Of a stretch of 64,000 nucleotides of DNA, positions 1 to 64,000 are shown one piece after another. A program made the translations under genes and the position numbers. The DNA is from Bacteroidales bacterium (GTDB taxonomy: Bacteria; Bacteroidota; Bacteroidia; Bacteroidales; FEN-979), in contig JANXZO010000036.1 in assembly GCA_025355465.1 (NCBI GenBank), positions 1 to 64,000 of the forward strand, written 5' to 3'. The notes beneath the pieces were generated by a model. The model did no database searches, had not been told where the DNA came from, and saw nothing but the letters and a program-made list of their open reading frames with translations. Position 1 is the stretch's first letter; every line of letters begins with the position of its first letter.

Positions 1-130
1 GGTTGTTCTGATCACCGGTGCCGCGCATGGATTAGGCAGGGCCCTGGCTCAAAAATATCTCTCCGCCGGATGGCGGGTGATCGCCACCGACATCGATGAT
101 CTTTCGATGGCATGGATGCTGGACAAGTGA
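1..130 (+). pseudogene. SDR-family oxidoreductase, N-terminal fragment
   Basis: The frame opens off the left edge and reads VVLITGAAHGLGRALAQKYL, the first beta strand and the TGxxxGxG NAD(P)-binding turn of a classical short-chain dehydrogenase/reductase, followed by a second strand ending in TDID, the usual site choosing NAD over NADP. It then stops at 128-130 after about 43 visible codons, whereas the family is about 250 aa. An IS1634-family element begins five bases later. No continuation of the SDR fold is recognisable on the far side of the element. I infer a broken gene, although the true upstream extent is outside the window. Confidence 0.6.
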
Positions 131-134
131 AAGC

Positions 135-152
135 CTTAACCCGACTTGCACC
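135..152. repeat. IS1634-type terminal inverted repeat, left
   Basis: The 18 bases match the reverse complement of 2226-2243 exactly. They define the left end of the insertion sequence. Confidence 0.85.
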
Positions 153-166
153 CCCAGCATCGGAAA

Positions 167-2035
167 TTAGCCTGTGCCGGGTGGTTCAGTTTTTCGATCC
201 ACCTTTTCGGGTAACACGGATTTTTTAACAAACGGGTAGTGTTTGTATCCTAATGCATTGTAAATTTCAGTGACTTTTGGTTCAGGGGTGGTGCATTTGC
301 GGATGAATATTTTCTGATCGTTTTTATCCTTCATGGTTACCGTTGCTGCTTTTTGAGTATTCATGATGCGGACAATATGTGGCCAATCGTAGTTGATGCC
401 TTTTGCTTTTAACTGATATCTGATGGTGTGTACCATTTGATATGCCAGCACTGCCAGGTTCAAATGTGCAACAGAGTTTTCATCGGTTTTGTGGAATACC
501 GGCCTCATTTTCAAATCACTTTTCAGGGTGCGGAACACGGATTCGATCTCACGTATCGTATTATAAATGTCCCAAAATCCTTTTTCATCAACCTGTTTGA
601 CCGATGTGCGAAGAAAGTATACACCCTCTTCTTTACGACTGACCGGGATGATTTTTTTCCATTCCAGTTTTGTTGCAATGCCATTTTCGGAAGCCACCTG
701 TAGGTCGTAGAACCGATGTGCGCTGGGATATCGCTCTTTGAGCCGGCCAATGCGTTCCCAGACTTTTGCAAGCTTTTTTGTTCCGCCTTTGCTTTGGATG
801 CCAAACAAAACCTGTTGGAGACCCTCTTCAAAATGAGTGGTGAATTTCTCATGCATCGACACCTCTTTCTTTGCTTTTTTCTCGCTGCGGACAAACAAAA
901 GCGTGTCGTCAATCCCTTGTTGTTCAATCATCGTCAACTCAATTGGGCTTCGGCGTTTGTCGGTGATGGTGACAATCTGATTGTCCTGCTTCACCGCCAC
1001 ATAATCCTCGAATTTCCCCCGGGCAACACACAGGTAATCATATCCCTTGTTACGCAACATCAACAGGTTCTCTTCGCTGGCAATCCCTGCGTCCATGACC
1101 ACCATGGGCTTTTGGGGTGTGAATGACCCTCTTGAACTCAGATCATCAAGGGTGGGTTCAAGGGTCGCTATTTCTCCAATATTACCCCGGTATATTTTAC
1201 TGTACTTGACAAAGCCCTCCACGTTCACTACCAATGCAAGGGTGATCAATTTACAGTCCTGCCGTTTCTCTTTGCTTTTGGCAAACGAGGCCAGGATACT
1301 TTTTAGTTTGCGGCCTTCAAAATAACTGTTAGTCAGGTCATATAGGATTATCTTGTCTTGCAAATCAAAGAGTTCGCTGGTCTTTTTCGACAGATACGAT
1401 TCAATGCGTTCTTGCTGATCGCTTAACATGCGGCTGATGCGGTAGAGCTTATGATGGCTTATCCTATTGGCATCAAGGCCCAAAAGTTCGCATATGCCGC
1501 TATTGTCCTTCATCCACTGGGCAGTCGCATGTTCCGAGGCCGGAAAAAGTGCCCTGCTGATAATATGCGCTATAGCCAGGTCAAGGTCTTCTCCTGTAAA
1601 TCCGGCCTGCTCAAGGCATCTTCTCAGGTCAAGCTGTTCAAGGGCTTGCTTACAAAGGGATTCTCCGCCTATTTCCCTGGCGTTTTCAATGGCCAGACTG
1701 GCCAGATCTACCGTGTGAAAGGTCTTTTCTTCCTCCCGCACAGGAACCTGATCGATAAGTTTCTTCTCAATAATCTGCTTATAAAAACCCTGGGCGAGTC
1801 TTTCCACAACCGGGTTTGCACACTCAAACAAGGATGGATTGCCGCTGATGAGCTGGTCGATACGGTCGGCTAAATCCTTATAATCTTGATAATGTGAAAG
1901 TTCATTAAGATCCCCCAGTGAAAGGATGCCCCTGTGGCGAACCTTGTTGCCCAGGCGGTAACTCATGCATAACCGATAATAACTATATACTTTACCGGTC
2001 TCTTTATCTTTCTTGGGTGCCGACTTGATAAACAT
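167..2035 (-). CDS. IS1634-family DDE transposase
   Basis: This is an RNase-H-fold DDE transposase of about 620 aa that would catalyse excision and insertion of the surrounding element. The three acidic residues can be placed in LYDLTNSYFEG, VVMDAGIASEENL and the C-terminal REIESVFRTLKSDL, the last being the Y/R-E region of IS4-like superfamily enzymes. The N-terminus MFIKSAPKKDKETGKVYSYY matches the usual start of the family, so I chose the ATG at 2035 over the one 15 bases upstream at 2050. No frameshift or internal stop is seen, so the enzyme may be active. The gene fills the interval between the inverted repeats and reads towards the broken SDR gene. Confidence 0.9.
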   Translation of the reverse strand: MFIKSAPKKDKETGKVYSYYRLCMSYRLGNKVRHRGILSLGDLNELSHYQDYKDLADRIDQLISGNPSLFECANPVVERLAQGFYKQIIEKKLIDQVPVREEEKTFHTVDLASLAIENAREIGGESLCKQALEQLDLRRCLEQAGFTGEDLDLAIAHIISRALFPASEHATAQWMKDNSGICELLGLDANRISHHKLYRISRMLSDQQERIESYLSKKTSELFDLQDKIILYDLTNSYFEGRKLKSILASFAKSKEKRQDCKLITLALVVNVEGFVKYSKIYRGNIGEIATLEPTLDDLSSRGSFTPQKPMVVMDAGIASEENLLMLRNKGYDYLCVARGKFEDYVAVKQDNQIVTITDKRRSPIELTMIEQQGIDDTLLFVRSEKKAKKEVSMHEKFTTHFEEGLQQVLFGIQSKGGTKKLAKVWERIGRLKERYPSAHRFYDLQVASENGIATKLEWKKIIPVSRKEEGVYFLRTSVKQVDEKGFWDIYNTIREIESVFRTLKSDLKMRPVFHKTDENSVAHLNLAVLAYQMVHTIRYQLKAKGINYDWPHIVRIMNTQKAATVTMKDKNDQKIFIRKCTTPEPKVTEIYNALGYKHYPFVKKSVLPEKVDRKTEPPGTG

Positions 2036-2225
2036 GCTGCAAACATACAAACTAATATTCAGACTAAAAAATCATTTTCGGGGACCACAAAGCACTTTTG
2101 AAAACACCGCTATTGATTATCAATTAGATACAAAATCGGTCAGGGAAAATATTTTTAGCCTAATTTCTTATAACCATGATTATGTGCACATTGAAAAATC
2201 ATGTTTTTTTCAAGCACCCCGTTGA

Positions 2226-2243
2226 GGTGCAAGTCGGGTTAAG
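2226..2243. repeat. IS1634-type terminal inverted repeat, right
   Basis: This is the perfect inverted copy of 135-152 and marks the right end of the element. Between the transposase start and this repeat (2051-2225) no gene is supported. Between it and the YciI-like gene (2244-2337) I see only AT-rich spacer. Confidence 0.85.
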
Positions 2244-2337
2244 TTGCAACCTGTCTGTGTTTTTTTAGGGTGAGGCATAACTCACAAATAATGCTGCAAC
2301 GGTTGCTTTTATTTACCTTTGTTTAAAACGTTGTGAC

Positions 2338-2628
2338 ATGTTTGCCTTCCACTCCATTTACCTGAAACCCATCGAGGAGGTTGACCTTTACCTCCCTGCT
2401 CACAGAGCTTTTCTTAAAGAATTGTACGACAAAGGCATCACCATCTGTTCCGGGCCTCAGGTGCCACGAACGGGGGGCTTCATCCTGATGAATGCGGCCT
2501 CCCGCGAGGAGGCATTGAAACTGATGAAGAGTGATCCCTATGTCATTCAGGGCGTTGCCGAATACTCGCTGATCGAATTTGAACCAAGGAGTTTTGCAAA
2601 GGGGTTTGAGGAATTTATGAAACCGTGA
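2338..2628 (+). CDS. YciI-like domain protein
   Basis: The 96-aa product has the small ferredoxin-like fold of the YciI (YCII) superfamily. This is visible as a beta strand with FHSIYLKP, a helix containing the family's conserved HRAFLKELYDKG segment, a GP-x(6)-GGFILM hairpin, and the closing DPYVIQGVAEYSLIEF strand. Family members are related to chlorophenol-degradation muconolactone-isomerase-like folds, but most have no known substrate. His in the HRAFL segment and the Asp in DPY are the residues usually conserved. It stands alone, convergent with the flx-hdr operon, with only 11 bases between the two stop codons and no obvious terminator hairpin there. Confidence 0.8.
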   Translation: MFAFHSIYLKPIEEVDLYLPAHRAFLKELYDKGITICSGPQVPRTGGFILMNAASREEALKLMKSDPYVIQGVAEYSLIEFEPRSFAKGFEEFMKP

Positions 2629-2639
2629 GTTGTTAGAGA

Positions 2640-3473
2640 TTAAAACTCGTCGGGAAGCTTTTTCAGCTGTTCATTGGTAAAAACGGGTCCGTCTTTGCAA
2701 ACGTAGGTGGATCCGATATTGCACCGGCCGCATTTTCCGAGGCCACACTGCATTTTCATCTCCAGGGTGGTGATGATATCCTTGTCGGCAAAACCAAGCT
2801 TCAGAAGCGACTGGATCGTGTATTTGATCATGATCGGCGGACCGCAGGTGATGACTTTGGTGTTGGCGATCTCCGGCTTCACCACCTCTTCAAGGATTTT
2901 GGGAACAACACCGACGTTTGAGGTCCAGCTCTCTTCGGGCCTGTCGATGGTAAGGATCACTTTCAAGCTCTTGTTCTCCTGCCACTCTTTGATCTCCTCC
3001 TTGTAACACATGTCAGCCGAGGTGCGGGCACCGTAAAGAATCGTGAAGTCCTTGTAATCATTTCGGTTGTCGATGCAGTACTGGATCAGTGAGCGGAGGG
3101 GTGCGAGTCCGATGCCACCACCCACAAAAAGAAGGTTTTTCCCTTTGATATCGTCGAGCGGGAACCAGTTACCGTAAGGCCCGCGGATACCCACCTCATC
3201 TCCCTCATCAAGCAAGGTATGGATGTCGGCTGTTACCACTCCCGCCCTCTTGATAGAGCAGTCGAAATACCCCTTGCGGGTAACGGAAGAGGCAATGCAG
3301 AAGGTACACTCGCCGGAACCAAGGAGCGAAAATTCGACAAATTGTCCTGGCATCCAGTTGAATTTCTCCATCAATCCCTCCTCTTTGAATTTCAAACGGT
3401 AGGTCCTGACATCAGGGGTTTCCTGGATCACTTTATCGATCTTGCAGATCATCGGGACGAGCAGCTGTTCCAT
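2640..3473 (-). CDS. flxA: FlxA-like FAD/NAD(P)H oxidoreductase subunit
   Basis: This 277-aa protein belongs to the ferredoxin-NADP reductase fold and resembles the gamma subunits of sulfhydrogenase and anaerobic sulfite reductase. An FAD-binding beta barrel covers about residues 5-105 (PGQFVEFSLLG, then CSIKRAGVVTADIH and RGPYGNWF). An NAD(P) domain with VGGGIGLAPLRSLI follows, and CGPP marks its end. The C-terminus has a [2Fe-2S] motif, CGLGKCGRCNIGSTYVC. It is the last gene of the hdrC-to-flxA operon and would be the NADH entry point of the complex. Family knowledge: FlxABCD-HdrABC is an NADH dehydrogenase/heterodisulfide-reductase complex described in anaerobic bacteria such as Desulfovibrio. 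The ATG at 3473 gives a full-length family member. Confidence 0.85.
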   Translation of the reverse strand: MEQLLVPMICKIDKVIQETPDVRTYRLKFKEEGLMEKFNWMPGQFVEFSLLGSGECTFCIASSVTRKGYFDCSIKRAGVVTADIHTLLDEGDEVGIRGPYGNWFPLDDIKGKNLLFVGGGIGLAPLRSLIQYCIDNRNDYKDFTILYGARTSADMCYKEEIKEWQENKSLKVILTIDRPEESWTSNVGVVPKILEEVVKPEIANTKVITCGPPIMIKYTIQSLLKLGFADKDIITTLEMKMQCGLGKCGRCNIGSTYVCKDGPVFTNEQLKKLPDEF

Positions 3474-3477
3474 AATT

Positions 3478-3509
3478 AAATAGCGAAATAGTGAAATGGT
3501 GAAATTATT
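3478..3509. repeat. Degenerate 8-nt tandem repeat between flxB and flxA
   Basis: Four units stand in register: AAATAGCG, AAATAGTG, AAATGGTG and AAATTATT. The array fills the gap between the two genes and runs over the flxB stop codon. It belongs to the same family as the arrays at 29387, 51794, 54062 and 59443. Confidence 0.7.
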
Positions 3510-4548
3510 TGGAAACCTGGTTAATTACCTCAAAAATGCTGATGTTCACCGGACAGGAGGTGGTGCATTTGCCGCAACCTACGCAGAGGTTTTCGCCGAA
3601 GCGCTCTTTATAGTATACGAACTTGTGCATGGCGCGCTGCCTCCAGCGACGGTACTTGGCGGGGCGGGGGTTGTGGCCGCCGGCCATCAGGGTAAAGTAG
3701 CCGTTGTTGCAGGAGTCATAGCTCTTGTAACGCACACCGGTATCCTTCACCTTTTCGTCGGAAATCTTGAAGCAGTGGCACGTAGGACAAACAAATGCAC
3801 AGGTATTACAACTCACGCAGTTGCTGGAAACATTCTCAAATTCCGGTGTGTCGAAAATTTTCGAGAGTTTTTCGTTGATCGACTTATAATCCATCTTAAG
3901 CCTGAATGAAGCCGAAAAAGCAGTGTATTGTTTTTTCAGCTCTTCACCTGCGGCTTCTTCGGTGACTCGTGATGTATGACTCGTAACACCGGAATTCAGA
4001 AACTCGATGCCTTTTTCGCTTTTTGATTTGATATAGACTTTTCCATCATTTCCGTTCACGATGAGCACGTCCATGGCGTCGAGGTTTTCCACATCGTAGT
4101 CAAGGGAGGTGCAGAAACAGTGGGTTTCAGCCTTGTCGCAGCGGGTGGAGATCACCACGGTGTTAAGGCGGCGCTTCTGGTAGTCGGTGTCGATGAAATC
4201 CCAGTTGTACACCTTGTCGAGAACCTGCAGGGCACGGGCATCGCAATGCTTCATCCCAACGATCACGCGTTTTCCGGCAAGGGGATCCTCGTCGGTTTCG
4301 CTCACATCGGTTCCTGCACTGGTGGCAACATACTTCATGATCTTGGCCGACCGCGGAAAAAAGAGTGGCTTGGCGCTCATGGTCTTCGCAATGGGCGATT
4401 CCGGATCACATTCAGACAGGTTCTTCACCAGTTTGAAATCGTACTTCCCGAATTTCTCAACCGGCGCGTAGGTTTCGTTTTTGGCAATGATGGCTTCGTA
4501 GAATTTCTGCAAGCCTGCTTTATCGGTAACAATGGTTTCAACGCTCAT
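3505..4548 (-). CDS. flxB: FlxB-like 4Fe-4S dicluster subunit
   Basis: The 347-aa protein resembles the beta subunit of sulfhydrogenase and AsrA of anaerobic sulfite reductase. An N-terminal domain of about 230 residues carries CDARAL, DTDYQKRR and CFCTSL segments. It is followed by two [4Fe-4S] motifs, CVSCNTCAFVCPTCHC near residue 245 and CVGCGKCTTSCPVN near residue 325. It would pass electrons between the FAD/NADH subunit FlxA and the rest of the complex. The gene lies 31 bases upstream of flxA and 14 bases downstream of flxC, in one operon. The stretch encoding GVTSHTSRVTEE sits in a loop-like position and contains two ACGAGTCA copies, so it may be a small lineage-specific insertion. Confidence 0.82.
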   Translation of the reverse strand: MSVETIVTDKAGLQKFYEAIIAKNETYAPVEKFGKYDFKLVKNLSECDPESPIAKTMSAKPLFFPRSAKIMKYVATSAGTDVSETDEDPLAGKRVIVGMKHCDARALQVLDKVYNWDFIDTDYQKRRLNTVVISTRCDKAETHCFCTSLDYDVENLDAMDVLIVNGNDGKVYIKSKSEKGIEFLNSGVTSHTSRVTEEAAGEELKKQYTAFSASFRLKMDYKSINEKLSKIFDTPEFENVSSNCVSCNTCAFVCPTCHCFKISDEKVKDTGVRYKSYDSCNNGYFTLMAGGHNPRPAKYRRWRQRAMHKFVYYKERFGENLCVGCGKCTTSCPVNISIFEVINQVSK

Positions 4549-4562
4549 AACAGAAAGAGGGA

Positions 4563-5414
4563 TTACATAATGAAATCATCGGGATCCTGCATGCTGTATT
4601 TGTAGAAGGCACCGCGGTCGCCTTCATGCACGCCGGCGAGGTGCTCCTGGAAGTTCTCATAGATCACGCGCTCATTCCACTTGTGAAACAGGTGCAGCGG
4701 CAGATGGCTCGGACAGGCCTTTTCGCAGTTGCGGCAGTCGACACAACGCCCGGCAAGGTGAAGCGACCAGGTCATCAGGGCATGGAAAGCGCTTGAGGTG
4801 GTATTGGCTCCGTTGTAAAGTGTTGCCGTTTCCTGATCGATGCAGCATTTGGCACAATAACAAAGCGGACAGGAGTGACGACAGGCGTTGCAGCGGATAC
4901 AGTTTTCGAACACTTCTTCGAAATATTCGCGACGCTGGACGAGTTCTTTTGCGGCCATATCCTGGATATCAGCATTGATGATAAACCGTCTTTCCATGTT
5001 GGCCTCCCCCAGCAGTTCATCGTAAACCACCGCAGCAGGAACCATGCACTCCAGGCAATTCTGCATTTTCTGACCGGCATCGTCAACAACGCCTTCACAG
5101 GCGATACCTACCACATATAGCTTTTCGCGCTTCACCTGGCTCTCGGTGAGCAACAGGTTGAGCGAACGGCTGTCGCATCCTTTCACCACCAGGCCTACCC
5201 TTTTGTTTCGGGTATGGTCGTTTTTCAGGTAATTGGATAAGTTAAAGACCGACTTTTGATTGAAAACCAGCAATGGTACGTCTTTCGACTCGCGAATAAG
5301 CGCAGGAACCTGGTTGTCATCGAAACCCGTGAGCCGGTAGCCAACGAAAACGTCGATCTTATCCTCAGCAAATAGCCTCGTAGCGATCTCCTGAATCTGT
5401 TTCGTGTAGTCCAT
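4563..5414 (-). CDS. flxC: FlxC-like iron-sulfur subunit
   Basis: This 283-aa protein has an N-terminal half related to the FrhB/FdhB beta-subunit family (VKGCDSRSLNLLLTE and CLECMVPAAVVYDEL). The C-terminal half holds two [4Fe-4S] motifs, CIRCNACRHSCPLCYC near residue 172 and CVDCRNCEKACPSHLP near residue 226. It is the third soluble iron-sulfur subunit of the Flx module. The start overlaps the flxD stop codon by one base, a typical coupled arrangement. No selenocysteine, frameshift or missing cluster ligand is evident. Assignment rests on family resemblance and on the conserved gene order with its neighbours. Confidence 0.8.
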   Translation of the reverse strand: MDYTKQIQEIATRLFAEDKIDVFVGYRLTGFDDNQVPALIRESKDVPLLVFNQKSVFNLSNYLKNDHTRNKRVGLVVKGCDSRSLNLLLTESQVKREKLYVVGIACEGVVDDAGQKMQNCLECMVPAAVVYDELLGEANMERRFIINADIQDMAAKELVQRREYFEEVFENCIRCNACRHSCPLCYCAKCCIDQETATLYNGANTTSSAFHALMTWSLHLAGRCVDCRNCEKACPSHLPLHLFHKWNERVIYENFQEHLAGVHEGDRGAFYKYSMQDPDDFIM

Positions 5415-5896
5415 TATTTCTCGAAGTTTTCTTTTTTATACAAATGAAGCGGACCGAGTTTCTTAATATCCTCGGTAACCTTGGATACAACCTTTGCAAA
5501 CTTGGGCCCTTCGGCGGCTGAAACCCAGGAAAACTGGATGCGGTTTTCGTGGAAACCCACAAAGTTCAGCAGCTTCTTGGTGACAAGAAAGCGGCGGCGG
5601 GCGAAATAGTTCCCGCTGATGTAATGACAGTCGCCGGGATGGCATCCCGAAACAAGAACTCCGTCGGCTGTGGTCTGCAGCGACTTGATCAGAAACCAGG
5701 TGTCCACGCGCGACGAACACGGCACGCGGATAATGCGGATGTTGGGTGGGTACTGAAGACGTGACGTTCCCGTGAGGTCGGAACCTGCATAGGAACACCA
5801 GTTGCAGAGAATGCCAATGATCACCGGCTGCCAGTCTGGAGGTGCCACAATCTCCGGCTTTTCAATACTTACAAGTTGGTTTGTTACTGTTTCCAT
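5414..5896 (-). CDS. flxD: FlxD / MvhD-type [2Fe-2S] electron-transfer subunit
   Basis: The 160-aa product is an MvhD-family protein, which in methanogens links hydrogenase to HdrA. Conserved cysteines are visible in GILCNWCSYAGSD near residue 30, RVPCSSRVD, and VSGCHPGDCHYISGN near residue 85. These ligate a [2Fe-2S] cluster in the family. About 30 N-terminal residues precede the family core. The gene overlaps hdrA at its start and flxC at its end by one base each, so the three are probably translationally coupled. Its place between hdrA and flxC agrees with a role as the bridge from the Flx NADH module to HdrA. Confidence 0.85.
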   Translation of the reverse strand: METVTNQLVSIEKPEIVAPPDWQPVIIGILCNWCSYAGSDLTGTSRLQYPPNIRIIRVPCSSRVDTWFLIKSLQTTADGVLVSGCHPGDCHYISGNYFARRRFLVTKKLLNFVGFHENRIQFSWVSAAEGPKFAKVVSKVTEDIKKLGPLHLYKKENFEK

Positions 5897-7869
5897 CAGA
5901 TTGAAACTATCTCGTTAATGATTTGAGGATCGGTAAAGCCAGCCAGGTTAATGGCCGTGCTGCGACAAATTGCAACACAGGAACCGCAACCCTGGCATAC
6001 GCCTTCGTTGATCTTTGCGACAGTACGCAGCTCCTTGGAGCCGTGTCCGAAGGGCACTTCGTCGGTTACGATGGCGCCATAAGGACAAACCTTCACACAG
6101 TTCTGACATCCTGAACAGTATTCGGTGTTCACGGTGGAGATCATGGGGTCCTTCTTCATGGTGTCGCCTGCAAAGAGTCCGCATACTTTTGCTGCACAGG
6201 CTGAAGCCTGTGATACGGTTTCGGGGATATCTTTCGGGGCCTGGGTACAACCGGCAAGGAAGATCCCGGCTTTTGCAGTTTCCACCGGGCGAAGCTTTGG
6301 ATGCGCTTCCGACAGGTATCCATATTTGTCGTATGAAATACCAAGCAACCGGGCGAGATCCGGATTGTCCTTTGGTGCGCTTACAGCAGTGGCCAGCACC
6401 ACAAGGTCGGCTTCCACCTCCACCACCTGTCCTATCTGGGCATCCTCACCGCGAACCATCAGTTTGTCGCCCTTCTTGTAGATCTTGGAGACACGGCCAC
6501 GAAGATAGGTTGTGCCGGTATCGACCTGGGCCTTTTCAACAAACTCCTCATACCCCTTTCCTGCTGCCCGGATGTCCATATAAAAAACATAGGCATGAGA
6601 ATCGTGAACTTTATGATGCAGCAGGATGGTGTGTTTGGTTGTGTACATGCAGCATATTTTCGAGCAGTACGAGATGCCTTTGGCTTCATCACGGGAGCCG
6701 ACACACTTGATAAATACCACGTTTTTCGGGACCTTCCCGTCTGATGGACGCAGTGGCAGACCGTTGGTGGGGCCGTTGGCCGAAACCATGCGCTCAAATT
6801 CAAGGGAGGTAATTATATCTTTGAAGCGGCCAACGCCATATTCTTCATAGGGCTTGGGATCCCACATGTCGTAGCCGGTTGCTACAACCACGGCGCCGAT
6901 CTCGCGCTCAATGATTTCATCCTGCATCTGGTAGTCAATGGATCCCTTCTCGCACACCTTTGCACAGATACCGCATTTCCCTTTGGTAAGCATGGTACAG
7001 TGTTCGGCGTCGATGACAGGCTTATTGGGTACTGCCTGCGGAAATGGTGTATAAATAGCCTTCCGTTTGTCGATACCCATGTTGTACTCATTGTCAACCT
7101 TTACCGGGCATTTCTGCCAGCAGGCGCCGCATCCTGTGCAAGTCTTGAAGTTGACATAGGAAGCTTTTTTCTTTATTTTGACTTTGTAGTTTCCAACAAA
7201 ACCCTGCAATTCGAGAACTTCTGAATACGGAATCAGTTCAATATAGGGATGTGATGCAACATCCACCATCTTTGGGGTAAGGATACACTGGGCACAATCG
7301 AGGGTGGGAAAGGTCTCATCCAGCTGGGCCATCTTGCCGCCGATGGAAGGGCTCTTTTCGACCAATACCACAGGAATGCGGGCATCGGCAATGTCGAGTG
7401 CTGCCTGGATGCCGGCAATACCCCCGCCAATCACAAGGGCGCGTTTGGTAACGGGCACCGAGATCTCATGCAACTGCTCGTTGGCGATGGATTTGGCCAC
7501 AGCCATGCGCACCAGGTCGGAAGCTTTTTCGGTAGCGGCTTTCTTATCCTTCTGATGAACCCATGATGAATGCTCCCGGATGTTGGCCACCTCGAGAAGA
7601 TAGGGATTCATTCCTGCATCTGACAAGGCCTTCCGGAAGGTCTTTTCGTGCATGCGCGGCGAACAGGCAGCCACCACGATCGAGGTGAGCCTGTGCTGGG
7701 CAATGGCATCCCGGATCTGTTGCTGGCCGGGGTCGGAGCACATGTACTTGTAGTCGATGGCAAACTTCACCTCGCGGATCCGTTTGGCCTCTTCAACCAC
7801 CTGGGGAACATCAACGTAGTCGGCGATGTTGGCGCCGCAAAAACAAACAAAAACTCCTACTCTTGCCAT
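5896..7869 (-). CDS. hdrA: HdrA-like flavin- and iron-sulfur-containing subunit
   Basis: HdrA is the FAD subunit at which electron bifurcation takes place in heterodisulfide reductases. This 657-aa copy starts with the CFCG motif at residues 9-12 and has an FAD-binding VIGGGIAGIQAALD loop near residue 150. Cluster motifs CTGCGACWQKCPVK and CGICAKVC follow, and two C-terminal ferredoxin-like motifs lie near residues 585 (CSGCQNCVKVCPYGA) and 625 (CQGCGSCVAICRSTA). The usual length and all obvious Cys ligands are present, with no selenocysteine. Neighbours flxD and hdrB overlap it by one base on either side. Known of the family: bifurcation between ferredoxin and a disulfide substrate. In this organism the substrate is unknown, and no dsrC lies in the window. 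Confidence 0.9.
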   Translation of the reverse strand: MARVGVFVCFCGANIADYVDVPQVVEEAKRIREVKFAIDYKYMCSDPGQQQIRDAIAQHRLTSIVVAACSPRMHEKTFRKALSDAGMNPYLLEVANIREHSSWVHQKDKKAATEKASDLVRMAVAKSIANEQLHEISVPVTKRALVIGGGIAGIQAALDIADARIPVVLVEKSPSIGGKMAQLDETFPTLDCAQCILTPKMVDVASHPYIELIPYSEVLELQGFVGNYKVKIKKKASYVNFKTCTGCGACWQKCPVKVDNEYNMGIDKRKAIYTPFPQAVPNKPVIDAEHCTMLTKGKCGICAKVCEKGSIDYQMQDEIIEREIGAVVVATGYDMWDPKPYEEYGVGRFKDIITSLEFERMVSANGPTNGLPLRPSDGKVPKNVVFIKCVGSRDEAKGISYCSKICCMYTTKHTILLHHKVHDSHAYVFYMDIRAAGKGYEEFVEKAQVDTGTTYLRGRVSKIYKKGDKLMVRGEDAQIGQVVEVEADLVVLATAVSAPKDNPDLARLLGISYDKYGYLSEAHPKLRPVETAKAGIFLAGCTQAPKDIPETVSQASACAAKVCGLFAGDTMKKDPMISTVNTEYCSGCQNCVKVCPYGAIVTDEVPFGHGSKELRTVAKINEGVCQGCGSCVAICRSTAINLAGFTDPQIINEIVSI

Positions 7870-8813
7870 TATTCAGCCTCGCTTTCTGCTTCAACAGCTT
7901 TTCTGGTTTTCTTTACTTTTTCGGGTTCGGGCACGATCTTACCGATGTTGGCCAGCGCCCCTTCAACCGGTACAATGTGCTTGCTGAACATCAGATCCTT
8001 CTCCGGCATTCCGAAAGCCAGTGCCATCAGTTGGGTGAAGTAGAAGATGGGAAGGTCGATCTTTTTGCCAAGGTGTTTTTCAATATCAGGCTGGCGCATG
8101 TCGAGGTTCGACTGGCACAGCGGACAGGCCACCACGATGGCGTCGGCTCCGCTCTCTTTGGCCATCTCGAGGATCTGACCAGTCAGATTGATTACCACCT
8201 CGGTGTTGGAAATGCTGAACGAAGCACCACAGCATTCGGTCTTGTAGTCGAACTCTGTTGCCTTTGCTCCGAGCGCCTCCACGATTTTATCCATGGACAT
8301 GGGGTATTCCGGGGAATCGAAGTTGGTAATGGCCTTCGGACGGGTAAGCAGGCAGCCGTAATAGCAGGCCAGTTTCATTCCGGCCAGCGATTTGGTCACC
8401 TTGGCCTTGATGGCATCGAGCCCCACATCCTCAAAACAGTACTGCAGCATCGATTTCACATCTACCTTGCCCTGGTAGATTCCATCCTCAACCACTGTCG
8501 AATTGATCTCCTTGCAGAGCTCAGGATTGTCGTCCATGTGCACCTTGGTCACCTTCAGGCGCTGATAGCAGGAGGCGCAGGGGATGGCCATGGTTGAATT
8601 GTCAAGTTTTTCGGCCAGGACCAGGTTTCGTAACGGAAGTGCATAAGCGAGACTTTCGCTCATGGTGTGGGCCGAAGTGGCGCCGCAGCAGTTCCAGTCG
8701 GGAATTTCCTCCATCTGCACATCCAGGCTCGTCATGACCATTTTAACAGTCTTGTCGAACTCTTCGCTGGTACCATGTGCGGAGCAACCCGGGAAATAGG
8801 TTAATTTCTTCAT
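7869..8813 (-). CDS. hdrB: HdrB-like subunit with CCG domains
   Basis: HdrB carries the noncubane iron-sulfur clusters where a heterodisulfide is reduced. The 314-aa sequence has the paired CCG-domain pattern: CSAHGTSEE and NCCGATSAHT in the N-terminal half with CASCYQ, then CYYGCLLTRP, CCGASFSISN and CPLCQSNLD in the second. Length and motif order are those of the family. It follows hdrC by 16 bases and overlaps hdrA by one base. The presence of both complete CCG domains suggests a working disulfide-reducing site, and the thiol/disulfide partner is not identifiable here. Confidence 0.88.
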   Translation of the reverse strand: MKKLTYFPGCSAHGTSEEFDKTVKMVMTSLDVQMEEIPDWNCCGATSAHTMSESLAYALPLRNLVLAEKLDNSTMAIPCASCYQRLKVTKVHMDDNPELCKEINSTVVEDGIYQGKVDVKSMLQYCFEDVGLDAIKAKVTKSLAGMKLACYYGCLLTRPKAITNFDSPEYPMSMDKIVEALGAKATEFDYKTECCGASFSISNTEVVINLTGQILEMAKESGADAIVVACPLCQSNLDMRQPDIEKHLGKKIDLPIFYFTQLMALAFGMPEKDLMFSKHIVPVEGALANIGKIVPEPEKVKKTRKAVEAESEAE

Positions 8814-8829
8814 TTCGGGATCGGGTTAT

Positions 8830-9414
8830 TTAAGCTTCTTTTCCAGTATGTTTCTTTTCCAGTTTTTCCGCCAGTTTGTACATCCGCTGGATGGCCTTGG
8901 CGCTCTTCATGGGTTTTACACCCAGGGGAATCTTGCCTTTGAGCAACGCTTTGGGTGCCAGGTGCATATCCTTGAACAGATTGCGTGTACGGATATTGAA
9001 TTCGGCCATCATGCGCAGTTCGTAGTTGCGGCCATAACGTTTGATCATGTCGAGGAAGATCTCGTGGAATTTCCGGATCTCCTTCACCTTGGTGCTGCCG
9101 TTGATGTAATTCTCCTCAATGGCCATGTGGCGGATCGCCTCCATCACGGAAGGAATCTCAATCTCGCGCGGACAGCGGCCGGAACAAGCCGAGCAGGTGA
9201 GGCAAAACCAGGTGGAGTTGGCCATCATGGTCTCATTTTTCAGCCCAAGCTTTACCATCTGCATGATCTCCCGCGGGGGAAAATCCATATAGCCTGAAAC
9301 CGGGCAGGTGCCAACACACTTACCGCACTGGTAGCATTCGAGCACATTGGCACCGCTGCGTTTATTCACATCGGATAGAAATGTGTTTTTTCCCTGTATT
9401 CCAAGTGTGATCAT
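8830..9414 (-). CDS. hdrC: HdrC-like 4Fe-4S subunit
   Basis: This 194-aa ferredoxin-like protein contains two [4Fe-4S] motifs, CYQCGKCVGTCPVSG near residue 28 and CLTCSACSGRCPREIEIP near residue 71, with the helical linker typical of HdrC. It relays electrons between HdrA and HdrB. As the first gene of the operon it is preceded by a 360-bp noncoding stretch with a promoter-like TAACTTTG box about 80 bases upstream. The C-terminal extension (LAPKALLKGKIPLGVKPM) is basic and of ordinary length for bacterial HdrC. A membrane-bound partner is not encoded nearby, so the complex is expected to be cytosolic. Confidence 0.88.
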   Translation of the reverse strand: MITLGIQGKNTFLSDVNKRSGANVLECYQCGKCVGTCPVSGYMDFPPREIMQMVKLGLKNETMMANSTWFCLTCSACSGRCPREIEIPSVMEAIRHMAIEENYINGSTKVKEIRKFHEIFLDMIKRYGRNYELRMMAEFNIRTRNLFKDMHLAPKALLKGKIPLGVKPMKSAKAIQRMYKLAEKLEKKHTGKEA

Positions 9415-9496
9415 CGGATTTGGATATAAATTAGGAATGAAAAATTTTAAGGCAACTTTCTGTTAATCAAACAACATTGTTATTTTATTAACAAAG

Positions 9497-9504
9497 CAAA
9501 GTTA
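9497..9504 (-). promoter_or_regulatory. Candidate -7 box of the hdr-flx operon
   Basis: On the minus strand the sequence reads TAACTTTG, matching the Bacteroidota TAnnTTTG consensus. It lies 82 bases upstream of the hdrC ATG. No clear -33 TTTG is found at the expected spacing, so support is modest. Confidence 0.4.
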
Positions 9505-9539
9505 CTAAAAGTTTTTTTTGGAAAGATTCTAAATTCGGA

Positions 9540-9655
9540 AGAAGGTGAAATAATGCAGAAATGAGGTAACGAGGTGACAAGGTTCCAGGGTGAAAAGGTA
9601 CAGAGTCACAAAATCGCAGGGTCACAGGGCCACAAATTAACAGGGTTAGAAAGTA
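9540..9655. repeat. Degenerate octamer-like repeats in the 9415-9775 gap
   Basis: The stretch reads as a chain of roughly 8-nt units such as AGGTAACG, AGGTGACA, AGGGTGAA, AGAGTCAC, AGGGTCAC and AGGGCCAC. No gene is supported in 9415-9775. The rest of the gap is AT-rich spacer carrying the hdr-flx promoter region near 9497. Confidence 0.5.
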
Positions 9656-9775
9656 GCGTTTATTACACAAGCAGTTTTTCTTTGGCGACCACCGTGGCGA
9701 TATAAACAAGGCGAGGAGGTGTTGAGTCTTACGCCGATGATGGAAGATTGGTAATCATGTCCTTGTCCAATTAGA

Positions 9776-11179
9776 TTAAAAGGAGATTTTTAGAATCATA
9801 TTATCATCTGTTAGTCCCATAATCGAGGTACTATCCAGAAACGAGTATGCAACAACATGTTTCGTAATGTTTTTAGGTAACATGGTTGATTTTAGAACAT
9901 GCATTTCCTTGTTATCGATCTCAATGACCTCAAATGTCTCATTATTTTTTAATATCAAGAGTAGAAACGAGGACTCCTTTTTGAATACGTCGAATAATTC
10001 AAAATTAAATTTAAGCTGATCGTAGTTCTCAAATGAAAATTTAAAATCCTGATTGTTAAAGGGTAACTCAAGCTTCTGATTTGTTTCAAGGTTTACAACA
10101 TCCGGGGCCAAACTAAAGAAAAGAAATGGCCATCGGACAATCTCATTTAACAAATTATCTCCAAGACCCGTTCTGATATAATAAACTGGCAAGTTTCGGA
10201 GGCATTGACGGCCCTTTTCGCCAATATTCGAATTCATATTCCAAACATCTAACCTGTAAGGTTCGATAGCGTTGGATGAAACGCTCCTGACAACAACTGT
10301 GTTTCCGGACAATGGAGAAACATTGCCGGCAGACGGGAAAAATTTTATGTTATCCTCATAAAAAGTATTTAAAAGGCTGAAGGTTTTATTCTGTTCATCG
10401 TTATTGATGAGATGAAATAATATGGAGCGCTGGGTTAACATAGCGGTATCTCCCTTGCTTTTCCTCATTTGCGGAAATGTGCCGGAAATTCTCAGATCCC
10501 CATCAAGAAAAAAACATCCCGAAATAAGAAAAGCGTCATTTTGCGTGATCCTCAATTGACCACGTATTTTATTAAAGAGTGTTCTCGAAACTGAATCTAC
10601 CTGAACCCAGGAATAAATTGAATCGATTGAAAACGTATTTTTATCTATTTTGAGTAATTGTTTCTGAGCAATCCAGTCATATAAATAGACCTCATTGAAC
10701 ACAAGATCATGAATACTTATGAATGGTTTAGAAATTGTAATTTTAATCGCCTTGCTAATAGTGACAGAGTCGCTTAGCTTCATTAAAGTATCAATAACAA
10801 TTTCAGCCTTAGCGGGCCAGCCTTTATAATTTTCAAGTTTAGACGTATAAATAATCTTATCGGATTGATAAGCAAATATTTCCGACATTGAATTCGTGCT
10901 GAGCGCCGAATAAAGTGAATCTGAAAAAATCAATGAGAATTGTTTTTTTAACCCAAGTGTATTCTTTATAAATTTTCCCGCAATCTTCCTGTCAGACTCT
11001 TTTAAAACAATTGTAGTTGCTGTCGTTTCAGGCATTTTTTCTACGTAACAAAGCCCATTGTAACAATTGTGACAGTCACCGAGGTTAAGTTTCACAATCA
11101 ATTTATCCTGTGAAACAGCATAATTTATCGATAAATTAAAACTCGTGAAGATTATCAAATATTTTATAAAAATTCTCAT
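9776..11179 (-). CDS. Secreted hypothetical protein with N-terminal Cys motif
   Basis: I do not recognise a named family. The 467-aa protein has a typical signal peptide ending near NYAVSQ, so it should be exported. Directly after it comes KLNLGDCHNCYNGLCYVEKM, three cysteines in a C-x2-C-x4-C spacing that suggests a metal site or a redox-active or disulfide-bonded element. The remaining 400 residues alternate short beta strands and turns, compatible with a beta-rich or propeller-like domain, but no catalytic motif stands out. It is AT-rich compared with the flanking operons. It lies downstream of two small secreted proteins and has its own promoter-like box at 11194-11201 that leaves a leader of only a few bases. 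I infer a functional link with the small proteins. Confidence 0.7.
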   Translation of the reverse strand: MRIFIKYLIIFTSFNLSINYAVSQDKLIVKLNLGDCHNCYNGLCYVEKMPETTATTIVLKESDRKIAGKFIKNTLGLKKQFSLIFSDSLYSALSTNSMSEIFAYQSDKIIYTSKLENYKGWPAKAEIVIDTLMKLSDSVTISKAIKITISKPFISIHDLVFNEVYLYDWIAQKQLLKIDKNTFSIDSIYSWVQVDSVSRTLFNKIRGQLRITQNDAFLISGCFFLDGDLRISGTFPQMRKSKGDTAMLTQRSILFHLINNDEQNKTFSLLNTFYEDNIKFFPSAGNVSPLSGNTVVVRSVSSNAIEPYRLDVWNMNSNIGEKGRQCLRNLPVYYIRTGLGDNLLNEIVRWPFLFFSLAPDVVNLETNQKLELPFNNQDFKFSFENYDQLKFNFELFDVFKKESSFLLLILKNNETFEVIEIDNKEMHVLKSTMLPKNITKHVVAYSFLDSTSIMGLTDDNMILKISF

Positions 11180-11193
11180 TTTCTTGGTTTATA

Positions 11194-11223
11194 CAAAGTT
11201 AAGACAAAAGGAGATGGCCCAAA
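11194..11223 (-). promoter_or_regulatory. Promoter candidate of the 467-aa secreted protein gene
   Basis: The minus strand has TTTG (11220-11223), 18 bases, then TAACTTTG (11194-11201), a good match to the Bacteroidota -33/-7 pattern. The -33 half sits in the loop of an 11-bp inverted repeat (11210-11236). The -7 box is only 14 bases from the ATG, giving a very short leader. Confidence 0.55.
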
Positions 11224-11236
11224 ATGGGCCATCTCC
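11210..11236 (-). terminator. Hairpin between the two secreted-protein units
   Basis: Two perfect 11-nt arms, GGAGATGGCCC and GGGCCATCTCC, enclose a 5-nt loop just after the stop of the 102-aa gene. On the minus strand they are followed by a short CCTTTTGTC stretch, so this may be a weak terminator. It also overlaps the -33 box of the next gene, so it could be an operator instead. Confidence 0.45.
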
Positions 11237-11243
11237 ATGAATA

Positions 11244-11552
11244 TTATTGGATTTCAGTGAAATAATATGTTGTTTCTCCATTCTCGTCGATTATTGAAAC
11301 AACCTGCTTGTTCGCAACAAATTCCTCTCCGGCCACCTTCACAGTAATCTGATCGGAATTTGTGGGGTTTGCAATAAAAGAATAACAGACGTGGTTTTCA
11401 TAAGGTGCCTCACATTTAATCAGCTTAATGCCATTATAATAACCTACAACTTTTAAAACTCCGGGAATGATATACAATGTCCCTCCAGGTTCTTCAGAAT
11501 AAACCGAAGCTGAGAGAAGAATCGCGCCAATAAGAACGATAAGTTTTTTCAT
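11244..11552 (-). CDS. Small secreted protein with C-x-A-P...V-C motif (paralogue 2)
   Basis: This 102-aa protein is unrecognised. It begins with a clear signal peptide (MKKLIVLIGAILLSASVYS). The mature part is about 80 residues and contains one cysteine pair in LIKCEAPYENHVCYSF. The gene next upstream encodes WCKAPFDSVCV at the equivalent place, so the two are probably diverged copies. The pair may form a disulfide loop after export. It lies 13 bases downstream of that gene and is probably co-transcribed with it. A strong hairpin follows at 11210-11236. The function is unknown. Possible roles include secreted peptide, matrix component or partner of the downstream 467-aa protein, all by inference. 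Confidence 0.65.
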   Translation of the reverse strand: MKKLIVLIGAILLSASVYSEEPGGTLYIIPGVLKVVGYYNGIKLIKCEAPYENHVCYSFIANPTNSDQITVKVAGEEFVANKQVVSIIDENGETTYYFTEIQ

Positions 11553-11565
11553 GTTTTTGATATTT

Positions 11566-11835
11566 TTATGGACGAATTACAAACATTGTTCCAGCCTCTG
11601 ATACAGTTTCTTCAATTGAAGTATATGGAATAACTGTTCCATTATCAGGAAAATAGACTTGACCGGTTGCCGGATCATGAATTACACAAACACTATCGAA
11701 CGGAGCTTTACACCACAGAATATACCCAATAGGTGTATGGTCAAGCGTTCTACGGCCAAGTATGGCGACAGGTTCAGCCTTACAAATCATTGAGCTTGAA
11801 ATCAAGATCAATAACAACACAAGAATTTTTCTCAT
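11566..11835 (-). CDS. Small secreted protein with C-x-A-P...V-C motif (paralogue 1)
   Basis: The 89-aa product has a signal peptide (MRKILVLLLILISSSMICKA) and a mature part of about 69 residues. Its single mature cysteine pair lies in LWCKAPFDSVCVIHDP. Alignment by eye with the 102-aa neighbour supports common descent: a hydrophobic G-x3-L segment, C-[KE]-A-P-[FY], then V-C within 4-5 residues, then a beta-rich tail. No known domain was recognised. It is the first gene of a two-gene unit with a TATCTTTG box upstream at 11863-11870. The nearest upstream gene is a LuxR-type response regulator on the same strand. Confidence 0.65.
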   Translation of the reverse strand: MRKILVLLLILISSSMICKAEPVAILGRRTLDHTPIGYILWCKAPFDSVCVIHDPATGQVYFPDNGTVIPYTSIEETVSEAGTMFVIRP

Positions 11836-11862
11836 TTGAATTTATTTTAGTGAATACTGTTG

Positions 11863-11870
11863 CAAAGATA
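11863..11870 (-). promoter_or_regulatory. Candidate -7 box of the small secreted protein unit
   Basis: TATCTTTG on the minus strand matches TAnnTTTG and lies 27 bases upstream of the 89-aa ATG. A -33 element is not clear. Confidence 0.4.
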
Positions 11871-11948
11871 ACAGTGGCAGAAAATTATGAATAGTCGATT
11901 TTTCGACAAATGAGCGATGAAATTGAGAATGCCTGAATTGCGCTTTGA

Positions 11949-12584
11949 TTAAAACAACTTGCGTTGAATTAAGTTAAGCAACAGCTGAATATTGGAATCA
12001 ACATTAAACTTTTTCCTTAGCCGTTGAAGTGTCTTGTCTATGGCCTTTGGAGTTCTGTACATCTCAGCTGCAATTTCTTTTAATCCCTTGCCCTGAATGA
12101 GTTTCTCTAATGTAAATTTTTCGGATGGGGTCAGGTCCAGACGCTGGGTGAGTGAATTTGCCATTTCTGAAGAGGAGCATTGATCTGATTCAAATTCAGG
12201 CATCATGTTCTCTCCTGCTGCTACTTTTCGCAATATTTCTTTAAATTCTGTGCTTAAAACCCATTTGTGGACATAAGCCGAGATCCCGCGTTTAAAGAGC
12301 CCGCGTTTCCAAAGACTCGAATCTTCAGAGGTAAAGATGACAATCTTTTTCTCCGGGTACCAAGCTCTTAACAACTCAACATTATCATATGGATTAGATT
12401 GCTTTAAATACAGGTCAAGCACAATAATACCAACCTCATCTTCAATTTCAAAAGGACCGGTCTCATTAACATCCTTTCCTGTTCCGCTGACTTCAATAAA
12501 ATCGATCTCAGGATGAAACCACTCACAAATTCCGTTCAAAGCAACAGGATGATCATCAAAGATGAAAATTTTCAAAATATCCAT
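11949..12584 (-). CDS. LuxR/NarL-family response regulator
   Basis: The 211-aa protein has a receiver domain (about 1-120) with the acidic pair in FIFDDHP, the phosphoacceptor Asp in IIVLDLYLKQ, a Thr/Ser switch in IFTSED and a Lys-containing C-terminal loop (SAYVHKWV). A LuxR-type helix-turn-helix follows (about 148-211): LDLTPSEKFTLEKLIQGKGL and KEIAAEMYRTPKAIDKTLQR. Such proteins bind DNA when phosphorylated. No histidine kinase is encoded in this window, so it is an orphan here. Its position 113 bases upstream of the small secreted protein genes, on the same strand, makes these its likely targets, but that is inference. Confidence 0.85.
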   Translation of the reverse strand: MDILKIFIFDDHPVALNGICEWFHPEIDFIEVSGTGKDVNETGPFEIEDEVGIIVLDLYLKQSNPYDNVELLRAWYPEKKIVIFTSEDSSLWKRGLFKRGISAYVHKWVLSTEFKEILRKVAAGENMMPEFESDQCSSSEMANSLTQRLDLTPSEKFTLEKLIQGKGLKEIAAEMYRTPKAIDKTLQRLRKKFNVDSNIQLLLNLIQRKLF

Positions 12585-12664
12585 TAACCTTATTTTTCAA
12601 TAAAAATAAAAGTACAAAAAAAGCACACCGACCGCTGGAGTAATCTGACTTGCTGAACATGGCT

Positions 12665-12709
12665 AAAAAAAGCAGGGGTAACCGGTTCTCGGTTACCCCT
12701 GCTTTTTTT
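12665..12709. terminator. Strong intrinsic terminator after tonB
   Basis: A 12-bp perfect stem (GCAGGGGTAACC with its complement) and a 7-base loop is flanked by an A-run on the left and a T-run on the right, so it can stop transcription in both directions. It lies 22 bases past the tonB stop, ending the minus-strand TonB operon. Confidence 0.9.
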
Positions 12710-12730
12710 GTTACACGTCAAATATCTCGT

Positions 12731-13510
12731 TTACTGCAACGTAAACTTGATCGGTAAGTTGAACTGCACACGTACAGGAACTCCGCGCTGCTTGCCGGGA
12801 ACCCATTTGGGCATCGACTTCACAACCCTGATGGCTTCTTCGTCGCAACCGCCACCAATACCGCGGAGTACCCGAACATCAGTGATGGAGCCGTCGACCT
12901 CCACGACAAAGGTTACAAATACCTTGCCCTGGATGCCCAGTTCCTTAGCTTCCTCAGGATATTTGATATTCTCCTGCAGGTACCTGATCCGGGATTCTTC
13001 ACCTCCCGGGTAACCGGGCTGTTCTTCCACCACGGTAAAAATTTCGGCCTGCTGGGGCTGTTCAATGACCTGAGGTTTGTCATCCTTTACTTCCACTTCC
13101 ACGTCTTCGGTAGGAGCTTCGGCACCTTTGTTTGCAAGATCGTCCTGGGTCTGCAAACCGGTTTCGATGGTCGTATCTTCAGAAACCTTGGGAGCGGTAA
13201 ACTTCACCTTTTCCAAAAGTGCTTCGGGAGGAGGAGGAGGAGGAGGAGGAGGAGGAAGATCTTCCTTGGGGGCATTTAGCATTTCTGCGGTTACCGATTT
13301 CTCCTTTTCCCTGATCAGCTTCGATTTATTCATGTAAGCGGTGATCAGCGGATAGCCAACGGTAACACTCAGGCAGAACAGACCAAAGAGCAGAGAAATC
13401 GTTACATGCCTCTTGTATTTCTTGCGAAGCATGTATGAGCCATACTCTTTGTTTCGTGTCTTAAAAACAAGATCCTCCAGCGATTCTGCACGCTGTTTTT
13501 CAATTGCCAT
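12731..13510 (-). CDS. tonB: TonB-family energy transducer
   Basis: TonB couples the inner-membrane proton motive force, through ExbB-ExbD, to outer-membrane receptors. This 259-aa copy has an N-terminal cytoplasmic segment, one membrane helix near residues 37-57 (SLLFGLFCLSVTVGYPLI), a periplasmic proline/acidic linker with ten consecutive prolines near residues 87-96, and the C-terminal TonB domain starting at GGEESRIRYLQENIKYP. That domain has the family's GKVFVTFVVEVDGSITDVRVL and W-x-PG-x(5)-VPVRVQFNLPI signatures. It is last in the exbB-exbD-exbD-tonB cluster and ends before a strong terminator. The proline tract is encoded by a pure triplet repeat that could vary in length without losing frame. 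Confidence 0.92.
   Translation of the reverse strand: MAIEKQRAESLEDLVFKTRNKEYGSYMLRKKYKRHVTISLLFGLFCLSVTVGYPLITAYMNKSKLIREKEKSVTAEMLNAPKEDLPPPPPPPPPPEALLEKVKFTAPKVSEDTTIETGLQTQDDLANKGAEAPTEDVEVEVKDDKPQVIEQPQQAEIFTVVEEQPGYPGGEESRIRYLQENIKYPEEAKELGIQGKVFVTFVVEVDGSITDVRVLRGIGGGCDEEAIRVVKSMPKWVPGKQRGVPVRVQFNLPIKFTLQ
13226..13256. repeat. GGA triplet microsatellite in tonB
   Basis: About ten uninterrupted GAG/GGA units on the plus strand encode the proline run of the TonB linker. Length changes by slippage would keep the reading frame. Confidence 0.8.
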
Positions 13511-13548
13511 ACACTATCTTTTTAAAAGTGTTAAATACACATTTCGTA

Positions 13549-14187
13549 TTATTTGGGAGCATTCTTTACCATATCGATCTCCACCGGGCTGACATCAACA
13601 ACTGCATAACTTGCAATGTTGCAGATGGCCATTTCGTCGATGATATTAACAATGTCACTGTACTTTGCCTTCTCATCTGCCTTGATCAGTACGATAGGCC
13701 CCTTTTTATCCTCTTTTTTGAGCCTTTTTACTTCATTTTCGGCAGTGGTATCAGCCATCACAATTTTACCCGTAAGACGCTTGTCGCGCAATTCGGCAAT
13801 TTTTGTAAACAGATCCTTATTTCTAACCAGGAGGGCCTTGCGGATTCCGTCTTTACTGAAATCGCTTTTGACCAGCAAGGGCATTTCAGCAGGTTTTTTG
13901 GGATCGGCGATACCGATATAGTAGAATACCTTGTGGTCACCGGTAAGGATGATGTTCAAGGTTCTGTTCTTGGGAATTTCCGGCCGTTTTTCGTCGGGAT
14001 TATCCGATTTTTCGGGCATGGTAATCACCATGACTTTGGGCTTGCTAAAGGCTGTGGTGAGCATGAAGAAGGTGATGAGCAGACACATCAGGTCGACCAT
14101 TGGGGTCATGTCGATGCGGGTGCTGTGTTTCTTCGCTTGTCGTTTACCGCCCTTTTTCCCTTTTTCCTCAACAATTATTTCACCCAT
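13549..14187 (-). CDS. exbD: ExbD/TolR-family protein, second copy
   Basis: ExbD forms the peptidoglycan-gripping, proton-conducting partner of ExbB. The 212-aa sequence has a basic N-terminal tail, the diagnostic RIDMTPMVDLMCLLITFFML segment near residues 24-43 with the essential membrane Asp, and a periplasmic domain. It is longer than the roughly 140-aa proteobacterial ExbD, and both copies here share this extended periplasmic part, which is common in Bacteroidota. It sits 39 bases downstream of the first exbD and 38 bases upstream of tonB. Confidence 0.9.
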   Translation of the reverse strand: MGEIIVEEKGKKGGKRQAKKHSTRIDMTPMVDLMCLLITFFMLTTAFSKPKVMVITMPEKSDNPDEKRPEIPKNRTLNIILTGDHKVFYYIGIADPKKPAEMPLLVKSDFSKDGIRKALLVRNKDLFTKIAELRDKRLTGKIVMADTTAENEVKRLKKEDKKGPIVLIKADEKAKYSDIVNIIDEMAICNIASYAVVDVSPVEIDMVKNAPK

Positions 14188-14226
14188 TTTTGTTTATCTT
14201 TTTAAGCATTAAAATCAGATTACAGA

Positions 14227-14862
14227 TCATTTGGGGACATCTTTCAGGCCAATATCTTCTTTCTGGAGGTTGGTCACCAGATTGAATTTATTCACCTTGT
14301 TATCCTGTAAAAGATCCATGATCTTTTTTACTACGGTATAGTCGGTTTCTGCATCACCTTTAATGGCCACCTCGGCCTGCAGGTTCGTCAGACGGGCCAT
14401 ACGAATCCACCAGGCAAACTGATTGTCGGTGGAATCGGTGGGGATTCCTGTTTGCAGCTTGTCACGGTCTTTCGGATCAGCGGCACGGATCCAGGCTTTG
14501 AGATCCTTGATCGGCATTCCGAACGAGGATAATTTCCCGAATTTGTCGAGCTCCTGCGGTGTGAAGGTGATCTTGTACTGCTCTCCCATTTTCTGCACCA
14601 ATTTCGAACGGAAATGGGTTGATGTATCCTTTCCGTTATCGATGTTGAAGAATACTTTCCCGTCTTTGGAAAGATAGACCGTCATGATGTCGTTATCGGG
14701 GGCCTGTTTTTCAGAAACCGATGACGGCGTTTCGATCGGGGCAGCTTCCTGCGGGCGAAAAGAGGTCGTTAACATGAAAAATGTCAGCAGCAGTGAGAAC
14801 AGGTCCACCATAGGTGTCATGTCTATGTGTGGTGATCGTGCTGGATGTTTTATCTTTGGCAT
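14227..14862 (-). CDS. exbD: ExbD/TolR-family protein, first copy
   Basis: This 211-aa protein carries HIDMTPMVDLFSLLLTFFML near residues 12-31, including the proton-carrying Asp, and then a long periplasmic domain ending LVTNLQKEDIGL. It is a paralogue of the next gene and probably forms a mixed ExbD pair around the ExbB pentamer (inference from the tandem arrangement). The gene lies 67 bases after exbB. Its start ATG is followed by a short basic sequence, as expected for the cytoplasmic N-terminus. Confidence 0.9.
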   Translation of the reverse strand: MPKIKHPARSPHIDMTPMVDLFSLLLTFFMLTTSFRPQEAAPIETPSSVSEKQAPDNDIMTVYLSKDGKVFFNIDNGKDTSTHFRSKLVQKMGEQYKITFTPQELDKFGKLSSFGMPIKDLKAWIRAADPKDRDKLQTGIPTDSTDNQFAWWIRMARLTNLQAEVAIKGDAETDYTVVKKIMDLLQDNKVNKFNLVTNLQKEDIGLKDVPK

Positions 14863-14929
14863 AATGCGCTTATTTAAATGATGAAATTCAGGTCAATACT
14901 ATTGCGCAGGCTGTTTCCGGGTTACCGGA

Positions 14930-15751
14930 TTACTTGGTTGCGGAAGCAAATGACTGAACAAGGCTGAAACCAGCTTCATCAATTTTATAGGTAAAGCTGT
15001 CGATCTGTGTGGAGAAGAAGTTGTACATCACGATCGCCATCAGGGAACCAAAAATACCAAAGGCCGTGTTGATAAGAGCCTCAGAGATACCGTTTGCAAG
15101 GGCAAGGGCATCCGGTGCACCGGCGGTTGCCAACGCTGCAAAGGCCTTGATCATACCAAGTACTGTTCCCATAAGACCGGTTAACACGGAGATTGAAGCG
15201 ATGGTCGAGAGGATAACTAGGTTCCGGGAGAGCATGGGCAGCTCAAGCGCGGTAGCCTCTTCAAATTCTTTCTGGAGGGCGAGGATCTTCTGGTCCTTTA
15301 CGAGGTTTGCATCATTCTGCAATGCACGGTAACGAAGCAGACCGGCCTTCATAACATTGGCCAATGAACCACGCTGATTGTCGCAGGAAGCTGCTGCTTC
15401 TTCGATCTTATTTGAATCGAGAAGGTTCTGTAGACTTTTCACGAAGACATTGATACGTCCCTTTCCTTTGGCACGGGTAAGGGTAATAGCGCGTTCAACC
15501 GAGAAAATAATTACCAGCAGGTTAAGTGCAATAAGGAAAGGAACAATAACCCCGCCTTTGTAGATAATGGCTAAATAGTTATTGGGAAGAGGGGTTCCTT
15601 CAGGGTTGTTTCCTTCGAAGTTGACCGGGTTGCCCATGATCAGTTTAAAAACCAGATACCCTGCAACAAAAGCCACGACTATCGCTAGCACCGTGAATGT
15701 TGATTGTAAAGCGTCACCTAAAGATCCGCCTTTGCTATTTGTCTTGCTCAT
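14930..15751 (-). CDS. exbB: ExbB / MotA-TolQ-ExbB proton channel
   Basis: The 273-aa inner-membrane protein belongs to the MotA/TolQ/ExbB proton-channel family. Membrane helices are visible near residues 17-35, 55-77 (FLIALNLLVIIFSVERAI), 183-205 and 230-255. The conserved core reads STIASISVLTGLMGTVLGMI followed by ALANGISEALINTAFG. It would energise TonB by proton flow. The gene heads the exbB-exbD-exbD-tonB unit and has its own near-consensus promoter just upstream. Confidence 0.92.
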   Translation of the reverse strand: MSKTNSKGGSLGDALQSTFTVLAIVVAFVAGYLVFKLIMGNPVNFEGNNPEGTPLPNNYLAIIYKGGVIVPFLIALNLLVIIFSVERAITLTRAKGKGRINVFVKSLQNLLDSNKIEEAAASCDNQRGSLANVMKAGLLRYRALQNDANLVKDQKILALQKEFEEATALELPMLSRNLVILSTIASISVLTGLMGTVLGMIKAFAALATAGAPDALALANGISEALINTAFGIFGSLMAIVMYNFFSTQIDSFTYKIDEAGFSLVQSFASATK

Positions 15752-15810
15752 CGTAAAAAAGTTTTAGATTTAAGATTAAATAAATGAATGTTTTCTTGTT
15801 AAAAGGCACG

Positions 15811-15841
15811 CAAAGGTATAAATATTAAAAACGATTTCAAA
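15811..15841 (-). promoter_or_regulatory. Promoter of the exbB-exbD-exbD-tonB unit
   Basis: On the minus strand, TTTG (15838-15841), exactly 19 bases and TACCTTTG (15811-15818) match both halves of the Bacteroidota housekeeping promoter. It lies in the gap between the TPR gene and exbB, about 60 bases ahead of the exbB ATG, so the TonB unit need not depend on upstream transcription. Confidence 0.75.
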
Positions 15842-15846
15842 GTGCG

Positions 15847-17541
15847 TTATTTAACCTTATCCTTCAACACATCTATGATCTGTTTTGCCTTAAGCGCCTT
15901 GTCATCCTTTGGATCGATTGCCAGAACCCTGTTGCCGTAATCAACCGCCGCGATGGCAAACTCCTTGTTCTTGGTTGCATTGTACTGCAGGAAGTTATAG
16001 TAAGCAAGGTAATAACATGCCTCGATCCGTTCTTTTACATATTTTCCGGTATCAGCCTGGGTTTTTTCGAGAATGATCTCATAAACCGGCTTTGCAAGCC
16101 CGAGTTTACTGGTTGAATCGATATTTGATTTGGTTCTGGCACGCCATACCCAGCCCTGGATATAATCGGGCTGCATGGAATTGAATAGTGAAAGGTTGGT
16201 GTCTGATTTGATATAATCACCCACACTGTAATAAACCTTGCCAAGGTTGTAGTAGTCCATGGGCTGTCCCTTGTTGAGGCCGATCTTCTCCTCGTACAAC
16301 TGCATGGCTTTATCATACATTTTCGCCTTGGTCCAGCAAAGCGCTGCCTCCGAGATGAGTTCCACCTTTGCAGGGTCCATGGAATAAGCTTTCAGGAGTT
16401 GTGCCGGCGCCAGTGTGTCCATTTTGTTTTTTGCAAGGATGCGGCCATAATACGCATAGTCGGAGTACCGTATTTTGTCGGGTTTTGATTTTGCAATAAA
16501 CATTTTGATGTAGTGTAGCGCTTTGCCGTACTGTTGTGTTTCGAAATAGGAATAGGCGAGCGCCCGGCTTACATCGTTGTCGGAGGTGTCCACCTTGCGG
16601 ATTTCAAAAAGCTGAACGATGGCCTCATTGTAATCTTTGAGGTCGATGAGGGTGTTCACATACTGCTTGCGGGCCTGCACATTGCGCGAAAGTTCAAGGA
16701 ATCTGGCAAAGTTCTTCTTTGCCTCCTCCTGCCTGCCTGCCCTGGCAAGCAGCGAGCCGAGTTCACGGTATGCAGGGGCAAAAGTGGAATCCATCTTCAC
16801 CACCTCCTGGTAATAGTTCAGCGCCGTGGTGTACTGACGGGCCCTGAGCCACAGCTGACCAACCCGCAGTTTTGCTTCAGGCGATTTCGGATCGAGTGAC
16901 TGGGCCATGTTGTAGTTCGAAATGGCTTTCGATCCATCGTTCAGGAGGAGAAAATAGGCGTCGCCCCTGACAATGTATAGTTTGGGGTTTTTATTGTCCA
17001 GCTTTTCAGCCTGGCGCAGGTAGGTGAAAACCTTGGCTGTGTCCTTCACGGAAGCGAGACAGTAGGCCTCGGCCATATGAATCAGGACCAGGGCATGCCG
17101 GTCCGGCTCCATTTTGATCTGTTTGTTGGCCTTGGAAGGAAGAAGGGCCAGTGCCTTGGCCATATCAGCATCGGCCTCTGCAAGTTTCCCGTTCATCAGC
17201 GATAAAAAGGCCAGACCTACCTGGTTCAGTGGATTGGACGGATCCTGTTTGATTCCCATATTAAAAAGTGCCCGGGCCGAATCAGACTTCTCCTGGTAGG
17301 AAACATTAAGGGTGTCCGAATAATATTTGGAGAGACATGTGATACCATAATAGTAGTAATTGTCTCCATTTGTCGGCGACTCCTGAATCAACTTTTTAAA
17401 CATTGAGGCGGCAGCGGCAAATTGTTCACTTTTGGTCAGTTTTATTGCTGCTTTCAGGTCCTGGGCATAAGTAACTGTAACGAACATGGAACAGAGCAGG
17501 AGGGTTCCGAGAACACTCAATTTCTTGGTAGCACTTGACAT
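15847..17541 (-). CDS. Secreted tetratricopeptide-repeat protein
   Basis: The 564-aa protein has a signal peptide ending at VTYAQ and then a chain of at least ten TPR units from about residue 30 to the C-terminus, for example AYRELGSLLARAGRQEEAKK and YYNLGKVYYSVGDYIKSDTN. TPR arrays bind partner proteins, and no enzymatic domain is visible. It follows the PstS-like lipoprotein gene by 23 bases and precedes exbB. The same neighbourhood (PstS-like protein, TPR protein, ExbB-ExbD-ExbD-TonB) is familiar from Bacteroidota genomes, suggesting a periplasmic accessory to the TonB machinery. That role is inference. Confidence 0.8.
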   Translation of the reverse strand: MSSATKKLSVLGTLLLCSMFVTVTYAQDLKAAIKLTKSEQFAAAASMFKKLIQESPTNGDNYYYYGITCLSKYYSDTLNVSYQEKSDSARALFNMGIKQDPSNPLNQVGLAFLSLMNGKLAEADADMAKALALLPSKANKQIKMEPDRHALVLIHMAEAYCLASVKDTAKVFTYLRQAEKLDNKNPKLYIVRGDAYFLLLNDGSKAISNYNMAQSLDPKSPEAKLRVGQLWLRARQYTTALNYYQEVVKMDSTFAPAYRELGSLLARAGRQEEAKKNFARFLELSRNVQARKQYVNTLIDLKDYNEAIVQLFEIRKVDTSDNDVSRALAYSYFETQQYGKALHYIKMFIAKSKPDKIRYSDYAYYGRILAKNKMDTLAPAQLLKAYSMDPAKVELISEAALCWTKAKMYDKAMQLYEEKIGLNKGQPMDYYNLGKVYYSVGDYIKSDTNLSLFNSMQPDYIQGWVWRARTKSNIDSTSKLGLAKPVYEIILEKTQADTGKYVKERIEACYYLAYYNFLQYNATKNKEFAIAAVDYGNRVLAIDPKDDKALKAKQIIDVLKDKVK

Positions 17542-17564
17542 ATGATCTTTCTCCCTTATTGGTT

Positions 17565-18521
17565 TTAGTGTTTGATTTCAACAATTCGTACAGGCATCGC
17601 AGCCGGAACCATCCCGGAGCGTAAAACGATGCGCTGACCCTTCTCCCCTCCAACGAATGAAGACAAACCATAAGCCAGCCCGCGATAAGGCTGACGGTTT
17701 ATACAGTAGACGGCACGTGTAAACGGGTATAGCTCTTCGGCAATGTAGGCCTGATAGGGTCGATAAAATTTTGTTGCAGGGTCATTGTCTCCTTCAATGC
17801 CGATGCCCGCAACTTTAATGTGCTTTAAAAAATTATTGGATACCGTATCCTGTTTATCGCTGATCCAGTTTACCGAAATAACCCCGATAGCATTCTTGTT
17901 ATTCGCTACAAAATTGATTACCTCCGCGTTCGTTTTCAAAGCATAGCAGGTGGAAGGCAATGAATCTATTCCGAATTTTTCACGAAAATAGCGGGGATTG
18001 CCGGATTTAACGTTATCAAATACGACCTTCAGGTCGGTAAGTTTTGATTTGGGATTGATCTGACTCCAACGGGTTATCTTTCCTTCGAAAATCTCTTTAA
18101 CTTTCTGGTAAAACAAGTTGGTGTCAGGGTTGTCGTTGTTTACTATGAACGCCACCGCATCATACGCAATTTTGGTTGTTTTCGGGATATATTGCTGCGC
18201 CTTCAGCGCCTCTTCCTGCGCTGCGGTAAGCTTTCTGCCGATAACAATCAGCGGCACCGAATCGTTCATGAAATCCCGGATCACGTCGGCTTCACTTTTG
18301 TACATGGTGTCGAGATGGGCATTCGGATATATGGTTTCAAAGGCATACACCTCGGCATCCATCAGAAGCCGGTAGGAGTCATCAATACAAACCCTGCTGT
18401 TGCCCGATGTAGGTGTATCAGTGGCCGAACTGCCGGTACCGCTCCCACAGGAAGATAAAAACAGGAGAAAAAAGAGGCCTCCGGATACAAGGATGTTTTT
18501 TACTGAAAAAACTTTTTTCAT
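17565..18521 (-). CDS. PstS-like periplasmic binding lipoprotein
   Basis: This 318-aa protein has a lipoprotein signal (FLLFLSSCGSG) and the type II periplasmic-binding fold of phosphate-binding PstS. Recognisable elements are YDAVAFIVNNDNPDTN, IFEGKITRWSQINPKS and RYFREKFG, then NAIGVISVNWIS. No pstCAB transporter genes lie near. Instead it heads an operon with a TPR protein and the TonB cluster, which in Bacteroidota is a recurring arrangement for a PstS-like protein. It may therefore act with TonB rather than in classical phosphate uptake. A good promoter with -33 and -7 elements lies upstream. Confidence 0.78.
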   Translation of the reverse strand: MKKVFSVKNILVSGGLFFLLFLSSCGSGTGSSATDTPTSGNSRVCIDDSYRLLMDAEVYAFETIYPNAHLDTMYKSEADVIRDFMNDSVPLIVIGRKLTAAQEEALKAQQYIPKTTKIAYDAVAFIVNNDNPDTNLFYQKVKEIFEGKITRWSQINPKSKLTDLKVVFDNVKSGNPRYFREKFGIDSLPSTCYALKTNAEVINFVANNKNAIGVISVNWISDKQDTVSNNFLKHIKVAGIGIEGDNDPATKFYRPYQAYIAEELYPFTRAVYCINRQPYRGLAYGLSSFVGGEKGQRIVLRSGMVPAAMPVRIVEIKH

Positions 18522-18567
18522 ATTGCGTTATCCGCTTAAAATCAGCGTATTCTTTAAAAAAAGAACA

Positions 18568-18600
18568 CAAAATTACGAAAATTATTATTGCAGCTCCCAA
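18568..18600 (-). promoter_or_regulatory. Promoter candidate of the PstS-like gene operon
   Basis: TAATTTTG at 18568-18575 on the minus strand matches TAnnTTTG, with a TTG at 18598-18600, 22 bases upstream. The -7 box is 46 bases before the ATG. Confidence 0.5.
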
Positions 18601-18652
18601 ATATTATGGGATAAATATACAATAAAAGGCAGTAAAAATGCGGATTTCAGGA

Positions 18653-18850
18653 TTATTCTTCCTCCTGTTCCCTGCTCTTGGTCCATAAGCGCGCAAGGCG
18701 GAAGCCACCGTAAAGAAACAGGAAGGCTGCGAAGATGATCCTGATCTCTTTGGTAAGATACTTGAAAGTTGGGCTGACCAGAATATAGACGGCCAGGAAA
18801 AAATAGAGGACAATTATTACAATGGAGAAGTACCTGACGAAGTTTTTCAT
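18653..18850 (-). CDS. Small two-helix membrane protein
   Basis: The 65-aa product consists of two predicted membrane helices, about residues 8-27 (FSIVIIVLYFFLAVYILVS) and 36-53 (IRIIFAAFLFLYGGFRLA), and a charged C-terminal tail (KSREQEEE). I do not know its function. It lies directly downstream of the 109-aa gene that follows nuoN and upstream of the PstS-like gene, in the same direction, so it may be the last gene of the complex I transcript or part of the TonB-side unit. Coding status rests on its clean start, helix pattern and tight spacing. Confidence 0.6.
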   Translation of the reverse strand: MKNFVRYFSIVIIVLYFFLAVYILVSPTFKYLTKEIRIIFAAFLFLYGGFRLARLWTKSREQEEE

Positions 18851-18855
18851 TGCGG

Positions 18856-19179
18856 TTACCGTTTAACCTGCCAGTATGGAATATCCCAATCACCAGGCCA
18901 TTGGTTCCAGTAAGCAGGGGTGACCTCTTTGCCGTCTTTAAGGAAAAGTTTGTGCTGATACAGAACGATCATCGGGTTAAAAATAAGATCTGTTAATCCG
19001 ATAACAGTGGTCTCAAGAGGGCTCCCGTCCTTGGCCTTCTCTTTTTCCATCTTCACGGTATAGCCATTGAATTCGAGGATCTCTTTCAGAAAAGCAGTGC
19101 GCTCTCTGTTCAGACCTGTTTCAACTACGGTGCAACGAACTCCGTCAATCTCTGCTATCGTATGTTTTCCTTTTGTGAG
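18856..19179 (-). CDS. Conserved-looking hypothetical protein downstream of nuoN
   Basis: The reading frame starting MALTKGKHTIAEIDGVRCTV gives a 109-aa soluble protein with no signal peptide and no family I can name. The start at 19179 is chosen because an upstream extension to 19227 would translate through a 42-bp perfect palindrome. Features are a compact alpha/beta N-terminal half (RCTVVETGLNRERTAFLKEI), a lysine- and glutamate-rich turn, and an aromatic tail (AYWNQWPGDWDIPYW). It follows nuoN by 72 bases and precedes the 65-aa membrane protein by 5 bases. A link to complex I is suggested only by position. Confidence 0.65.
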   Translation of the reverse strand, partial: LTKGKHTIAEIDGVRCTVVETGLNRERTAFLKEILEFNGYTVKMEKEKAKDGSPLETTVIGLTDLIFNPMIVLYQHKLFLKDGKEVTPAYWNQWPGDWDIPYWQVKR

Positions 19180-19203
19180 TGCCATGGGAATGTATGTTAT
19201 TCC

Positions 19204-19245
19204 GGCATTGGCAGAGACGCATTGCAATGCGTCTCTGCCAATGCC
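19204..19245. repeat. 42-bp perfect palindrome
   Basis: Two 21-nt arms meet without a loop, with the centre at 19224/19225 reading GCATTG|CAATGC. It lies in the short gap between the end of nuoN and the 109-aa gene. It could be a cruciform, a bidirectional transcription barrier or a dispersed repetitive palindrome. No T-run follows. Confidence 0.85.
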
Positions 19246-19251
19246 AGGGTG

Positions 19252-20661
19252 TTAAAATAATCCGAAACTTAAATTCAGTACCATCTCGTAGATGGCGCTT
19301 ATAAATCCGACCACAACGATACCGAAAACGCACATCAGCAGCCCGAGACGGGTGAAGCCGTCGCTTTTGAAATGAGCGATGGGCCGGTCACTGTTGTTCA
19401 GCAGCATGGCCTTTATCACGAGGAGATAGTAGTATAAGGATACAATCGTGTTGATCAATGCAATGAGAACCAGGATGTAATATCCCTGTTTTGCGGCGGC
19501 GGCAAAAAGGAAAAACTTACCAAAAAAGCCAGCCAGCGGCGGAATTCCGGCCAGCGAGAAGAGAGCAAGCATCATCACCAGACTGAGATTGGGATTTGTA
19601 CGGTAAAGTCCGTCGTAATCATCAATGTTTTCCTTTCCGGTGCGGTTTGCAATGATCCCGACTACACCGAATGCCGCTAGGTTTGAAAAGATATAGACCA
19701 GTGCAAAGTAGATCACCGTGGTCATCCCGATCTGGCTCTGTCCGATGATCCCCAACAGGATAAATCCGGCCTGGGCAATGGAAGAGAAGGCAAGAAACCT
19801 TTTCAGGTTCTGCTGACGCAAGGCGAACAGGTTCCCCAGCGTGATGGTCAGAATAGTGATCACATAGAGCACCTGACTCCAGAGTACGGCGATCTTGGCG
19901 AATACGGTATACAGAATGATTGTGAAAATAAAAACAGCTGCTGCTTTTGAGATCACCGAAAGGAATGATGTGACGTTGACCGGCGCTCCTTCGTAAACGT
20001 CGGCAGTCCACAGGTGGAAGGGAACGAGGGAAATTTTGAAAGCCATCCCGGCAAAGAAGAAAATGAATGCGAGAACCTGAAGCGGGGCTCCGTTGATGAG
20101 GGGAGCCACATCTGTAAAGTAGAGTGTTCCGGTGGTGCCGTAGATCATCGACAAACCATAAAGCAGAATCCCTGAAGAGAGTGCGGAGGTGAAAATAAGC
20201 TTCACCCCTGCCTCCGCTGATTTTTCCTTGTACCGCTCCCAGGCAGCAAGGGCTGCAATAGGGATGGTGGCCAATTCAAGTCCCAGATAGAACATAAGGA
20301 AATCGCCCGAAGAGATCATGTAGTTCATGCCGATCAGGGTAGAAAGCATCAGAATATAAAACTCGCTGATCTTCTCCTTGTTTTCATCCTTCTTCAGCCA
20401 GTCGACGGACTGCACAAAGATGATCAAGACACCTATGTTGAGGATGTTCTTGAGCAGGATGGTGAGTTGCGTGTTGCGATACATGCCACCAAACAATTCG
20501 CCTGTCGTCCCGGGTAGAAATCCGATGATGGTCACGCCTGCCATCAGCAACAGGGAAGGGATGATGATCAGCCTTTTCCGTTCGTTGGGCAGAAAAATTT
20601 CGACGATCAATAAAATTACCGCGATGGCTACCAGCAGCAATTCATGTCTCATTATCAGCAT
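19252..20661 (-). CDS. nuoN: Complex I subunit N (11-subunit operon)
   Basis: NuoN is one of three antiporter-like, proton-pumping membrane subunits. The 469-aa protein has about 14 hydrophobic helices. Conserved motifs include GMNYMISSGDFLMFYLGLEL with the membrane Glu, FKISLVPFHLWTADVYEGAP (family PFHxWxPDVYEGAP) and KRFLAFSSIAQAGFIL. It is the last subunit gene of the 11-gene operon. A 97-bp gap with a REP-like GC-rich segment separates it from nuoM. An ATG nine bases further in (20652) is an alternative start. Confidence 0.92.
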   Translation of the reverse strand: MLIMRHELLLVAIAVILLIVEIFLPNERKRLIIIPSLLLMAGVTIIGFLPGTTGELFGGMYRNTQLTILLKNILNIGVLIIFVQSVDWLKKDENKEKISEFYILMLSTLIGMNYMISSGDFLMFYLGLELATIPIAALAAWERYKEKSAEAGVKLIFTSALSSGILLYGLSMIYGTTGTLYFTDVAPLINGAPLQVLAFIFFFAGMAFKISLVPFHLWTADVYEGAPVNVTSFLSVISKAAAVFIFTIILYTVFAKIAVLWSQVLYVITILTITLGNLFALRQQNLKRFLAFSSIAQAGFILLGIIGQSQIGMTTVIYFALVYIFSNLAAFGVVGIIANRTGKENIDDYDGLYRTNPNLSLVMMLALFSLAGIPPLAGFFGKFFLFAAAAKQGYYILVLIALINTIVSLYYYLLVIKAMLLNNSDRPIAHFKSDGFTRLGLLMCVFGIVVVGFISAIYEMVLNLSFGLF

Positions 20662-20705
20662 TGGTCGTAAATTTAAATAGTCAATATTTTGTTACTCCTT
20701 AACCC

Positions 20706-20755
20706 TTGCATTCTCCCCTCGCCTTTGGGAGCGGAGGCCGGGGGGGTGAGGTGGT
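20706..20755. repeat. GC-rich REP-like segment between nuoM and nuoN
   Basis: The plus strand reads CTCCCCTCGCCTTTGGGAG, a 5-bp stem with loop, followed by GGCCGGGGGGGTGAGG. This is unlike the AT-rich spacers elsewhere and resembles short interspersed palindromic sequences. No gene is present. Confidence 0.4.
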
Positions 20756-20758
20756 TTA

Positions 20759-22273
20759 TTAAGGCATTATTGCAGGTGCTGCCGCTAAAAGTTTCTGTAC
20801 GATGGGTCCCAGTCCGCCGTTGATCATATCCGACAGCCACAGGGGCGCCGATCCGATAATTGTGATACCTGCGATCAGTGCAACAACGCTCATTCTGTCG
20901 TGCCATTTCGCGTCGGGAAGCGTTTCAAAAGCTTCGTTCTTAATCTTTCCGAGCAGCAGAACACCAACCACGCGCAGCACATAAACCGCCGTTACCACGA
21001 TGGACGAGGCAGCAATGATGGTACAAACCCTGTGAAAAGTATCCGGATGCTGGAACGATCCGACAAAGATGGTCATTTCGGCCACAAACCCGCTGAAACC
21101 AGGGAGTCCGAGCGATGCCAGACCGGCGATTACGTATGCCACCGCCAGAAACGGCATCACCTTCATGAGTCCGCCCATTTCATTGATATACCTTGTATGC
21201 GTTCGTCCGTAAATCATGCCGATGAGGGCAAAGAAGAGGGCTGTCATGATTCCGTGTGAGATCATCTGCATGATGGCACCGTTGATGGCAGTCTGGTTGA
21301 ACATCAGGATGGCAAAGAGCACCAGGGCACAGTGACTTACAGAGGAGTAAGCATTGATGTATTTAAGATCTTTCTGCCAGATGGCTCCGAAGGCTCCGTA
21401 GATGACACCGATGGTTGCCAGGATCAGGAACAGCCAACCCCAGTAGTGGGCCCCTTCCGGAAGAAGAAATACGGCAACACGGTAGCAACCGTATCCACCC
21501 AGCTTCATCAGTACGCCGGCATGAAGCATGGACACGGCGGTAGGCGCTGAGGCATGACCGTCGGGCGACCAGGTGTGAAACGGGAACATGGCACCAAGAA
21601 CACCGAATCCCACGAAAAGGAAGGGGAAAAGAAAGTTCTGTGCGGCGATGGGAATGTGCTCTTTCGAGATCTTGATAAGGTCGAAGGTGAGGGGCCCGCC
21701 GCTGGGTGCCGAATTGAAATAGATACCCAGCAAACCAAGCAGGATGAAAGCTGAACCGCCCATGAGCATCAGGGTGAGTTTCATGGCCGAATAGTGCCTC
21801 GGACCGCTTCCCCAGATGCCGATCAGCAGGTACATCGGGATCACAGCAAGTTCGTAGAAGAGGAACATGGTAAAAAGGTCCAGGGAGATAAAGAATCCAA
21901 AAACCCCGGAGGCAAGGAGAATAAGCGAGGTAAAAAATTCACGTGGCAGATCTACGATATCCCAGCTGGCAAATATTCCGGCGAAGACAACAAGGGCAGT
22001 CAGTCCGATCATGGCCACCGATACACCGTCAACACCGATATAAAAATGGATGTTCAGACTTTCGTACCAAAGGTTGTCCTGAACAAACAGGATCTCTGCC
22101 ATATTGCCGGCTCGACGTTCGGCCAGGTACAGGAAGATCAGGGCAAGGGCGCTGATAAGCTGCAGGCTCATCCCGATCACGGAGACCCATTTAACCTGCA
22201 TGTGGTTCTTGGAAAAGAGGATACCGATGATGGTAAGAACCGGAATTATGATAAACAGTGTCAGAATACTCAT
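20759..22273 (-). CDS. nuoM: Complex I subunit M (11-subunit operon)
   Basis: This 504-aa antiporter-like subunit has about 14 membrane helices. The discontinuous-helix and proton-channel signatures are visible: FYELAVIPMYLLIGIWG with the key Glu, GAMFPFHTWSPDGHASAPTA with the Lys/His region, and LKYINAYSSVSHCALVL. It lies 12 bases downstream of nuoL. Length and motifs are ordinary for NuoM, and the copy appears functional. Confidence 0.92.
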   Translation of the reverse strand: MSILTLFIIIPVLTIIGILFSKNHMQVKWVSVIGMSLQLISALALIFLYLAERRAGNMAEILFVQDNLWYESLNIHFYIGVDGVSVAMIGLTALVVFAGIFASWDIVDLPREFFTSLILLASGVFGFFISLDLFTMFLFYELAVIPMYLLIGIWGSGPRHYSAMKLTLMLMGGSAFILLGLLGIYFNSAPSGGPLTFDLIKISKEHIPIAAQNFLFPFLFVGFGVLGAMFPFHTWSPDGHASAPTAVSMLHAGVLMKLGGYGCYRVAVFLLPEGAHYWGWLFLILATIGVIYGAFGAIWQKDLKYINAYSSVSHCALVLFAILMFNQTAINGAIMQMISHGIMTALFFALIGMIYGRTHTRYINEMGGLMKVMPFLAVAYVIAGLASLGLPGFSGFVAEMTIFVGSFQHPDTFHRVCTIIAASSIVVTAVYVLRVVGVLLLGKIKNEAFETLPDAKWHDRMSVVALIAGITIIGSAPLWLSDMINGGLGPIVQKLLAAAPAIMP

Positions 22274-22285
22274 TCTTCTACAGTG

Positions 22286-24208
22286 TTAGTTGGTCCATAA
22301 ATAGATGAATAATAAGGCCAGGAGGAGCGCTCCGGATACAAATACAAGGGCATATTGCTGAACCTGCCCCGATTGCAATTTTTTCACCCTGTCGGAGGCT
22401 TCGTTGGTAACATAGGCCATTCCGTTCATGGCCCCATCGACGATGTGGCGGTCGAACCATGCCACCGGGCGGGAAACATAATTGAAGAGAATTTTTTTGG
22501 TGATGAAAAGGTAGACCTCGTCAATGTAAAATTTGTTGAAGGCGGCCTTTGAAAAGCCACCCAGCGTGTTGAATATCCTTTCGGGAACATTGGTCTCCTT
22601 GCGGTACATAAGGGTGGCGATCGTAATGCCGATGAGCCCGGCCAGTACAGCGGGGATGGCGACGCCAAGCTCGATGTGGGTCTCAAACGGCATCCCGTCG
22701 GAGGTGACCAGCGAAGCAAAAGGCACGAGTCCGGCAAAGAGCGCACCCAGCGCCAGGATCATCAGCGGGAGCGTCATGGTAAGAGGCGCTTCGTGCGGGG
22801 TGTGGTGATAGTGGGTGTTTTTTCCCCAGAATATGTTGTAGTACAACCGGAACATGTAAAACGCGGTAAGCCCGGAAACGGTGAGCTCAACAATGAAAAG
22901 GAACATGCTCTTCATATGACCGGCAGCGAGGATCTCGTCCTTGCTGAAGAAGCCCGACAATGGCGGAATACCTGCAATTGCGAGACAAGCGATCAGGAAG
23001 GTTGCATGGGTGATGGGCATGTGCTTGCGCAAGCCGCCCATATCCTGCATCACATTGCTGTGAACGGCGTGTATGATAGCTCCTGCACCAAGGAACAACA
23101 AGGCTTTGAAAAATGCATGGGTGAAAAGATGAAACATGGAGGCCATGAATCCGAGCCCCTCTTCCCCTCCGTAGCCGGAAACGCCGAGGGCGAACATCAT
23201 CATCCCGATCTGCGACATGGTGGAATAAGCCAGTACACGTTTGATATCATACTGGGTACAGGCAACCACTGCGGCAAAAATGGAGCTGAACGCCCCTACG
23301 TACATGACCACATCGAGGGCCACTGCATTCATATGGTAGATCGGAAAGAGCCGTGCAACGAGGTATACACCGGCAACGACCATGGTGGCGGCATGGATGA
23401 GGGCCGACACGGGCGTAGGCCCTTCCATGGCATCGGGGAGCCAGATATGGAGCGGGAACATCGCCGATTTACCGGCACCGCCCATGAAGATAAAGATCAT
23501 CGACCAGGTCATCGTCGAAAGACCGAGGAACCATACCCCTTGTCCTGAAGTAAGAGCCGGGCTGTCCGGTGCGGTCAGTTTGATAAAATCAAACGTGCCG
23601 GTCGCATAGGAAAGCATCAGTATCCCGATTAAAAAACCGAGGTCGGCAAAACGGGTCACGATAAAGGCCTTTTTGGAGGCAGCTACCGCCGAATCCTTGG
23701 TGTAATAGAATCCGATGAGCAGGTAGGATGAAACCCCCACAAGTTCCCAGAAGATGTACATCTGGAAAATATTGGTGGCGACCACCAGTCCGAGCATTGA
23801 AAAGCTGAAGAGCGACAGCGTGGCAAAGAAACGCGAAAAGCCCTTTTCACCGGCCATGTAGCCGATAGAATAAAGGTGTACCATGAATGAGACCGTGGTG
23901 ATCACGATCAGCATCATCACAGAAATCGGATCCAGCAACACCCCCATATCAATATGGAGTTTGTCGGTAAGGTTCAGCCAACGCATGCTGAATGCCAAAA
24001 CCTTCACGAAAGCACCCTCAGCTCCCTTACCGGACACAAAGAAATAGTTGTAGGCCGTAAAGATGGAGAGTACCCAGCCGATGAAGAGGCCGGTGGTTCC
24101 GACCAACCCTGAAACGATGGGTTTAAAACGGTTCCCGAACAGGCCGACGACCACAAAAACCACCAGGGGTATCAGCAGAATCAGGACGGTGTAACTGAAA
24201 TCGATCAT
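22286..24208 (-). CDS. nuoL: Complex I subunit L (11-subunit operon)
   Basis: The 640-aa protein is the distal antiporter-like subunit with the long lateral helix. Motifs include FWELVGVSSYLLIGFYY, GGAGKSAMFPLHIWLPDAME and ALIHAATMVVAGVYLVAR, then KRVLAYSTMSQIGMMMFALG. The C-terminal region FNKFYIDEVYLF precedes the lateral helix and final anchor helix. It follows nuoK by 19 bases. Compared with the second copy at 59491 it lacks the octamer-encoded segment near residue 50. Confidence 0.92.
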   Translation of the reverse strand: MIDFSYTVLILLIPLVVFVVVGLFGNRFKPIVSGLVGTTGLFIGWVLSIFTAYNYFFVSGKGAEGAFVKVLAFSMRWLNLTDKLHIDMGVLLDPISVMMLIVITTVSFMVHLYSIGYMAGEKGFSRFFATLSLFSFSMLGLVVATNIFQMYIFWELVGVSSYLLIGFYYTKDSAVAASKKAFIVTRFADLGFLIGILMLSYATGTFDFIKLTAPDSPALTSGQGVWFLGLSTMTWSMIFIFMGGAGKSAMFPLHIWLPDAMEGPTPVSALIHAATMVVAGVYLVARLFPIYHMNAVALDVVMYVGAFSSIFAAVVACTQYDIKRVLAYSTMSQIGMMMFALGVSGYGGEEGLGFMASMFHLFTHAFFKALLFLGAGAIIHAVHSNVMQDMGGLRKHMPITHATFLIACLAIAGIPPLSGFFSKDEILAAGHMKSMFLFIVELTVSGLTAFYMFRLYYNIFWGKNTHYHHTPHEAPLTMTLPLMILALGALFAGLVPFASLVTSDGMPFETHIELGVAIPAVLAGLIGITIATLMYRKETNVPERIFNTLGGFSKAAFNKFYIDEVYLFITKKILFNYVSRPVAWFDRHIVDGAMNGMAYVTNEASDRVKKLQSGQVQQYALVFVSGALLLALLFIYLWTN

Positions 24209-24227
24209 ATGCTAACGATTTACGATT

Positions 24228-24545
24228 TTAATATTTCATTTCATTCATCTTCTCCACGTCGATATTTACGAGGCGGCGATAGATATTAATAATGATGGCG
24301 ATGGCTACGGACGCTTCGGCGGCGGCCACGGCAATAATAAATATGGTAAAGAACATCCCCTCCAGATGACCCGGGTAGAGGATCTTGTTGAATGCCACAA
24401 AGTTGATATTCACCGAGTTCAGGATCAGTTCGATGGACATGAGCATGGTGATCAGGTTTTTCCGCACCAGGAAGCCATAGATTCCTACAAAGAACATAAT
24501 GGTGCCGGTGATCAGAAACCAGGTTAATGGAACGCCTTCAAACAT
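24228..24545 (-). CDS. nuoK: Complex I subunit K (11-subunit operon)
   Basis: The 105-aa protein has three membrane helices and the two conserved membrane glutamates, in LMSIELILNSVNINFVAF and in AVAAAEASVAIAIIINIYR. NuoK belongs to the E-channel beside NuoH and NuoJ. The gene lies 19 bases after nuoJ in the operon. Nothing unusual is seen. Confidence 0.92.
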   Translation of the reverse strand: MFEGVPLTWFLITGTIMFFVGIYGFLVRKNLITMLMSIELILNSVNINFVAFNKILYPGHLEGMFFTIFIIAVAAAEASVAIAIIINIYRRLVNIDVEKMNEMKY

Positions 24546-24564
24546 ATTTTCAGAATTAAAATTA

Positions 24565-25077
24565 TTAATCTTTACGTTTTTTAGCCAGGATTATCGCTCC
24601 CACCATGGCGGCGAGCAGCAGGATGCTGATCACTTCAAAGGGGAGTGCGTAGCCGAATTTTTCGGTACTGATCAGCGCCTTGGCGATCACGCGGATATCG
24701 GTGCGTTCACTGCTGCTTATCACCTCCTGTGGAAAAGGGTGCTGAACAATGGTCAGGATGCAAAGTGCGGCACCAAAGCCAGCGGCGATAAAGGCCGGGA
24801 TGATCTTCTTCACGGACGGGGCTTCAAGTTTCTCGCCGATATGGCTTGTAAGCAGGATGGAGAAGATGATCAGTACCACAATGCCGCCGGCATAGAGGGT
24901 CAGCTGTATGGCCGCAAGAAAGTTAAAGCGCAGCAGGAAGTACATCCCCCCGGTGGCTACCAGCACAAAAAGAAGGAAGGTGGCCGCCCGAAGAATCCGC
25001 CGGCTGGTCACGGTCAGTATGGAAAAGATGATAATGACCGCCGCAAAAATTGCAAACATCAATTGGTTGGTCGTCAT
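24565..25077 (-). CDS. nuoJ: Complex I subunit J (11-subunit operon)
   Basis: This 170-aa membrane protein has five hydrophobic segments and the NuoJ signature around LTLYAGGIVVLIIFSILL in helix 3, which carries the pi-bulge in known structures. Its start overlaps the nuoI stop by four bases, indicating translational coupling. Confidence 0.9.
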   Translation of the reverse strand: MTTNQLMFAIFAAVIIIFSILTVTSRRILRAATFLLFVLVATGGMYFLLRFNFLAAIQLTLYAGGIVVLIIFSILLTSHIGEKLEAPSVKKIIPAFIAAGFGAALCILTIVQHPFPQEVISSSERTDIRVIAKALISTEKFGYALPFEVISILLLAAMVGAIILAKKRKD

Positions 25078-25556
25078 TCTGAAATATCTTTTAGGATGGA
25101 TGAACCGGGTTTATTTAAAATCTTGGTCAGTTTTGTACGATCGAACACGGCATGTTCAAATTCTTGTCCCCAAGCCAGGGCATCCGACGGACAGGTCTTG
25201 ATGCAGAGGCCGCAGAAGGTGCACATCGACAGGTGATAAATATGTTTGTCGATGATGCGTTTCTTCTTGCCGTCAGGCATGTCGATCTTGTCCTGGATGA
25301 TTTCGATAGAACCGTTCGGACAATTGGTTTCGCAAATGCCGCAACCCGTGCACCTGTGCTCATTGTTGGCCGTGTGGGGCATGATCACTTCGCCCTTGAA
25401 ACGGTCATACATTTTCAGTGTCTTCCGGTTTTCCGGGTACTGCTGGGTAACGATCTCCCAGGGGCTGAAGAAGTATCTTCCGGTCACTTTCATCCCTGTA
25501 AGCAGGGATTTAACGCCGTTGAAGATGTCTGCAAAATATTGGAAAAAGCTGTTCAT
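25074..25556 (-). CDS. nuoI: Complex I subunit I, 2x[4Fe-4S] (11-subunit operon)
   Basis: NuoI holds clusters N6a and N6b. The 160-aa protein has CTGCGICETNCPNGSIEI near residue 66 and CTFCGLCIKTCPSDAL near residue 108, each a complete CxxCxxCxxxCP motif. In an 11-subunit complex that lacks NuoEFG, NuoI is the outermost iron-sulfur subunit and the natural docking point for a soluble donor such as ferredoxin (inference from related complexes). It lies 7 bases after nuoH. Confidence 0.92.
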   Translation of the reverse strand: MNSFFQYFADIFNGVKSLLTGMKVTGRYFFSPWEIVTQQYPENRKTLKMYDRFKGEVIMPHTANNEHRCTGCGICETNCPNGSIEIIQDKIDMPDGKKKRIIDKHIYHLSMCTFCGLCIKTCPSDALAWGQEFEHAVFDRTKLTKILNKPGSSILKDISE

Positions 25557-25563
25557 AGGTTTT

Positions 25564-26652
25564 TTAAAAATGCCATCCCATTAATACCATAAATGCCATG
25601 ACTAATATATTGACCAGGTTGATGGGCAATAGATATTTCCATTCCAGGGTCAGGAGCTGGTCGATTCGCAAACGCGGGAAGGTCCATTTGAACCACATCA
25701 TCAGAAAAATGATGAAGGCGGTTTTTCCGAAGTACCAGATCAGCGGCGGAATAAAGTCCATCACTGCGTTGAACCCGCCCCACCCACTCACATGGAATGG
25801 CATCCATCCGCCCAGGAAAACCGTGGCAGCAATGGAAGCGACGAGAAACATGTTCATGTACTCGGCGAGGAAGAAGAAGGCGAATTTGATCCCGGAATAT
25901 TCGGTATGGAACCCGGCGGTGAGCTCAGACTCCGCCTCAGCAAGGTCAAAAGGTCCGCGGTTGGTTTCGGCGGTGCTGGCGATCAGGAAGACCACAAAGG
26001 CGATGAAGGCCGGGATGTGCCCCTTGAAGATGAACCAGCCGTTGGCCTGTCCTTCAACGATGGCGGAGAACTGCATGGTTCCGGCCAGGATGATGATGGT
26101 GACCAGCGAAAGTCCTACAGAAAGTTCGTAGCTAACGATCTGGGCGCCCGAACGCATGGCCCCGATCAGGGAGTATTTGTTGTTCGACGACCAGCCTGCC
26201 AGCAGGATACCTACTACGCCGAGCGACGAAACGGCAATCACATAAAGGATACCTATGTCGAAGTCGATGGCGTGAAGCCCTTTCGCAAACGGCACAGCCG
26301 AGATGGCCATGAACGATGCGATGATCACGATAAAAGGAGCCAGGTTGAAAAGCAGCTTGTCAGCATTCTTAATGTAGATAAGCTCCTTCATCAGCAACTT
26401 GATAAAGTCGGCGATGGTCTGGAAGATTCCGTAAGGTCCAACCCTGTTCGGCCCCACACGGTTCTGCATGAAGGCGCAGACCTTGCGTTCGGCGTAGACC
26501 AGGAAAAGCCCTACGACCGCATAAAAGAGGAGGAAAACCACGCCGATGATGGTCATTTCAATGATCAGCGCCCAGAAAGGAGGAAGGCTGTCGTAGAGCA
26601 GTTTGTCGATCGACTGGTTAAATGACGTGAAGTCGTAAATACTGAATGCCAT
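25564..26652 (-). CDS. nuoH: Complex I subunit H (11-subunit operon)
   Basis: NuoH forms the quinone-access chamber. The 362-aa protein has eight or nine helices and conserved segments [42 protein letters not shown], and [20 protein letters not shown] with its acidic cluster, plus the C-terminal [13 protein letters not shown]. It follows nuoD by 11 bases. The quinone chamber appears complete. Confidence 0.93.
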
Positions 26653-26663
26653 ATTCGTAGCTA

Positions 26664-27791
26664 TTATCTGTCAATATCAGGAATAACATAATCCATGGAG
26701 GCGCCGATGGCGACCAGGTCGGCAATTTTACAACCGCGGCTCACATAATCGAGTGTGCTGAGGTTGGAGAAGCTCGGAGTGCGGAACTTCATACGGAACG
26801 GGGTCTTGTTGCCATCGCTGACCACATAAACGCCCAGTTCGCCACGAGCCGACTCTACACGTTGGAAATATTCGCCGGCGGGAAGTTTGATCACGGCCTT
26901 CATCTTGGCGGTATAATCGCCGGCAGGAATGTTGTCGATCAGCTGTTCGATGATGTTCATCGACTCGCGCATTTCGTCCATCCTGTTAAGATAACGGGCC
27001 AGCGTATCGCCTTCGGTTCTTACTATTTCATTGAACTGCACCTTCTCATACACGCCGTAAGGATGGTGCTTGCGCACGTCGCAGGAGAATCCTGAGCCAC
27101 GTCCTGTCGGACCGGTCATGCCAAAACTGATGGCATCCTCCTTTGAAATTACCCCGACACCCTTGGTGCGGAGCTGCATGATCACGTTGCCCGAAAGCAG
27201 GTCATCATAATCCTTGATCTTCTTGCGGAAATATTTGATAAAAACCTTAACGTTCTTCTGGAAATCGGGATGGATGTCCATCATAAGGCCACCTGGCGTA
27301 TAATAGCTGTGAAGCAGGCGGGACCCGAATGACTCTTCAAAAATATCGAGGATCTTTTCACGATCGCGGAGGCCGTAGAAGAAACAGGTAAGACCGCCCA
27401 TGTCCATTCCGAAACTGCACCACCAGAGCTGGTGGGAGGCAATGCGGTTGAGCTCGTCGACGATGGTGCGGATGTACTTCACACGTTCGGGAACTTCCAC
27501 CTCAAGGGCCTTTTCAACCAGCAGGCAAACCGCATGGTTGTTGATGTGTGCAGAAAGGTAGTCCATCCTGTCCGTGAGGTGGATGATCTGCGGATAGGTA
27601 TCCTTTTCGCACATCTTCTCAATTCCGCGGTGGATATACCCGCAGTGAGGCTTCAGACTTTTCACGATTTCACCCTGCAGCGACACTACCAGGCGCAAAA
27701 CACCATGGGTAGAGGGGTGTTGGGGGCCCATATTAATATGGTACTCTTCCTCCTCGATATTCTTTACAGGAAGGTTGATGACTTCTTTCAT
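26664..27791 (-). CDS. nuoD: Complex I subunit D (11-subunit operon)
   Basis: The 375-aa protein is the 49-kDa-type subunit lining the quinone site. It has the N-terminal [17 protein letters not shown] motif with the His that contacts quinone, [13 protein letters not shown], and the C-terminal [25 protein letters not shown] ending. Unlike the fused nuoCD of several gut Bacteroides, nuoC and nuoD are separate genes here, three bases apart. Confidence 0.93.
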
Positions 27792-27794
27792 ACC

Positions 27795-28253
27795 TTAAAG
27801 TTCTACGATGTTAACTTCGTCCACATAATCCTTACGCAACGGGTAGCCTTTCCACTCTTCGTCGAGGAAGAGCCGGCGCAGGTCGGGATGGTTATTGAAT
27901 CTGATACCCATGAGGTCGAATATCTCCCGCTCATGGAATTCGGCTGTCATCCAGATATCGCAAACGGTATCGAACACGGGATTCTCCCTGTCAGCAGTCT
28001 CTACCTTCAGCTCCAGCTGGTGTATGAGGGTAGTTGATTCGAGGTGGTAAACAACCTGGAGGGTTTTCACCATATCAACGCCAGACTGGCAGAAGAGATA
28101 GTCGAAGGCCAGGTCGGCCTCGTATTTCAGCTTCAGGGCCAGGTCGTGCATTTTAGCAGCCGGGATCACAAAGGTGAGGAACTGCTTGTTCTCGACCAAC
28201 GTGGCTTCGGGCACAAGACCCAGGATTCTTTCCTTCAATGCAGCGGTATCCAT
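27795..28253 (-). CDS. nuoC: Complex I subunit C (11-subunit operon)
   Basis: This 152-aa 30-kDa-type subunit carries the family signature REIFDLMGIRFNNHPDLRRLF and the closing WKGYPLRKDY. It packs against NuoD and NuoI. It sits 12 bases after nuoB and 3 bases before nuoD, an arrangement consistent with coupled translation. Confidence 0.92.
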   Translation of the reverse strand: MDTAALKERILGLVPEATLVENKQFLTFVIPAAKMHDLALKLKYEADLAFDYLFCQSGVDMVKTLQVVYHLESTTLIHQLELKVETADRENPVFDTVCDIWMTAEFHEREIFDLMGIRFNNHPDLRRLFLDEEWKGYPLRKDYVDEVNIVEL

Positions 28254-28265
28254 CTTGTGTATTTG

Positions 28266-28817
28266 CTAGTATGTATTGGGTGATTGACGGGGATCGGAAA
28301 TAGTTTCGAGTTTCACCTTCCGCTGCAGCTGCATAACGCCGTAAAGCAGGGCTTCGGGGCGCGGGGGGCAGCCGGGGATATAAACATCAACAGGGATCAC
28401 ATGGTCGACCCCGCGGATCACATGGTAGGTGTTATAGAAAAAGGGTCCTCCGGAAACGGCGCAGGCGCCCATGGCGATCACATATTTTGGCTCCGACATC
28501 TGATCGTAAAGACGTTTCAGAACGGGGGCCATCTTGTTCACGATGGTGCCGGCGACAACGATGACGTCGGCCTGGCGGGGACTGGCGCGGTAAACTTCGA
28601 TCCCGAAACGGGCAAAATCGTGACGCGAGGCGCCTGTTGCCATCATTTCGATACCACAGCAACTCGTGGCGAAGGTGAGGGGCCAGATGGAGTTGGAACG
28701 GCCCCAGTCGATGATGGCATCCACCGTGGTAAGCAATACATTTCCGCCGGATTTCTTGAACAGGTCTAGGGTTTCGTTGTCGCGGAAATCCGCCTCTTTC
28801 ATGTTTTTTATTCCCAT
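28266..28817 (-). CDS. nuoB: Complex I subunit B, N2 cluster (11-subunit operon)
   Basis: NuoB ligates the terminal cluster N2. The 183-aa protein has the tandem cysteines in [20 protein letters not shown], a third in [11 protein letters not shown] and the fourth in [13 protein letters not shown]. The start at 28817 overlaps nuoA by ten bases, and a second ATG at 28802 would avoid the overlap. All ligands are present. Confidence 0.93.
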
Positions 28818-29158
28818 TTCAAAGCTCCTTTCTTCCAGGCGTATAACAGTCCGATACCCAACACGAAAAAGAAAATCAAAATTTCGACGAAGGCTACCAT
28901 TCCCAACTCTTTCATTACCACAGCCCAGGGAAAGATGAAGACACTTTCAACATCGAACACCAGGAAGATGATGGCAAAAAGGTAATAACCAACATTGAAC
29001 TGCAACCAGGTAAGGCCTTCGGTAGGGATACCGCATTCGTAGGCTTCGGCTTTCTGTGGGTTGGTGGAGGTGGGCGCCACAAAGTGGGAAAAAAGCAGGG
29101 CAATGCCTACCAGAAAAGCCCCCACGATGAAAAACAGGATCAGACTTTCAGCACTCAT
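28808..29158 (-). CDS. nuoA: Complex I subunit A (11-subunit operon)
   Basis: The 116-aa first subunit has three membrane helices, the conserved loop [12 protein letters not shown], and the [13 protein letters not shown] motif with its acidic residues at the E-channel entrance. It opens the 11-gene operon nuoABCD-HIJKLMN, which lacks nuoE, nuoF and nuoG entirely, with no room for them between nuoD and nuoH. A TAATTTTG box lies 29 bases upstream. Confidence 0.93.
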
Positions 29159-29187
29159 ATGTGAATCAGTTAACAGATTGTGGCTGG

Positions 29188-29195
29188 CAAAATTA
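29188..29195 (-). promoter_or_regulatory. Candidate -7 box of the 11-subunit nuo operon
   Basis: TAATTTTG on the minus strand lies 29 bases before the nuoA ATG. The same octamer precedes the second nuoA at 51373. No clear -33 TTTG is seen. Confidence 0.45.
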
Positions 29196-29322
29196 GAAAT
29201 TTATTTGAGATAACCTAACCTAACATATCTCAGGTGAAGTTCCCCGCATCTATATGGAGTTGATTATTTGCCAGTTAATAAAACCACCTTGGCAAATATC
29301 AAGGAGAGGGTTGATATATGTC

Positions 29323-29362
29323 AATGTACAAATGCACGAATGCACAAAAGCACGAATGCACA
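29323..29362. repeat. Degenerate 8-nt tandem repeat, AATGCACG type
   Basis: Five units in register: AATGTACA, AATGCACG, AATGCACA, AAAGCACG and AATGCACA. The 29159-29461 gap holds no gene, only this array, the array at 29387, and promoter boxes for the two flanking genes. Confidence 0.75.
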
Positions 29363-29386
29363 AAATTTTACTGATGTGATGAAAAA

Positions 29387-29418
29387 AGGTAGTGAGGTAG
29401 CGAGGTAGCGAAAATCTG
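29387..29418. repeat. Degenerate 8-nt tandem repeat, AGGTAGCG type
   Basis: Units AGGTAGTG, AGGTAGCG, AGGTAGCG and AAAATCTG follow one another in register, 24 bases after the array at 29323-29362. Confidence 0.7.
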
Positions 29419-29434
29419 CGAGAACATTTTTTGC

Positions 29435-29442
29435 TAATTTTG
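29435..29442 (+). promoter_or_regulatory. Candidate -7 box of the cyclase-family gene
   Basis: TAATTTTG lies 19 bases before the ATG at 29462, matching TAnnTTTG. A -33 element is not evident. Confidence 0.4.
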
Positions 29443-29461
29443 TTTATTCATCCCCTCCCCT

Positions 29462-30250
29462 ATGAAAAATCTCCTGTTCTCCTTGCTGCTTTTTGCGGTA
29501 ATTGCCTGCCAGCCGAAAGATCCTGCCACGATCATGTCAGGTGCCAAATGGGTCGACCTTACTTACGACTTCGACAGTAACACTGTTTACTGGCCAACCA
29601 ACATAAAGTTCCACCACGATACGGTGTTTTGCGGGATCAACGACAAGGGATACTTTTATGCCTCATTTAAGTATTCGGCCGAGGAGCATGGGGGCACCCA
29701 TTTCGATGCCCCGCTTCATTTCGGGCAGGGAGGCGAAAGCATTGAAAAAGTCGGCATTGAACGGCTTCACGGCCCCGGTGTGGTGGTTGATGTTACGAAA
29801 CAGTCGGCCGGGAACCGCGATTACCTGGTCGGGGTGGCTGATTTTGAGAACTGGGAAAAGGTCAACGGAAAAATTCCCGAAGGGGCAATTATCCTGCTTC
29901 GGACAGGGTTCGGCAAATACTGGACAGATCACCTCCGCTATACCGGTACAGTCAAGTCAGGAACAGATGGAGTGAAAGAGCTTCATTTTCCCGGCCTTGA
30001 TCCGGCTGCTGCGAAGTGGCTCTCAGCTGAGCGGAAAATCAATGCTGTAGGGCTCGACACACCCAGCATCGACAATGGCCCCTCTACCGATTTTATGAGT
30101 CACCGGATCCTTTGCGCGGCAGGCCTTACGGTTTACGAAAATGTAGCCAACCTGGATCAGCTCCCGGCCAAAGGCGCCTTTATCATTGCCCTTCCCATGA
30201 AAATCAAGGGGGGCAGTGGCGCTCCGCTGAGGATTGTAGGTTTGCTTTGA
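29462..30250 (+). CDS. Cyclase-family lipoprotein (kynurenine formamidase-like fold)
   Basis: The 262-aa protein starts with a lipoprotein signal (LLLFAVIACQPKD), so it should be anchored outside the cytoplasm. The body belongs to the cyclase / arylformamidase (KynB-like) family of metal-dependent hydrolases. The metal-binding motif HGGTHFDAPLHF lies near residue 76, with ILLRTGFGKYW and LDTPSIDNGPS further on. Family members hydrolyse N-formylkynurenine, isatin or related cyclic amides, but the substrate here cannot be told. An extracytoplasmic lipoprotein version is less usual than the cytosolic enzyme. It stands alone, bounded on both sides by octamer repeat arrays. Confidence 0.85.
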   Translation: MKNLLFSLLLFAVIACQPKDPATIMSGAKWVDLTYDFDSNTVYWPTNIKFHHDTVFCGINDKGYFYASFKYSAEEHGGTHFDAPLHFGQGGESIEKVGIERLHGPGVVVDVTKQSAGNRDYLVGVADFENWEKVNGKIPEGAIILLRTGFGKYWTDHLRYTGTVKSGTDGVKELHFPGLDPAAAKWLSAERKINAVGLDTPSIDNGPSTDFMSHRILCAAGLTVYENVANLDQLPAKGAFIIALPMKIKGGSGAPLRIVGLL

Positions 30251-30290
30251 AATGCACGAATGCACGAATGCACAAATGCAACAATGCCGG
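30251..30290. repeat. Degenerate 8-nt tandem repeat, AATGCACG type
   Basis: AATGCACG, AATGCACG, AATGCACA, AATGCAAC and AATGCCGG begin at the base after the cyclase-family stop codon. Same repeat as 29323-29362 at the other side of the gene. Confidence 0.75.
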
Positions 30291-30319
30291 GTTTTATTCC
30301 GGTGAAATTTACAAATAAT

Positions 30320-31060
30320 TTAGTAAAACTTAATTACTTGTTCGATTTCCTTAGTTGCTTCTCTTGGTACTTTACCATTCACAACTGCTGCGGAAACATA
30401 AAGTGTTATTCCATTAGCAAAATCCTGATCGGTGGAACAGATAAAGGAGAAAATACTTCCTTCTTTTGTGTACTCTATTTGGCGAACGAATGTGCCAGGT
30501 GTATTGGAAAGTTCAAATTTCTTTGTAGGTATTTCATTGCTAATTTGTCCGTTGTCAAAATAAACTTTCGAACCCACTTCGCAACTTTTATATGAAAAGT
30601 TATCATTAGAAGAATATGTAGTTAATGAAGGATCCTTAATGGTATTTGGAATATATACAATGTCACTTTTGACTTGCTTATTAGAAAAATATTCTTTTTG
30701 TGATACTAAATATTGATTCTTGTAGATAATTTCGCAGTTAGGAGATAAATCATCAAAATATTTTTTTAATGAACATACATCACCTGCTTCATCATATAAA
30801 GTTTCGGTCCAAACATCACCCTTTTCAGTAAAACCTTTGTTATATAACATTTTCCCATTCTTATATTCATTTTCACTTTTTATTTTCCCGCTACCATATT
30901 TATATACACATTTTCCTGTATATGCTTTTTGAGTTTCACGACTATACCACAATTCCCCAGTGGTATTGCTACGATAAATTTGTTCGCAGTCACAACTGCT
31001 TGAACAACTAAATAACCCCCCAAAAGGAATTGCTAAAAGTAAAAGATAGATGTTCTTCAT
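30320..31060 (-). CDS. Lipoprotein with MORN/YwqK-like repeats
   Basis: The 246-aa form starting MKNIYLLLLAIPFGGLFSCS has a lipoprotein signal, which is why I prefer 31060 to an ATG 39 bases upstream. The mature protein shows repeated units of the YwqK/MORN_2 type, for example GKCVYKYGSGKIKSENEYKN and LVSQKEYFSNKQVKSDIVY, and two more. Proteins with these repeats are sometimes called antitoxin-like, but in Bacteroidota they are common as surface or periplasmic proteins of unknown role. No toxin gene adjoins it. It is AT-rich relative to the flanking nuo operon. Confidence 0.7.
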   Translation of the reverse strand: MKNIYLLLLAIPFGGLFSCSSSCDCEQIYRSNTTGELWYSRETQKAYTGKCVYKYGSGKIKSENEYKNGKMLYNKGFTEKGDVWTETLYDEAGDVCSLKKYFDDLSPNCEIIYKNQYLVSQKEYFSNKQVKSDIVYIPNTIKDPSLTTYSSNDNFSYKSCEVGSKVYFDNGQISNEIPTKKFELSNTPGTFVRQIEYTKEGSIFSFICSTDQDFANGITLYVSAAVVNGKVPREATKEIEQVIKFY

Positions 31061-31147
31061 GGTTAATGTTTTAGGTAAATAATTATGATGACTAATCAAA
31101 ATAAGTAAAAATGATTAAGCAAACTAAATCATGGAATATTCAAAACT

Positions 31148-32563
31148 CTATTTGCATAAAATATTGTATTGTTTTACTTCTTCAGATTTATCGCCAAGTT
31201 CAAGAGCTTTATTAAAATCAGGACAACCTGCCTTGTATGTTCCAGTTTTTGCCATTGTGGCTTTCCCCCTAAGAAAATAAGGTCTTGAGTATTTAGGATA
31301 GTTTCTAATAAGCCATGAAAAATCTTCAATTGCTCCATCAAAATCTTTTAAACTTAGCTTTGATAATCCTCTTTGCTCGTAAGCGTTCCAGCTGGTTTTA
31401 TTATAAGAGATCGAATTACTAAATTCTTTGGCAGCATCATTAAATTGATTTTTTTTCATTTTTCCTTTTCCTATTTCTTCATAACAACCTGAAATCATAG
31501 TCGAATCTTTTGAATAAAGTATGCATTTCCGAAAAGGTTCTTCATCCTCACCTTCTTCACAAAGACCGAGATAATAATAAGATATAGCATCTTGAGGATT
31601 AATTTCAATGGCGTGTAGAAAGTACTCCCTTGGCACTGAATACTTGACTGCATCGTATTGGTCCTTGGAGTAATTCGAATACCATTGAAAGTAAGATAAC
31701 CCTCTATGAAAATAGGCGTTTCTATTGTTTGGATCTATCTCTAGAGCATCACTATAGTCTTTATCTGCTCTATTCATATAAAAACTCGCTGAGTCAACTA
31801 TCGGATCGACAACACCTGTCATGGTTGAGTATTTTTTTAAAACTAAATCAATCCAACCCCGCATTTTTTGTGTATAGCAAAAGCCTCTTCTAACAAATGA
31901 AATAGGATTTCCGCATGGCTCTCCTTTAAACTTTCTAATCTTTCTACAATTGGACACAGGACTTAATTTATCATACTCTATGGCTTTGGTGAAAAATATA
32001 ATTGCATTGTTGTAATCTTGTTCTTTGAGGTACTTTGAGGCGGTGTTAAAAAAAGAAGAGTCATATGTTGGTTTCTGAATCGGCACAGGTGGTGATTCTT
32101 GAGGAACCTCCTTTGAAATCTCCATAATTCGATCAGCGATTGCTTGGAGATAAAACTCACGATTCTTTTTTGATAAAGAACCTATCGCTGGGGTCCATCC
32201 GTTACTTGAGTTATACTGATGGTTTATCATCCTAATTGTCAGGATGGGAGGATTAAAAAGAAATTCGATCTGTCCTTTGTTCGACACATTTAATGTTTGC
32301 CATTCCAGAAAAACCGTGATAAGTCTATCTTCTTTTTCGGAAAACTGTGCTATGCCAAATTGTTTTTCACGTAACACAGCCTTGACAATTTGCCAGACAT
32401 TTTCATTTAATAAAGACTGGATCGTTACTATGTCCTCCTCATTAACAACAGATTGGGACTGGGGTGCTATAGATTGAGAACTTGTCTTTTGCCCTTTTTT
32501 TGTCTGAGCGTTAATAGAAATTGCAAGTAAAAAGAAAAATATTAGCAGTTTGAATGTTTTCAT
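31148..32563 (-). CDS. Secreted TPR protein, AT-rich
   Basis: This 471-aa protein has a signal peptide ending at SINAQ, an N-terminal domain of about 150 residues of unknown fold (containing VFLEWQTLNVSNKGQIEFLF), and then five or six TPR units from about residue 170, such as SFFNTASKYLKEQDYNNAII and NAYEQRGLSKLSLKDFDGAI. TPR arrays mediate protein contacts. It is the middle of three minus-strand genes of unusual, AT-rich composition (30320-33459). A role cannot be assigned. Confidence 0.72.
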   Translation of the reverse strand: MKTFKLLIFFFLLAISINAQTKKGQKTSSQSIAPQSQSVVNEEDIVTIQSLLNENVWQIVKAVLREKQFGIAQFSEKEDRLITVFLEWQTLNVSNKGQIEFLFNPPILTIRMINHQYNSSNGWTPAIGSLSKKNREFYLQAIADRIMEISKEVPQESPPVPIQKPTYDSSFFNTASKYLKEQDYNNAIIFFTKAIEYDKLSPVSNCRKIRKFKGEPCGNPISFVRRGFCYTQKMRGWIDLVLKKYSTMTGVVDPIVDSASFYMNRADKDYSDALEIDPNNRNAYFHRGLSYFQWYSNYSKDQYDAVKYSVPREYFLHAIEINPQDAISYYYLGLCEEGEDEEPFRKCILYSKDSTMISGCYEEIGKGKMKKNQFNDAAKEFSNSISYNKTSWNAYEQRGLSKLSLKDFDGAIEDFSWLIRNYPKYSRPYFLRGKATMAKTGTYKAGCPDFNKALELGDKSEEVKQYNILCK

Positions 32564-32673
32564 GGCCGTTTCCTTTTTAACAATTGGGGATTAAATTGAG
32601 CGGTGTTTTAAAAGTAAAATCGCAAAAATTTAGTATCTGCCTTTTTCTTGATTCAATTTTATTCGAGTCCTTG

Positions 32674-33459
32674 TCAAATGCTTTTGATAATCATTACGTC
32701 TTGTACTGTCCTGTGATATCCACAATCAGCCCTGAATACAAAAAATCGAACTGAGTACTTTCCCGGATTCAATTTGATTTCTTTGGGGTCAAATGGGAAA
32801 GTGTAGGAAACCTCTTCGTTACCAAAGCGGACATTTTCCGTGTAATAAAATGGAAGCGGGATAAAGGCAATTTCAAGGTCTTGGTTGTATAAAGCCGAAA
32901 AATTTTTTAGCCTGACAATATCATTTGTATATTGGAGTTTTTGGGTACATCCGGTCACTTTGGTAATTGACTCTAAAAAGTCACATTTGAATTCATTGTC
33001 CAGAGTTGCAATTTTGTTTTTGCATATGGAAACCTGTTTAATTGATTCATGTTGATTTTCATTTTGCTGTTTTGTATAGAATCGACTTATCACAAGGCAG
33101 GCAAATTTTACGTGTTTAAATGTGTTTACATTATTGGTAATCTTAGTTTTAATCATAATGTCCGTTGGCGAACAATCAGGATGTTGAATTTCTATGTTTA
33201 GTTTTAGAAAGTCATTTTGCTCCTTGTGCTGAATCTTGTAATAAGTTACCAAGGACCCTATAAAAAGAAAAAATCCCCCGACCACGCCTACCAACTCAAG
33301 GTTTTTATGCTCCTCATCAACAAGGAACGAATAGATAATCATCATGAAATTTGATCGTAGAAAAAAGCATCCCAACAACAAGAGCAGAATGGTTATGAAA
33401 GAACACAGACAGATCCTATGATCGTGTATGGTCTTTTTCAACTTTTCAATTGTATCCAT
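32674..33459 (-). CDS. Hypothetical two-helix membrane protein
   Basis: The 261-aa protein is unrecognised. It has two membrane helices near residues 18-45 (CSFITILLLLLGCFFLRSNF) and 55-77 (LELVGVVGGFFLFIGSLVTY), and then a soluble domain of about 180 residues rich in beta strands. Its closing segment IKLNPGKYSVRFFVFRADCG resembles an immunoglobulin-like sandwich. The soluble part has six cysteines. Composition is AT-rich like its two downstream neighbours. Confidence 0.62.
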   Translation of the reverse strand: MDTIEKLKKTIHDHRICLCSFITILLLLLGCFFLRSNFMMIIYSFLVDEEHKNLELVGVVGGFFLFIGSLVTYYKIQHKEQNDFLKLNIEIQHPDCSPTDIMIKTKITNNVNTFKHVKFACLVISRFYTKQQNENQHESIKQVSICKNKIATLDNEFKCDFLESITKVTGCTQKLQYTNDIVRLKNFSALYNQDLEIAFIPLPFYYTENVRFGNEEVSYTFPFDPKEIKLNPGKYSVRFFVFRADCGYHRTVQDVMIIKSI

Positions 33460-33528
33460 TTCTTTATGATTGTTTCACTGGACAATTTGGTAAAATAAAA
33501 AAGGGCATGAACCTCCGCACAAATTCAG

Positions 33529-33648
33529 CTTCTGAAGGTACCGCCAAGCACCCGTAAGCAACTGAAATAGTTTTAGTGAACACACCCGTTGGGTGCGTTC
33601 ACTAAAACTATTTCCCTGCTTACTGAAAATTTGGCGGTTTCTCAGAAG
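33529..33648. repeat. 120-bp imperfect inverted repeat with strong core hairpin
   Basis: The core is two 24-nt arms (33564-33587 and 33591-33614) with one mismatch and a 3-nt loop. The complementarity resumes outward in CCGTAAGCA / TGCTTACTG, CCGCCAA / TTGGCGG and CTTCTGA / TCAGAAG. Together this makes one interrupted stem of about 60 bp per side. It lies in the 33460-34032 gap, which contains no supported gene. The rest of the gap is AT-rich. Confidence 0.75.
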
Positions 33649-34005
33649 AGAAATATTAGCAACGCAATGTTTTTATTATTTTTAAGAACAATTAAAGTAT
33701 TTGCAGCAAGATCCCGAATCAATTTAATAAAAAAACAAGTGGTTTGCTTCTTTGTATACCTTAGCAAATATAATACATTTTGCAAGAAAACAATTTTTTT
33801 GCCAAGGATGATAAAAATATTTGTTCCCAAATATATTAATTAATGGGGTCTCGCTATTAGTTTGATTAACAACACGCCTGTTGGAAAAAATAATCTTTGC
33901 CTTCCGCAATGGAATCGTTGATAGAGGGAAATATTAAAACTAGTGGTGTCATGAAAACAATGAACTACGACCCCTTTCCGCCACGCCACCACGGAAACTT
34001 TTCCT

Positions 34006-34013
34006 TACCTTTG
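34006..34013 (+). promoter_or_regulatory. Candidate -7 box of the YdeI-like gene
   Basis: TACCTTTG lies 19 bases ahead of the ATG at 34033. No -33 TTTG at standard spacing. Confidence 0.35.
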
Positions 34014-34032
34014 CCTGTAATATACGCGAGGT

Positions 34033-34746
34033 ATGAAACAAAAATTCATCGACGATTACATCGAAAATTCGGCGGTGTTTGCCAGGCCCATCCTGATTCA
34101 TTACCGCGAACTGGTTCATCAGGCCTGCCCCGCGGTGAAAGAGAAGCTTAAATGGGGCTTCCCGCACTTCGACTACAAAGGGGTTTTCACCAGTATGGCT
34201 GGCTTTAAGGAGCACTGCGCTTTTAGTTTCTGGAAAGCCAAACTGATGATCGACCCACATGGATTGCTTGGGGAAAAGGAGGAGAAGTCGATGGGTCATT
34301 TCGGACGCATCAGGTCATTGAAGGACCTGCCGCCCGATGACATCCTGCTGGATTACCTGGTCGAAGCAAAACGGCTCAATGATCAAGGCAAAAAGGTGAC
34401 CCCGAAAAAACCGACAGAAACGGAGAAAAAAGAGCTCGCCGTTCCCGGTGATCTTGAAGCGGCCCTTAAAAAGAACATGGCTGCTCAGGTGTTTTTCGAC
34501 AAATTTTCTTATTCCCAGCGCAAGGAGTACATCATGGGTCGGCAGCTCTCAAACAGGCTCCCTGGGAAGTCCGTGATATTTATGAGGCCGCCTTCAGGGA
34601 AAAAGCACGGGATTTTGTTGAACTGCTCCAATACTGTAAAACCCACCAGATCTCCCATGAACGCCTTTGGGAAGTGTACCGGCAATTGCTGGGACTATGC
34701 CCGGGAACAACTCATAGAGATTGGTCAGATACTTCAAAAGAATTAG
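34033..34746 (+). pseudogene. YdeI/OmdA-like (DUF1801-type) protein, C-terminus replaced
   Basis: Residues 1-167 are a good YdeI-family protein: MKQKFIDDYIENSAVFARPI, the CPAVKEKLKWGFPHFDYKG core, and FFDKFSYSQRKEYI. In the family this last segment is followed by a conserved helix with many Arg/Lys residues. Here the family match ends at position 34534, where sequence belonging to the IS21-type element begins, and 70 unrelated residues follow to a stop at 34746. I see no YdeI C-terminus beyond the element. This points to a deletion or a one-ended insertion. The truncated product could still fold, but is probably not normal. Confidence 0.7.
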
Positions 34747-34826
34747 GCCATGGAAAAGAATCTCTCACAGGACATTATTTTCTACAGCAAGGAATTGCGC
34801 CTGCCAACCTTCCGAAAGAATTATGA
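34536..34826 (+). pseudogene. Probable istA 3'-end remnant
   Basis: In the frame two bases off the YdeI frame, the sequence reads SAALKQAPWEVRDIYEAAF, then KARDFVELLQYCKTHQISHE and RLWEVYRQLLGL. This is helical and coding-like, reminiscent of the C-terminal helices of IS21 transposases. It continues past the istB start to a stop at 34826. The DDE catalytic domain is absent. The assignment to istA is inferred from position ahead of istB, since no diagnostic motif survives. Confidence 0.45.
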
Positions 34827-35505
34827 AACGGCAGCCCTTGAAGCCACCCGTGGCAACCTGACCTTTGAACAGTATTTGCATAACCTGATGCAACAGGAGT
34901 ATGAAGCACGTGCTGAGAATCGCAAGAAATCCCAGATCCGCAAGGCGGGCTTTCCACAGTTAAAATATCTCCAGGATCTCAGCCGTAAGGATCTTCCCCT
35001 GGAGGCACAGGAACGCTTGCCCTTGCTTGAGCGTCTGGATTTTATAAAAGACGGGCGGAACCTTATTTTGTCCGGCAATCCAGGGACCGGCAAGACGCAT
35101 ATAGCGATAGGTCTGGGGATCAAAGCCTGCTCAGAAGGACTCCGCGTATTGTTCACAACCGTTCCCCGGATGCTGACCCATATCAGGGAAAGTCGTTCAG
35201 AGAAAACATTATCCAATCTGGAACAACGCTTTGAAAAATATGATCTGGTTATATGCGATGAATTTGGTTATATCTCCTACGACAAGCAAGGCTCTGAACT
35301 TCTGTTTAATCATCTCTCGTTAAGGGCCGGACACAAATCAACGATTATTACAACCAACCTGTCCTTTGAACGCTGGCCGGAAATTTTTGGAGATCCAACG
35401 CTTACGGCAGCCATTGTTGACCGGCTCACCCACCGGGCCTTTTTAATCAATATGAACGGTAAATCTTACCGGGTTAAGGAGACCAGAAAATGGAATGAAA
35501 AATAA
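34750..35505 (+). CDS. istB: IS21-family helper ATPase IstB
   Basis: IstB is the AAA+ ATPase that assists IS21 transposition by choosing and preparing target DNA. The 251-aa copy is complete. It has an N-terminal helical domain, Walker A ILSGNPGTGKTHIAIGLG near residue 102, Walker B LVICDEFGYIS near residue 161, sensor 1 STIITTNLSF, and the C-terminal DRLTHRAFLINMNGKSYR typical of the family. It lacks a working IstA partner here, so it could act only with an IstA made elsewhere. A terminator-like hairpin follows the stop codon. Confidence 0.93.
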   Translation: MEKNLSQDIIFYSKELRLPTFRKNYETAALEATRGNLTFEQYLHNLMQQEYEARAENRKKSQIRKAGFPQLKYLQDLSRKDLPLEAQERLPLLERLDFIKDGRNLILSGNPGTGKTHIAIGLGIKACSEGLRVLFTTVPRMLTHIRESRSEKTLSNLEQRFEKYDLVICDEFGYISYDKQGSELLFNHLSLRAGHKSTIITTNLSFERWPEIFGDPTLTAAIVDRLTHRAFLINMNGKSYRVKETRKWNEK

Positions 35506-35508
35506 AAT

Positions 35509-35531
35509 GCTCTCATCAGGGAGCTGTTTTT
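35509..35531 (+). terminator. Terminator-like hairpin after istB
   Basis: GCTCTC, a 4-nt loop and GGGAGC are followed by TGTTTTT. The stem has one G-T pair. It starts three bases after the istB stop. Confidence 0.55.
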
Positions 35532-35735
35532 AACAGCGAGGGGGGAAACAATGGAGTACCCCTGTTTCAAAACGAAAGTTATGAACATATTAACAGATAT
35601 GAACAAAGAAAAAAAAAGAATCAACTGTTCCTTTCTTTATTATTCTTAAAATAATGGTTTATTTTTTTAACTCAAACAATGGTATTCTTTTCAAATAATG
35701 TTACAAATAAAGATGTAGTTTTACATCCTTTAGCT

Positions 35736-35784
35736 GTGCAGTTTTCACCCGGTACAGCTGTGCAATTTTCACCCGGTACTTACA
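35736..35784. repeat. IS21-type right-end tandem repeats
   Basis: Two near-identical copies of a 24-nt unit containing TGTGCARTTTTCACCCGG (one variant base) stand head to tail, and the element ends in TTACA. This is the multiple-terminal-repeat organisation of IS21 ends. The rest of 35506-35929 holds the terminator, AT-rich spacer and the inverted repeat at 35800-35908, with no gene. Confidence 0.65.
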
Positions 35785-35799
35785 GCGAAGGCATAACAA

Positions 35800-35908
35800 A
35801 GGCTATATGCAATAAGGGTTTTAGTGGTAATTCAAGCATTCTGCCCCGCTTAAACTTCAGTGTCGGTGGACAGGAAAGTAGCCCGCAATCCCTTACTGCA
35901 TATAGCCT
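35800..35908. repeat. Inverted repeat, 19-nt arms, outside the IS21 right end
   Basis: AGGCTATATGCAATAAGGG at 35800-35818 is complementary, with one mismatch, to 35890-35908. The arms enclose 71 bases with no gene. This may be the end structure of another small element or a folded RNA. Confidence 0.6.
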
Positions 35909-35929
35909 CAACCGATTTGAGCATAATTA

Positions 35930-37699
35930 TTATGGTGCAAACTGCAGGTCGCTGAGGTTGCGGTAAAGTCCGTCGACAACCTGCAATAGCTGCTCATGGG
36001 TGCCCTGTTCTACAATGTGGCCATTGCTTAGTACAAGGATATGATCGGCCTGACGGATGGTTGCGAGACGGTGGGCGATCACAAGGGAGGTACGTCCTTT
36101 CATCAGTTTCTCCAGCGCATCTTTTACCAGCCGTTCCGATTCCGAGTCCAGAGAGGAGGTGGCTTCATCGAGGATGAGTATTTTCGGATTTCTGAGCACG
36201 GCACGAGCAATGGCGATGCGCTGGCGTTGCCCGCCTGATAACTGGGTGCCGCGTTCGCCCACCAGGGTGTCGAGGCCGCCGGGGAACTGACTGATGAACT
36301 CCCATGCATTTGCTTTGCGGGCAGCATCAACGATCATTTCCTCAGTGGCGCCGGGTTTTCCATAGGCAATATTTTCACGGATGGTACCGCCAAAGAGAAA
36401 GATGTCCTGCGGTACAATGGCCATCTGGCGGCGCAGTGATGAGAGTGAAAAGTCCCGGTGATCGGTTTCATCGAAAAGGATCTCGCCCTCAACCGGATCG
36501 TAGAGTCTGAGGAGGAGTGATACCAGGGTGGATTTACCGGCACCGCTGGGACCTACAAGCGCTACCAGGGTATCAGGTTTGATGGTCATGCTGAGGTCGG
36601 TAAGAACCTGCATTTCGGGGCGTGAGGGGTAATGGAACGAAACCTTGTTGAATCGGATTGCGCCATGCAGTATCTGGTTTGGCAGGAGTTGGGAGATCTC
36701 CTCCACGGGTTCAACAGGTTCGTTGAATATCTCCAGCAGGTCTTCTGTGGCGCCGATGAATTTTTGCACACGGGCAAACACATCGGCCATGCCTCCGATG
36801 GTGCCGCCAATGAACATAGAGTAGATCACAAATGAGAATAGTTCGCCGGTAGCCAGTTCGCCGGTAGAAAGCAAAGCCGCCCCGCGCCATATTACCGCAG
36901 ACATGGCGCCAAAAATTCCGAGGATGGTGAAGGAAGAAAAAGCCCCGCGTAACTTTCCGTTTTTGATACCGGTATGGGCAATCTCAAGGGTTTTCACCCG
37001 ATAACGTGCCATCTCGAAAAACTCGTTGGTAAAGGACTTTACGCTCTGGATCCCCTGCAATGTCTCCTCCACGATGGTATTGGAATCGGCTACCTGTCCC
37101 TGGGCTTCCTTGCTCAGTTTGCGGATATACCGACCGAAAAATACGGTGAGAATCATGATCAGAGGTACGACCGATAGCATGAAGAGGGTGAGTTTAAACG
37201 AAGTGATCATGAGCAGGCTGACGCCGCCGATGATGATGATCAGTTGGCGCAGAAATTCGGCCAGGGTGGTGGTCAGGGCATCCTGCAGCAGGGTGATATC
37301 GGAAGAGATCCTGCTGTTGAGCTCGCCAACCCGTCGTTGCAGAAAAAACTTCATCGGCAGGCGGATAAGATGCCTGAAAGTGCTTTGCCTCAGGTCGGCC
37401 AGGGTTTTCTCCGCCACATGCACAAACAGGTAAATACGGAAGTAGGAGAATACCGATTGGGCAATCAGCACCCCCAGCAGAAGCAGTGCGATATGATCGA
37501 TCTCCTGCGCCAGCTTGCCCTGGTTACCAAGGTCGACCAGCTGGCCCAGCATCTTGGGAAAGGCCAGACTTGCCCCACTCGAACCCAGCAGAAAAAGAAG
37601 TCCCAGGGCATACTCATATTTATACGGCTTGATGTAACTATACAGCCTGATCAGCTTGGCCAGTCCCGCCAGGGTAAATTTCTTCTTCGGCTCGTCCAT
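35930..37699 (-). CDS. MsbA-type ABC exporter, fused permease/ATPase
   Basis: The 589-aa half-transporter has a six-helix type I exporter membrane domain (about 20-315) and a C-terminal nucleotide-binding domain. That domain has Walker A GPSGAGKST near residue 385, a Q-loop, signature LSGGQRQRIAIARA, Walker B ILILDEATSSLD and H-loop IAHRLATIRQA. It would work as a homodimer exporting a lipid, drug or peptide. The name MsbA-like describes the architecture, and the substrate is unknown. It is on the minus strand, 15 bases upstream of nothing related: its upstream neighbour is an aldo/keto reductase reading in the same direction, 15 bases away. Confidence 0.9.
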   Translation of the reverse strand: MDEPKKKFTLAGLAKLIRLYSYIKPYKYEYALGLLFLLGSSGASLAFPKMLGQLVDLGNQGKLAQEIDHIALLLLGVLIAQSVFSYFRIYLFVHVAEKTLADLRQSTFRHLIRLPMKFFLQRRVGELNSRISSDITLLQDALTTTLAEFLRQLIIIIGGVSLLMITSFKLTLFMLSVVPLIMILTVFFGRYIRKLSKEAQGQVADSNTIVEETLQGIQSVKSFTNEFFEMARYRVKTLEIAHTGIKNGKLRGAFSSFTILGIFGAMSAVIWRGAALLSTGELATGELFSFVIYSMFIGGTIGGMADVFARVQKFIGATEDLLEIFNEPVEPVEEISQLLPNQILHGAIRFNKVSFHYPSRPEMQVLTDLSMTIKPDTLVALVGPSGAGKSTLVSLLLRLYDPVEGEILFDETDHRDFSLSSLRRQMAIVPQDIFLFGGTIRENIAYGKPGATEEMIVDAARKANAWEFISQFPGGLDTLVGERGTQLSGGQRQRIAIARAVLRNPKILILDEATSSLDSESERLVKDALEKLMKGRTSLVIAHRLATIRQADHILVLSNGHIVEQGTHEQLLQVVDGLYRNLSDLQFAP

Positions 37700-37714
37700 T
37701 GAAGCGCTACCGGT

Positions 37715-38698
37715 TTATTTAAAAATGGCGCTCTCCTTTTCGAGCAGGGTCATGTCATCTGAAGTTAGGTTGAATCCCATTGCCCCAGTGTTTTCGCGGG
37801 CATGATGCTCCTTTGTGGCGCCCGGGATGGCAACAACCACATCACCGTGAAAATTGATGAGCCAGTTGAGGGATACCTGAGCGGGCGAGGTGTTGTACTT
37901 CACGGCCATCGATTTGATCAGCGCAATGAGCGGGCGGCTCTTCTCAATGCCGGCAGGTTTGAACATGGAGAAATGTTTCCTCATGCCGACCTTTTTCAGC
38001 AGTTCGGGGTTATCATGGAACTTCCCGGTAACCAGGCCCTGAGCCAGGGGAGACCAGGCGATGATTGAAATACCCAGCTCTTTTGCCGTTTCCATGATCC
38101 CATTCGATTCGATCTTGCGGTTTAGCAAACTATACTGCACCTGGTTTGAGGCAAGCGGGATGCCTTGCTTTTTGAGTACTTCCCAGGCACTATGCATCTT
38201 TTTTGCACTGAAATTACTGACACCCACTGCGCGGATTTTTCCCTCACCTACCAGCTTTGCCATGGCATCCATCTCTTTAACTTCGCCTGAAAAACCAAAC
38301 GGCTGGTGTACCTGGAACAGGTCGATGGGAAATGGTGTAAGCGCCTCCAATCGTTTTCCGATGGTTTTGGAAATGTTTGAAGCCGTACGGAACAAGGGCC
38401 ACCATTTTGTGGCCACCAGTACCTCGTGTGGATTTTTGCCACAAGCTGTCAGGGCTTTCGCCAGTGCAATCTCTGATGCACCATTACCGTAAATCTCAGC
38501 CGTATCAAACCAGTTAATGCCCCCATCGAGGCTGATCTGTACCACCTTCCTGATGAGTTCATCGTCCAGATCGGGCCAGATCTTTCCAGCCATGTTGTTT
38601 CGTTTGCTGAACTGCCATGTCCCTAGTCCGATGGGCGTTACCTGCAATCCGGATTTTCCCAGTGTGCGTAATATTATCTTGTTTCCCATAATCATCAT
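37715..38698 (-). CDS. Aldo/keto reductase
   Basis: The 327-aa protein is a TIM-barrel NADPH-dependent aldo/keto reductase. Seen are the active-site Asp-Tyr pair in NWFDTAEIYGNGASE, the catalytic Lys in VLVATKWWPLF, VGVSNFSAKKM, SLLNRKIE and the cofactor loop IPGATKEHHARENTGAM. Such enzymes reduce aldehydes and ketones, with the substrate unpredictable from sequence. It lies 15 bases upstream of the ABC exporter gene in the same direction, so the two may share a transcript. Confidence 0.9.
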   Translation of the reverse strand: MMIMGNKIILRTLGKSGLQVTPIGLGTWQFSKRNNMAGKIWPDLDDELIRKVVQISLDGGINWFDTAEIYGNGASEIALAKALTACGKNPHEVLVATKWWPLFRTASNISKTIGKRLEALTPFPIDLFQVHQPFGFSGEVKEMDAMAKLVGEGKIRAVGVSNFSAKKMHSAWEVLKKQGIPLASNQVQYSLLNRKIESNGIMETAKELGISIIAWSPLAQGLVTGKFHDNPELLKKVGMRKHFSMFKPAGIEKSRPLIALIKSMAVKYNTSPAQVSLNWLINFHGDVVVAIPGATKEHHARENTGAMGFNLTSDDMTLLEKESAIFK

Positions 38699-38826
38699 TT
38701 AAGGGTACAAAGATAACACTTGTGCAGTGACGAATTACCGCTTTCAGATTACCCGGTGGTAACCACCACCAACGATCCGATGAGAATTGGCAAATGGTTA
38801 CCTTTACACTGGTAAAAATGAACCCT

Positions 38827-40074
38827 ATGTCAGTAAAATTTTCTGTCGATATCCGTTCCGAGATTGGGGAACTGGAATCAGTGATTATCCATTCCCCGGG
38901 AGCCGAGGTGGAGAACATGACCCCCGAAAACGCCGAGCGTGCCCTTTACAGCGATATCCTCAACCTGAAGATCGGACTGGCCGAATACAGCCAGCTCCAT
39001 GGGGTTTTGTCGAAGGTTGCAAAGACGCTGGAAGTGCGTGACCTGCTCCGGGAGGTAGTCGAAATCAGCACTGCCAGGGAGGAACTGGTGGGCAACATCT
39101 GCCGCAATGAAAGCACGGGAGGCATCTGCGAACAGCTCATGGAGATGAATGCACAGGATCTGTCCACCGCGCTGATAGAAGGGGTAAGGATGGAGAAAGA
39201 CAACCTCACAAAATTTCTGAGCAAGGGGCGGTATGCCCTGATGCCCCTTCACAATTTCTTCTTTATGCGCGATTCGGCCGTTTGCCTTTCGAATAAGGTG
39301 CTCATCTCGAAAATGGCAAGCGTTGTACGCGAACGGGAATCGATCATCATGGAAAGCATTTACAGGCACCATCCCGATTTCGGTGTTGAAACAATCAACC
39401 CTGAACGGTGGCAGCAGTTGCCCAACGTTACCATCGAGGGGGGCGACGTGATTGTGGCCAGAGAGGATGTGCTGCTTGTGGGTACCGGAGCAAGAACTAC
39501 CTCGCAGGGGATCGATTTCCTGCTGGAGTGGTATAAGAAAGAGAAAATGTCGAAACATATTTTGGTCCAGGAACTTCCTTACAAACCTGAATCTTTCATA
39601 CACCTCGACATGGTTTTCACCCTGCTCGATCACGATAAATGCATGGTTTACGAACCTGTCATCCTGAAGCCAAACAAATTACAGACGGTCCACATCATCG
39701 TAGAACACGGGAAAGTTGTTTCCATCTTCAATGAAGAGAACCTGGTTTCGGCACTTAATAAACTCGGTTTTGACCTTGAACCGGTGATTTGCGGAGGAAC
39801 AGCCGATGCCTGGACACAGGAACGTGAGCAGTGGCATTCGGGGGCGAATTTCTTTGCCATTGCCCCCGGCCGTGTCATCGGGTATGCCAGAAACACCTAC
39901 ACGCTCGATGAATTGTCGAAACACGGATTCGAGATCATTAAAGCGAAGGCGGTCATCAAGGGCCAAGCCGAAATCACCGCATTCAAACGGTGTGTCATTG
40001 CCATCGAGGGGAGTGAACTGGCGCGGGGTGGAGGCGGAGCCCGCTGCATGACCATGCCGGTTAAGAGAAGATAA
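38827..40074 (+). CDS. arcA: Arginine deiminase-family protein
   Basis: Arginine deiminase converts arginine to citrulline and ammonia, the first step of the ADI energy pathway. The 415-aa protein has the family's guanidine-modifying fold: FFMRDSAVCL (substrate Asp), IEGGDVIVA, FIHLDMVFTLLD with the catalytic His, GTADAWTQEREQWHSGANFF, and the catalytic Cys in GGGARCMTMPV at the extreme C-terminus. I chose MSVKFSVDIRSEIG as start because it begins the conserved fold, and an ATG at 38818 is an alternative. No arcB or arcC genes adjoin, so the pathway would have to be completed elsewhere. It is divergent from the aldo/keto reductase gene. Confidence 0.87.
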   Translation: MSVKFSVDIRSEIGELESVIIHSPGAEVENMTPENAERALYSDILNLKIGLAEYSQLHGVLSKVAKTLEVRDLLREVVEISTAREELVGNICRNESTGGICEQLMEMNAQDLSTALIEGVRMEKDNLTKFLSKGRYALMPLHNFFFMRDSAVCLSNKVLISKMASVVRERESIIMESIYRHHPDFGVETINPERWQQLPNVTIEGGDVIVAREDVLLVGTGARTTSQGIDFLLEWYKKEKMSKHILVQELPYKPESFIHLDMVFTLLDHDKCMVYEPVILKPNKLQTVHIIVEHGKVVSIFNEENLVSALNKLGFDLEPVICGGTADAWTQEREQWHSGANFFAIAPGRVIGYARNTYTLDELSKHGFEIIKAKAVIKGQAEITAFKRCVIAIEGSELARGGGGARCMTMPVKRR

Positions 40075-40140
40075 CATCCTGCCATTGAAAGAGATCGGGA
40101 AGGATAGCCGGCCTGTCCTGAAAAAGTGATACAATTAGCT

Positions 40141-40148
40141 TAAATTTG
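40141..40148 (+). promoter_or_regulatory. Candidate -7 box of the T9SS sialidase-fold gene
   Basis: TAAATTTG matches TAnnTTTG and lies 50 bases before the ATG at 40199. It supports the downstream start over one at 40148. Confidence 0.4.
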
Positions 40149-40198
40149 TGGTGGAAATCCATTGTATTTTTTCAATGGATAAATTTTATTCTGAAACC

Positions 40199-41908
40199 AT
40201 GAAGAAAAGCTTTGCTATAATACGGTTACTTCCGGCTATATTACTTTTTTTCGCAACAAGTACGATTGCCCAGAACACCGCTCCTCCGTTTTCCGAGCAG
40301 GTTAAACTGCACCACGAATCGCCTTCCGACAGCTATTTGCCTTACCCGTCAGGCAGTGTACGTACCTCACCTTCTCACAGGACCAAAAGCACAGGCATCT
40401 TTACCTCCCAGGTGAATGTAAATGCCAATGGACAGAATATCGTAGGAGATGCAGGCAACGAACCTTCGCTCGCCATCGATGCTGCCCACCCCAACCGCAT
40501 GGTGATTGGCTGGCGTCAGTTTGATAACGTGCTGAGTAATTTCCGGCAGGCAGGTGTGGGGTTTTCAGCCGATTCCGGCCAGACCTGGACGTTCCAGGAG
40601 GTGATCAATCCCGGAATTTTCCGGTCCGATCCTGTACTCGATTATGACACCGCGGGAAACATTTATTACAACAGCCTTACCTCAAACAATGGAATTTACA
40701 CCTGCAGGGTTTTTAAAAGCACAGATGGCGGGGTGGTATGGGATGCAGGCACCGAAGCCCGAGGGGGCGACAAACAATGGATGACCATCGACCGTACCGA
40801 AGGGGTGGGGTCCGGGAACATCTACTCCTCGTGGACCTCCTACTACAGCTCCTGTTTTCCCGGTTATTTCACCCGTTCTACCGATGGTAACAACAGTTAC
40901 GAAAATTGTGTAGTGATACCCGACAATCCCTACTGGGGAACCCTGACGGTTGGAAATGATGGAGAGCTCTATATCGTTGGGGCAGGCAATTCCGGGGGGC
41001 TGATCGTTGAAAAATCTTCCAATGCGAAAATACCGGGTTCCGCCGTTAACTTTGAACTCTCTTCCCCGGTTGATATGGATGGTTATATCTCCGGACAGTC
41101 GCCCATCAACCCCGTTGGATTGGTTGGTCAGGCAAGCATCGATGTAGACCGCTCCAACGGTCCTGGCCGGGGAAATGTTTACGTGCTGGCATCCATGGCA
41201 CGATTCTCCAGCAACGACCCCGCCGATGTGATGTTCGCAAAAAGTACAGATGGAGGGATATCATGGAGTACACCGAAAAGGATCAACACCGACAATTCTG
41301 TGTCCAATTACCAGTGGTTTGGTACCATGAGCGTTGCCCCCAATGGCCGCATTGATGCTATCTGGCTCGATACCCGTGATGGGGTGCCTGGTTCTGACAT
41401 GTCGGCGCTATATTACTCGTATTCCACCAACCAGGGCGAAAACTGGTCGCCAAATGAGAAGCTTTCCGCATTGTTCGATCCCCATGTCGGATATCCTCAA
41501 CAAGACAAGATGGGCGATTATTTTGACATGATCTCCGACGACCTTGGAGCAAACCTTGCCTGGGCCAACACGCTCAACGACGAACAAGATGTCTACTTTA
41601 GCCGGATTGTGCCTCAGGTAACGGGCATTGAAGACAACCGCAGTACATTGAACGTAGCGCTTTCAGCATATCCGAATCCGTTTAAAAATTCGACCAAAAT
41701 TGTTTACAGAACTGCTGAAGCCGGTGTGGTAGACATGGTGCTCCTCAACATTTACGGTGAAACGGTCATGAAACTTGCAGCAACAAACCAAACTGCCGGA
41801 GACCATACACTGAGCTTTTCTGACTCCGCACTCCCCGCAGGATTTTATTTCTGCAGGCTGACCGTGGGCGGACACAGCCAGACCATCAGGCTGGTGAAGG
41901 TTAAATAG
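40199..41908 (+). CDS. Secreted sialidase-fold-like protein with T9SS sorting domain
   Basis: The 569-aa protein begins with a signal peptide ending at TIAQN. The central part (about 70-470) carries recurring sialidase-type repeats, such as GFSADSGQTWTF, FKSTDGGVVWD and AKSTDGGISWS (S-x-D-x-G-x-x-W Asp boxes), which fold into a six-bladed propeller. The arginine triad of true sialidases is not clear, so glycosidase activity is uncertain. The C-terminal 80 residues (SAYPNPFKNSTKIVYR to TIRLVKVK) form a type A sorting domain for the type IX secretion system, so the protein should reach the cell surface or medium. Confidence 0.85.
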   Translation: MKKSFAIIRLLPAILLFFATSTIAQNTAPPFSEQVKLHHESPSDSYLPYPSGSVRTSPSHRTKSTGIFTSQVNVNANGQNIVGDAGNEPSLAIDAAHPNRMVIGWRQFDNVLSNFRQAGVGFSADSGQTWTFQEVINPGIFRSDPVLDYDTAGNIYYNSLTSNNGIYTCRVFKSTDGGVVWDAGTEARGGDKQWMTIDRTEGVGSGNIYSSWTSYYSSCFPGYFTRSTDGNNSYENCVVIPDNPYWGTLTVGNDGELYIVGAGNSGGLIVEKSSNAKIPGSAVNFELSSPVDMDGYISGQSPINPVGLVGQASIDVDRSNGPGRGNVYVLASMARFSSNDPADVMFAKSTDGGISWSTPKRINTDNSVSNYQWFGTMSVAPNGRIDAIWLDTRDGVPGSDMSALYYSYSTNQGENWSPNEKLSALFDPHVGYPQQDKMGDYFDMISDDLGANLAWANTLNDEQDVYFSRIVPQVTGIEDNRSTLNVALSAYPNPFKNSTKIVYRTAEAGVVDMVLLNIYGETVMKLAATNQTAGDHTLSFSDSALPAGFYFCRLTVGGHSQTIRLVKVK

Positions 41909-41932
41909 CCGCCCTGCCGCAATGGCACCTCA

Positions 41933-42286
41933 CTATCTCAGCATGAACGGTACAATCGTGGCGATCACGCCCGTGCATACAACCACGAGGAGGAAAAGGT
42001 TGTAGCGGATGTTGTAATTACCAACCAACGATTCGTCATAGTACTTGGCCACATCCTGGTCGCGGTACATTTTCAGCAAACCGGTTACGCGTTTCATGCG
42101 GGTCTGACGGCCTTTAAGCAAGCCGATGATCACAACAATATATACCATTACGATGAGGCTGACAAACACGAACATCACCGCCAGGGTGATCATGTTCAAT
42201 AAGATCGATGTCAGAATGAAGATCGTATCGGTTTTTGTGTTTTGCTCAAGCTCCTTGGTAATATGATCATGAATTTGTACTAACAT
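41933..42286 (-). CDS. Small membrane protein, three helices
   Basis: The 117-aa product has three hydrophobic segments: FILTSILLNMITLAVMFVFV, the partially overlapping LIVMVYIVVIIGLL, and the C-terminal LFLLVVVCTGVIATIVPFML. They are joined by a basic cytoplasmic loop (KGRQTRMKRV). No family is recognised. It follows the 134-aa membrane protein gene by 23 bases, and the two are probably co-transcribed and may act together. Confidence 0.55.
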   Translation of the reverse strand: MLVQIHDHITKELEQNTKTDTIFILTSILLNMITLAVMFVFVSLIVMVYIVVIIGLLKGRQTRMKRVTGLLKMYRDQDVAKYYDESLVGNYNIRYNLFLLVVVCTGVIATIVPFMLR

Positions 42287-42309
42287 AATTTCTCCTTTTT
42301 AAATAATGA

Positions 42310-42714
42310 TTACTGTTTTTGTTGATTCTGTTTTTTATTGCCTGTCACGACAACCCCGATGATCCCGGCAATGATTCCCGGAATGCAAAAGAGTCCGATA
42401 AGACCCATTACAATGGCTTCACTCAGGTATTTCGCCAACCCCATGGAGGCCATGATGGAGATCACAGCAAAGGTAACAGCAATGATTCCGGCAGAAATAC
42501 CCGCCAGACGGAGATAATTATGCCAATTTTTCCAAATGTGGACATGTGCATAGATCAGCATTACCATTCCGCCTTCCAGCATAAAAATTCCGGGAGGATT
42601 GTCGGTAATTCCAATGGCAATGCCCGATGCACACAATACAATGAATGCAACGAAAAAGAGGAGGGTCCAAAGCCGGTTCTCCCTGTCGAACAATAACTTC
42701 AAGTGGTTTTTCAT
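42310..42714 (-). CDS. Small membrane protein, four helices
   Basis: The 134-aa protein has four predicted membrane helices, beginning with LLFFVAFIVLCASGIAIGIT and ending with a segment of alternating Ile/Gly residues before a Lys/Gln-rich tail (NKKQNQQKQ). A His-rich stretch (YAHVHIWKNWHNYLRLAG) lies between helices 2 and 3 and recalls the haem- or metal-binding loops of small DUF4405-type membrane proteins, but the match is only suggestive. It is followed by a second small membrane protein gene. Confidence 0.6.
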   Translation of the reverse strand: MKNHLKLLFDRENRLWTLLFFVAFIVLCASGIAIGITDNPPGIFMLEGGMVMLIYAHVHIWKNWHNYLRLAGISAGIIAVTFAVISIMASMGLAKYLSEAIVMGLIGLFCIPGIIAGIIGVVVTGNKKQNQQKQ

Positions 42715-42735
42715 GTTATGGTTTCAAAGATAATT

Positions 42736-43317
42736 TTATTTTTTACTGTACCGCTGGCAATATTGATCCAGCATTTCCGACTCTATTCCCAACTCGTCGA
42801 GTTTTATCGGCACCTGTTTACGGATCTCCTCTGCTATCTTTTCAATGTTCTCCTTTGGCTGGAAAAGGGCTGCAACTTCATTGGTCAGGTCGGTGATTTC
42901 CACCGCCTGGTCGCACCAGGGCAGCTCCCATTTGCTTACAATCGCGATCACACCTTTTGATTTTGCTAATTCCGGTAGTTTGTCTTTAACATCGCCCATG
43001 ATAAAATTGACAGAGCCGTTGCTGAAGACGGACTGGTGGAGCAGATGCTGGAACGAAATTCCCCGGATGGCGTTCTCTCTGATCTTCACTGTGTCGTGGG
43101 CCTTTTCGGCTGAATCGTTCCTGGCTGCAAATTGTTGAAGATACTTTTTCAATGCATCAGTTTTCGACCATGCATAAATAACGAGTCGGGAATCGTAGGT
43201 CCCGATCTTGATTTTTTCAGTTGACTTTTGTCCAAAAGCGGTTGTGTTTCCGGCTGCCATCAAAAAAACCGAAATCAGAATCATGGCAATTGATAAATAC
43301 CTGGCTGTTTTTTTCAT
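42736..43317 (-). CDS. Secreted hypothetical protein
   Basis: This 193-aa protein has a signal peptide (through NTTAFGQ). The mature part starts KIKIGTYDSRLVIYAWSKTD, and it later has DVKDKLPELAKSKGVIAIVS and EITDLTNEVAALF. The pattern of a short N-terminal strand, a helical middle and two later strands with DLTNEV is faintly like the OmpH/Skp periplasmic chaperones, but the coiled-coil is shorter and I do not assert the identity. It reads in the same direction as the two small membrane proteins downstream. Confidence 0.6.
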   Translation of the reverse strand: MKKTARYLSIAMILISVFLMAAGNTTAFGQKSTEKIKIGTYDSRLVIYAWSKTDALKKYLQQFAARNDSAEKAHDTVKIRENAIRGISFQHLLHQSVFSNGSVNFIMGDVKDKLPELAKSKGVIAIVSKWELPWCDQAVEITDLTNEVAALFQPKENIEKIAEEIRKQVPIKLDELGIESEMLDQYCQRYSKK

Positions 43318-43578
43318 TGGTTTTGGGTTTTATTAGTTGTGGTTTTTTATTTAATAATGGTTCTTTTTGTTACTTTTGATTTTCACAGAAGCAGTTCTGT
43401 TCCTCCAAGCGGGACCAAAATGAACCGGAGCGATGCCGGGAAACCGGAAAATCATTTGTAAAAGGTTTGTAAATAGTTTTACAAGCGTTCTGCACACAAA
43501 TTTTTAAAAAGTGTAACAACTTTGCCAGGTAGAGATCATATTCACTTCAGTTTGCTGAAAACGAAAATCGTGGAGGTG

Positions 43579-43971
43579 ATGAAATTGTCGTACCCTGGGA
43601 TGAATTCCGATATTGCCGCATGGAAGGGACAGGAAATCACTCCCCAAAATCGACATGCTCAGCATCCTGAGCCGGTAATGCTGCATACGGATGATTATGC
43701 CCTGATGATTCACTATTTCTCAATGACCAAAGTGGACGACTGGGTAAAACGCCGCAGCGCCCTGAATGCAATGTTCGCCGACGAAGCGATGATTTGCCAG
43801 GTGGTTAGTAACGAAGATGTTACCGGGTTGGCACTATACAATAAGCAGGAGTTTATCGACAGGATGACCATGCCATCCGGAAGCCTCAGGAATGTGGAGA
43901 TACTGAGTACCCAAATGGAAAAAAACAGGATCAAATCGCTCAGATTCAGAATAAACGATAAGAAAAGATGA
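43579..43971 (+). CDS. Hypothetical protein of unknown function
   Basis: A 130-aa soluble product from the ATG at 43579, which is preceded by GGAGGTG; an in-frame ATG at 43522 would add 19 residues. No family is recognised. The sequence shows MNSDIAAWKGQEITPQNRHA, then a compact alpha/beta region (DDYALMIHYFSMTKVDDWVK) and a C-terminal basic strand. Its stop overlaps the start of the following lipoprotein frame by four bases, supporting a real two-gene unit. Confidence 0.5.
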   Translation: MKLSYPGMNSDIAAWKGQEITPQNRHAQHPEPVMLHTDDYALMIHYFSMTKVDDWVKRRSALNAMFADEAMICQVVSNEDVTGLALYNKQEFIDRMTMPSGSLRNVEILSTQMEKNRIKSLRFRINDKKR

Positions 43972-44528
43972 GCAGAAAAGTAAGAATATTCGCCCTCATT
44001 CTTCTCTATTTTCTGACTTGCGGAAAAAGCTGCAACGACCGGGAACAGTTTGATGCATTCCACGAACAACAGCGGGCAAAAGAGAAGAGCGACAGTTTGG
44101 TTGCTTCCTTTAAAACAGATACACTTTCGGCCACAGCCCTTCTTCAGTAAGGCGAAACGGCAAAGATGAGATTTTCCGACTATTGCGATTATCTCAGGAT
44201 CCTCAACGACAGTTCTGCTGCAGAACCTTTCAGGGCAAAGGCAAAGGAAATGGCAGCGGAATTATTTCTGTCAGGTGACTCGAAAGCCCTGTTGCGAAAA
44301 CCATTTACGGCTGATTCGGTGGTGGTTGCCGTACCTTTTTACAGGTCCGGGGATTCGCTGTATGCAGGCTTGCTCGGGTTCAGGATCCCGGAAGATCGGT
44401 CAAATGCTGGTGTTGCAGCCAAAAAAGCAACCAAAGGAACCATGAATATCTTCCTTTCCAAACGGCCGAAAATATTTGGAAAAGATACACTGAATATTTG
44501 GGGAGTCTTCCTGGGCACTTTAAAATGA
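43968..44528 (+). pseudogene. Small lipoprotein gene interrupted by an in-frame stop
   Basis: A frame begins MSRKVRIFALILLYFLTCGK, a plausible lipoprotein signal, and reaches a TAA at 44148-44150 after 60 codons. The same frame continues without another stop for 126 more codons, with good coding character (DYCDYLRILNDSSAAEPFRA and VVVAVPFYRSGDSLYAGLLG), to 44528. The simplest reading is one secreted protein of about 186 aa with a nonsense change at codon 61. Alternatively the second half is a separate protein starting at the ATG at 44166, but it would then lack a signal peptide. No known family. Confidence 0.55.
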
Positions 44529-44584
44529 CCGGCTTATCATTAAACTATTTTTCCTGATCCCTCCCGGTCCCTTCCATCATGCAA

Positions 44585-45469
44585 TTACCTTAGCCCCGCC
44601 CAGGTTTTAAGGCCGTATTCGCCGGTTTTTGCGTTGAAGAAAATCTCGTTGGTGCCTGTTTTACCGATAAAGTCGAGGGTTTTTCCATATTGCTCCGTGC
44701 CTTTGCGAAGCCATTCGGGGAGGTCGGCCTGGTCGCCAACATGCATAAGCACCTTCATCTCCTCAACCAGGTCGTCCATCTTCTCCTCAGCGCTTTTCTT
44801 CCCCAATATCTCCTGTGCCTTCATCGAGATGGCAAGGGTAAGTGTAAGCTCTTTCATTGATTTCGAAATAGCTTGTCCCACCAAATCCATGCTGGCGATC
44901 TGTTCGATGCGGGGCTGACAGCTTTTTATCAGTTCTTCAGGCAGCATGAGGTTAAGTAGCCCGCCATACCAGGCCATGCTGATGATCACCATGTCGCGCA
45001 ACTCAGGGAAGCCATCGCCGGTAATGAGCTCCCGAACCCGTGTTTTCACTTCAGCAACCCGGCTGTTGTTGATCAGAATGGGGTAGGTGGAGGTTGTAAA
45101 GCCCAAAAAAACCCGCTCCTTTTCCATTTTCAGCAGTCCCTTTATCACCATCCCGCTTACTACCATGTTGCGGAATCTGCTGGCCTTTTCGGAGAGACGT
45201 AACAGCCACCAGGTGATCTTCTCCTGTTTTGGAGCGCGACCAATCATCTCCACCGGCTCATCCAGAAAGGGGATGCCGGTAGGTTCTCTCCGGTCGGGAA
45301 TAACCCATTCAGGATCTGTGTCGATCCTGTTGAGCAGCGCCAGCTCCATCAGGATGGCCGCTGAAAGCAGGATGTCGAATTTTTTTGAGCGGATCGGGGC
45401 TTTTCTCCCTGTCGTTTCATTGACGGTAAGCAGGAAGAGCTCTTCGGGTATGGTGAGGGTTTTTTCCAT
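44585..45469 (-). CDS. GPP34 (GOLPH3/VPS74)-like protein
   Basis: The 294-aa protein resembles the GPP34 family, known from eukaryotic GOLPH3/Vps74 and scattered through bacteria. The family pattern is seen in LTIPEELFLLTVNETTGRKA, LLSAAILMELALLNRI and VSGMVIKGLLKMEKERVFLG. In eukaryotes these proteins bind phosphatidylinositol-4-phosphate and sort Golgi glycosyltransferases. The bacterial role is not known to me. The start at 45469 is preferred because a TAATTTTG promoter box lies just upstream at 45493-45500, inside the alternative longer frame. It stands alone between unrelated genes. Confidence 0.78.
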   Translation of the reverse strand: MEKTLTIPEELFLLTVNETTGRKAPIRSKKFDILLSAAILMELALLNRIDTDPEWVIPDRREPTGIPFLDEPVEMIGRAPKQEKITWWLLRLSEKASRFRNMVVSGMVIKGLLKMEKERVFLGFTTSTYPILINNSRVAEVKTRVRELITGDGFPELRDMVIISMAWYGGLLNLMLPEELIKSCQPRIEQIASMDLVGQAISKSMKELTLTLAISMKAQEILGKKSAEEKMDDLVEEMKVLMHVGDQADLPEWLRKGTEQYGKTLDFIGKTGTNEIFFNAKTGEYGLKTWAGLR

Positions 45470-45492
45470 GGTCACGAAATAGAATGGATTAC

Positions 45493-45500
45493 CAAAATTA
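45493..45500 (-). promoter_or_regulatory. Candidate -7 box of the GPP34-like gene
   Basis: TAATTTTG on the minus strand lies 23 bases ahead of the ATG at 45469. It helps decide that start. Confidence 0.45.
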
Positions 45501-45563
45501 TTAATTTTACGCATAGCGACACCCGCGAGACATGAAGATCACGAAGAATATTGATTCTTTGCC

Positions 45564-45571
45564 TACTTTTG
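45564..45571 (+). promoter_or_regulatory. Candidate -7 box of the symporter gene
   Basis: TACTTTTG matches TAnnTTTG, 22 bases ahead of the ATG at 45594. No standard -33 element. Confidence 0.35.
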
Positions 45572-45593
45572 AAGTAGCCAACCCAAGCCACCC

Positions 45594-46961
45594 ATGAAAA
45601 TTCAACCCCGGAGACTGCTGTTACTTTTTCTCATCCTGCTGACTGCCGTCGTTTTCCTCCATCTTGCCGTAGTCTGGTTCGGTCTGGAAGTGCCGCTGCC
45701 CATCCTCGCTGCAGCCCGGTGGATGGTGATTACCACGATACTGATCTATACTATCCGCAAACGATCGCTCACTGCATGGATCATGCTCAGCATGCTGGCC
45801 GGCGCCGAGTTCGGACATGATTTCCAGTCGGTGGCCATCCACCTGAACCTCATCAGCAAGATCTTCCTGAACCTGATCAAAACCATCATTGCCCCGTTGC
45901 TGTTCGGGACGCTGGTGGTGGGTATAGCCGGCCATTCAAACCTGCGCCAGGTAGGGCGTATGGGATGGAAATCTATCCTCTATTTCGAGATCATCTCCAC
46001 CGTTGCACTCTTTATCGGACTGGCAGCCATCAACCTGAGCAAGGCCGGAGTTGGCGTAACCGTTCCCCAGACGATGACCCAGGGAACTTTGCCGGAGGTG
46101 CCAAAACAAACCTGGGAGCAGATCATCCTTCATGTCTTTCCCGAGAACATCGCGAAATCCATCGCCGAAGGGCAGGTTTTGCAGATTGTGGTGTTCAGCA
46201 TCCTATTCGGAGTGGCCGTTGCCATGGTGAAGGAGCAATACCGGATCCCGATGGTACGGTTCGCCGGGTCGCTCTCGGAGGTGATGTTCAAGTTTACAAA
46301 TCTTATCATGTATTTTGCCCCCATGGCCGTTTTTGCAGCCATTGCCTACAGTGTCGGTCATATGGGTATCGGCATCCTGATCAACCTCGGGCAACTGCTG
46401 GCCACCCTCTATGCTGCACTACTGGTATTCCTGTTCTTTGTGTTGTTTCCGGTCATGCTCATCCTTAAAATACCTGTCAGGCCATTTCTCAAAGCAGTGA
46501 GTGAGCCGGCTACCCTGGCCTTTGCCACCACCAGTTCGGAAGCGGCGCTGCCCATTGCCATGGAAAATATGGAACGATTTGGCGTGCCAAGGAAAATTGT
46601 GGCTTTTGTAATTCCGACGGGTTATAGTTTCAACCTTGACGGGACCACGCTCTATCTGGCCATGGCCTCAATCTTTGTAGCGCAGATCGCCGGGATAAAC
46701 CTCCCGTTTGAGACACAGCTCCTGATGATGATCACCCTGATGCTGACCAGCAAAGGAGTGGCCGGCGTGCCACGCGCCTCACTGGTGATCCTGCTGGGCA
46801 CCGCCACCAATTTCGGCTTGCCGGTATGGCCGATATTTATCATCCTGGGTATCGATGAACTGATGGATATGGCCCGCACTGCTGTAAATGTGATCGGAAA
46901 CTGCCTGGCTACCGTGGTGATTGCGAAATGGGAAGGAGAATTTAAACCAACTGATCATTGA
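45594..46961 (+). CDS. Dicarboxylate/amino acid:cation symporter (DAACS)
   Basis: The 455-aa protein belongs to the glutamate/dicarboxylate:Na+ or H+ symporter family. The N-terminal helices contain FLNLIKTIIAPLLFGTLVVG. The C-terminal transport core shows the serine-rich hairpin AFATTSSEAALPIAMENM, the FVIPTGYSFNLDGTTLYLAM segment, and SKGVAGVPRASLVIL with helix 8 residues. It would import C4-dicarboxylates, glutamate or aspartate at the inner membrane. It is followed 18 bases later by a lipoprotein gene of unknown function. Confidence 0.9.
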   Translation: MKIQPRRLLLLFLILLTAVVFLHLAVVWFGLEVPLPILAAARWMVITTILIYTIRKRSLTAWIMLSMLAGAEFGHDFQSVAIHLNLISKIFLNLIKTIIAPLLFGTLVVGIAGHSNLRQVGRMGWKSILYFEIISTVALFIGLAAINLSKAGVGVTVPQTMTQGTLPEVPKQTWEQIILHVFPENIAKSIAEGQVLQIVVFSILFGVAVAMVKEQYRIPMVRFAGSLSEVMFKFTNLIMYFAPMAVFAAIAYSVGHMGIGILINLGQLLATLYAALLVFLFFVLFPVMLILKIPVRPFLKAVSEPATLAFATTSSEAALPIAMENMERFGVPRKIVAFVIPTGYSFNLDGTTLYLAMASIFVAQIAGINLPFETQLLMMITLMLTSKGVAGVPRASLVILLGTATNFGLPVWPIFIILGIDELMDMARTAVNVIGNCLATVVIAKWEGEFKPTDH

Positions 46962-46979
46962 CAATTAAAGCCAAAAGCT

Positions 46980-47783
46980 ATGAAATCACTGAACCGCTAC
47001 TGCCTTATCTGGTCAATTGTTGCCATCATCCTGTCCGGATGCAAAAAGGAGGAAACGATTTACACCCCCTCGGGCCCTGATCTTGCTACACTGAAACATG
47101 CTTACAACCTGTCGGTCCTCGACGCAAAAACGGCAGAACCCTGGGAAATCTCGCGCAACCTTGTGGCTGTGAGTAACTATGGTGACAGTATGGCCGGACA
47201 GGGAAATCTTATCTGGTCGCCCGATTCTGCCGGAAAAATGCGGGTACTGGTTGTCTCCTGGATGAAAAAGAGCACCACACAATACTGGCCGGCTGGCAAG
47301 ACATTCAAAACCAGCAACAACCAGGCTTTTATGTCGTGGATTACCACCGCGCCGGAGATGGCGGGCTTTTTGAAGAAGAACAGATTTACGGACCAGTCCT
47401 CTCTTCACCTCCGGATCGCCCAGGTGCTGGGAATGCCCCCCGATACACAGAATGACTATTTTGTGGAGTACTGGGTCTACCCCGAAAACCTTTTCCGGCC
47501 GGCTCCCGATGCGGAGATTACCGACCATGAAGCAGGCCTCTGGTTTCCGTCAACGGTGACACTGAAACACAAATCGTGGTTCAACAACGAAATGAAAAAC
47601 AAATACGACACCACAACCACCAGCGCTTTTCCCTGGACCCGCCTGGGATATACCTACGACTGGGCAAACCCGCTACAGCCGCTTGGTCTGAGCGAGTTTG
47701 TGGTCGACACCTCTGCCTTGGTGACGGTGAAAAGCATCTACTCTTCGTGGGAATACTACCAGTTCAGCATGAGCCTTAAGTAA
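46980..47783 (+). CDS. Hypothetical lipoprotein
   Basis: The 267-aa protein has a lipoprotein signal (IVAIILSGCKKEE). The mature region contains many aromatic residues (WSPDSAGKMRVLVVSWMKKS and YFVEYWVYPENLFRPAP). I do not recognise a family. It is 18 bases downstream of the symporter gene and convergent with the riboswitch-controlled propeller gene, so it could be co-transcribed with the symporter. Confidence 0.6.
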   Translation: MKSLNRYCLIWSIVAIILSGCKKEETIYTPSGPDLATLKHAYNLSVLDAKTAEPWEISRNLVAVSNYGDSMAGQGNLIWSPDSAGKMRVLVVSWMKKSTTQYWPAGKTFKTSNNQAFMSWITTAPEMAGFLKKNRFTDQSSLHLRIAQVLGMPPDTQNDYFVEYWVYPENLFRPAPDAEITDHEAGLWFPSTVTLKHKSWFNNEMKNKYDTTTTSAFPWTRLGYTYDWANPLQPLGLSEFVVDTSALVTVKSIYSSWEYYQFSMSLK

Positions 47784-47812
47784 AATGGCAGAATGTTCTC
47801 GGGATAACATCA

Positions 47813-47836
47813 GGTTGCCGGAGCCGGCAGGGCTCG
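47813..47836. terminator. Weak bidirectional terminator candidate
   Basis: TGCCG-GAGC-CGGCA at 47816-47829 forms a 5-bp stem, with TTAATTTTTA after it on the plus strand. It lies between two convergent genes. The stem is short, so support is limited. Confidence 0.3.
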
Positions 47837-49150
47837 TTAATTTTTAATAAACCGGCCGGTCGCGATGGTGCCTCCGTTGATCAGTTTTACCAGGTAGATT
47901 CCGGGGGCGAAACCACTTACGGCAAACGTGATGCTGGTTCTGTCGGCGGGGTTTATTTCGCGGTTCAGCAGGGTTTGTCCCCTGGCGTTAAATACGGAAA
48001 TTAGCCCCGGTTCTGATGTTTCCGATCGTGATATTGTAAGTTTGTCGGTGGCGGGGTTGGGAGACAGGGTAAGTAAAGGAGGGGCTGCGTTTTCGACGAT
48101 GCCTACAGGATAGTTTCGGTAGTCGATGGCAATGCATTCGCTGCTCACACCGGTGGTATAGGAGGTGATCGAATCGCCTGCCAGACTGGTCACGAGACAG
48201 TAACCGGGATTGGTGTAATCGCCGATGTTGAGATAGAGGCGATTGGTAACAGAGTCGACGGTAGCGGCGAGAATTACCAGGAATTGCAGCGCTCCCGGGT
48301 CGGAGATCACAGTGGTATCAATAATCTTCTTGGTGTTGAGATCATAGCTTCCCAGTCCGGCATTCATGCGCAGGAAGAGGAGGGAGTCCTTGAGCCCTGC
48401 CCCGTTTCCAACTGTAACGGGGAGTATATGGTTCACAAAAGAGCCATCAGCCGGGTTATATTCGGTAATGGTTCCTGTGGAAGGCATTCCATAAGGTGTT
48501 TTATTTACCGAAAAGACCTTCCCGGCATAAGTATACAGGTTGAATATCCCGATGGCCTCAGGGCCGAAATTGCAAACATGGGTTACCGTCCATGAAGAGG
48601 GGTCGATCACAGCCAGTTTTCCTTCGGTGCCCATCCATCCGCCATTAACGGCCAGGTAAACGGAGTCGTCGAGAACGGTGATCCCCGCACATTCACCCGG
48701 GATGTTCTGCACCCTTGCCACAAGACTCAGGTCGGCCGTGTCGAGCACCTCCAGAAATCCTGCGGTGAGCGGGTACTGCTTGGAGATTAGCAGGCGGTTA
48801 TGGTAAAAACAGAGTTTATTGAGACCCGAATCGGCTACGGCGGCCAGTCGGTTCCAGGTGTTGATGTCGAATTTCACAATGGAATCCTGGGCTGCCACGT
48901 AGGCGAAATGATCGTTAACAATGACATCCTGGGCCGATTGGGTATTGATGGCTCCGGCTTGAACGGCGGCCTGGGTGGAGGGGTTATAGTGGGTGATGGA
49001 AACGAAGTCAAGGTAGGGGGGAGAGAATTCAAACTTACCGCTGTTCACATTAATAACCTGGTTGGTGTAGGCTGCACGTTGTGTAAATGCCTCATACGAA
49101 ACGGAAAAGAGCAAGACAACGATCAGGGTAATGAAATAGATTTTCTTCAT
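47837..49150 (-). CDS. T9SS-secreted beta-propeller, cobalamin-riboswitch controlled (BtuG-like)
   Basis: The 437-aa protein has a signal peptide (through SYEAFTQ), a YncE/DUF5074-like beta-propeller of about 320 residues, and a C-terminal type A sorting domain (LSPNPATDKLTISRSETS to GRFIKN). The propeller blades are visible as repeats such as HFAYVAAQDSIVKFDINTWN, GFLEVLDTADLSLVARVQNI and KLAVIDPSSWTVTHVC. A cobalamin riboswitch precedes the gene, which indicates a B12-linked function. The surface propeller BtuG of Bacteroides binds B12, and the fold and control here are compatible with an analogous T9SS-delivered protein. That function is inference. No btuB or btuCDF genes lie in the window. 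Confidence 0.8.
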   Translation of the reverse strand: MKKIYFITLIVVLLFSVSYEAFTQRAAYTNQVINVNSGKFEFSPPYLDFVSITHYNPSTQAAVQAGAINTQSAQDVIVNDHFAYVAAQDSIVKFDINTWNRLAAVADSGLNKLCFYHNRLLISKQYPLTAGFLEVLDTADLSLVARVQNIPGECAGITVLDDSVYLAVNGGWMGTEGKLAVIDPSSWTVTHVCNFGPEAIGIFNLYTYAGKVFSVNKTPYGMPSTGTITEYNPADGSFVNHILPVTVGNGAGLKDSLLFLRMNAGLGSYDLNTKKIIDTTVISDPGALQFLVILAATVDSVTNRLYLNIGDYTNPGYCLVTSLAGDSITSYTTGVSSECIAIDYRNYPVGIVENAAPPLLTLSPNPATDKLTISRSETSEPGLISVFNARGQTLLNREINPADRTSITFAVSGFAPGIYLVKLINGGTIATGRFIKN

Positions 49151-49211
49151 GATGAAGAGTTTTTAAGAGTGAATACCTTTGCATTTAACCCGAAAGCAAG
49201 TAATATGATCC

Positions 49212-49385
49212 TGGCAGGTCTTCTGGCTTGCCCATTCTTCCGGGTCTTCCCATTCCGCCAGGGCGGAACAGTGACAAGAGGAGATCGGAAGAATTGTTAG
49301 AAGGGCTTACAGCTGCGGGAACAGCTCCGGATTTTAAACGGATTCCCTTTTCACCTGAAATGGAAAATCCAAATCAGGCACCACG
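49212..49385 (-). promoter_or_regulatory. Cobalamin riboswitch
   Basis: On the minus strand the region begins near GGTGCCTGATTTGG and has the conserved GGGAAtccg-type segment with GGAGCTGTTCCCGCAGCTGT and AAGCCC, the hallmark B12-box region. It ends with GCAAGCCAGAAGACCTGCC. It lies 62 bases upstream of the propeller gene start. Binding of adenosylcobalamin would be expected to lower expression, as in the family. No other gene is supported in 49151-49438. Confidence 0.92.
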
Positions 49386-49438
49386 ATCATGTACTGCAAA
49401 AGTAAACAAAATATACAACCTAACAATTGAAAGTTTCC

Positions 49439-51253
49439 CTATTTCACCATTTCTTTCTTTATTCCGCGAATCCAGATAGGCAGCGCATCCCACACGATGA
49501 TTACCACGGAGGACATGATAACCAGGGTCATGACCAGATTGATGATGCCACGGAGGTGATGTTGGGGTACTGCAATCTGCGGGATGTAGATTCCGGTAAT
49601 GTTCATGATGCCGGCGGTCATGGTAGTGATGCCGACAAAAAGGAAGGGAATGATGGTTACCCAGGCATATTTTGCTTTGCCCCGGTTGATGATCCATGTG
49701 GTACCTACGGCCAGTGCAATGGTGGCGAGCAGCTGGTTGGCCGATCCGAACATGGGCCAGATGGTGGAGACGCTTCCGGTATAGATGAAATAGCCCCAAA
49801 TAAAGACCACAATACCGCTGCAGATCAGGTTTCCGGGGAGCCAGTCGGTACGGGAAAAAGGTTTGTAGGCCTTGCCGAAAATCTCCTGCAGAATGAACCG
49901 GGCTACGCGGGTTCCGGCGTCGATGGTGGTGAGAATAAACAGCGCCTCGAACATGATGGCGAAATGGTACCAGTACGACATCAGTTTATCCAGTCCGGGA
50001 ATGGAAGAAAATATCTGGGCCATGCCAACAGCCAGTGATACGGCTCCGCCAGTGCGTCCTGCAATATTCTCTCCTACCTCGGCGGCCAGTTTGGGAAGTT
50101 CCGTAGTGGTAAATCCCATGGCTTGCAATTGCGGAAGTACAGCAGCAAACTTATCTACGGGTACATTGATCTGGAAATAATCGAGGGGGTGCAGGCTGGC
50201 CGCGGCGATGAGGGCCATGATGCTTACCAGTCCTTCCGCGAGCATCGACCCTACCGCAATGGGCTTGATGTGCGACTCCTTCATGATCATTTTTGGGGTG
50301 GTGCCGGAGCCGATCAGCGCATGGAACCCTGAGATGGCTCCGCAGGCGATGGTGATAAACAGGTATGGAAAAAGCGTTCCCGGGATGATGGGTCCGCCAC
50401 CCCCGATAAAGCTGGTGAATGCCGGCATTTTGAGGGTGGGAGCAACGATTACGATGCCCACTGCGAGCATCGCGATCACGCCGAGCTTCATGATCGAACT
50501 GAGGTAATCGCGTGGCGAGAGAAGCAGCCATACCGGCAGTACAGAGGCAAAAAAACCATAACCGGCGAGTAGCAGCGTGAGGGTTTTAGCATCGAAATCG
50601 AACCAGGAGGCAATGGGGGATGTTGGTATGAACTTCCCGAAGATCACGGCCGCCGAGAGCAGCACAACACCCATAATGGTTGCCTCGGCTACCCTTCCTT
50701 TCCGGAACTTAAACATCCAAACGCCCATGAAAAGCGCAATCGGAATTGTGGATGCGATCGTGAATGTTCCCCAGGAGGATTCGGCCAGTGCGTTCACCAC
50801 CACCAGCCCTAAACCCGCCATGGCGATCACAATGATGATGAAAGTGGCCATCAGGGTGGTGATACTGCTTGTGAGTTTGCCGGTTTCGGCTTTGACAATC
50901 TCGGCCAGCGATTTGCCGTCGTGACGAATGGAAGCTGTGAAAATGACCAGGTCGTGCACCGACCCCGCCATCACAGCACCCACCACCATCCAAACAAACC
51001 CCGGAAAATAGCCGAACTGGCAGGCCAGCACAGGACCCACCAGCGGACCGGCACCGGCAATGGCGGCAAAATGGTGACCGAACAACACCCATTTTCCCAT
51101 GGGATAATAATTTTGTCCATCGTAGAGCCGCCCCGATGGTGTTATCCGGCTGTCGTCGATCATCAGCACTTTGGCTGCGATAAAACTGAAGTAGAAGCGA
51201 TAAGCGAGGGCGAAAATTGCAATAGCGGCAATTACCAGAGGCATGGCATTCAT
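49439..51253 (-). CDS. cstA: CstA-family carbon starvation / peptide transporter
   Basis: The 604-aa protein from [14 protein letters not shown] has about 16 membrane helices. CstA signatures include [40 protein letters not shown] and [14 protein letters not shown]. CstA proteins import small peptides or pyruvate during carbon limitation. The start at 51253 is chosen over an upstream ATG at 51310 because it begins the first hydrophobic helix directly. The gene lies upstream of the riboswitch and divergent from the second nuo operon. Confidence 0.92.
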
Positions 51254-51372
51254 GAAACAAAAATATGAATTACGTCGCATATGTGGATAAAATATTCTAT
51301 TTTCGAACATGGATGTTGGCAGGATTTTTCAAATTGTCTGTGAAAAAAAGAACGGTAAAGGAAAATAATATG

Positions 51373-51380
51373 TAATTTTG
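51373..51380 (+). promoter_or_regulatory. Candidate -7 box of the second nuo operon
   Basis: TAATTTTG lies 19 bases ahead of nuoA. The nearest TTG upstream is 36 bases away, too far for a standard -33 element. Confidence 0.45.
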
Positions 51381-51399
51381 TCAAGAATAATTCTAAATA

Positions 51400-51789
51400 A
51401 TGGAAAGAACCTACATCCCTGCTGACTATCTGCCCGTATTGGTGCAATCGATCGTAGCGTTGGGGTTTGTGTCAATCACCATGCTGCTTACCCACGTTAT
51501 TGGCGGCAAGCGGAATCGAATTCATACATTGCGCAAAGAGGAGAATTTCGAATGCGGTATTGAAGTTAAAGGAAATGCACGCTTCCCCTTTTCGGTGAAG
51601 TACTTTCTGATCGCAATCCTCTTTGTTTTGTTCGATGTTGAGATCATCTTCTTTTATCCCTGGGCGATCAATTTCAAGGAGTTCGGCTGGGATGGTTTCT
51701 GGGAGATGTTGGTATTTCTGGGTTTTCTGCTTTTCGGGTTCTGGTATATTATTAAGAAAGGGGCGCTGGATTGGAATGAGAATAAATAG
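51400..51789 (+). CDS. nuoA: Complex I subunit A (14-subunit operon)
   Basis: The 129-aa protein has three membrane helices, the conserved loop EENFECGIEVKGNARFPFSV, and FDVEIIFFYPWAI with the E-channel acidic residues. It is clearly diverged from the other nuoA at 28808. It opens an operon that includes nuoE, nuoF and nuoG. The gene ends just before an octamer array that separates it from nuoB. Confidence 0.93.
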   Translation: MERTYIPADYLPVLVQSIVALGFVSITMLLTHVIGGKRNRIHTLRKEENFECGIEVKGNARFPFSVKYFLIAILFVLFDVEIIFFYPWAINFKEFGWDGFWEMLVFLGFLLFGFWYIIKKGALDWNENK

Positions 51790-51793
51790 CATC

Positions 51794-51817
51794 ATAGCGA
51801 GGTAGCGAGATAGCGAA
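51794..51817. repeat. Degenerate 8-nt tandem repeat, nuoA-nuoB gap
   Basis: ATAGCGAG, GTAGCGAG and ATAGCGAA stand in register, ending four bases before the nuoB ATG, in the position of a ribosome-binding site. Confidence 0.7.
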
Positions 51818-51821
51818 ATAA

Positions 51822-52373
51822 ATGTCAGAAAAACCAATATATACAAAGGCAGATCCTCCGGAAGGATATGTTTCACCGGGGTTGTTTGCCACCACGCTCG
51901 ACAAGGTAATCGGGCTGGCGCGCAAGAATTCTATCTGGCCTCTACCGTTCGCCACCTCCTGTTGCGGCATCGAGTTTATGGCCACCATGGGAGCGCATTA
52001 TGATCTGGGGCGTTTTGGTGCCGAACGGCTGAGCTTCAGTCCGCGACAGGCCGACCTTCTGATGGTCATGGGAACCATCGCCAAGAAGATGGCCCCGGTG
52101 GTTCAGCAGGTCTACGAGCAGATGGCCGAGCCACGCTGGGTTCTTGCGGTGGGTGCCTGTGCCTCAAGCGGTGGCATTTTCGACACCTACAGCGTACTTC
52201 AGGGCATCGACCGGATTGTTCCTGTGGATGTTTATGTGCCCGGTTGCCCTCCGCGGCCTGAGCAGATCATCGACGGTTTTATGAAGATCCAGGAGCTTGT
52301 TGGGAAAGAGGAACTCCGCAGACGGTATTCTGAGGAATACCGGGAACTATTGATTAAATATGGAATAAGATAA
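51822..52373 (+). CDS. nuoB: Complex I subunit B, N2 cluster (14-subunit operon)
   Basis: This 183-aa subunit has the N2 ligands in [32 protein letters not shown] and [13 protein letters not shown]. It has an N-terminal extension of about 20 residues relative to the copy at 28266 and a longer C-terminal helix ([19 protein letters not shown]). Its stop overlaps the nuoC start by one base. Confidence 0.93.
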
Positions 52374-52873
52374 TGCTTTTGGATAACGCCCTGATCATCG
52401 ACAAACTATTCAAACGCTTCTCCCACGATATTTTCGAGGTGGATACTGAGAAGGATATGCTCACGCTTACGGTGGCCCACCCGGTGATTCATGATGTGCT
52501 CAGTTTTCTGAAAGAGAATGATCTTCTGAATTTTACATTTCTCACCGACCTGTGCGGGATCCATTACCCCGATCGCGGATTGCCACTGGGAGTGATTTAT
52601 CACCTGCACAACCTTGCTGAAAATAAAAGGATGCGGGTGAAGACCTTTGTTACCCTCACCGATCCATCGGTTCCTACCGTGACTGATATTTTCTCGGCAG
52701 CCAACTGGATGGAGCGCGAAACCTACGATTTTTATGGAATTATTTTCCTGGGTCACCCCAATCTGAAAAGAATTTTGAATGTGGAATACATGGATTATTT
52801 TCCGTTGAGAAAAGAGTACCCGCTGGAGGATCAAACACGGGAAGACAAGGATGACCGGTACTTTGGCAGATAA
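52373..52873 (+). CDS. nuoC: Complex I subunit C (14-subunit operon)
   Basis: The 166-aa 30-kDa-type subunit contains TDLCGIHYPDRGLPLGVIYH, the signature ANWMERETYDFYGIIFLGHPN, and YFPLRKEYPLEDQTREDKDD at the C-terminus. It is separate from nuoD, which starts 10 bases later. No anomaly is seen. Confidence 0.92.
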   Translation: MLLDNALIIDKLFKRFSHDIFEVDTEKDMLTLTVAHPVIHDVLSFLKENDLLNFTFLTDLCGIHYPDRGLPLGVIYHLHNLAENKRMRVKTFVTLTDPSVPTVTDIFSAANWMERETYDFYGIIFLGHPNLKRILNVEYMDYFPLRKEYPLEDQTREDKDDRYFGR

Positions 52874-52883
52874 ACAGTAGCAG

Positions 52884-54059
52884 ATGAGTGAGCAAACCCC
52901 ATATACGACGCTCAACCTCGGCCCTACCCACCCGGCCACGCACGGCATTTTTCAGAATGTGCTGAAGCTCGATGGCGAAACCATCCTCGATGCTGAACAG
53001 ACCATCGGCTACATTCATCGTGCCTTCGAAAAGATTGCCGAACATCGTCCCTATTACCAGGTCACTCCGCTGACAGACCGGCTCAACTACTGCTCCTCAC
53101 CCATAAACAACATGGGATGGCATATGACCGTGGAGAAACTGCTAGGGATCAGGACTACCAAACGAATTGATTATCTTCGCATCATCCTGATGGAGCTGGC
53201 CCGCATTACCGATCACCTCATATGCAATAGCGTGATCGGGGTCGACAGCGGGGCGCTTACCGGGTTTATCTATGTCTTCCAGGAACGTGAGAAAGTTTAT
53301 GAGATTTACGAGGAGGTTTCCGGGGCACGCCTTACCACGAACATGGGGCGTATCGGCGGCTTTGAGAGGGATCTCTCACCGGTAGCCATAAAAAAGATCA
53401 GGGAATTCCTGGATCACCTTCCCATGGTTCTTCAACAGTTCGAGAAGCTGCTGATGCGCAACCGTATTTTCATGGACCGTACGATTGGCGTTGGTTCGAT
53501 CAGCAGCGAGCGGGCGGTGAACTATGGCTTTACCGGACCCTGCCTTCGCGCTGCCGGAGTGGATTACGATGTTCGGGTTGCAAGCCCATACAGCAGCTAC
53601 AACGACTTTGAGTTTACCATACCCGTGGGCACCGAAGGCGACACCTACGACCGTTTCTGTGTTCGCCAGGAGGAGATGTGGCAAAGTCTGAAGCTGATCA
53701 AAAGTGCCCTCGAAAACCTTCCGGAAGGAAGATTTGCCGTGGATGTACCGCAATTTGTACTGCCCCCGAAAGAGGAGGTCTACAACAATATGGAAGCGCT
53801 GATCTGGCATTTCAAAATTGTGATGGGCGAAATTGATGTTCCTGTTGGAGAAGTTTACCATTCGGTAGAAGGAGGCAATGGGGAACTTGGTTTCTATCTG
53901 GTAAGCGATGGAGGCAGGAGCCCGTTCAGACTTCATTTCCGCCGACCCAGTTTTGTCTATTATCAGGCCTACCCCGAAATGATAAAAGGAGGTGTATTAT
54001 CGGATGCCATCCTAACCATGAGCAGCATGAATGTGATAGCCGGAGAGCTGGATGCTTAA
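52884..54059 (+). CDS. nuoD: Complex I subunit D (14-subunit operon)
   Basis: The 391-aa 49-kDa-type subunit has NLGPTHPATHGIFQNVLKLD with the quinone-contacting His, GYIHRAFEKIAEHRPY, and the C-terminal RRPSFVYYQAYPEMIKGG region. The family ending after SMNVIAGELDA is shorter than the DPVMGEVDR-type ending of many NuoD proteins. An octamer array of 32 bases begins three bases after its stop. Confidence 0.92.
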   Translation: MSEQTPYTTLNLGPTHPATHGIFQNVLKLDGETILDAEQTIGYIHRAFEKIAEHRPYYQVTPLTDRLNYCSSPINNMGWHMTVEKLLGIRTTKRIDYLRIILMELARITDHLICNSVIGVDSGALTGFIYVFQEREKVYEIYEEVSGARLTTNMGRIGGFERDLSPVAIKKIREFLDHLPMVLQQFEKLLMRNRIFMDRTIGVGSISSERAVNYGFTGPCLRAAGVDYDVRVASPYSSYNDFEFTIPVGTEGDTYDRFCVRQEEMWQSLKLIKSALENLPEGRFAVDVPQFVLPPKEEVYNNMEALIWHFKIVMGEIDVPVGEVYHSVEGGNGELGFYLVSDGGRSPFRLHFRRPSFVYYQAYPEMIKGGVLSDAILTMSSMNVIAGELDA

Positions 54060-54061
54060 AG

Positions 54062-54093
54062 AAATAGCGAAATAGCGGAAAAGTGAAATTCAA
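54062..54093. repeat. Degenerate 8-nt tandem repeat, nuoD-nuoE gap
   Basis: AAATAGCG, AAATAGCG, GAAAAGTG and AAATTCAA fill most of the 46-base gap between the nuoD stop and nuoE start. Confidence 0.7.
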
Positions 54094-54105
54094 TTATCGA
54101 TAAAA

Positions 54106-54684
54106 GTGTTGGATAATCACCTGTTAATAAAAGAAAATAAGCCGGTGGCATTTTCGGCGGAAACGCTGGAGACGATCAATCAGCTGAGTAAGCGTTACCC
54201 GGAGGGAGAACGAAAATCCATTTTGCTTCCGGTATTGCATATGGCGCAGGAGGAGCTGGGCGGATATCTCACCATTGATATCCTGGATTATGTGGCTTCG
54301 CTGGTTGGCATCAGTCCGGTTGAAGTATACGAAGTGGCCACATTTTATTCGATGTACTACCTTGATAAGGTTGGAAAATATGTACTGGAAGTATGTCGTA
54401 CCGGCCCCTGTGCTATCTGCGGAGGCGAAAGGATCGCCGACTACCTCCGGGAGGTGCTGAAGATAAAAACGGGAGAGACTACGGCCGACGGGCTGTTTAC
54501 CCTCCGGGAAGTGGAATGTCTTGGCGGCTGTGGGTATGCTCCGGTAATGCAAGTGAACACGGAATTTTACGAGTACCTGACCAATGAAAAAGTCGACAAG
54601 ATCCTTAGCGATCTTAGGGCTGGTGCTGAAAAAGAAACAGATCAACAAAAGAGATGGGTAGCTCAATTCTCCTCGCAAATATAG
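54106..54684 (+). CDS. nuoE: Complex I subunit E, [2Fe-2S] (14-subunit operon)
   Basis: This 192-aa thioredoxin-fold subunit holds cluster N1a. The four ligands are in CRTGPCAICGG (C-x4/5-C spacing) and CLGGCGYAPVMQVN. The helical N-terminal domain includes SILLPVLHMAQEELGGYLTI. The start is a GTG at 54106, with a TTG one codon later as an alternative. The 3' end overlaps nuoF by 31 bases. Confidence 0.9.
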   Translation: MLDNHLLIKENKPVAFSAETLETINQLSKRYPEGERKSILLPVLHMAQEELGGYLTIDILDYVASLVGISPVEVYEVATFYSMYYLDKVGKYVLEVCRTGPCAICGGERIADYLREVLKIKTGETTADGLFTLREVECLGGCGYAPVMQVNTEFYEYLTNEKVDKILSDLRAGAEKETDQQKRWVAQFSSQI

Positions 54685-55943
54685 GCGTTCCCGGAATCAG
54701 GAACCTCAAAGCCTATCGTGCCAGCGGTGGTTATTCCGCGGTGGAGAAGGCTTTGCGCGAAATGACCCCGGCCCAGGTTGCACAGGAAGTTACGCGTTCA
54801 GGACTTCGCGGAAGGGGCGGGGCAGGGTTTCCAACAGGCCTCAAATGGAGTTTTCTCGACCGGAAAACCGACAAGCCGCGTTATCTCGTATGCAATGCCG
54901 ATGAGAGTGAACCCGGCACGTTCAAAGATCGTTTTCTGATGGATAAGATCCCCCATCTGCTCATCGAAGGACTGATCCTATCCAGCTATGCCCTGGGAGT
55001 GAATAACTGTTATATCTACATCCGCGGCGAATTTAAATACCTTGTCGGCATCCTCGAAAAGGCCATCCGTGAAGCACATCAGAACAGATTTCTGGGAGAA
55101 AAGATACTTGGTTCTGATTTCTCGCTGAATATCTTCGTACATCCTGGTGCCGGTGCCTATATTTGTGGAGAGGAGACCGCCTTGCTGGAGTCGCTGGAGG
55201 GAAAGCGCGGCAATCCGCGTATCAAACCTCCCTTCCCGGCATTCAAGGGACTATATGGTTGTCCGACAGTTGTGAACAACGTAGAGACGCTGGCCACCGT
55301 AGGTCCGATAATTTCCATGGGCGGCGAGGAGTATGCAAAAATTGGTAAAGGCAAAAGCACCGGTACAAAGCTCATCTCGGCTTGCGGGAACATCAACAAC
55401 CCGGGAGTTTATGAGATCGAAATGGGTCTTCTGCTGGATGATTTCATCTACTCGCCGGCATACTGCGGAGGCATCGCCAAGGGTAAGAAACTGAAGGCGG
55501 TGATCCCGGGTGGCTCTTCAGTGCCCATTCTGCCTGCCGACCTGATCTTGCGCACCTTGAATGGACAAAAGCGGCTGATGACCTATGAATCACTGGCCGA
55601 AGGAGAGTTTGCCAGCGGTACCATGCTGGGCTCAGGAGGCTTCATCGTGTTTGATGAGGATGCCTGCATTGTGCGCAATACCTGGAACCTTACCCGATTT
55701 TACCGCCATGAATCCTGCGGACAGTGTTCTCCCTGCCGCGAGGGCACCAGCTGGATGGAGAATGTGCTTTACCGTCTTGAACACGGATCAGGAAAACTTT
55801 CGGATATCGACCTGCTTGTCCGTGTGGCAAAAAACATTGAAGGAAATACTATTTGTCCGCTCGGTGATGCCGCCGCCTGGCCTGTTGCCAGTGCAATCCG
55901 GCACTTCCGGCATGAATTCGAGGAACATGTAAAAAATGCTTAA
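54654..55943 (+). CDS. nuoF: Complex I subunit F, FMN/NADH-binding (14-subunit operon)
   Basis: NuoF binds NADH and FMN and holds cluster N3. The 429-aa protein has GLRGRGGAGFPTGLKWSF (NADH-binding glycine loop), CNADESEPGTFKDRFLM for FMN, GAGAYICGEETALLESLEG, and the N3 motif ESCGQCSPCREGTSWM with a further Cys in NTICPLGDAAAWP. The ATG at 54654 overlaps nuoE. Presence of NuoE and NuoF makes this copy an NADH-oxidising complex. Confidence 0.94.
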   Translation: MGSSILLANIGVPGIRNLKAYRASGGYSAVEKALREMTPAQVAQEVTRSGLRGRGGAGFPTGLKWSFLDRKTDKPRYLVCNADESEPGTFKDRFLMDKIPHLLIEGLILSSYALGVNNCYIYIRGEFKYLVGILEKAIREAHQNRFLGEKILGSDFSLNIFVHPGAGAYICGEETALLESLEGKRGNPRIKPPFPAFKGLYGCPTVVNNVETLATVGPIISMGGEEYAKIGKGKSTGTKLISACGNINNPGVYEIEMGLLLDDFIYSPAYCGGIAKGKKLKAVIPGGSSVPILPADLILRTLNGQKRLMTYESLAEGEFASGTMLGSGGFIVFDEDACIVRNTWNLTRFYRHESCGQCSPCREGTSWMENVLYRLEHGSGKLSDIDLLVRVAKNIEGNTICPLGDAAAWPVASAIRHFRHEFEEHVKNA

Positions 55944-56913
55944 AGTAACCATAGATAACATCACCATCGACGTTGAGGAGGGGATGACCATCCTCCAGGC
56001 GGCACGCATGATCGGGGGAAAGGTTGTACCGCCGGCCATGTGTTACTATTCAAAGTTGAAGGGAACCGGTGGGAAATGCCGCACCTGCCTGGTAAAGGTA
56101 GCTCAGTCGTCGGCCAAAGACCCACGCCCGATGCCCAAGCTGGTAGCTTCGTGCAGCACGCCCGTGCAGGATGGTATGGTGGTGCAGAACCTCACTTCGC
56201 CCGAGGTCCAGGAAGCGCGCAAAGGGGTGGTGGAGATGCTGCTGGTCAACCATCCGCTCGACTGCCCCGTATGCGATCAGGCCGGTGAATGCGACCTGCA
56301 GGATCTCAGCTTCAACTACGGAATGGAAGAGACTGCCTCGGAAGAGGAGCGGAGGGAATTTCCGGTGATTGATATCGGTCCTTTCATCAAACTCCATATG
56401 AACCGCTGCATCCTGTGCTACCGCTGTGTTTATGCGGCCGATCAGCTTACCAGCGAGCGCAGGCATGGAGTAATGTACCGCGGCGATGGTTCCGAGATAA
56501 GTACCCTGATCGCCAATGTGATAGACAATGATTTCTCGGGCAATGTGATCGATGTTTGTCCTGTAGGAGCCCTTACGGACAAGACGTTCAGGTTTAAAAG
56601 CCGGGTGTGGTTCATCAAACCCATGGATGCCCATCGGGAATGTGGACGGTGTTCTGGAAAAGGCACGGTTTGGATGTTTGGCAACGAGATATACCGCGTT
56701 ACAGGCAGGAAAGACCAGTATGGCGAGGTGGAGGAGTTCATCTGCAACGAATGCCGGTTTGAGAAAAAGGAGCTTGCCAGCTGGACTGTTGAAGGGCCCA
56801 GGAAGATCAAACGGCAGTCGGTGATTTCTGCCAACCACTATGAAAAGATGGTTCAGCCATCCATTATCAAACCCATCGAAGGGCAGATGATACCGCCTCA
56901 AAATGAACTTTAG
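55936..56913 (+). CDS. nuoG: Short complex I subunit G without molybdopterin-like domain
   Basis: The 325-aa protein has the N-terminal [2Fe-2S] domain (CYYSKLKGTGGKCRTC...CSTP), the His-Cys3 [4Fe-4S] motif HPLDCPVCDQAGECDLQDL, and a further [4Fe-4S] site (CILCYRC...CPVGAL). It also retains a vestige of the molybdopterin Fe4S4 domain (HRECGRCSGKGTVW...CNECRF). The molybdopterin-like domain of about 500 residues seen in E. coli-type NuoG is absent, and the protein ends after PQNEL. It overlaps nuoF by eight bases, and nuoH follows by 14 bases. Short NuoG proteins are known in other Bacteroidota to my recollection, so this looks normal for the lineage rather than truncated. Confidence 0.88.
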   Translation: MLKVTIDNITIDVEEGMTILQAARMIGGKVVPPAMCYYSKLKGTGGKCRTCLVKVAQSSAKDPRPMPKLVASCSTPVQDGMVVQNLTSPEVQEARKGVVEMLLVNHPLDCPVCDQAGECDLQDLSFNYGMEETASEEERREFPVIDIGPFIKLHMNRCILCYRCVYAADQLTSERRHGVMYRGDGSEISTLIANVIDNDFSGNVIDVCPVGALTDKTFRFKSRVWFIKPMDAHRECGRCSGKGTVWMFGNEIYRVTGRKDQYGEVEEFICNECRFEKKELASWTVEGPRKIKRQSVISANHYEKMVQPSIIKPIEGQMIPPQNEL

Positions 56914-56927
56914 ATTAGGAGAATAAT

Positions 56928-57953
56928 ATGTTAGCAGGGCTCCTGTATAAAACAATTCTGGCAAGTCTGATCCTGGTGATCAGCCTGGTGGTGGCCATGT
57001 ATTCGACACTGATCGAACGCAAGGTGGCAGGATGGTTCCAGGACCGTCACGGTCCCAACCGCACCGGGCCCTGGGGGTTACTTCAACCGCTTGCCGATGG
57101 CGTGAAACTCTTCTTCAAGGAGGAGTTCATGCCCAACACGGCCGACAAGTTTCTCTATATTCTCGGACCATCGCTCACCATGTTTATTGCGCTGCTCACC
57201 AGCGCCGCCATTCCCTGGGGTCCCGACATCGTCATTGCCGGTAAACCCTATGCGCTTCAGGTGGCCGACATCAACATCGGGGTCCTCTATATTTTTGCCA
57301 TCCTCTCTATCGGAGTATATGGCATCATGATCGGCGGATGGGCATCCAACAACAAATACGCCCTGCTTGGGGCCGTTAGAGCCTCCTCACAGATGATCAG
57401 CTACGAACTGGCCATGAGTCTATCCATCATTTCCATTGTGATGATGACCGGGTCGTTGAGCATGCGGGAAATCGTAGTACAACAGCAGGGTTTCAACTGG
57501 AATATCTTCTATCAGCCCTTGGGATTTCTGATCTTCCTGATCTGTGCCTTTGCCGAGACCAACCGCTCACCTTTCGACCTGCCCGAATGCGAAACCGAAC
57601 TGGTAGGAGGTTACCATACTGAATACAGCAGCATGAAGCTCGGCTTCTACCTCTTCTCCGAATACATCAATATGTTTATTTCAGGAGCCGTGATGACTAC
57701 ACTTTTCCTGGGAGGATATCATTTTCCGTTTATTGATAAACTGGGTCTTTCGCCCAACGTATTTGCCCTGGTGAGCTTCATGATATTTTTCACCAAGATC
57801 ACCTTTTTCGGCTTTATTTTCATGTGGATCCGCTGGACCTTACCGCGTTTCCGATATGACCAGCTGATGCGGCTTGGATGGAAATCGCTGATCCCGCTGG
57901 CCATTCTGAATGTTGTGATCACAGGGGTTATCATATTAATTAACCTGAAATGA
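56928..57953 (+). CDS. nuoH: Complex I subunit H (14-subunit operon)
   Basis: The 341-aa membrane protein has the NuoH signatures LIERKVAGWFQDRHGPNRTG, GWASNNKYALLGAVRASSQM and ETNRSPFDLPECETELVGGY. About eight membrane helices line the quinone chamber. The copy is well diverged from the one at 25564, although all the same functional blocks are present. Confidence 0.93.
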   Translation: MLAGLLYKTILASLILVISLVVAMYSTLIERKVAGWFQDRHGPNRTGPWGLLQPLADGVKLFFKEEFMPNTADKFLYILGPSLTMFIALLTSAAIPWGPDIVIAGKPYALQVADINIGVLYIFAILSIGVYGIMIGGWASNNKYALLGAVRASSQMISYELAMSLSIISIVMMTGSLSMREIVVQQQGFNWNIFYQPLGFLIFLICAFAETNRSPFDLPECETELVGGYHTEYSSMKLGFYLFSEYINMFISGAVMTTLFLGGYHFPFIDKLGLSPNVFALVSFMIFFTKITFFGFIFMWIRWTLPRFRYDQLMRLGWKSLIPLAILNVVITGVIILINLK

Positions 57954-58013
57954 ATAAGCATTTTTATCTTTTACTAATTGAATCTGAACTCTGACATTTG
58001 ACTTTTCCTGCGC

Positions 58014-58589
58014 ATGAAACCTTTGACAAACAGATCTAAAGTAGTTTCCGACAAGAAGATGACCTTCGTGGAAAGGATCTATTTGCCAGCCATATTCAAT
58101 GGGATGCGGATCACCTTCAGCCATCTGTTTCGCAGGAAAACCACTGTGCAGTACCCGGAGGTCAACCGTACCTTCTCCGACATTTACCGGGGCAGGCATG
58201 TACTCAAACGCGACGAGCAAGGACGCGAACGCTGCACCGCCTGCGGACTTTGTGCAGTGGCATGTCCGGCGGAGGCCATTACGATGGTGGCCGCCGAACG
58301 GAAGCCCGGAGAGGAAAACCTCTATCGCGAAGAAAAATATGCAGTCGTTTATGAAATCAACATGCTGCGCTGTATTTTCTGCGGGTTATGTGAAGAGGCA
58401 TGCCCCAAAGAGGCGATCTTTCTTACCCCGCGAACGGTGGCTTCTGAATTCGACCGCGATAAATTTATCTATGGAAAGGCGGAACTTGTAGAACCCATGG
58501 ATCCGGAAAAGCGCATTGACGTTACGAAACGGCAGACCCCGCAGGTACTGAACTTCAAACTTGATAAAAAAAAGCAACACAACAGATAG
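58014..58589 (+). CDS. nuoI: Complex I subunit I, 2x[4Fe-4S] (14-subunit operon)
   Basis: The 191-aa protein contains CTACGLCAVACPAEAITM near residue 77 and CIFCGLCEEACPKEAIFL near residue 122 for N6a and N6b. It has a longer C-terminal tail than the copy at 25074 (EPMDPEKRIDVTKRQTPQVL). The gap of 60 bases to nuoH contains no feature I can name. It is followed directly by nuoJ, the start lying one base after the stop. Confidence 0.92.
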   Translation: MKPLTNRSKVVSDKKMTFVERIYLPAIFNGMRITFSHLFRRKTTVQYPEVNRTFSDIYRGRHVLKRDEQGRERCTACGLCAVACPAEAITMVAAERKPGEENLYREEKYAVVYEINMLRCIFCGLCEEACPKEAIFLTPRTVASEFDRDKFIYGKAELVEPMDPEKRIDVTKRQTPQVLNFKLDKKKQHNR

Positions 58590-59090
58590 ATGTTTACAGA
58601 GTATATCTTTTTTTTTCTCAGCGTTCTCGCCCTGTACAGTGCGGTGATGGTGTTGGCCTCAAAAAAGCCCATCCATTCAGTGCTGTTCCTCACCCTCACC
58701 TTTTTCGCCATCGCCGGTCACTACGTACTGCTCAATGCACAATTCCTTGCCGTGGTGCACGTGATCGTTTATGCAGGCGCCATCATGGTACTCTTTCTAT
58801 TTACCGTGATGCTGCTGAATCTCAACAACGACGAACGATCGCCCAAACCAGTCTGGGCAAAAACCATGGTAAGCATCGCCTCAGGAATGCTGCTGCTGGT
58901 GCTCATTGGAATTTTCCGCACCTACGATATCAAATCAGCAGCCGATCCCACTCTTACGCAGATAGGTTTAGTGAAAAACCTGGGACAGATCCTTTTCCAT
59001 GAGTTTCTGTTGCCTTTTGAGATCTCGTCGGTTCTGTTTTTAACGGCCATGGTCGGGGCCGTGTTACTTGGGAAAAAGGAGCAGATCTGA
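58590..59090 (+). CDS. nuoJ: Complex I subunit J (14-subunit operon)
   Basis: This 166-aa protein has five membrane helices and VIVYAGAIMVLFLFTVMLLN, the NuoJ helix-3 signature. It starts immediately after the nuoI stop codon. Nothing unusual. Confidence 0.9.
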   Translation: MFTEYIFFFLSVLALYSAVMVLASKKPIHSVLFLTLTFFAIAGHYVLLNAQFLAVVHVIVYAGAIMVLFLFTVMLLNLNNDERSPKPVWAKTMVSIASGMLLLVLIGIFRTYDIKSAADPTLTQIGLVKNLGQILFHEFLLPFEISSVLFLTAMVGAVLLGKKEQI

Positions 59091-59141
59091 AAAGAGTACC
59101 CGTACAATGGAACAATTGAAAATCTAATTTATATTGACACA

Positions 59142-59450
59142 ATGGCATCCGTACCAATCCACTACTATCTCTTTTTCTGCTCGGTACTGTTCTGTATCGG
59201 CGTCCTGGGGGTGCTGATAAAGCGTAACGTGCTGATCATCCTCATGTCGATCGAACTGATGATCAACTCGATTAACCTGTTGCTTGCGGCATTTTCTGCC
59301 TATACAAACGATCCTGCCGGCCAGATCTTTGTCTTTTTCATCATGGTGGTGGCAGCAGCAGAGGTGGCCATCGGACTTGCGATTGTGGTGCTTATTTACC
59401 GTACAACGCATTCGCTGGATATTGATGTGCTGAATAAATTAAAATGGTGA
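59142..59450 (+). CDS. nuoK: Complex I subunit K (14-subunit operon)
   Basis: The 102-aa protein has three membrane helices and the membrane glutamates in LIILMSIELMINSINLLLAA and VVAAAEVAIGLAIVVLIYR. Its stop codon is part of the first unit of an octamer array at 59443-59474, so the end of the gene and the start of the repeat coincide. Confidence 0.92.
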   Translation: MASVPIHYYLFFCSVLFCIGVLGVLIKRNVLIILMSIELMINSINLLLAAFSAYTNDPAGQIFVFFIMVVAAAEVAIGLAIVVLIYRTTHSLDIDVLNKLKW

Positions 59451-59474
59451 AATGGTGAGATGGTGAAATGGTGA
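59443..59474. repeat. Degenerate 8-nt tandem repeat, nuoK-nuoL gap
   Basis: AATGGTGA, AATGGTGA, GATGGTGA and AATGGTGA run in register. The first unit contains the nuoK stop codon. Confidence 0.75.
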
Positions 59475-59490
59475 GAAAAGCATTTAGAGA

Positions 59491-61395
59491 ATGGATATAA
59501 TTTTACTTTTAATTCCAATATTTCCGCTTCTTGGATTTTTAATCCTGGGACTTGGATTGCGCGCGATTCCAAGAAAATTGACAGCCATCATTGGCCCTGG
59601 AATGATATTGCTCTCTTTCATTTTTTCAATATTTATTTTTCTTAATTTTCACTATTTCGCCATCTCACCAGTTCGCTATTTCTTTTCCTGGATCTCCTTG
59701 CCCGGCCTTAACATTCCCTTTGCTTTTCTTGTTGATCCGCTCTCCTGCCTGATGCTGCTAATCGTTACAGGTGTTGGCTTTATCATCCATTTTTATTCGG
59801 TTGGATACATGAAAGAGGACCCGGGATTCAACCGTTTTTTTGCTTACATGAACCTCTTTGTTTTCTCCATGCTGCTGCTGGTGCTGGGAGCCAATTACCC
59901 CATCATGTTCATTGGCTGGGAGGGGGTAGGACTTTGTTCCTACCTGCTGATCGGCTTCTGGTTTAAAAATCATGACTACAATAATGCAGCTAAAAAGGCA
60001 TTCATCATGAACAGGATTGGCGACCTGGGTTTCCTGCTGGGGATGTTCATGCTTTTTACAACCTTTAACAGCCTTGGGTATGCCGAAATATTTGCCCATG
60101 CGAAGTGGATGGCTTCGGGAAATATTACCCTGACGACCATCACCCTGCTGCTTTTTGTGGGAGCAGTTGGCAAGAGCGCCCAGATTCCCCTCTATACCTG
60201 GCTCCCCGATGCCATGGCTGGTCCCACGCCGGTTTCGGCACTGATCCATGCTGCCACGATGGTCACCGCCGGGGTTTACATGATAGCCCGCTCAGGGATA
60301 CTCTATGTACTTTCGCCCGTCACCATGACCATCATCGGACTCACCGGACTGGCAACAGCCTTGTTTGCCGCGGTGATTGCCATTTTTCAGAACGACATTA
60401 AGAAAGTGCTGGCATACTCAACCATCAGCCAGCTCGGCTATATGTTCCTCGGTCTCAGTGTAGGCGCCTTCACCGGCGCGATGTTCCACCTCACGACGCA
60501 TGCGTTTTTCAAGGCACTTCTTTTCCTGGGAGCAGGAAGCGTGATTCATGCTTTGGGAGGAGAACAGGACATCCGGAAGATGGGAGGACTAATGAACAAG
60601 CTGCCGAAGACCTGGTTTACCTTCCTTATCGGAACCATTGCCATCGCCGGGATCCCGCCGCTGTCGGGATTCTTCTCAAAGGATGAAATTCTATCCGCTG
60701 TGTTCCGCTCTTCTGAATGGCTCTGGGTGTTCGCTGTCGCAGGATCCATGATGACCGCATTTTATATGTTCAGGCTGCTTTTTCTTACCTTTTTTAACAG
60801 GTTCCGTGGCACGGATGAGCAACATAACCACCTTCATGAATCGCCATGGGTGATGACCATCCCGCTGATGCTGCTGGCAATGCTTGCGTTCTTTGGCGGA
60901 TTTATTAACCTGCCCGAAATATTTGGAGGCAATGGCGGACTGGAAAACTTTCTGGCTCCGGTCTTTGCCGATGCCAATGCAGTGATGGCAAAGCAGCCGC
61001 CCCTCTCACATGCAACGGAATGGACCTTGATGGGAACCACGTTATTGTTGGTGCTGGCCATGGCTGCACTGGCCTGGTATCGTTTTGTAAGATCCGGGAG
61101 GGATGTTGTGTCTGAGGTAAACAAACAACCGGCACTGATCAGAATTGCAGCCAACAAGTTCTACATCGACGAAGCGTATGAAACTATCATTCAGAAACCG
61201 CTGCTCCGGCTCTCCCGGTTTCTGCACCAGGTCGTCGAGATCCGCTTCATCGACAGGATCGTTGACGGTGTCGGATTGCTGGTCATACGCACCGGGAATA
61301 CGGTGCGTTACATCCAGTCGGGGAACGTTGGCTTTTATATGTTTATCATGATAATCGGAATAATTCTGGTTTTATTTTTTAATATCCTGATCTGA
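59491..61395 (+). CDS. nuoL: Complex I subunit L (14-subunit operon)
   Basis: The 634-aa distal antiporter-like subunit has FIGWEGVGLCSYLLIGFWFK, GAVGKSAQIPLYTWLPDAMA and ALIHAATMVTAGVYMIARSG. The C-terminal NKFYIDEAYETII precedes the lateral helix. Residues about 51-64 (including HYFAISPVRYF) are encoded by an antisense-oriented octamer array, in a loop between the second helix and the FSWISLPG strand. The protein is otherwise ordinary and in frame. Confidence 0.92.
   Translation: MDIILLLIPIFPLLGFLILGLGLRAIPRKLTAIIGPGMILLSFIFSIFIFLNFHYFAISPVRYFFSWISLPGLNIPFAFLVDPLSCLMLLIVTGVGFIIHFYSVGYMKEDPGFNRFFAYMNLFVFSMLLLVLGANYPIMFIGWEGVGLCSYLLIGFWFKNHDYNNAAKKAFIMNRIGDLGFLLGMFMLFTTFNSLGYAEIFAHAKWMASGNITLTTITLLLFVGAVGKSAQIPLYTWLPDAMAGPTPVSALIHAATMVTAGVYMIARSGILYVLSPVTMTIIGLTGLATALFAAVIAIFQNDIKKVLAYSTISQLGYMFLGLSVGAFTGAMFHLTTHAFFKALLFLGAGSVIHALGGEQDIRKMGGLMNKLPKTWFTFLIGTIAIAGIPPLSGFFSKDEILSAVFRSSEWLWVFAVAGSMMTAFYMFRLLFLTFFNRFRGTDEQHNHLHESPWVMTIPLMLLAMLAFFGGFINLPEIFGGNGGLENFLAPVFADANAVMAKQPPLSHATEWTLMGTTLLLVLAMAALAWYRFVRSGRDVVSEVNKQPALIRIAANKFYIDEAYETIIQKPLLRLSRFLHQVVEIRFIDRIVDGVGLLVIRTGNTVRYIQSGNVGFYMFIMIIGIILVLFFNILI
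59642..59681. repeat. Degenerate 8-nt tandem repeat inside nuoL
   Basis: Read on the minus strand, the units are AAATAGCG, AACTGGTG, AGATGGCG, AAATAGTG and AAAATTAA, five consecutive octamers in register. They lie within the coding region of nuoL and preserve its frame. Confidence 0.75.
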
Positions 61396-61402
61396 GAATA
61401 CC

Positions 61403-62854
61403 ATGCTGACACTGATACTCATCCTGCTGCCACTGGCATTTTCTCTGATCCTGCCTGTCCTGAAAGGTGAAAAGGAGATACGGATCGTGGCGCTCACCGG
61501 CACTGTTGCCGAATTCGGAGTGGCCATGGCTGCCCTGATCCAATATGTTACCTCATGCCATTGCCAGTTGATGTTTACCGCCGACTGGCTTGCAACACTG
61601 GGAGTCGGACTTACTTTCAGCATGGACGGTATTAGCCTGCCCCTGGTACTGCTTACTGTCTTTCTGCTTCCCGTGATCGTGCTCTTTTCATTCAGCCACC
61701 ACTACCGTCGTCCAGCTGCATTTTACTCCCTTGTACTATTGATGGAGATGGCGCTGATTGGGGTGTTCACGGCAGCCGACGGACTGATGTTTTATATCTT
61801 CTGGGAACTTACCCTCATCCCCGCCTGGTTTATCTGTGCAGTATGGGGCGGCAACGACCGCATACGGATCACCTTCAAATTTTTCATCTACACCTTTGCA
61901 GGTAGCCTTTTGATGCTGCTGGCCCTCATTTATATCTATTTCCGAACTCCGCTGCCACACTCCTTCGACTTTAGGGTTCTGTACATAGCTGTGTTGTCAC
62001 CCGCAGAACAGACATGGCTTTTCCTGGCCTTCTTCCTCGCTTTTGCCATTAAAATCCCCATTTTTCCGTTTCATACCTGGCAGCCGGAGACCTATACCGA
62101 AGCGCCGGCCGAAGGAAGTATGCTCCTCGCAGGAATCATGCTGAAGATGGGTATTTACGGACTCATCCGCCTGCTCATCCCAATTTGCCATCTTGCATTT
62201 CAGCAATGGGGTGAAATTGTCATGATTCTCTCCATCACAGGCATCGTATATGCATCCCTGATCGCCATCCGGCAGGAGGACATGAAACAGCTGGTGGCTT
62301 ACTCCTCCATTGCCCACGTAGGACTGATTGCTGCCGGGGTGTTTGCCCTGAACCTCCACGGACTGCAAGGTTCGGTGATCCAGATGTTGTCGCATGGGAT
62401 CAATATTGTCGGGATTTTTATCATCATCGACCTCATTCAGCAACGTACCGGCTCCCGCAACATCGCTGATCTTGGCGGCATTGCCCGTAAAGCTCCCCGG
62501 TTGGCGGTATTTTTCATGATCATCCTCCTGGCGAGTATTGCACTCCCGCTTACAAACGGTTTTGTAGGAGAATTTCTGCTGCTGCTTGGCGTTTTTGAGT
62601 ACAACCACCTCTATGCCGCAGCGGCCGGACTTACCATCATCTTCAGCGCCGTTTATATGATGTGGATGTATCAGCGTGTTATGTTTGGCGACACAACACC
62701 CATGACAGAGCACATCACCGATTTGAACAACCGGGAGATGGCCGCGCTCATACCCCTGGTTGCCGTGATATTCTGGATCGGTGTTGCCCCCGGATTTTTC
62801 ATGGACATCATCTGGCCGGATGCTGTTCGTGTTTTAGCATTATTCAATATGTAG
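61403..62854 (+). CDS. nuoM: Complex I subunit M (14-subunit operon)
   Basis: The 483-aa antiporter-like subunit has FYIFWELTLIPAWFICAVWG with the key Glu, AIKIPIFPFHTWQPETYTEA with the Lys and His, and MKQLVAYSSIAHVGLIAAGV. It starts eight bases after nuoL and has about 14 membrane helices. It is slightly shorter than the copy at 20759. Confidence 0.92.
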   Translation: MLTLILILLPLAFSLILPVLKGEKEIRIVALTGTVAEFGVAMAALIQYVTSCHCQLMFTADWLATLGVGLTFSMDGISLPLVLLTVFLLPVIVLFSFSHHYRRPAAFYSLVLLMEMALIGVFTAADGLMFYIFWELTLIPAWFICAVWGGNDRIRITFKFFIYTFAGSLLMLLALIYIYFRTPLPHSFDFRVLYIAVLSPAEQTWLFLAFFLAFAIKIPIFPFHTWQPETYTEAPAEGSMLLAGIMLKMGIYGLIRLLIPICHLAFQQWGEIVMILSITGIVYASLIAIRQEDMKQLVAYSSIAHVGLIAAGVFALNLHGLQGSVIQMLSHGINIVGIFIIIDLIQQRTGSRNIADLGGIARKAPRLAVFFMIILLASIALPLTNGFVGEFLLLLGVFEYNHLYAAAAGLTIIFSAVYMMWMYQRVMFGDTTPMTEHITDLNNREMAALIPLVAVIFWIGVAPGFFMDIIWPDAVRVLALFNM

Positions 62855-62864
62855 AGGAAGTCAA

Positions 62865-64000
62865 ATGACAACAATCTTATCACTTACCTTGCTTGGTGTT
62901 CTGGTGCTGCTGCTGGGCATTCTGAAAAAGAAGACCTTGCAGCTGCCCTTAATCCTGGTTGGATTGCTGACTGCCCTGGCACTGACCATCTCAGACTGGA
63001 ATACGGCACGTCACCTGTTCAACGAGATGCTCATCATCGATAATACGGCCGTAGCCTTCAGCGCTGTGCTGATCTTCTCAACCTTTCTCATTTTCATGTT
63101 TGCAGCGCACTATTACCAAGGAGTACAGCGGCCGCTCGACGATATTTATGCCATTATGATCTTTGCCCTGGTAGGTGCCGTTCTGATGACCTCTTACGGC
63201 AACCTGATCATGCTTTTTATCGGCATTGAAACACTCTCCATCGCACTTTATGTCCTTGCCGGTAGCCACAAAGAGGCGATCACCTCCAACGAAGCCACCC
63301 TGAAATACTTCCTGCTTGGATCTTTTTTGTCGGGTTTTCTGCTTTTTGGCATTGCCCTGATTTATGGTGCCAGCGGCTCTTTCAGCCTGCATGGAATACA
63401 GTTGTTCGTTATTGCGAATGGACAGAATCTTCCCCCTATGTTCCTGGCCGGACTCTTTCTGCTGATCGTGGGGCTGGCCTTTAAAATTGCGGTGGTCCCA
63501 TTTCACTTTTGGGCTCCCGATGTGTATGAAGGAACACCGACCCTGCTTACGGCATTTATGGCAACCGTAGTGAAAACCGCCAGCGTTGTGGCCATGTACC
63601 GCTTTTTCAGTCACACCTTTTACGGCATTTACGGAGTCTGGGAAACCACCATCTGGGTACTGGCCGCACTTACCATCCTGTTGGGTAATTTTACCGGGGT
63701 TTACCAACCCAATCTAAAGCGGATGCTGGCCTATTCGAGCATCAGCCATTCGGGCTACATGCTGCTGGCAGTAGTTGCCTTCAGTCCGTTTACCGGCAAT
63801 GCGCTGTTACTCTATTCGCTCACCTATTCCGTTGCCACGATATTGGCGTTTGGTATTCTGATCCTGGTGCGCGAAGCCAATGGAAATGATTATTTTACCT
63901 CTTTGAACGGAATTGCCAGAACCAATCCTGTTGAGGCATTCTGTCTGACAATAGCCATGCTGTCACTCGCTGGAATCCCGCCACTGGCAGGGTTTATGGG
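62865..64000 (+). CDS. nuoN: Complex I subunit N, 5' part (14-subunit operon)
   Basis: The frame starts MTTILSLTLLGVLVLLLGIL at the ATG at 62865, 11 bases after nuoM, and runs off the right edge after about 378 codons. NuoN signatures are MLFIGIETLSIALYVLAGS with the membrane Glu, FKIAVVPFHFWAPDVYEGTP and LKRMLAYSSISHSGYMLLAV, then SLAGIPPLAGF at the edge. About 80-100 residues are expected to be missing. No internal stop is seen. Confidence 0.92.
   Translation, partial: MTTILSLTLLGVLVLLLGILKKKTLQLPLILVGLLTALALTISDWNTARHLFNEMLIIDNTAVAFSAVLIFSTFLIFMFAAHYYQGVQRPLDDIYAIMIFALVGAVLMTSYGNLIMLFIGIETLSIALYVLAGSHKEAITSNEATLKYFLLGSFLSGFLLFGIALIYGASGSFSLHGIQLFVIANGQNLPPMFLAGLFLLIVGLAFKIAVVPFHFWAPDVYEGTPTLLTAFMATVVKTASVVAMYRFFSHTFYGIYGVWETTIWVLAALTILLGNFTGVYQPNLKRMLAYSSISHSGYMLLAVVAFSPFTGNALLLYSLTYSVATILAFGILILVREANGNDYFTSLNGIARTNPVEAFCLTIAMLSLAGIPPLAGFM

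Follow-up and report, generated by a model that had tools for sequence, protein, structure and literature searches.

The gene at 47837-49150 on the reverse strand most likely encodes an extracellular corrinoid catcher. The window, which is the whole 64,000-nucleotide stretch of Bacteroidales DNA analysed here, carries this gene behind a complete cobalamin riboswitch, and its product is a predicted seven-bladed propeller with a type IX secretion (T9SS) tail. In the reading that we favour, to which we assign a probability of about three in four, the protein is a T9SS-delivered sister of BtuG that would be expressed at low B12 and would serve as an additional corrinoid catcher feeding the BtuB-BtuG receptor. 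A second, T9SS-tagged branch of BtuG propellers would then exist in 45 of the 295 genomes of the class that were searched, about one-seventh, the own genome included; in 37 of the 44 others the propeller holds a riboswitch-led position. If this is true, protein-assisted B12 uptake extends beyond the lipoproteins of gut Bacteroides, and T9SS cargo is tied to vitamin capture. The reading also makes it possible to name and test proteins in which family models detect only the sorting tail.

The riboswitch and the secreted protein

The features of the locus, all on the reverse strand, are as follows.

47837-49150 (-): coding sequence of 437 aa starting with ATG, secreted BtuG-like propeller with T9SS tail (open reading frame and relatives)
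49079-49150 (-): signal peptide, residues about 1-24 (sequence and model helix; cleavage site by eye)
48110-49075 (-): seven-bladed beta-propeller, BtuG-like, residues 26-347 (predicted model, fold and profile comparison)
47840-48064 (-): T9SS type A C-terminal sorting domain, residues 363-437 (TIGR04183, PF18962)
49196-49400 (-): complete cobalamin riboswitch aptamer (RF00174 covariance model)
49396-49404 (-): Bacteroidota-type -7 promoter box TAnnTTTGC (TACTTTTGC), overlapping the aptamer 5' end (sequence)
49179-49199 (-): small hairpin TTGC-TTTCGGGTTAAAT-GCAA, carrying CUUUCGGG, at the aptamer 3' end (sequence)

The original prediction placed a full cobalamin riboswitch at 49212-49385 on the reverse strand. 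The RF00174 match (49400-49196) spans the entire model, positions 1-189, and its score of 103.7 bits is far above the gathering threshold of 31.5 (E = 7.3e-25). It is the only Rfam match at gathering threshold within the window, and no other cobalamin riboswitch was found in the own genome, an assembly of 75 contigs totalling 3.54 Mb with 98.8% completeness, among the 150 of 178 candidates scored. The aptamer 3' end is separated by 45 nt from the ATG of the propeller gene. The CstA transporter gene (51310-49439, same strand) ends 38 nt upstream of the aptamer.

The consensus of the -7 box follows in part the excerpted text of PMC9723704; a TTG at 49424-49426 lies 19 nt upstream of the box. A TAnnTTTG box occurs in a range reaching from 40 nt ahead of the aptamer 5' end to 12 nt into the aptamer, both in all seven other riboswitches checked, six from the window's family and one from genome G049, and at 25 of 33 class-level loci. 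The sequence TTTCGGG follows the aptamer in six of the seven (G013 lacks it) and at 17 of the 33 class-level loci. The hairpin at 49179-49199 is a likely candidate for the expression platform.

The signal peptide claimed earlier is seen both as an N-terminal signal sequence and as a helix at residues 2-18 of the model. There is no cysteine in residues 1-30, and the protein therefore lacks a lipobox. The type IX sorting domain, likewise anticipated, scores 45.6 bits with TIGR04183 (cut-off 23, E = 5.1e-12) and 41.2 bits with PF18962 (cut-off 27, E = 2.1e-10). The T9SS translocon SprA is encoded in the own genome (TIGR04189, 2627 bits). Downstream, positions 46980-47783 encode, convergently with the propeller gene, a lipoprotein-like protein of 267 aa that neither Pfam nor NCBIfam matches, and positions 44585-45514 encode a protein with a GPP34 (Golgi phosphoprotein 3) domain, here in a bacterium (E = 2.2e-33).

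The propeller and its relation to BtuG

Nearly all Pfam and NCBIfam matches fall in the tail, and none identifies the propeller; for DUF5074 (PF16819) and the YncE family the window protein has no match at E up to 1. Sequence searches of the PDB, with the single sequence or a profile, returned tails and weak chance matches only. The propeller was therefore approached by fold and profile comparison. The AlphaFold2 model, built from 32 aligned sequences, has a mean pLDDT of 85.8 and a pTM of 0.70. Residues 26-347 of the model contain 28 strands, read as seven four-stranded blades.

In a Foldseek comparison with the PDB the first 13 ranks are occupied exclusively by BtuG chains (E = 3.8e-16 to 1.8e-13), followed by a designed propeller (E = 2.6e-11). 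In VIA-align, ranks 1-11 are again BtuG only, with Z of 34.0-30.9, rmsd of 2.3-2.7 over 296-304 residues and 12-15% identity; the first other structure is an archaeal YVTN propeller at Z = 30.4, and BtuK1 appears at rank 48 (Z = 26.3). BtuG leads these comparisons of a predicted model by a moderate margin, within a fold class of many members and without a null of its own, which is not proof of function. The closest solved structures are those of BtuG and not of an unrelated propeller. The "YncE/DUF5074-like" description in the original prediction agrees with the fold, but not with the family models.

Pairwise BLAST of the window propeller against the BtuG of the own genome gave nothing (E = 0.27), which counts against the relationship. 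Profile comparison by hhalign, in contrast to this single-sequence search, aligned the window-family profile with the BtuG family at 96.6% (E = 4.8e-10, 294 columns), and the class-wide profile at 99.4% (E = 3.1e-21, 291 columns, covering the whole propeller). The null for these alignments consisted of column shuffles only: the native score of the class-wide profile was 157 against 12-20 for three shuffles, and that of the family-only profile 79 against 15-21. Rotation of the BtuG alignment by one to six blades lowered the scores to 130-86 and 73-44, respectively. Blade rotation was rejected as a negative control because the blades that are left still align locally in their native register; it was used for the register instead, with respect to the aligned ranges only, and these remained in the native register. 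The profile alignment, together with the register kept on rotation, suggests a remote homology between the two families, with blades in the same order. Judged from these profiles, the window propellers and BtuG are sister families, the former divergent and T9SS-tagged. The "BtuG analogue" of the original prediction is BtuG-like as claimed, but looks like more than an analogue. DUF5074 itself matches two of the 32 relatives weakly (best 0.0025) and none of 41 sequences in the class-wide alignment at 0.001.

With strands assigned from the predicted model, the loops on the D-A/B-C face are more conserved than those on the other face (mean JSD 0.556 versus 0.494, p = 0.005), and 44 of the 60 conserved positions fall on it, versus 185 of all 311 positions (p = 0.019). 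The effect is only modest, which counts against the catcher reading. Both faces are acidic, and the one-sided charge reported for BtuG is therefore not reproduced by a charge count.

Relatives in the genome, the family and the class

A second propeller of this type was found in the own genome by a B12-receptor model search and ORF reading. It heads an operon on contig C56 (L047:7829-13756), in which a T9SS propeller of 435 aa, 40% identical to the window protein, is followed by a 332-aa T9SS protein, BtuB, BtuG and an OsmC-like protein. The best PDB match of this BtuB is 8p98 (E = 4.3e-72). The BtuG lipoprotein matches 8bmy (E = 1.5e-64) and DUF5074 (1.1e-23), and it is the only DUF5074 match in the genome. 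No riboswitch was found ahead of the operon. The gene for the 332-aa protein (L047:9195-10193) separates the propeller gene from btuB in each of the 13 complete operons of the family; the predicted fold of the protein has a pLDDT of 50.9, too low to be of use, and a PDB sequence search gave a single chance match (E = 0.87).

The earlier claim that no btuB is nearby agrees with the window, in whose 64 kb the BtuB, BtuG and operon-partner profiles found nothing among the ORFs, but not with the genome, where the btuB-btuG operon occupies another contig. The gene is alone locally, as was also claimed; since this operon is headed by its paralogue, it is probably not alone functionally.

The B12-binding domain has 11 matches in the own genome, eight of them over the cut-off, and CbiC has none, suggesting on these markers that the organism needs corrinoid from outside. 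The FecCD permease family, to which BtuC belongs, has no match in this genome. A DUF6580 protein is present (L183), and this family is a candidate inner-membrane corrinoid transporter.

Within the window's family the propeller is full-length or nearly so in 28 of 37 genomes. The copies read comprise 14 in operons and 18 stand-alone copies (one truncated), the latter defined as lacking the 332-aa protein, BtuB and BtuG alongside. Propeller, T9SS partner, BtuB and BtuG occur together in 13 of the 14 operons, the remaining one being cut by a contig end; the OsmC-like gene is not in all. A tree built from 44 propeller domains groups all 17 complete stand-alone copies into one clade (97/91); the operon copies of the family, 14 in number, stand next to it (91/82, not starred). 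The sorting tail was recognised in 32 of 32 sequences by Pfam (E up to 0.01) and in 31 of 32 by TIGR04183 (0.001) in the family alignment, which consists of 31 family members and G049.

An intact riboswitch over the cut-off precedes seven of the 17 complete stand-alone copies, a proportion that counts against the catcher reading. A search for weak riboswitches, with E up to 10, covered the upstream regions of the other ten (nine without a match, and G020) and those of the 14 copies in operons. It found none ahead of the nine and none ahead of the 14, the latter again counting against this reading. G020 has a remnant of 25.0 bits, below the cut-off (L066:1643-1815), in which the 5' half of the aptamer is kept, the rest is gone and the sequence runs into the propeller gene.

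All 12 family riboswitches over the cut-off, among the matches listed, lead to a propeller gene, which is a T9SS propeller in seven and a stand-alone BtuG lipoprotein in five (G009, G017, G032, G034 and G036; L060:986-2065, L061-L064). The coordinate distance from riboswitch to stand-alone BtuG is 42-46, compared with 46 for the window propeller. One of these five proteins was checked for DUF5074, and the other four match the BtuG of the window's genome with 30-31% identity in BLAST. The same five genomes contain no full-length T9SS propeller match.

The neighbours of the g8 copies were considered as B12 salvage genes and rejected as such for G007, where they are a CobW/HypB-like GTPase, a NifS-like desulfurase, an ABC ATPase and a sigma factor. 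In G049 the propeller (L055:1015-2703) belongs to a riboswitch-led full operon and has about 140 extra residues before the tail. This stretch contains the motif LVIDWNDG...WGYRFDG, has no PDB sequence match and is reminiscent of the fusion of BtuG with BtuH in Bacteroides.

The class-wide count was obtained with a profile of the propeller domain only, at E up to 1e-10, and amounts to 44 of 294 genomes besides the own. A cobalamin riboswitch is present in 39 of the 44, and 37 of these 39 have just one. In 34 genomes it sits directly upstream in the same orientation, at 122-448 nt from the point where the propeller match begins. Three others (G102, G135 and G319) have the order riboswitch-btuB...propeller in an operon. 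The pairing originally read from a single locus is therefore repeated outside the family. Many relatives, moreover, belong to btuB/btuG operons. The link is not shown in the remaining seven, which count against it: in G106 propeller and riboswitch lie at the ends of two contigs, their adjacency being possible but not seen; in G239 the riboswitch is on another contig; in G128, where the locus is cut at a contig end, no riboswitch was found; and G121, G158, G190 and G226 gave none under the stricter filters that apply to sets of more than 40 genomes.

Loci were fetched for 40 of the 44 genomes. BtuB is encoded in 11 of them and BtuG in eight of those 11. A DUF6580 membrane protein stands beside the propeller on the same strand in seven loci (L150:5591-6166, L155, L161, L143, L162, L163 and L172; Pfam confirmed two). 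BtuB or DUF6580 is thus found beside the propeller in 17 of 40 loci, and neither in 23, which counts against the catcher reading. At L150 and L161 DUF6580 is accompanied by Peripla_BP_2 and a Diphthami_syn_2 protein. The class-wide alignment of 41 sequences includes 38 of the 40 fetched loci, two partial ones being left out, with the window protein, its paralogue and G049; the sorting tail is found in 36 of 41 by Pfam and 37 of 41 by TIGR04183, both at 0.001. G061 encodes a 955-aa relative (L146:6681-9548) with two propeller matches and Ig/cadherin-like domains, behind a riboswitch spanning 350 nt. Relatives were absent from viral contigs, gave no match in plasmids, and were found on seven named Bacteroidales/Bacteroidetes MAG contigs.

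Proposed function and comparison with known systems

At low cellular cobalamin the riboswitch would permit expression, as expected from its family. The protein would leave the cell through Sec and then the T9SS, consistent with its signal peptide, its type A tail and the presence of SprA. Outside, the propeller may bind corrinoid on the conserved D-A/B-C loop face, as fold, homology and gene context suggest, and the bound corrinoid would pass to the BtuB-BtuG receptor encoded on the other contig. The protein probably works like BtuG yet is not a BtuG member: having neither a lipobox nor a DUF5074 match, it is not filed as BtuG. It is taken for an additional catcher and not for a substitute lid because the operon of the paralogue has a BtuG lipoprotein gene of its own.

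The propeller might instead be an alternative, exchangeable lid of BtuB that docks as BtuG does and has no action away from the receptor. This is a possible reading, clearly less probable than the additional catcher. It would explain the fold and blade register shared with BtuG, the operons shared with btuB and the five family genomes in which a stand-alone BtuG replaces the propeller behind the riboswitch. It would also suit G319 and G102, in which the propeller follows btuB and no BtuG match occurs in the fetched stretch (that of G319 ends near a contig end). However, a BtuG with the invariant cysteine is also present in 13 of 14 family operons, so that the lid position is already filled there, and the propeller has no lipid anchor of the kind that may act as a hinge in BtuG according to the excerpted text of PMC10404256.

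A bolder form of the catcher, which we consider unlikely, is that the T9SS sheds the protein, which would then diffuse freely as a corrinoid carrier. It would be produced only under B12 shortage, bind corrinoid away from the cell and be recaptured by BtuB-BtuG, possibly also by that of neighbours. Such a protein would be a bacterial "intrinsic factor" or corrinophore, comparable to a haemophore for haem.

Less probable still, the propeller would belong to the B12 regulon without binding corrinoid, as a scaffold or release factor like BtuL. BtuL and BtuK2, both from B12 operons, did not bind cobalamin according to the excerpted text of PMC12751083, and shared fold alone shows no function. Yet the top fold matches of the window protein are binders, namely BtuG chains, several of them with bound cobalamin, and BtuK1, also a binder, is in the list at rank 48. 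Finally, a chance or transient pairing of the riboswitch with an unrelated secreted propeller, for which the ten of 17 family stand-alone copies without an intact riboswitch and the riboswitch-free btuB operon of the own genome might be cited, is highly improbable and already contradicted by the comparative result: beyond the family the pairing recurs in 34 of the 44 genomes, nearly all riboswitch-bearing genomes have a single one, and BtuB or DUF6580 accompanies the propeller in 17 loci.

No paper linking T9SS cargo, B12 and such a propeller was found in open-licence PMC text searches. The B12 binders in the excerpted text of PMC8941943, PMC12751083 and PMC13398666 are lipoproteins, and the term "T9SS" does not occur there. 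In the available part of PMC9723704 a cobalamin riboswitch of Flavobacterium psychrophilum precedes a TonB-dependent transporter, a different protein. As far as their excerpts go, PMC12578637 names BtuG in the reference list only, PMC13055991 and PMC12016528 mention the T9SS and, in an unconnected context, cobalamin or B12, and PMC11287211 uses BtuG2 as a reagent. With T9SS type A cargo the window protein shares the signal peptide and the TIGR04183/PF18962 tail; cargo tied to B12 capture was not found in the literature searched.

BtuH, BtuJ (DUF4465) and BtuK of Bacteroides resemble the window protein as extra extracellular B12 proteins encoded in riboswitch-controlled loci beside BtuB and BtuG, but they are lipoproteins. 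BtuJ is a jelly roll, as described in the excerpt of PMC13398666, and BtuK1 matches the window model only far down the list. BtuL has been proposed to promote vesicle release in Bacteroides without binding cobalamin (PMC12751083, in excerpt). The nearest known system is BtuG itself (BT1954 and relatives; PDB 3dsm, 8bmy, 8okv and 8bai), a lipoprotein linked to btuB in the excerpted text of PMC6143338. The window protein differs from it in having a T9SS tail instead of a lipobox, in the low identity of the structural alignments and the missing DUF5074 match, and in the position of its gene, since the paralogue and not the window copy lies beside btuB. The two have in common a seven-bladed propeller in the same blade register, a B12 riboswitch, a family-level link to btuB and their occurrence in Bacteroidota.
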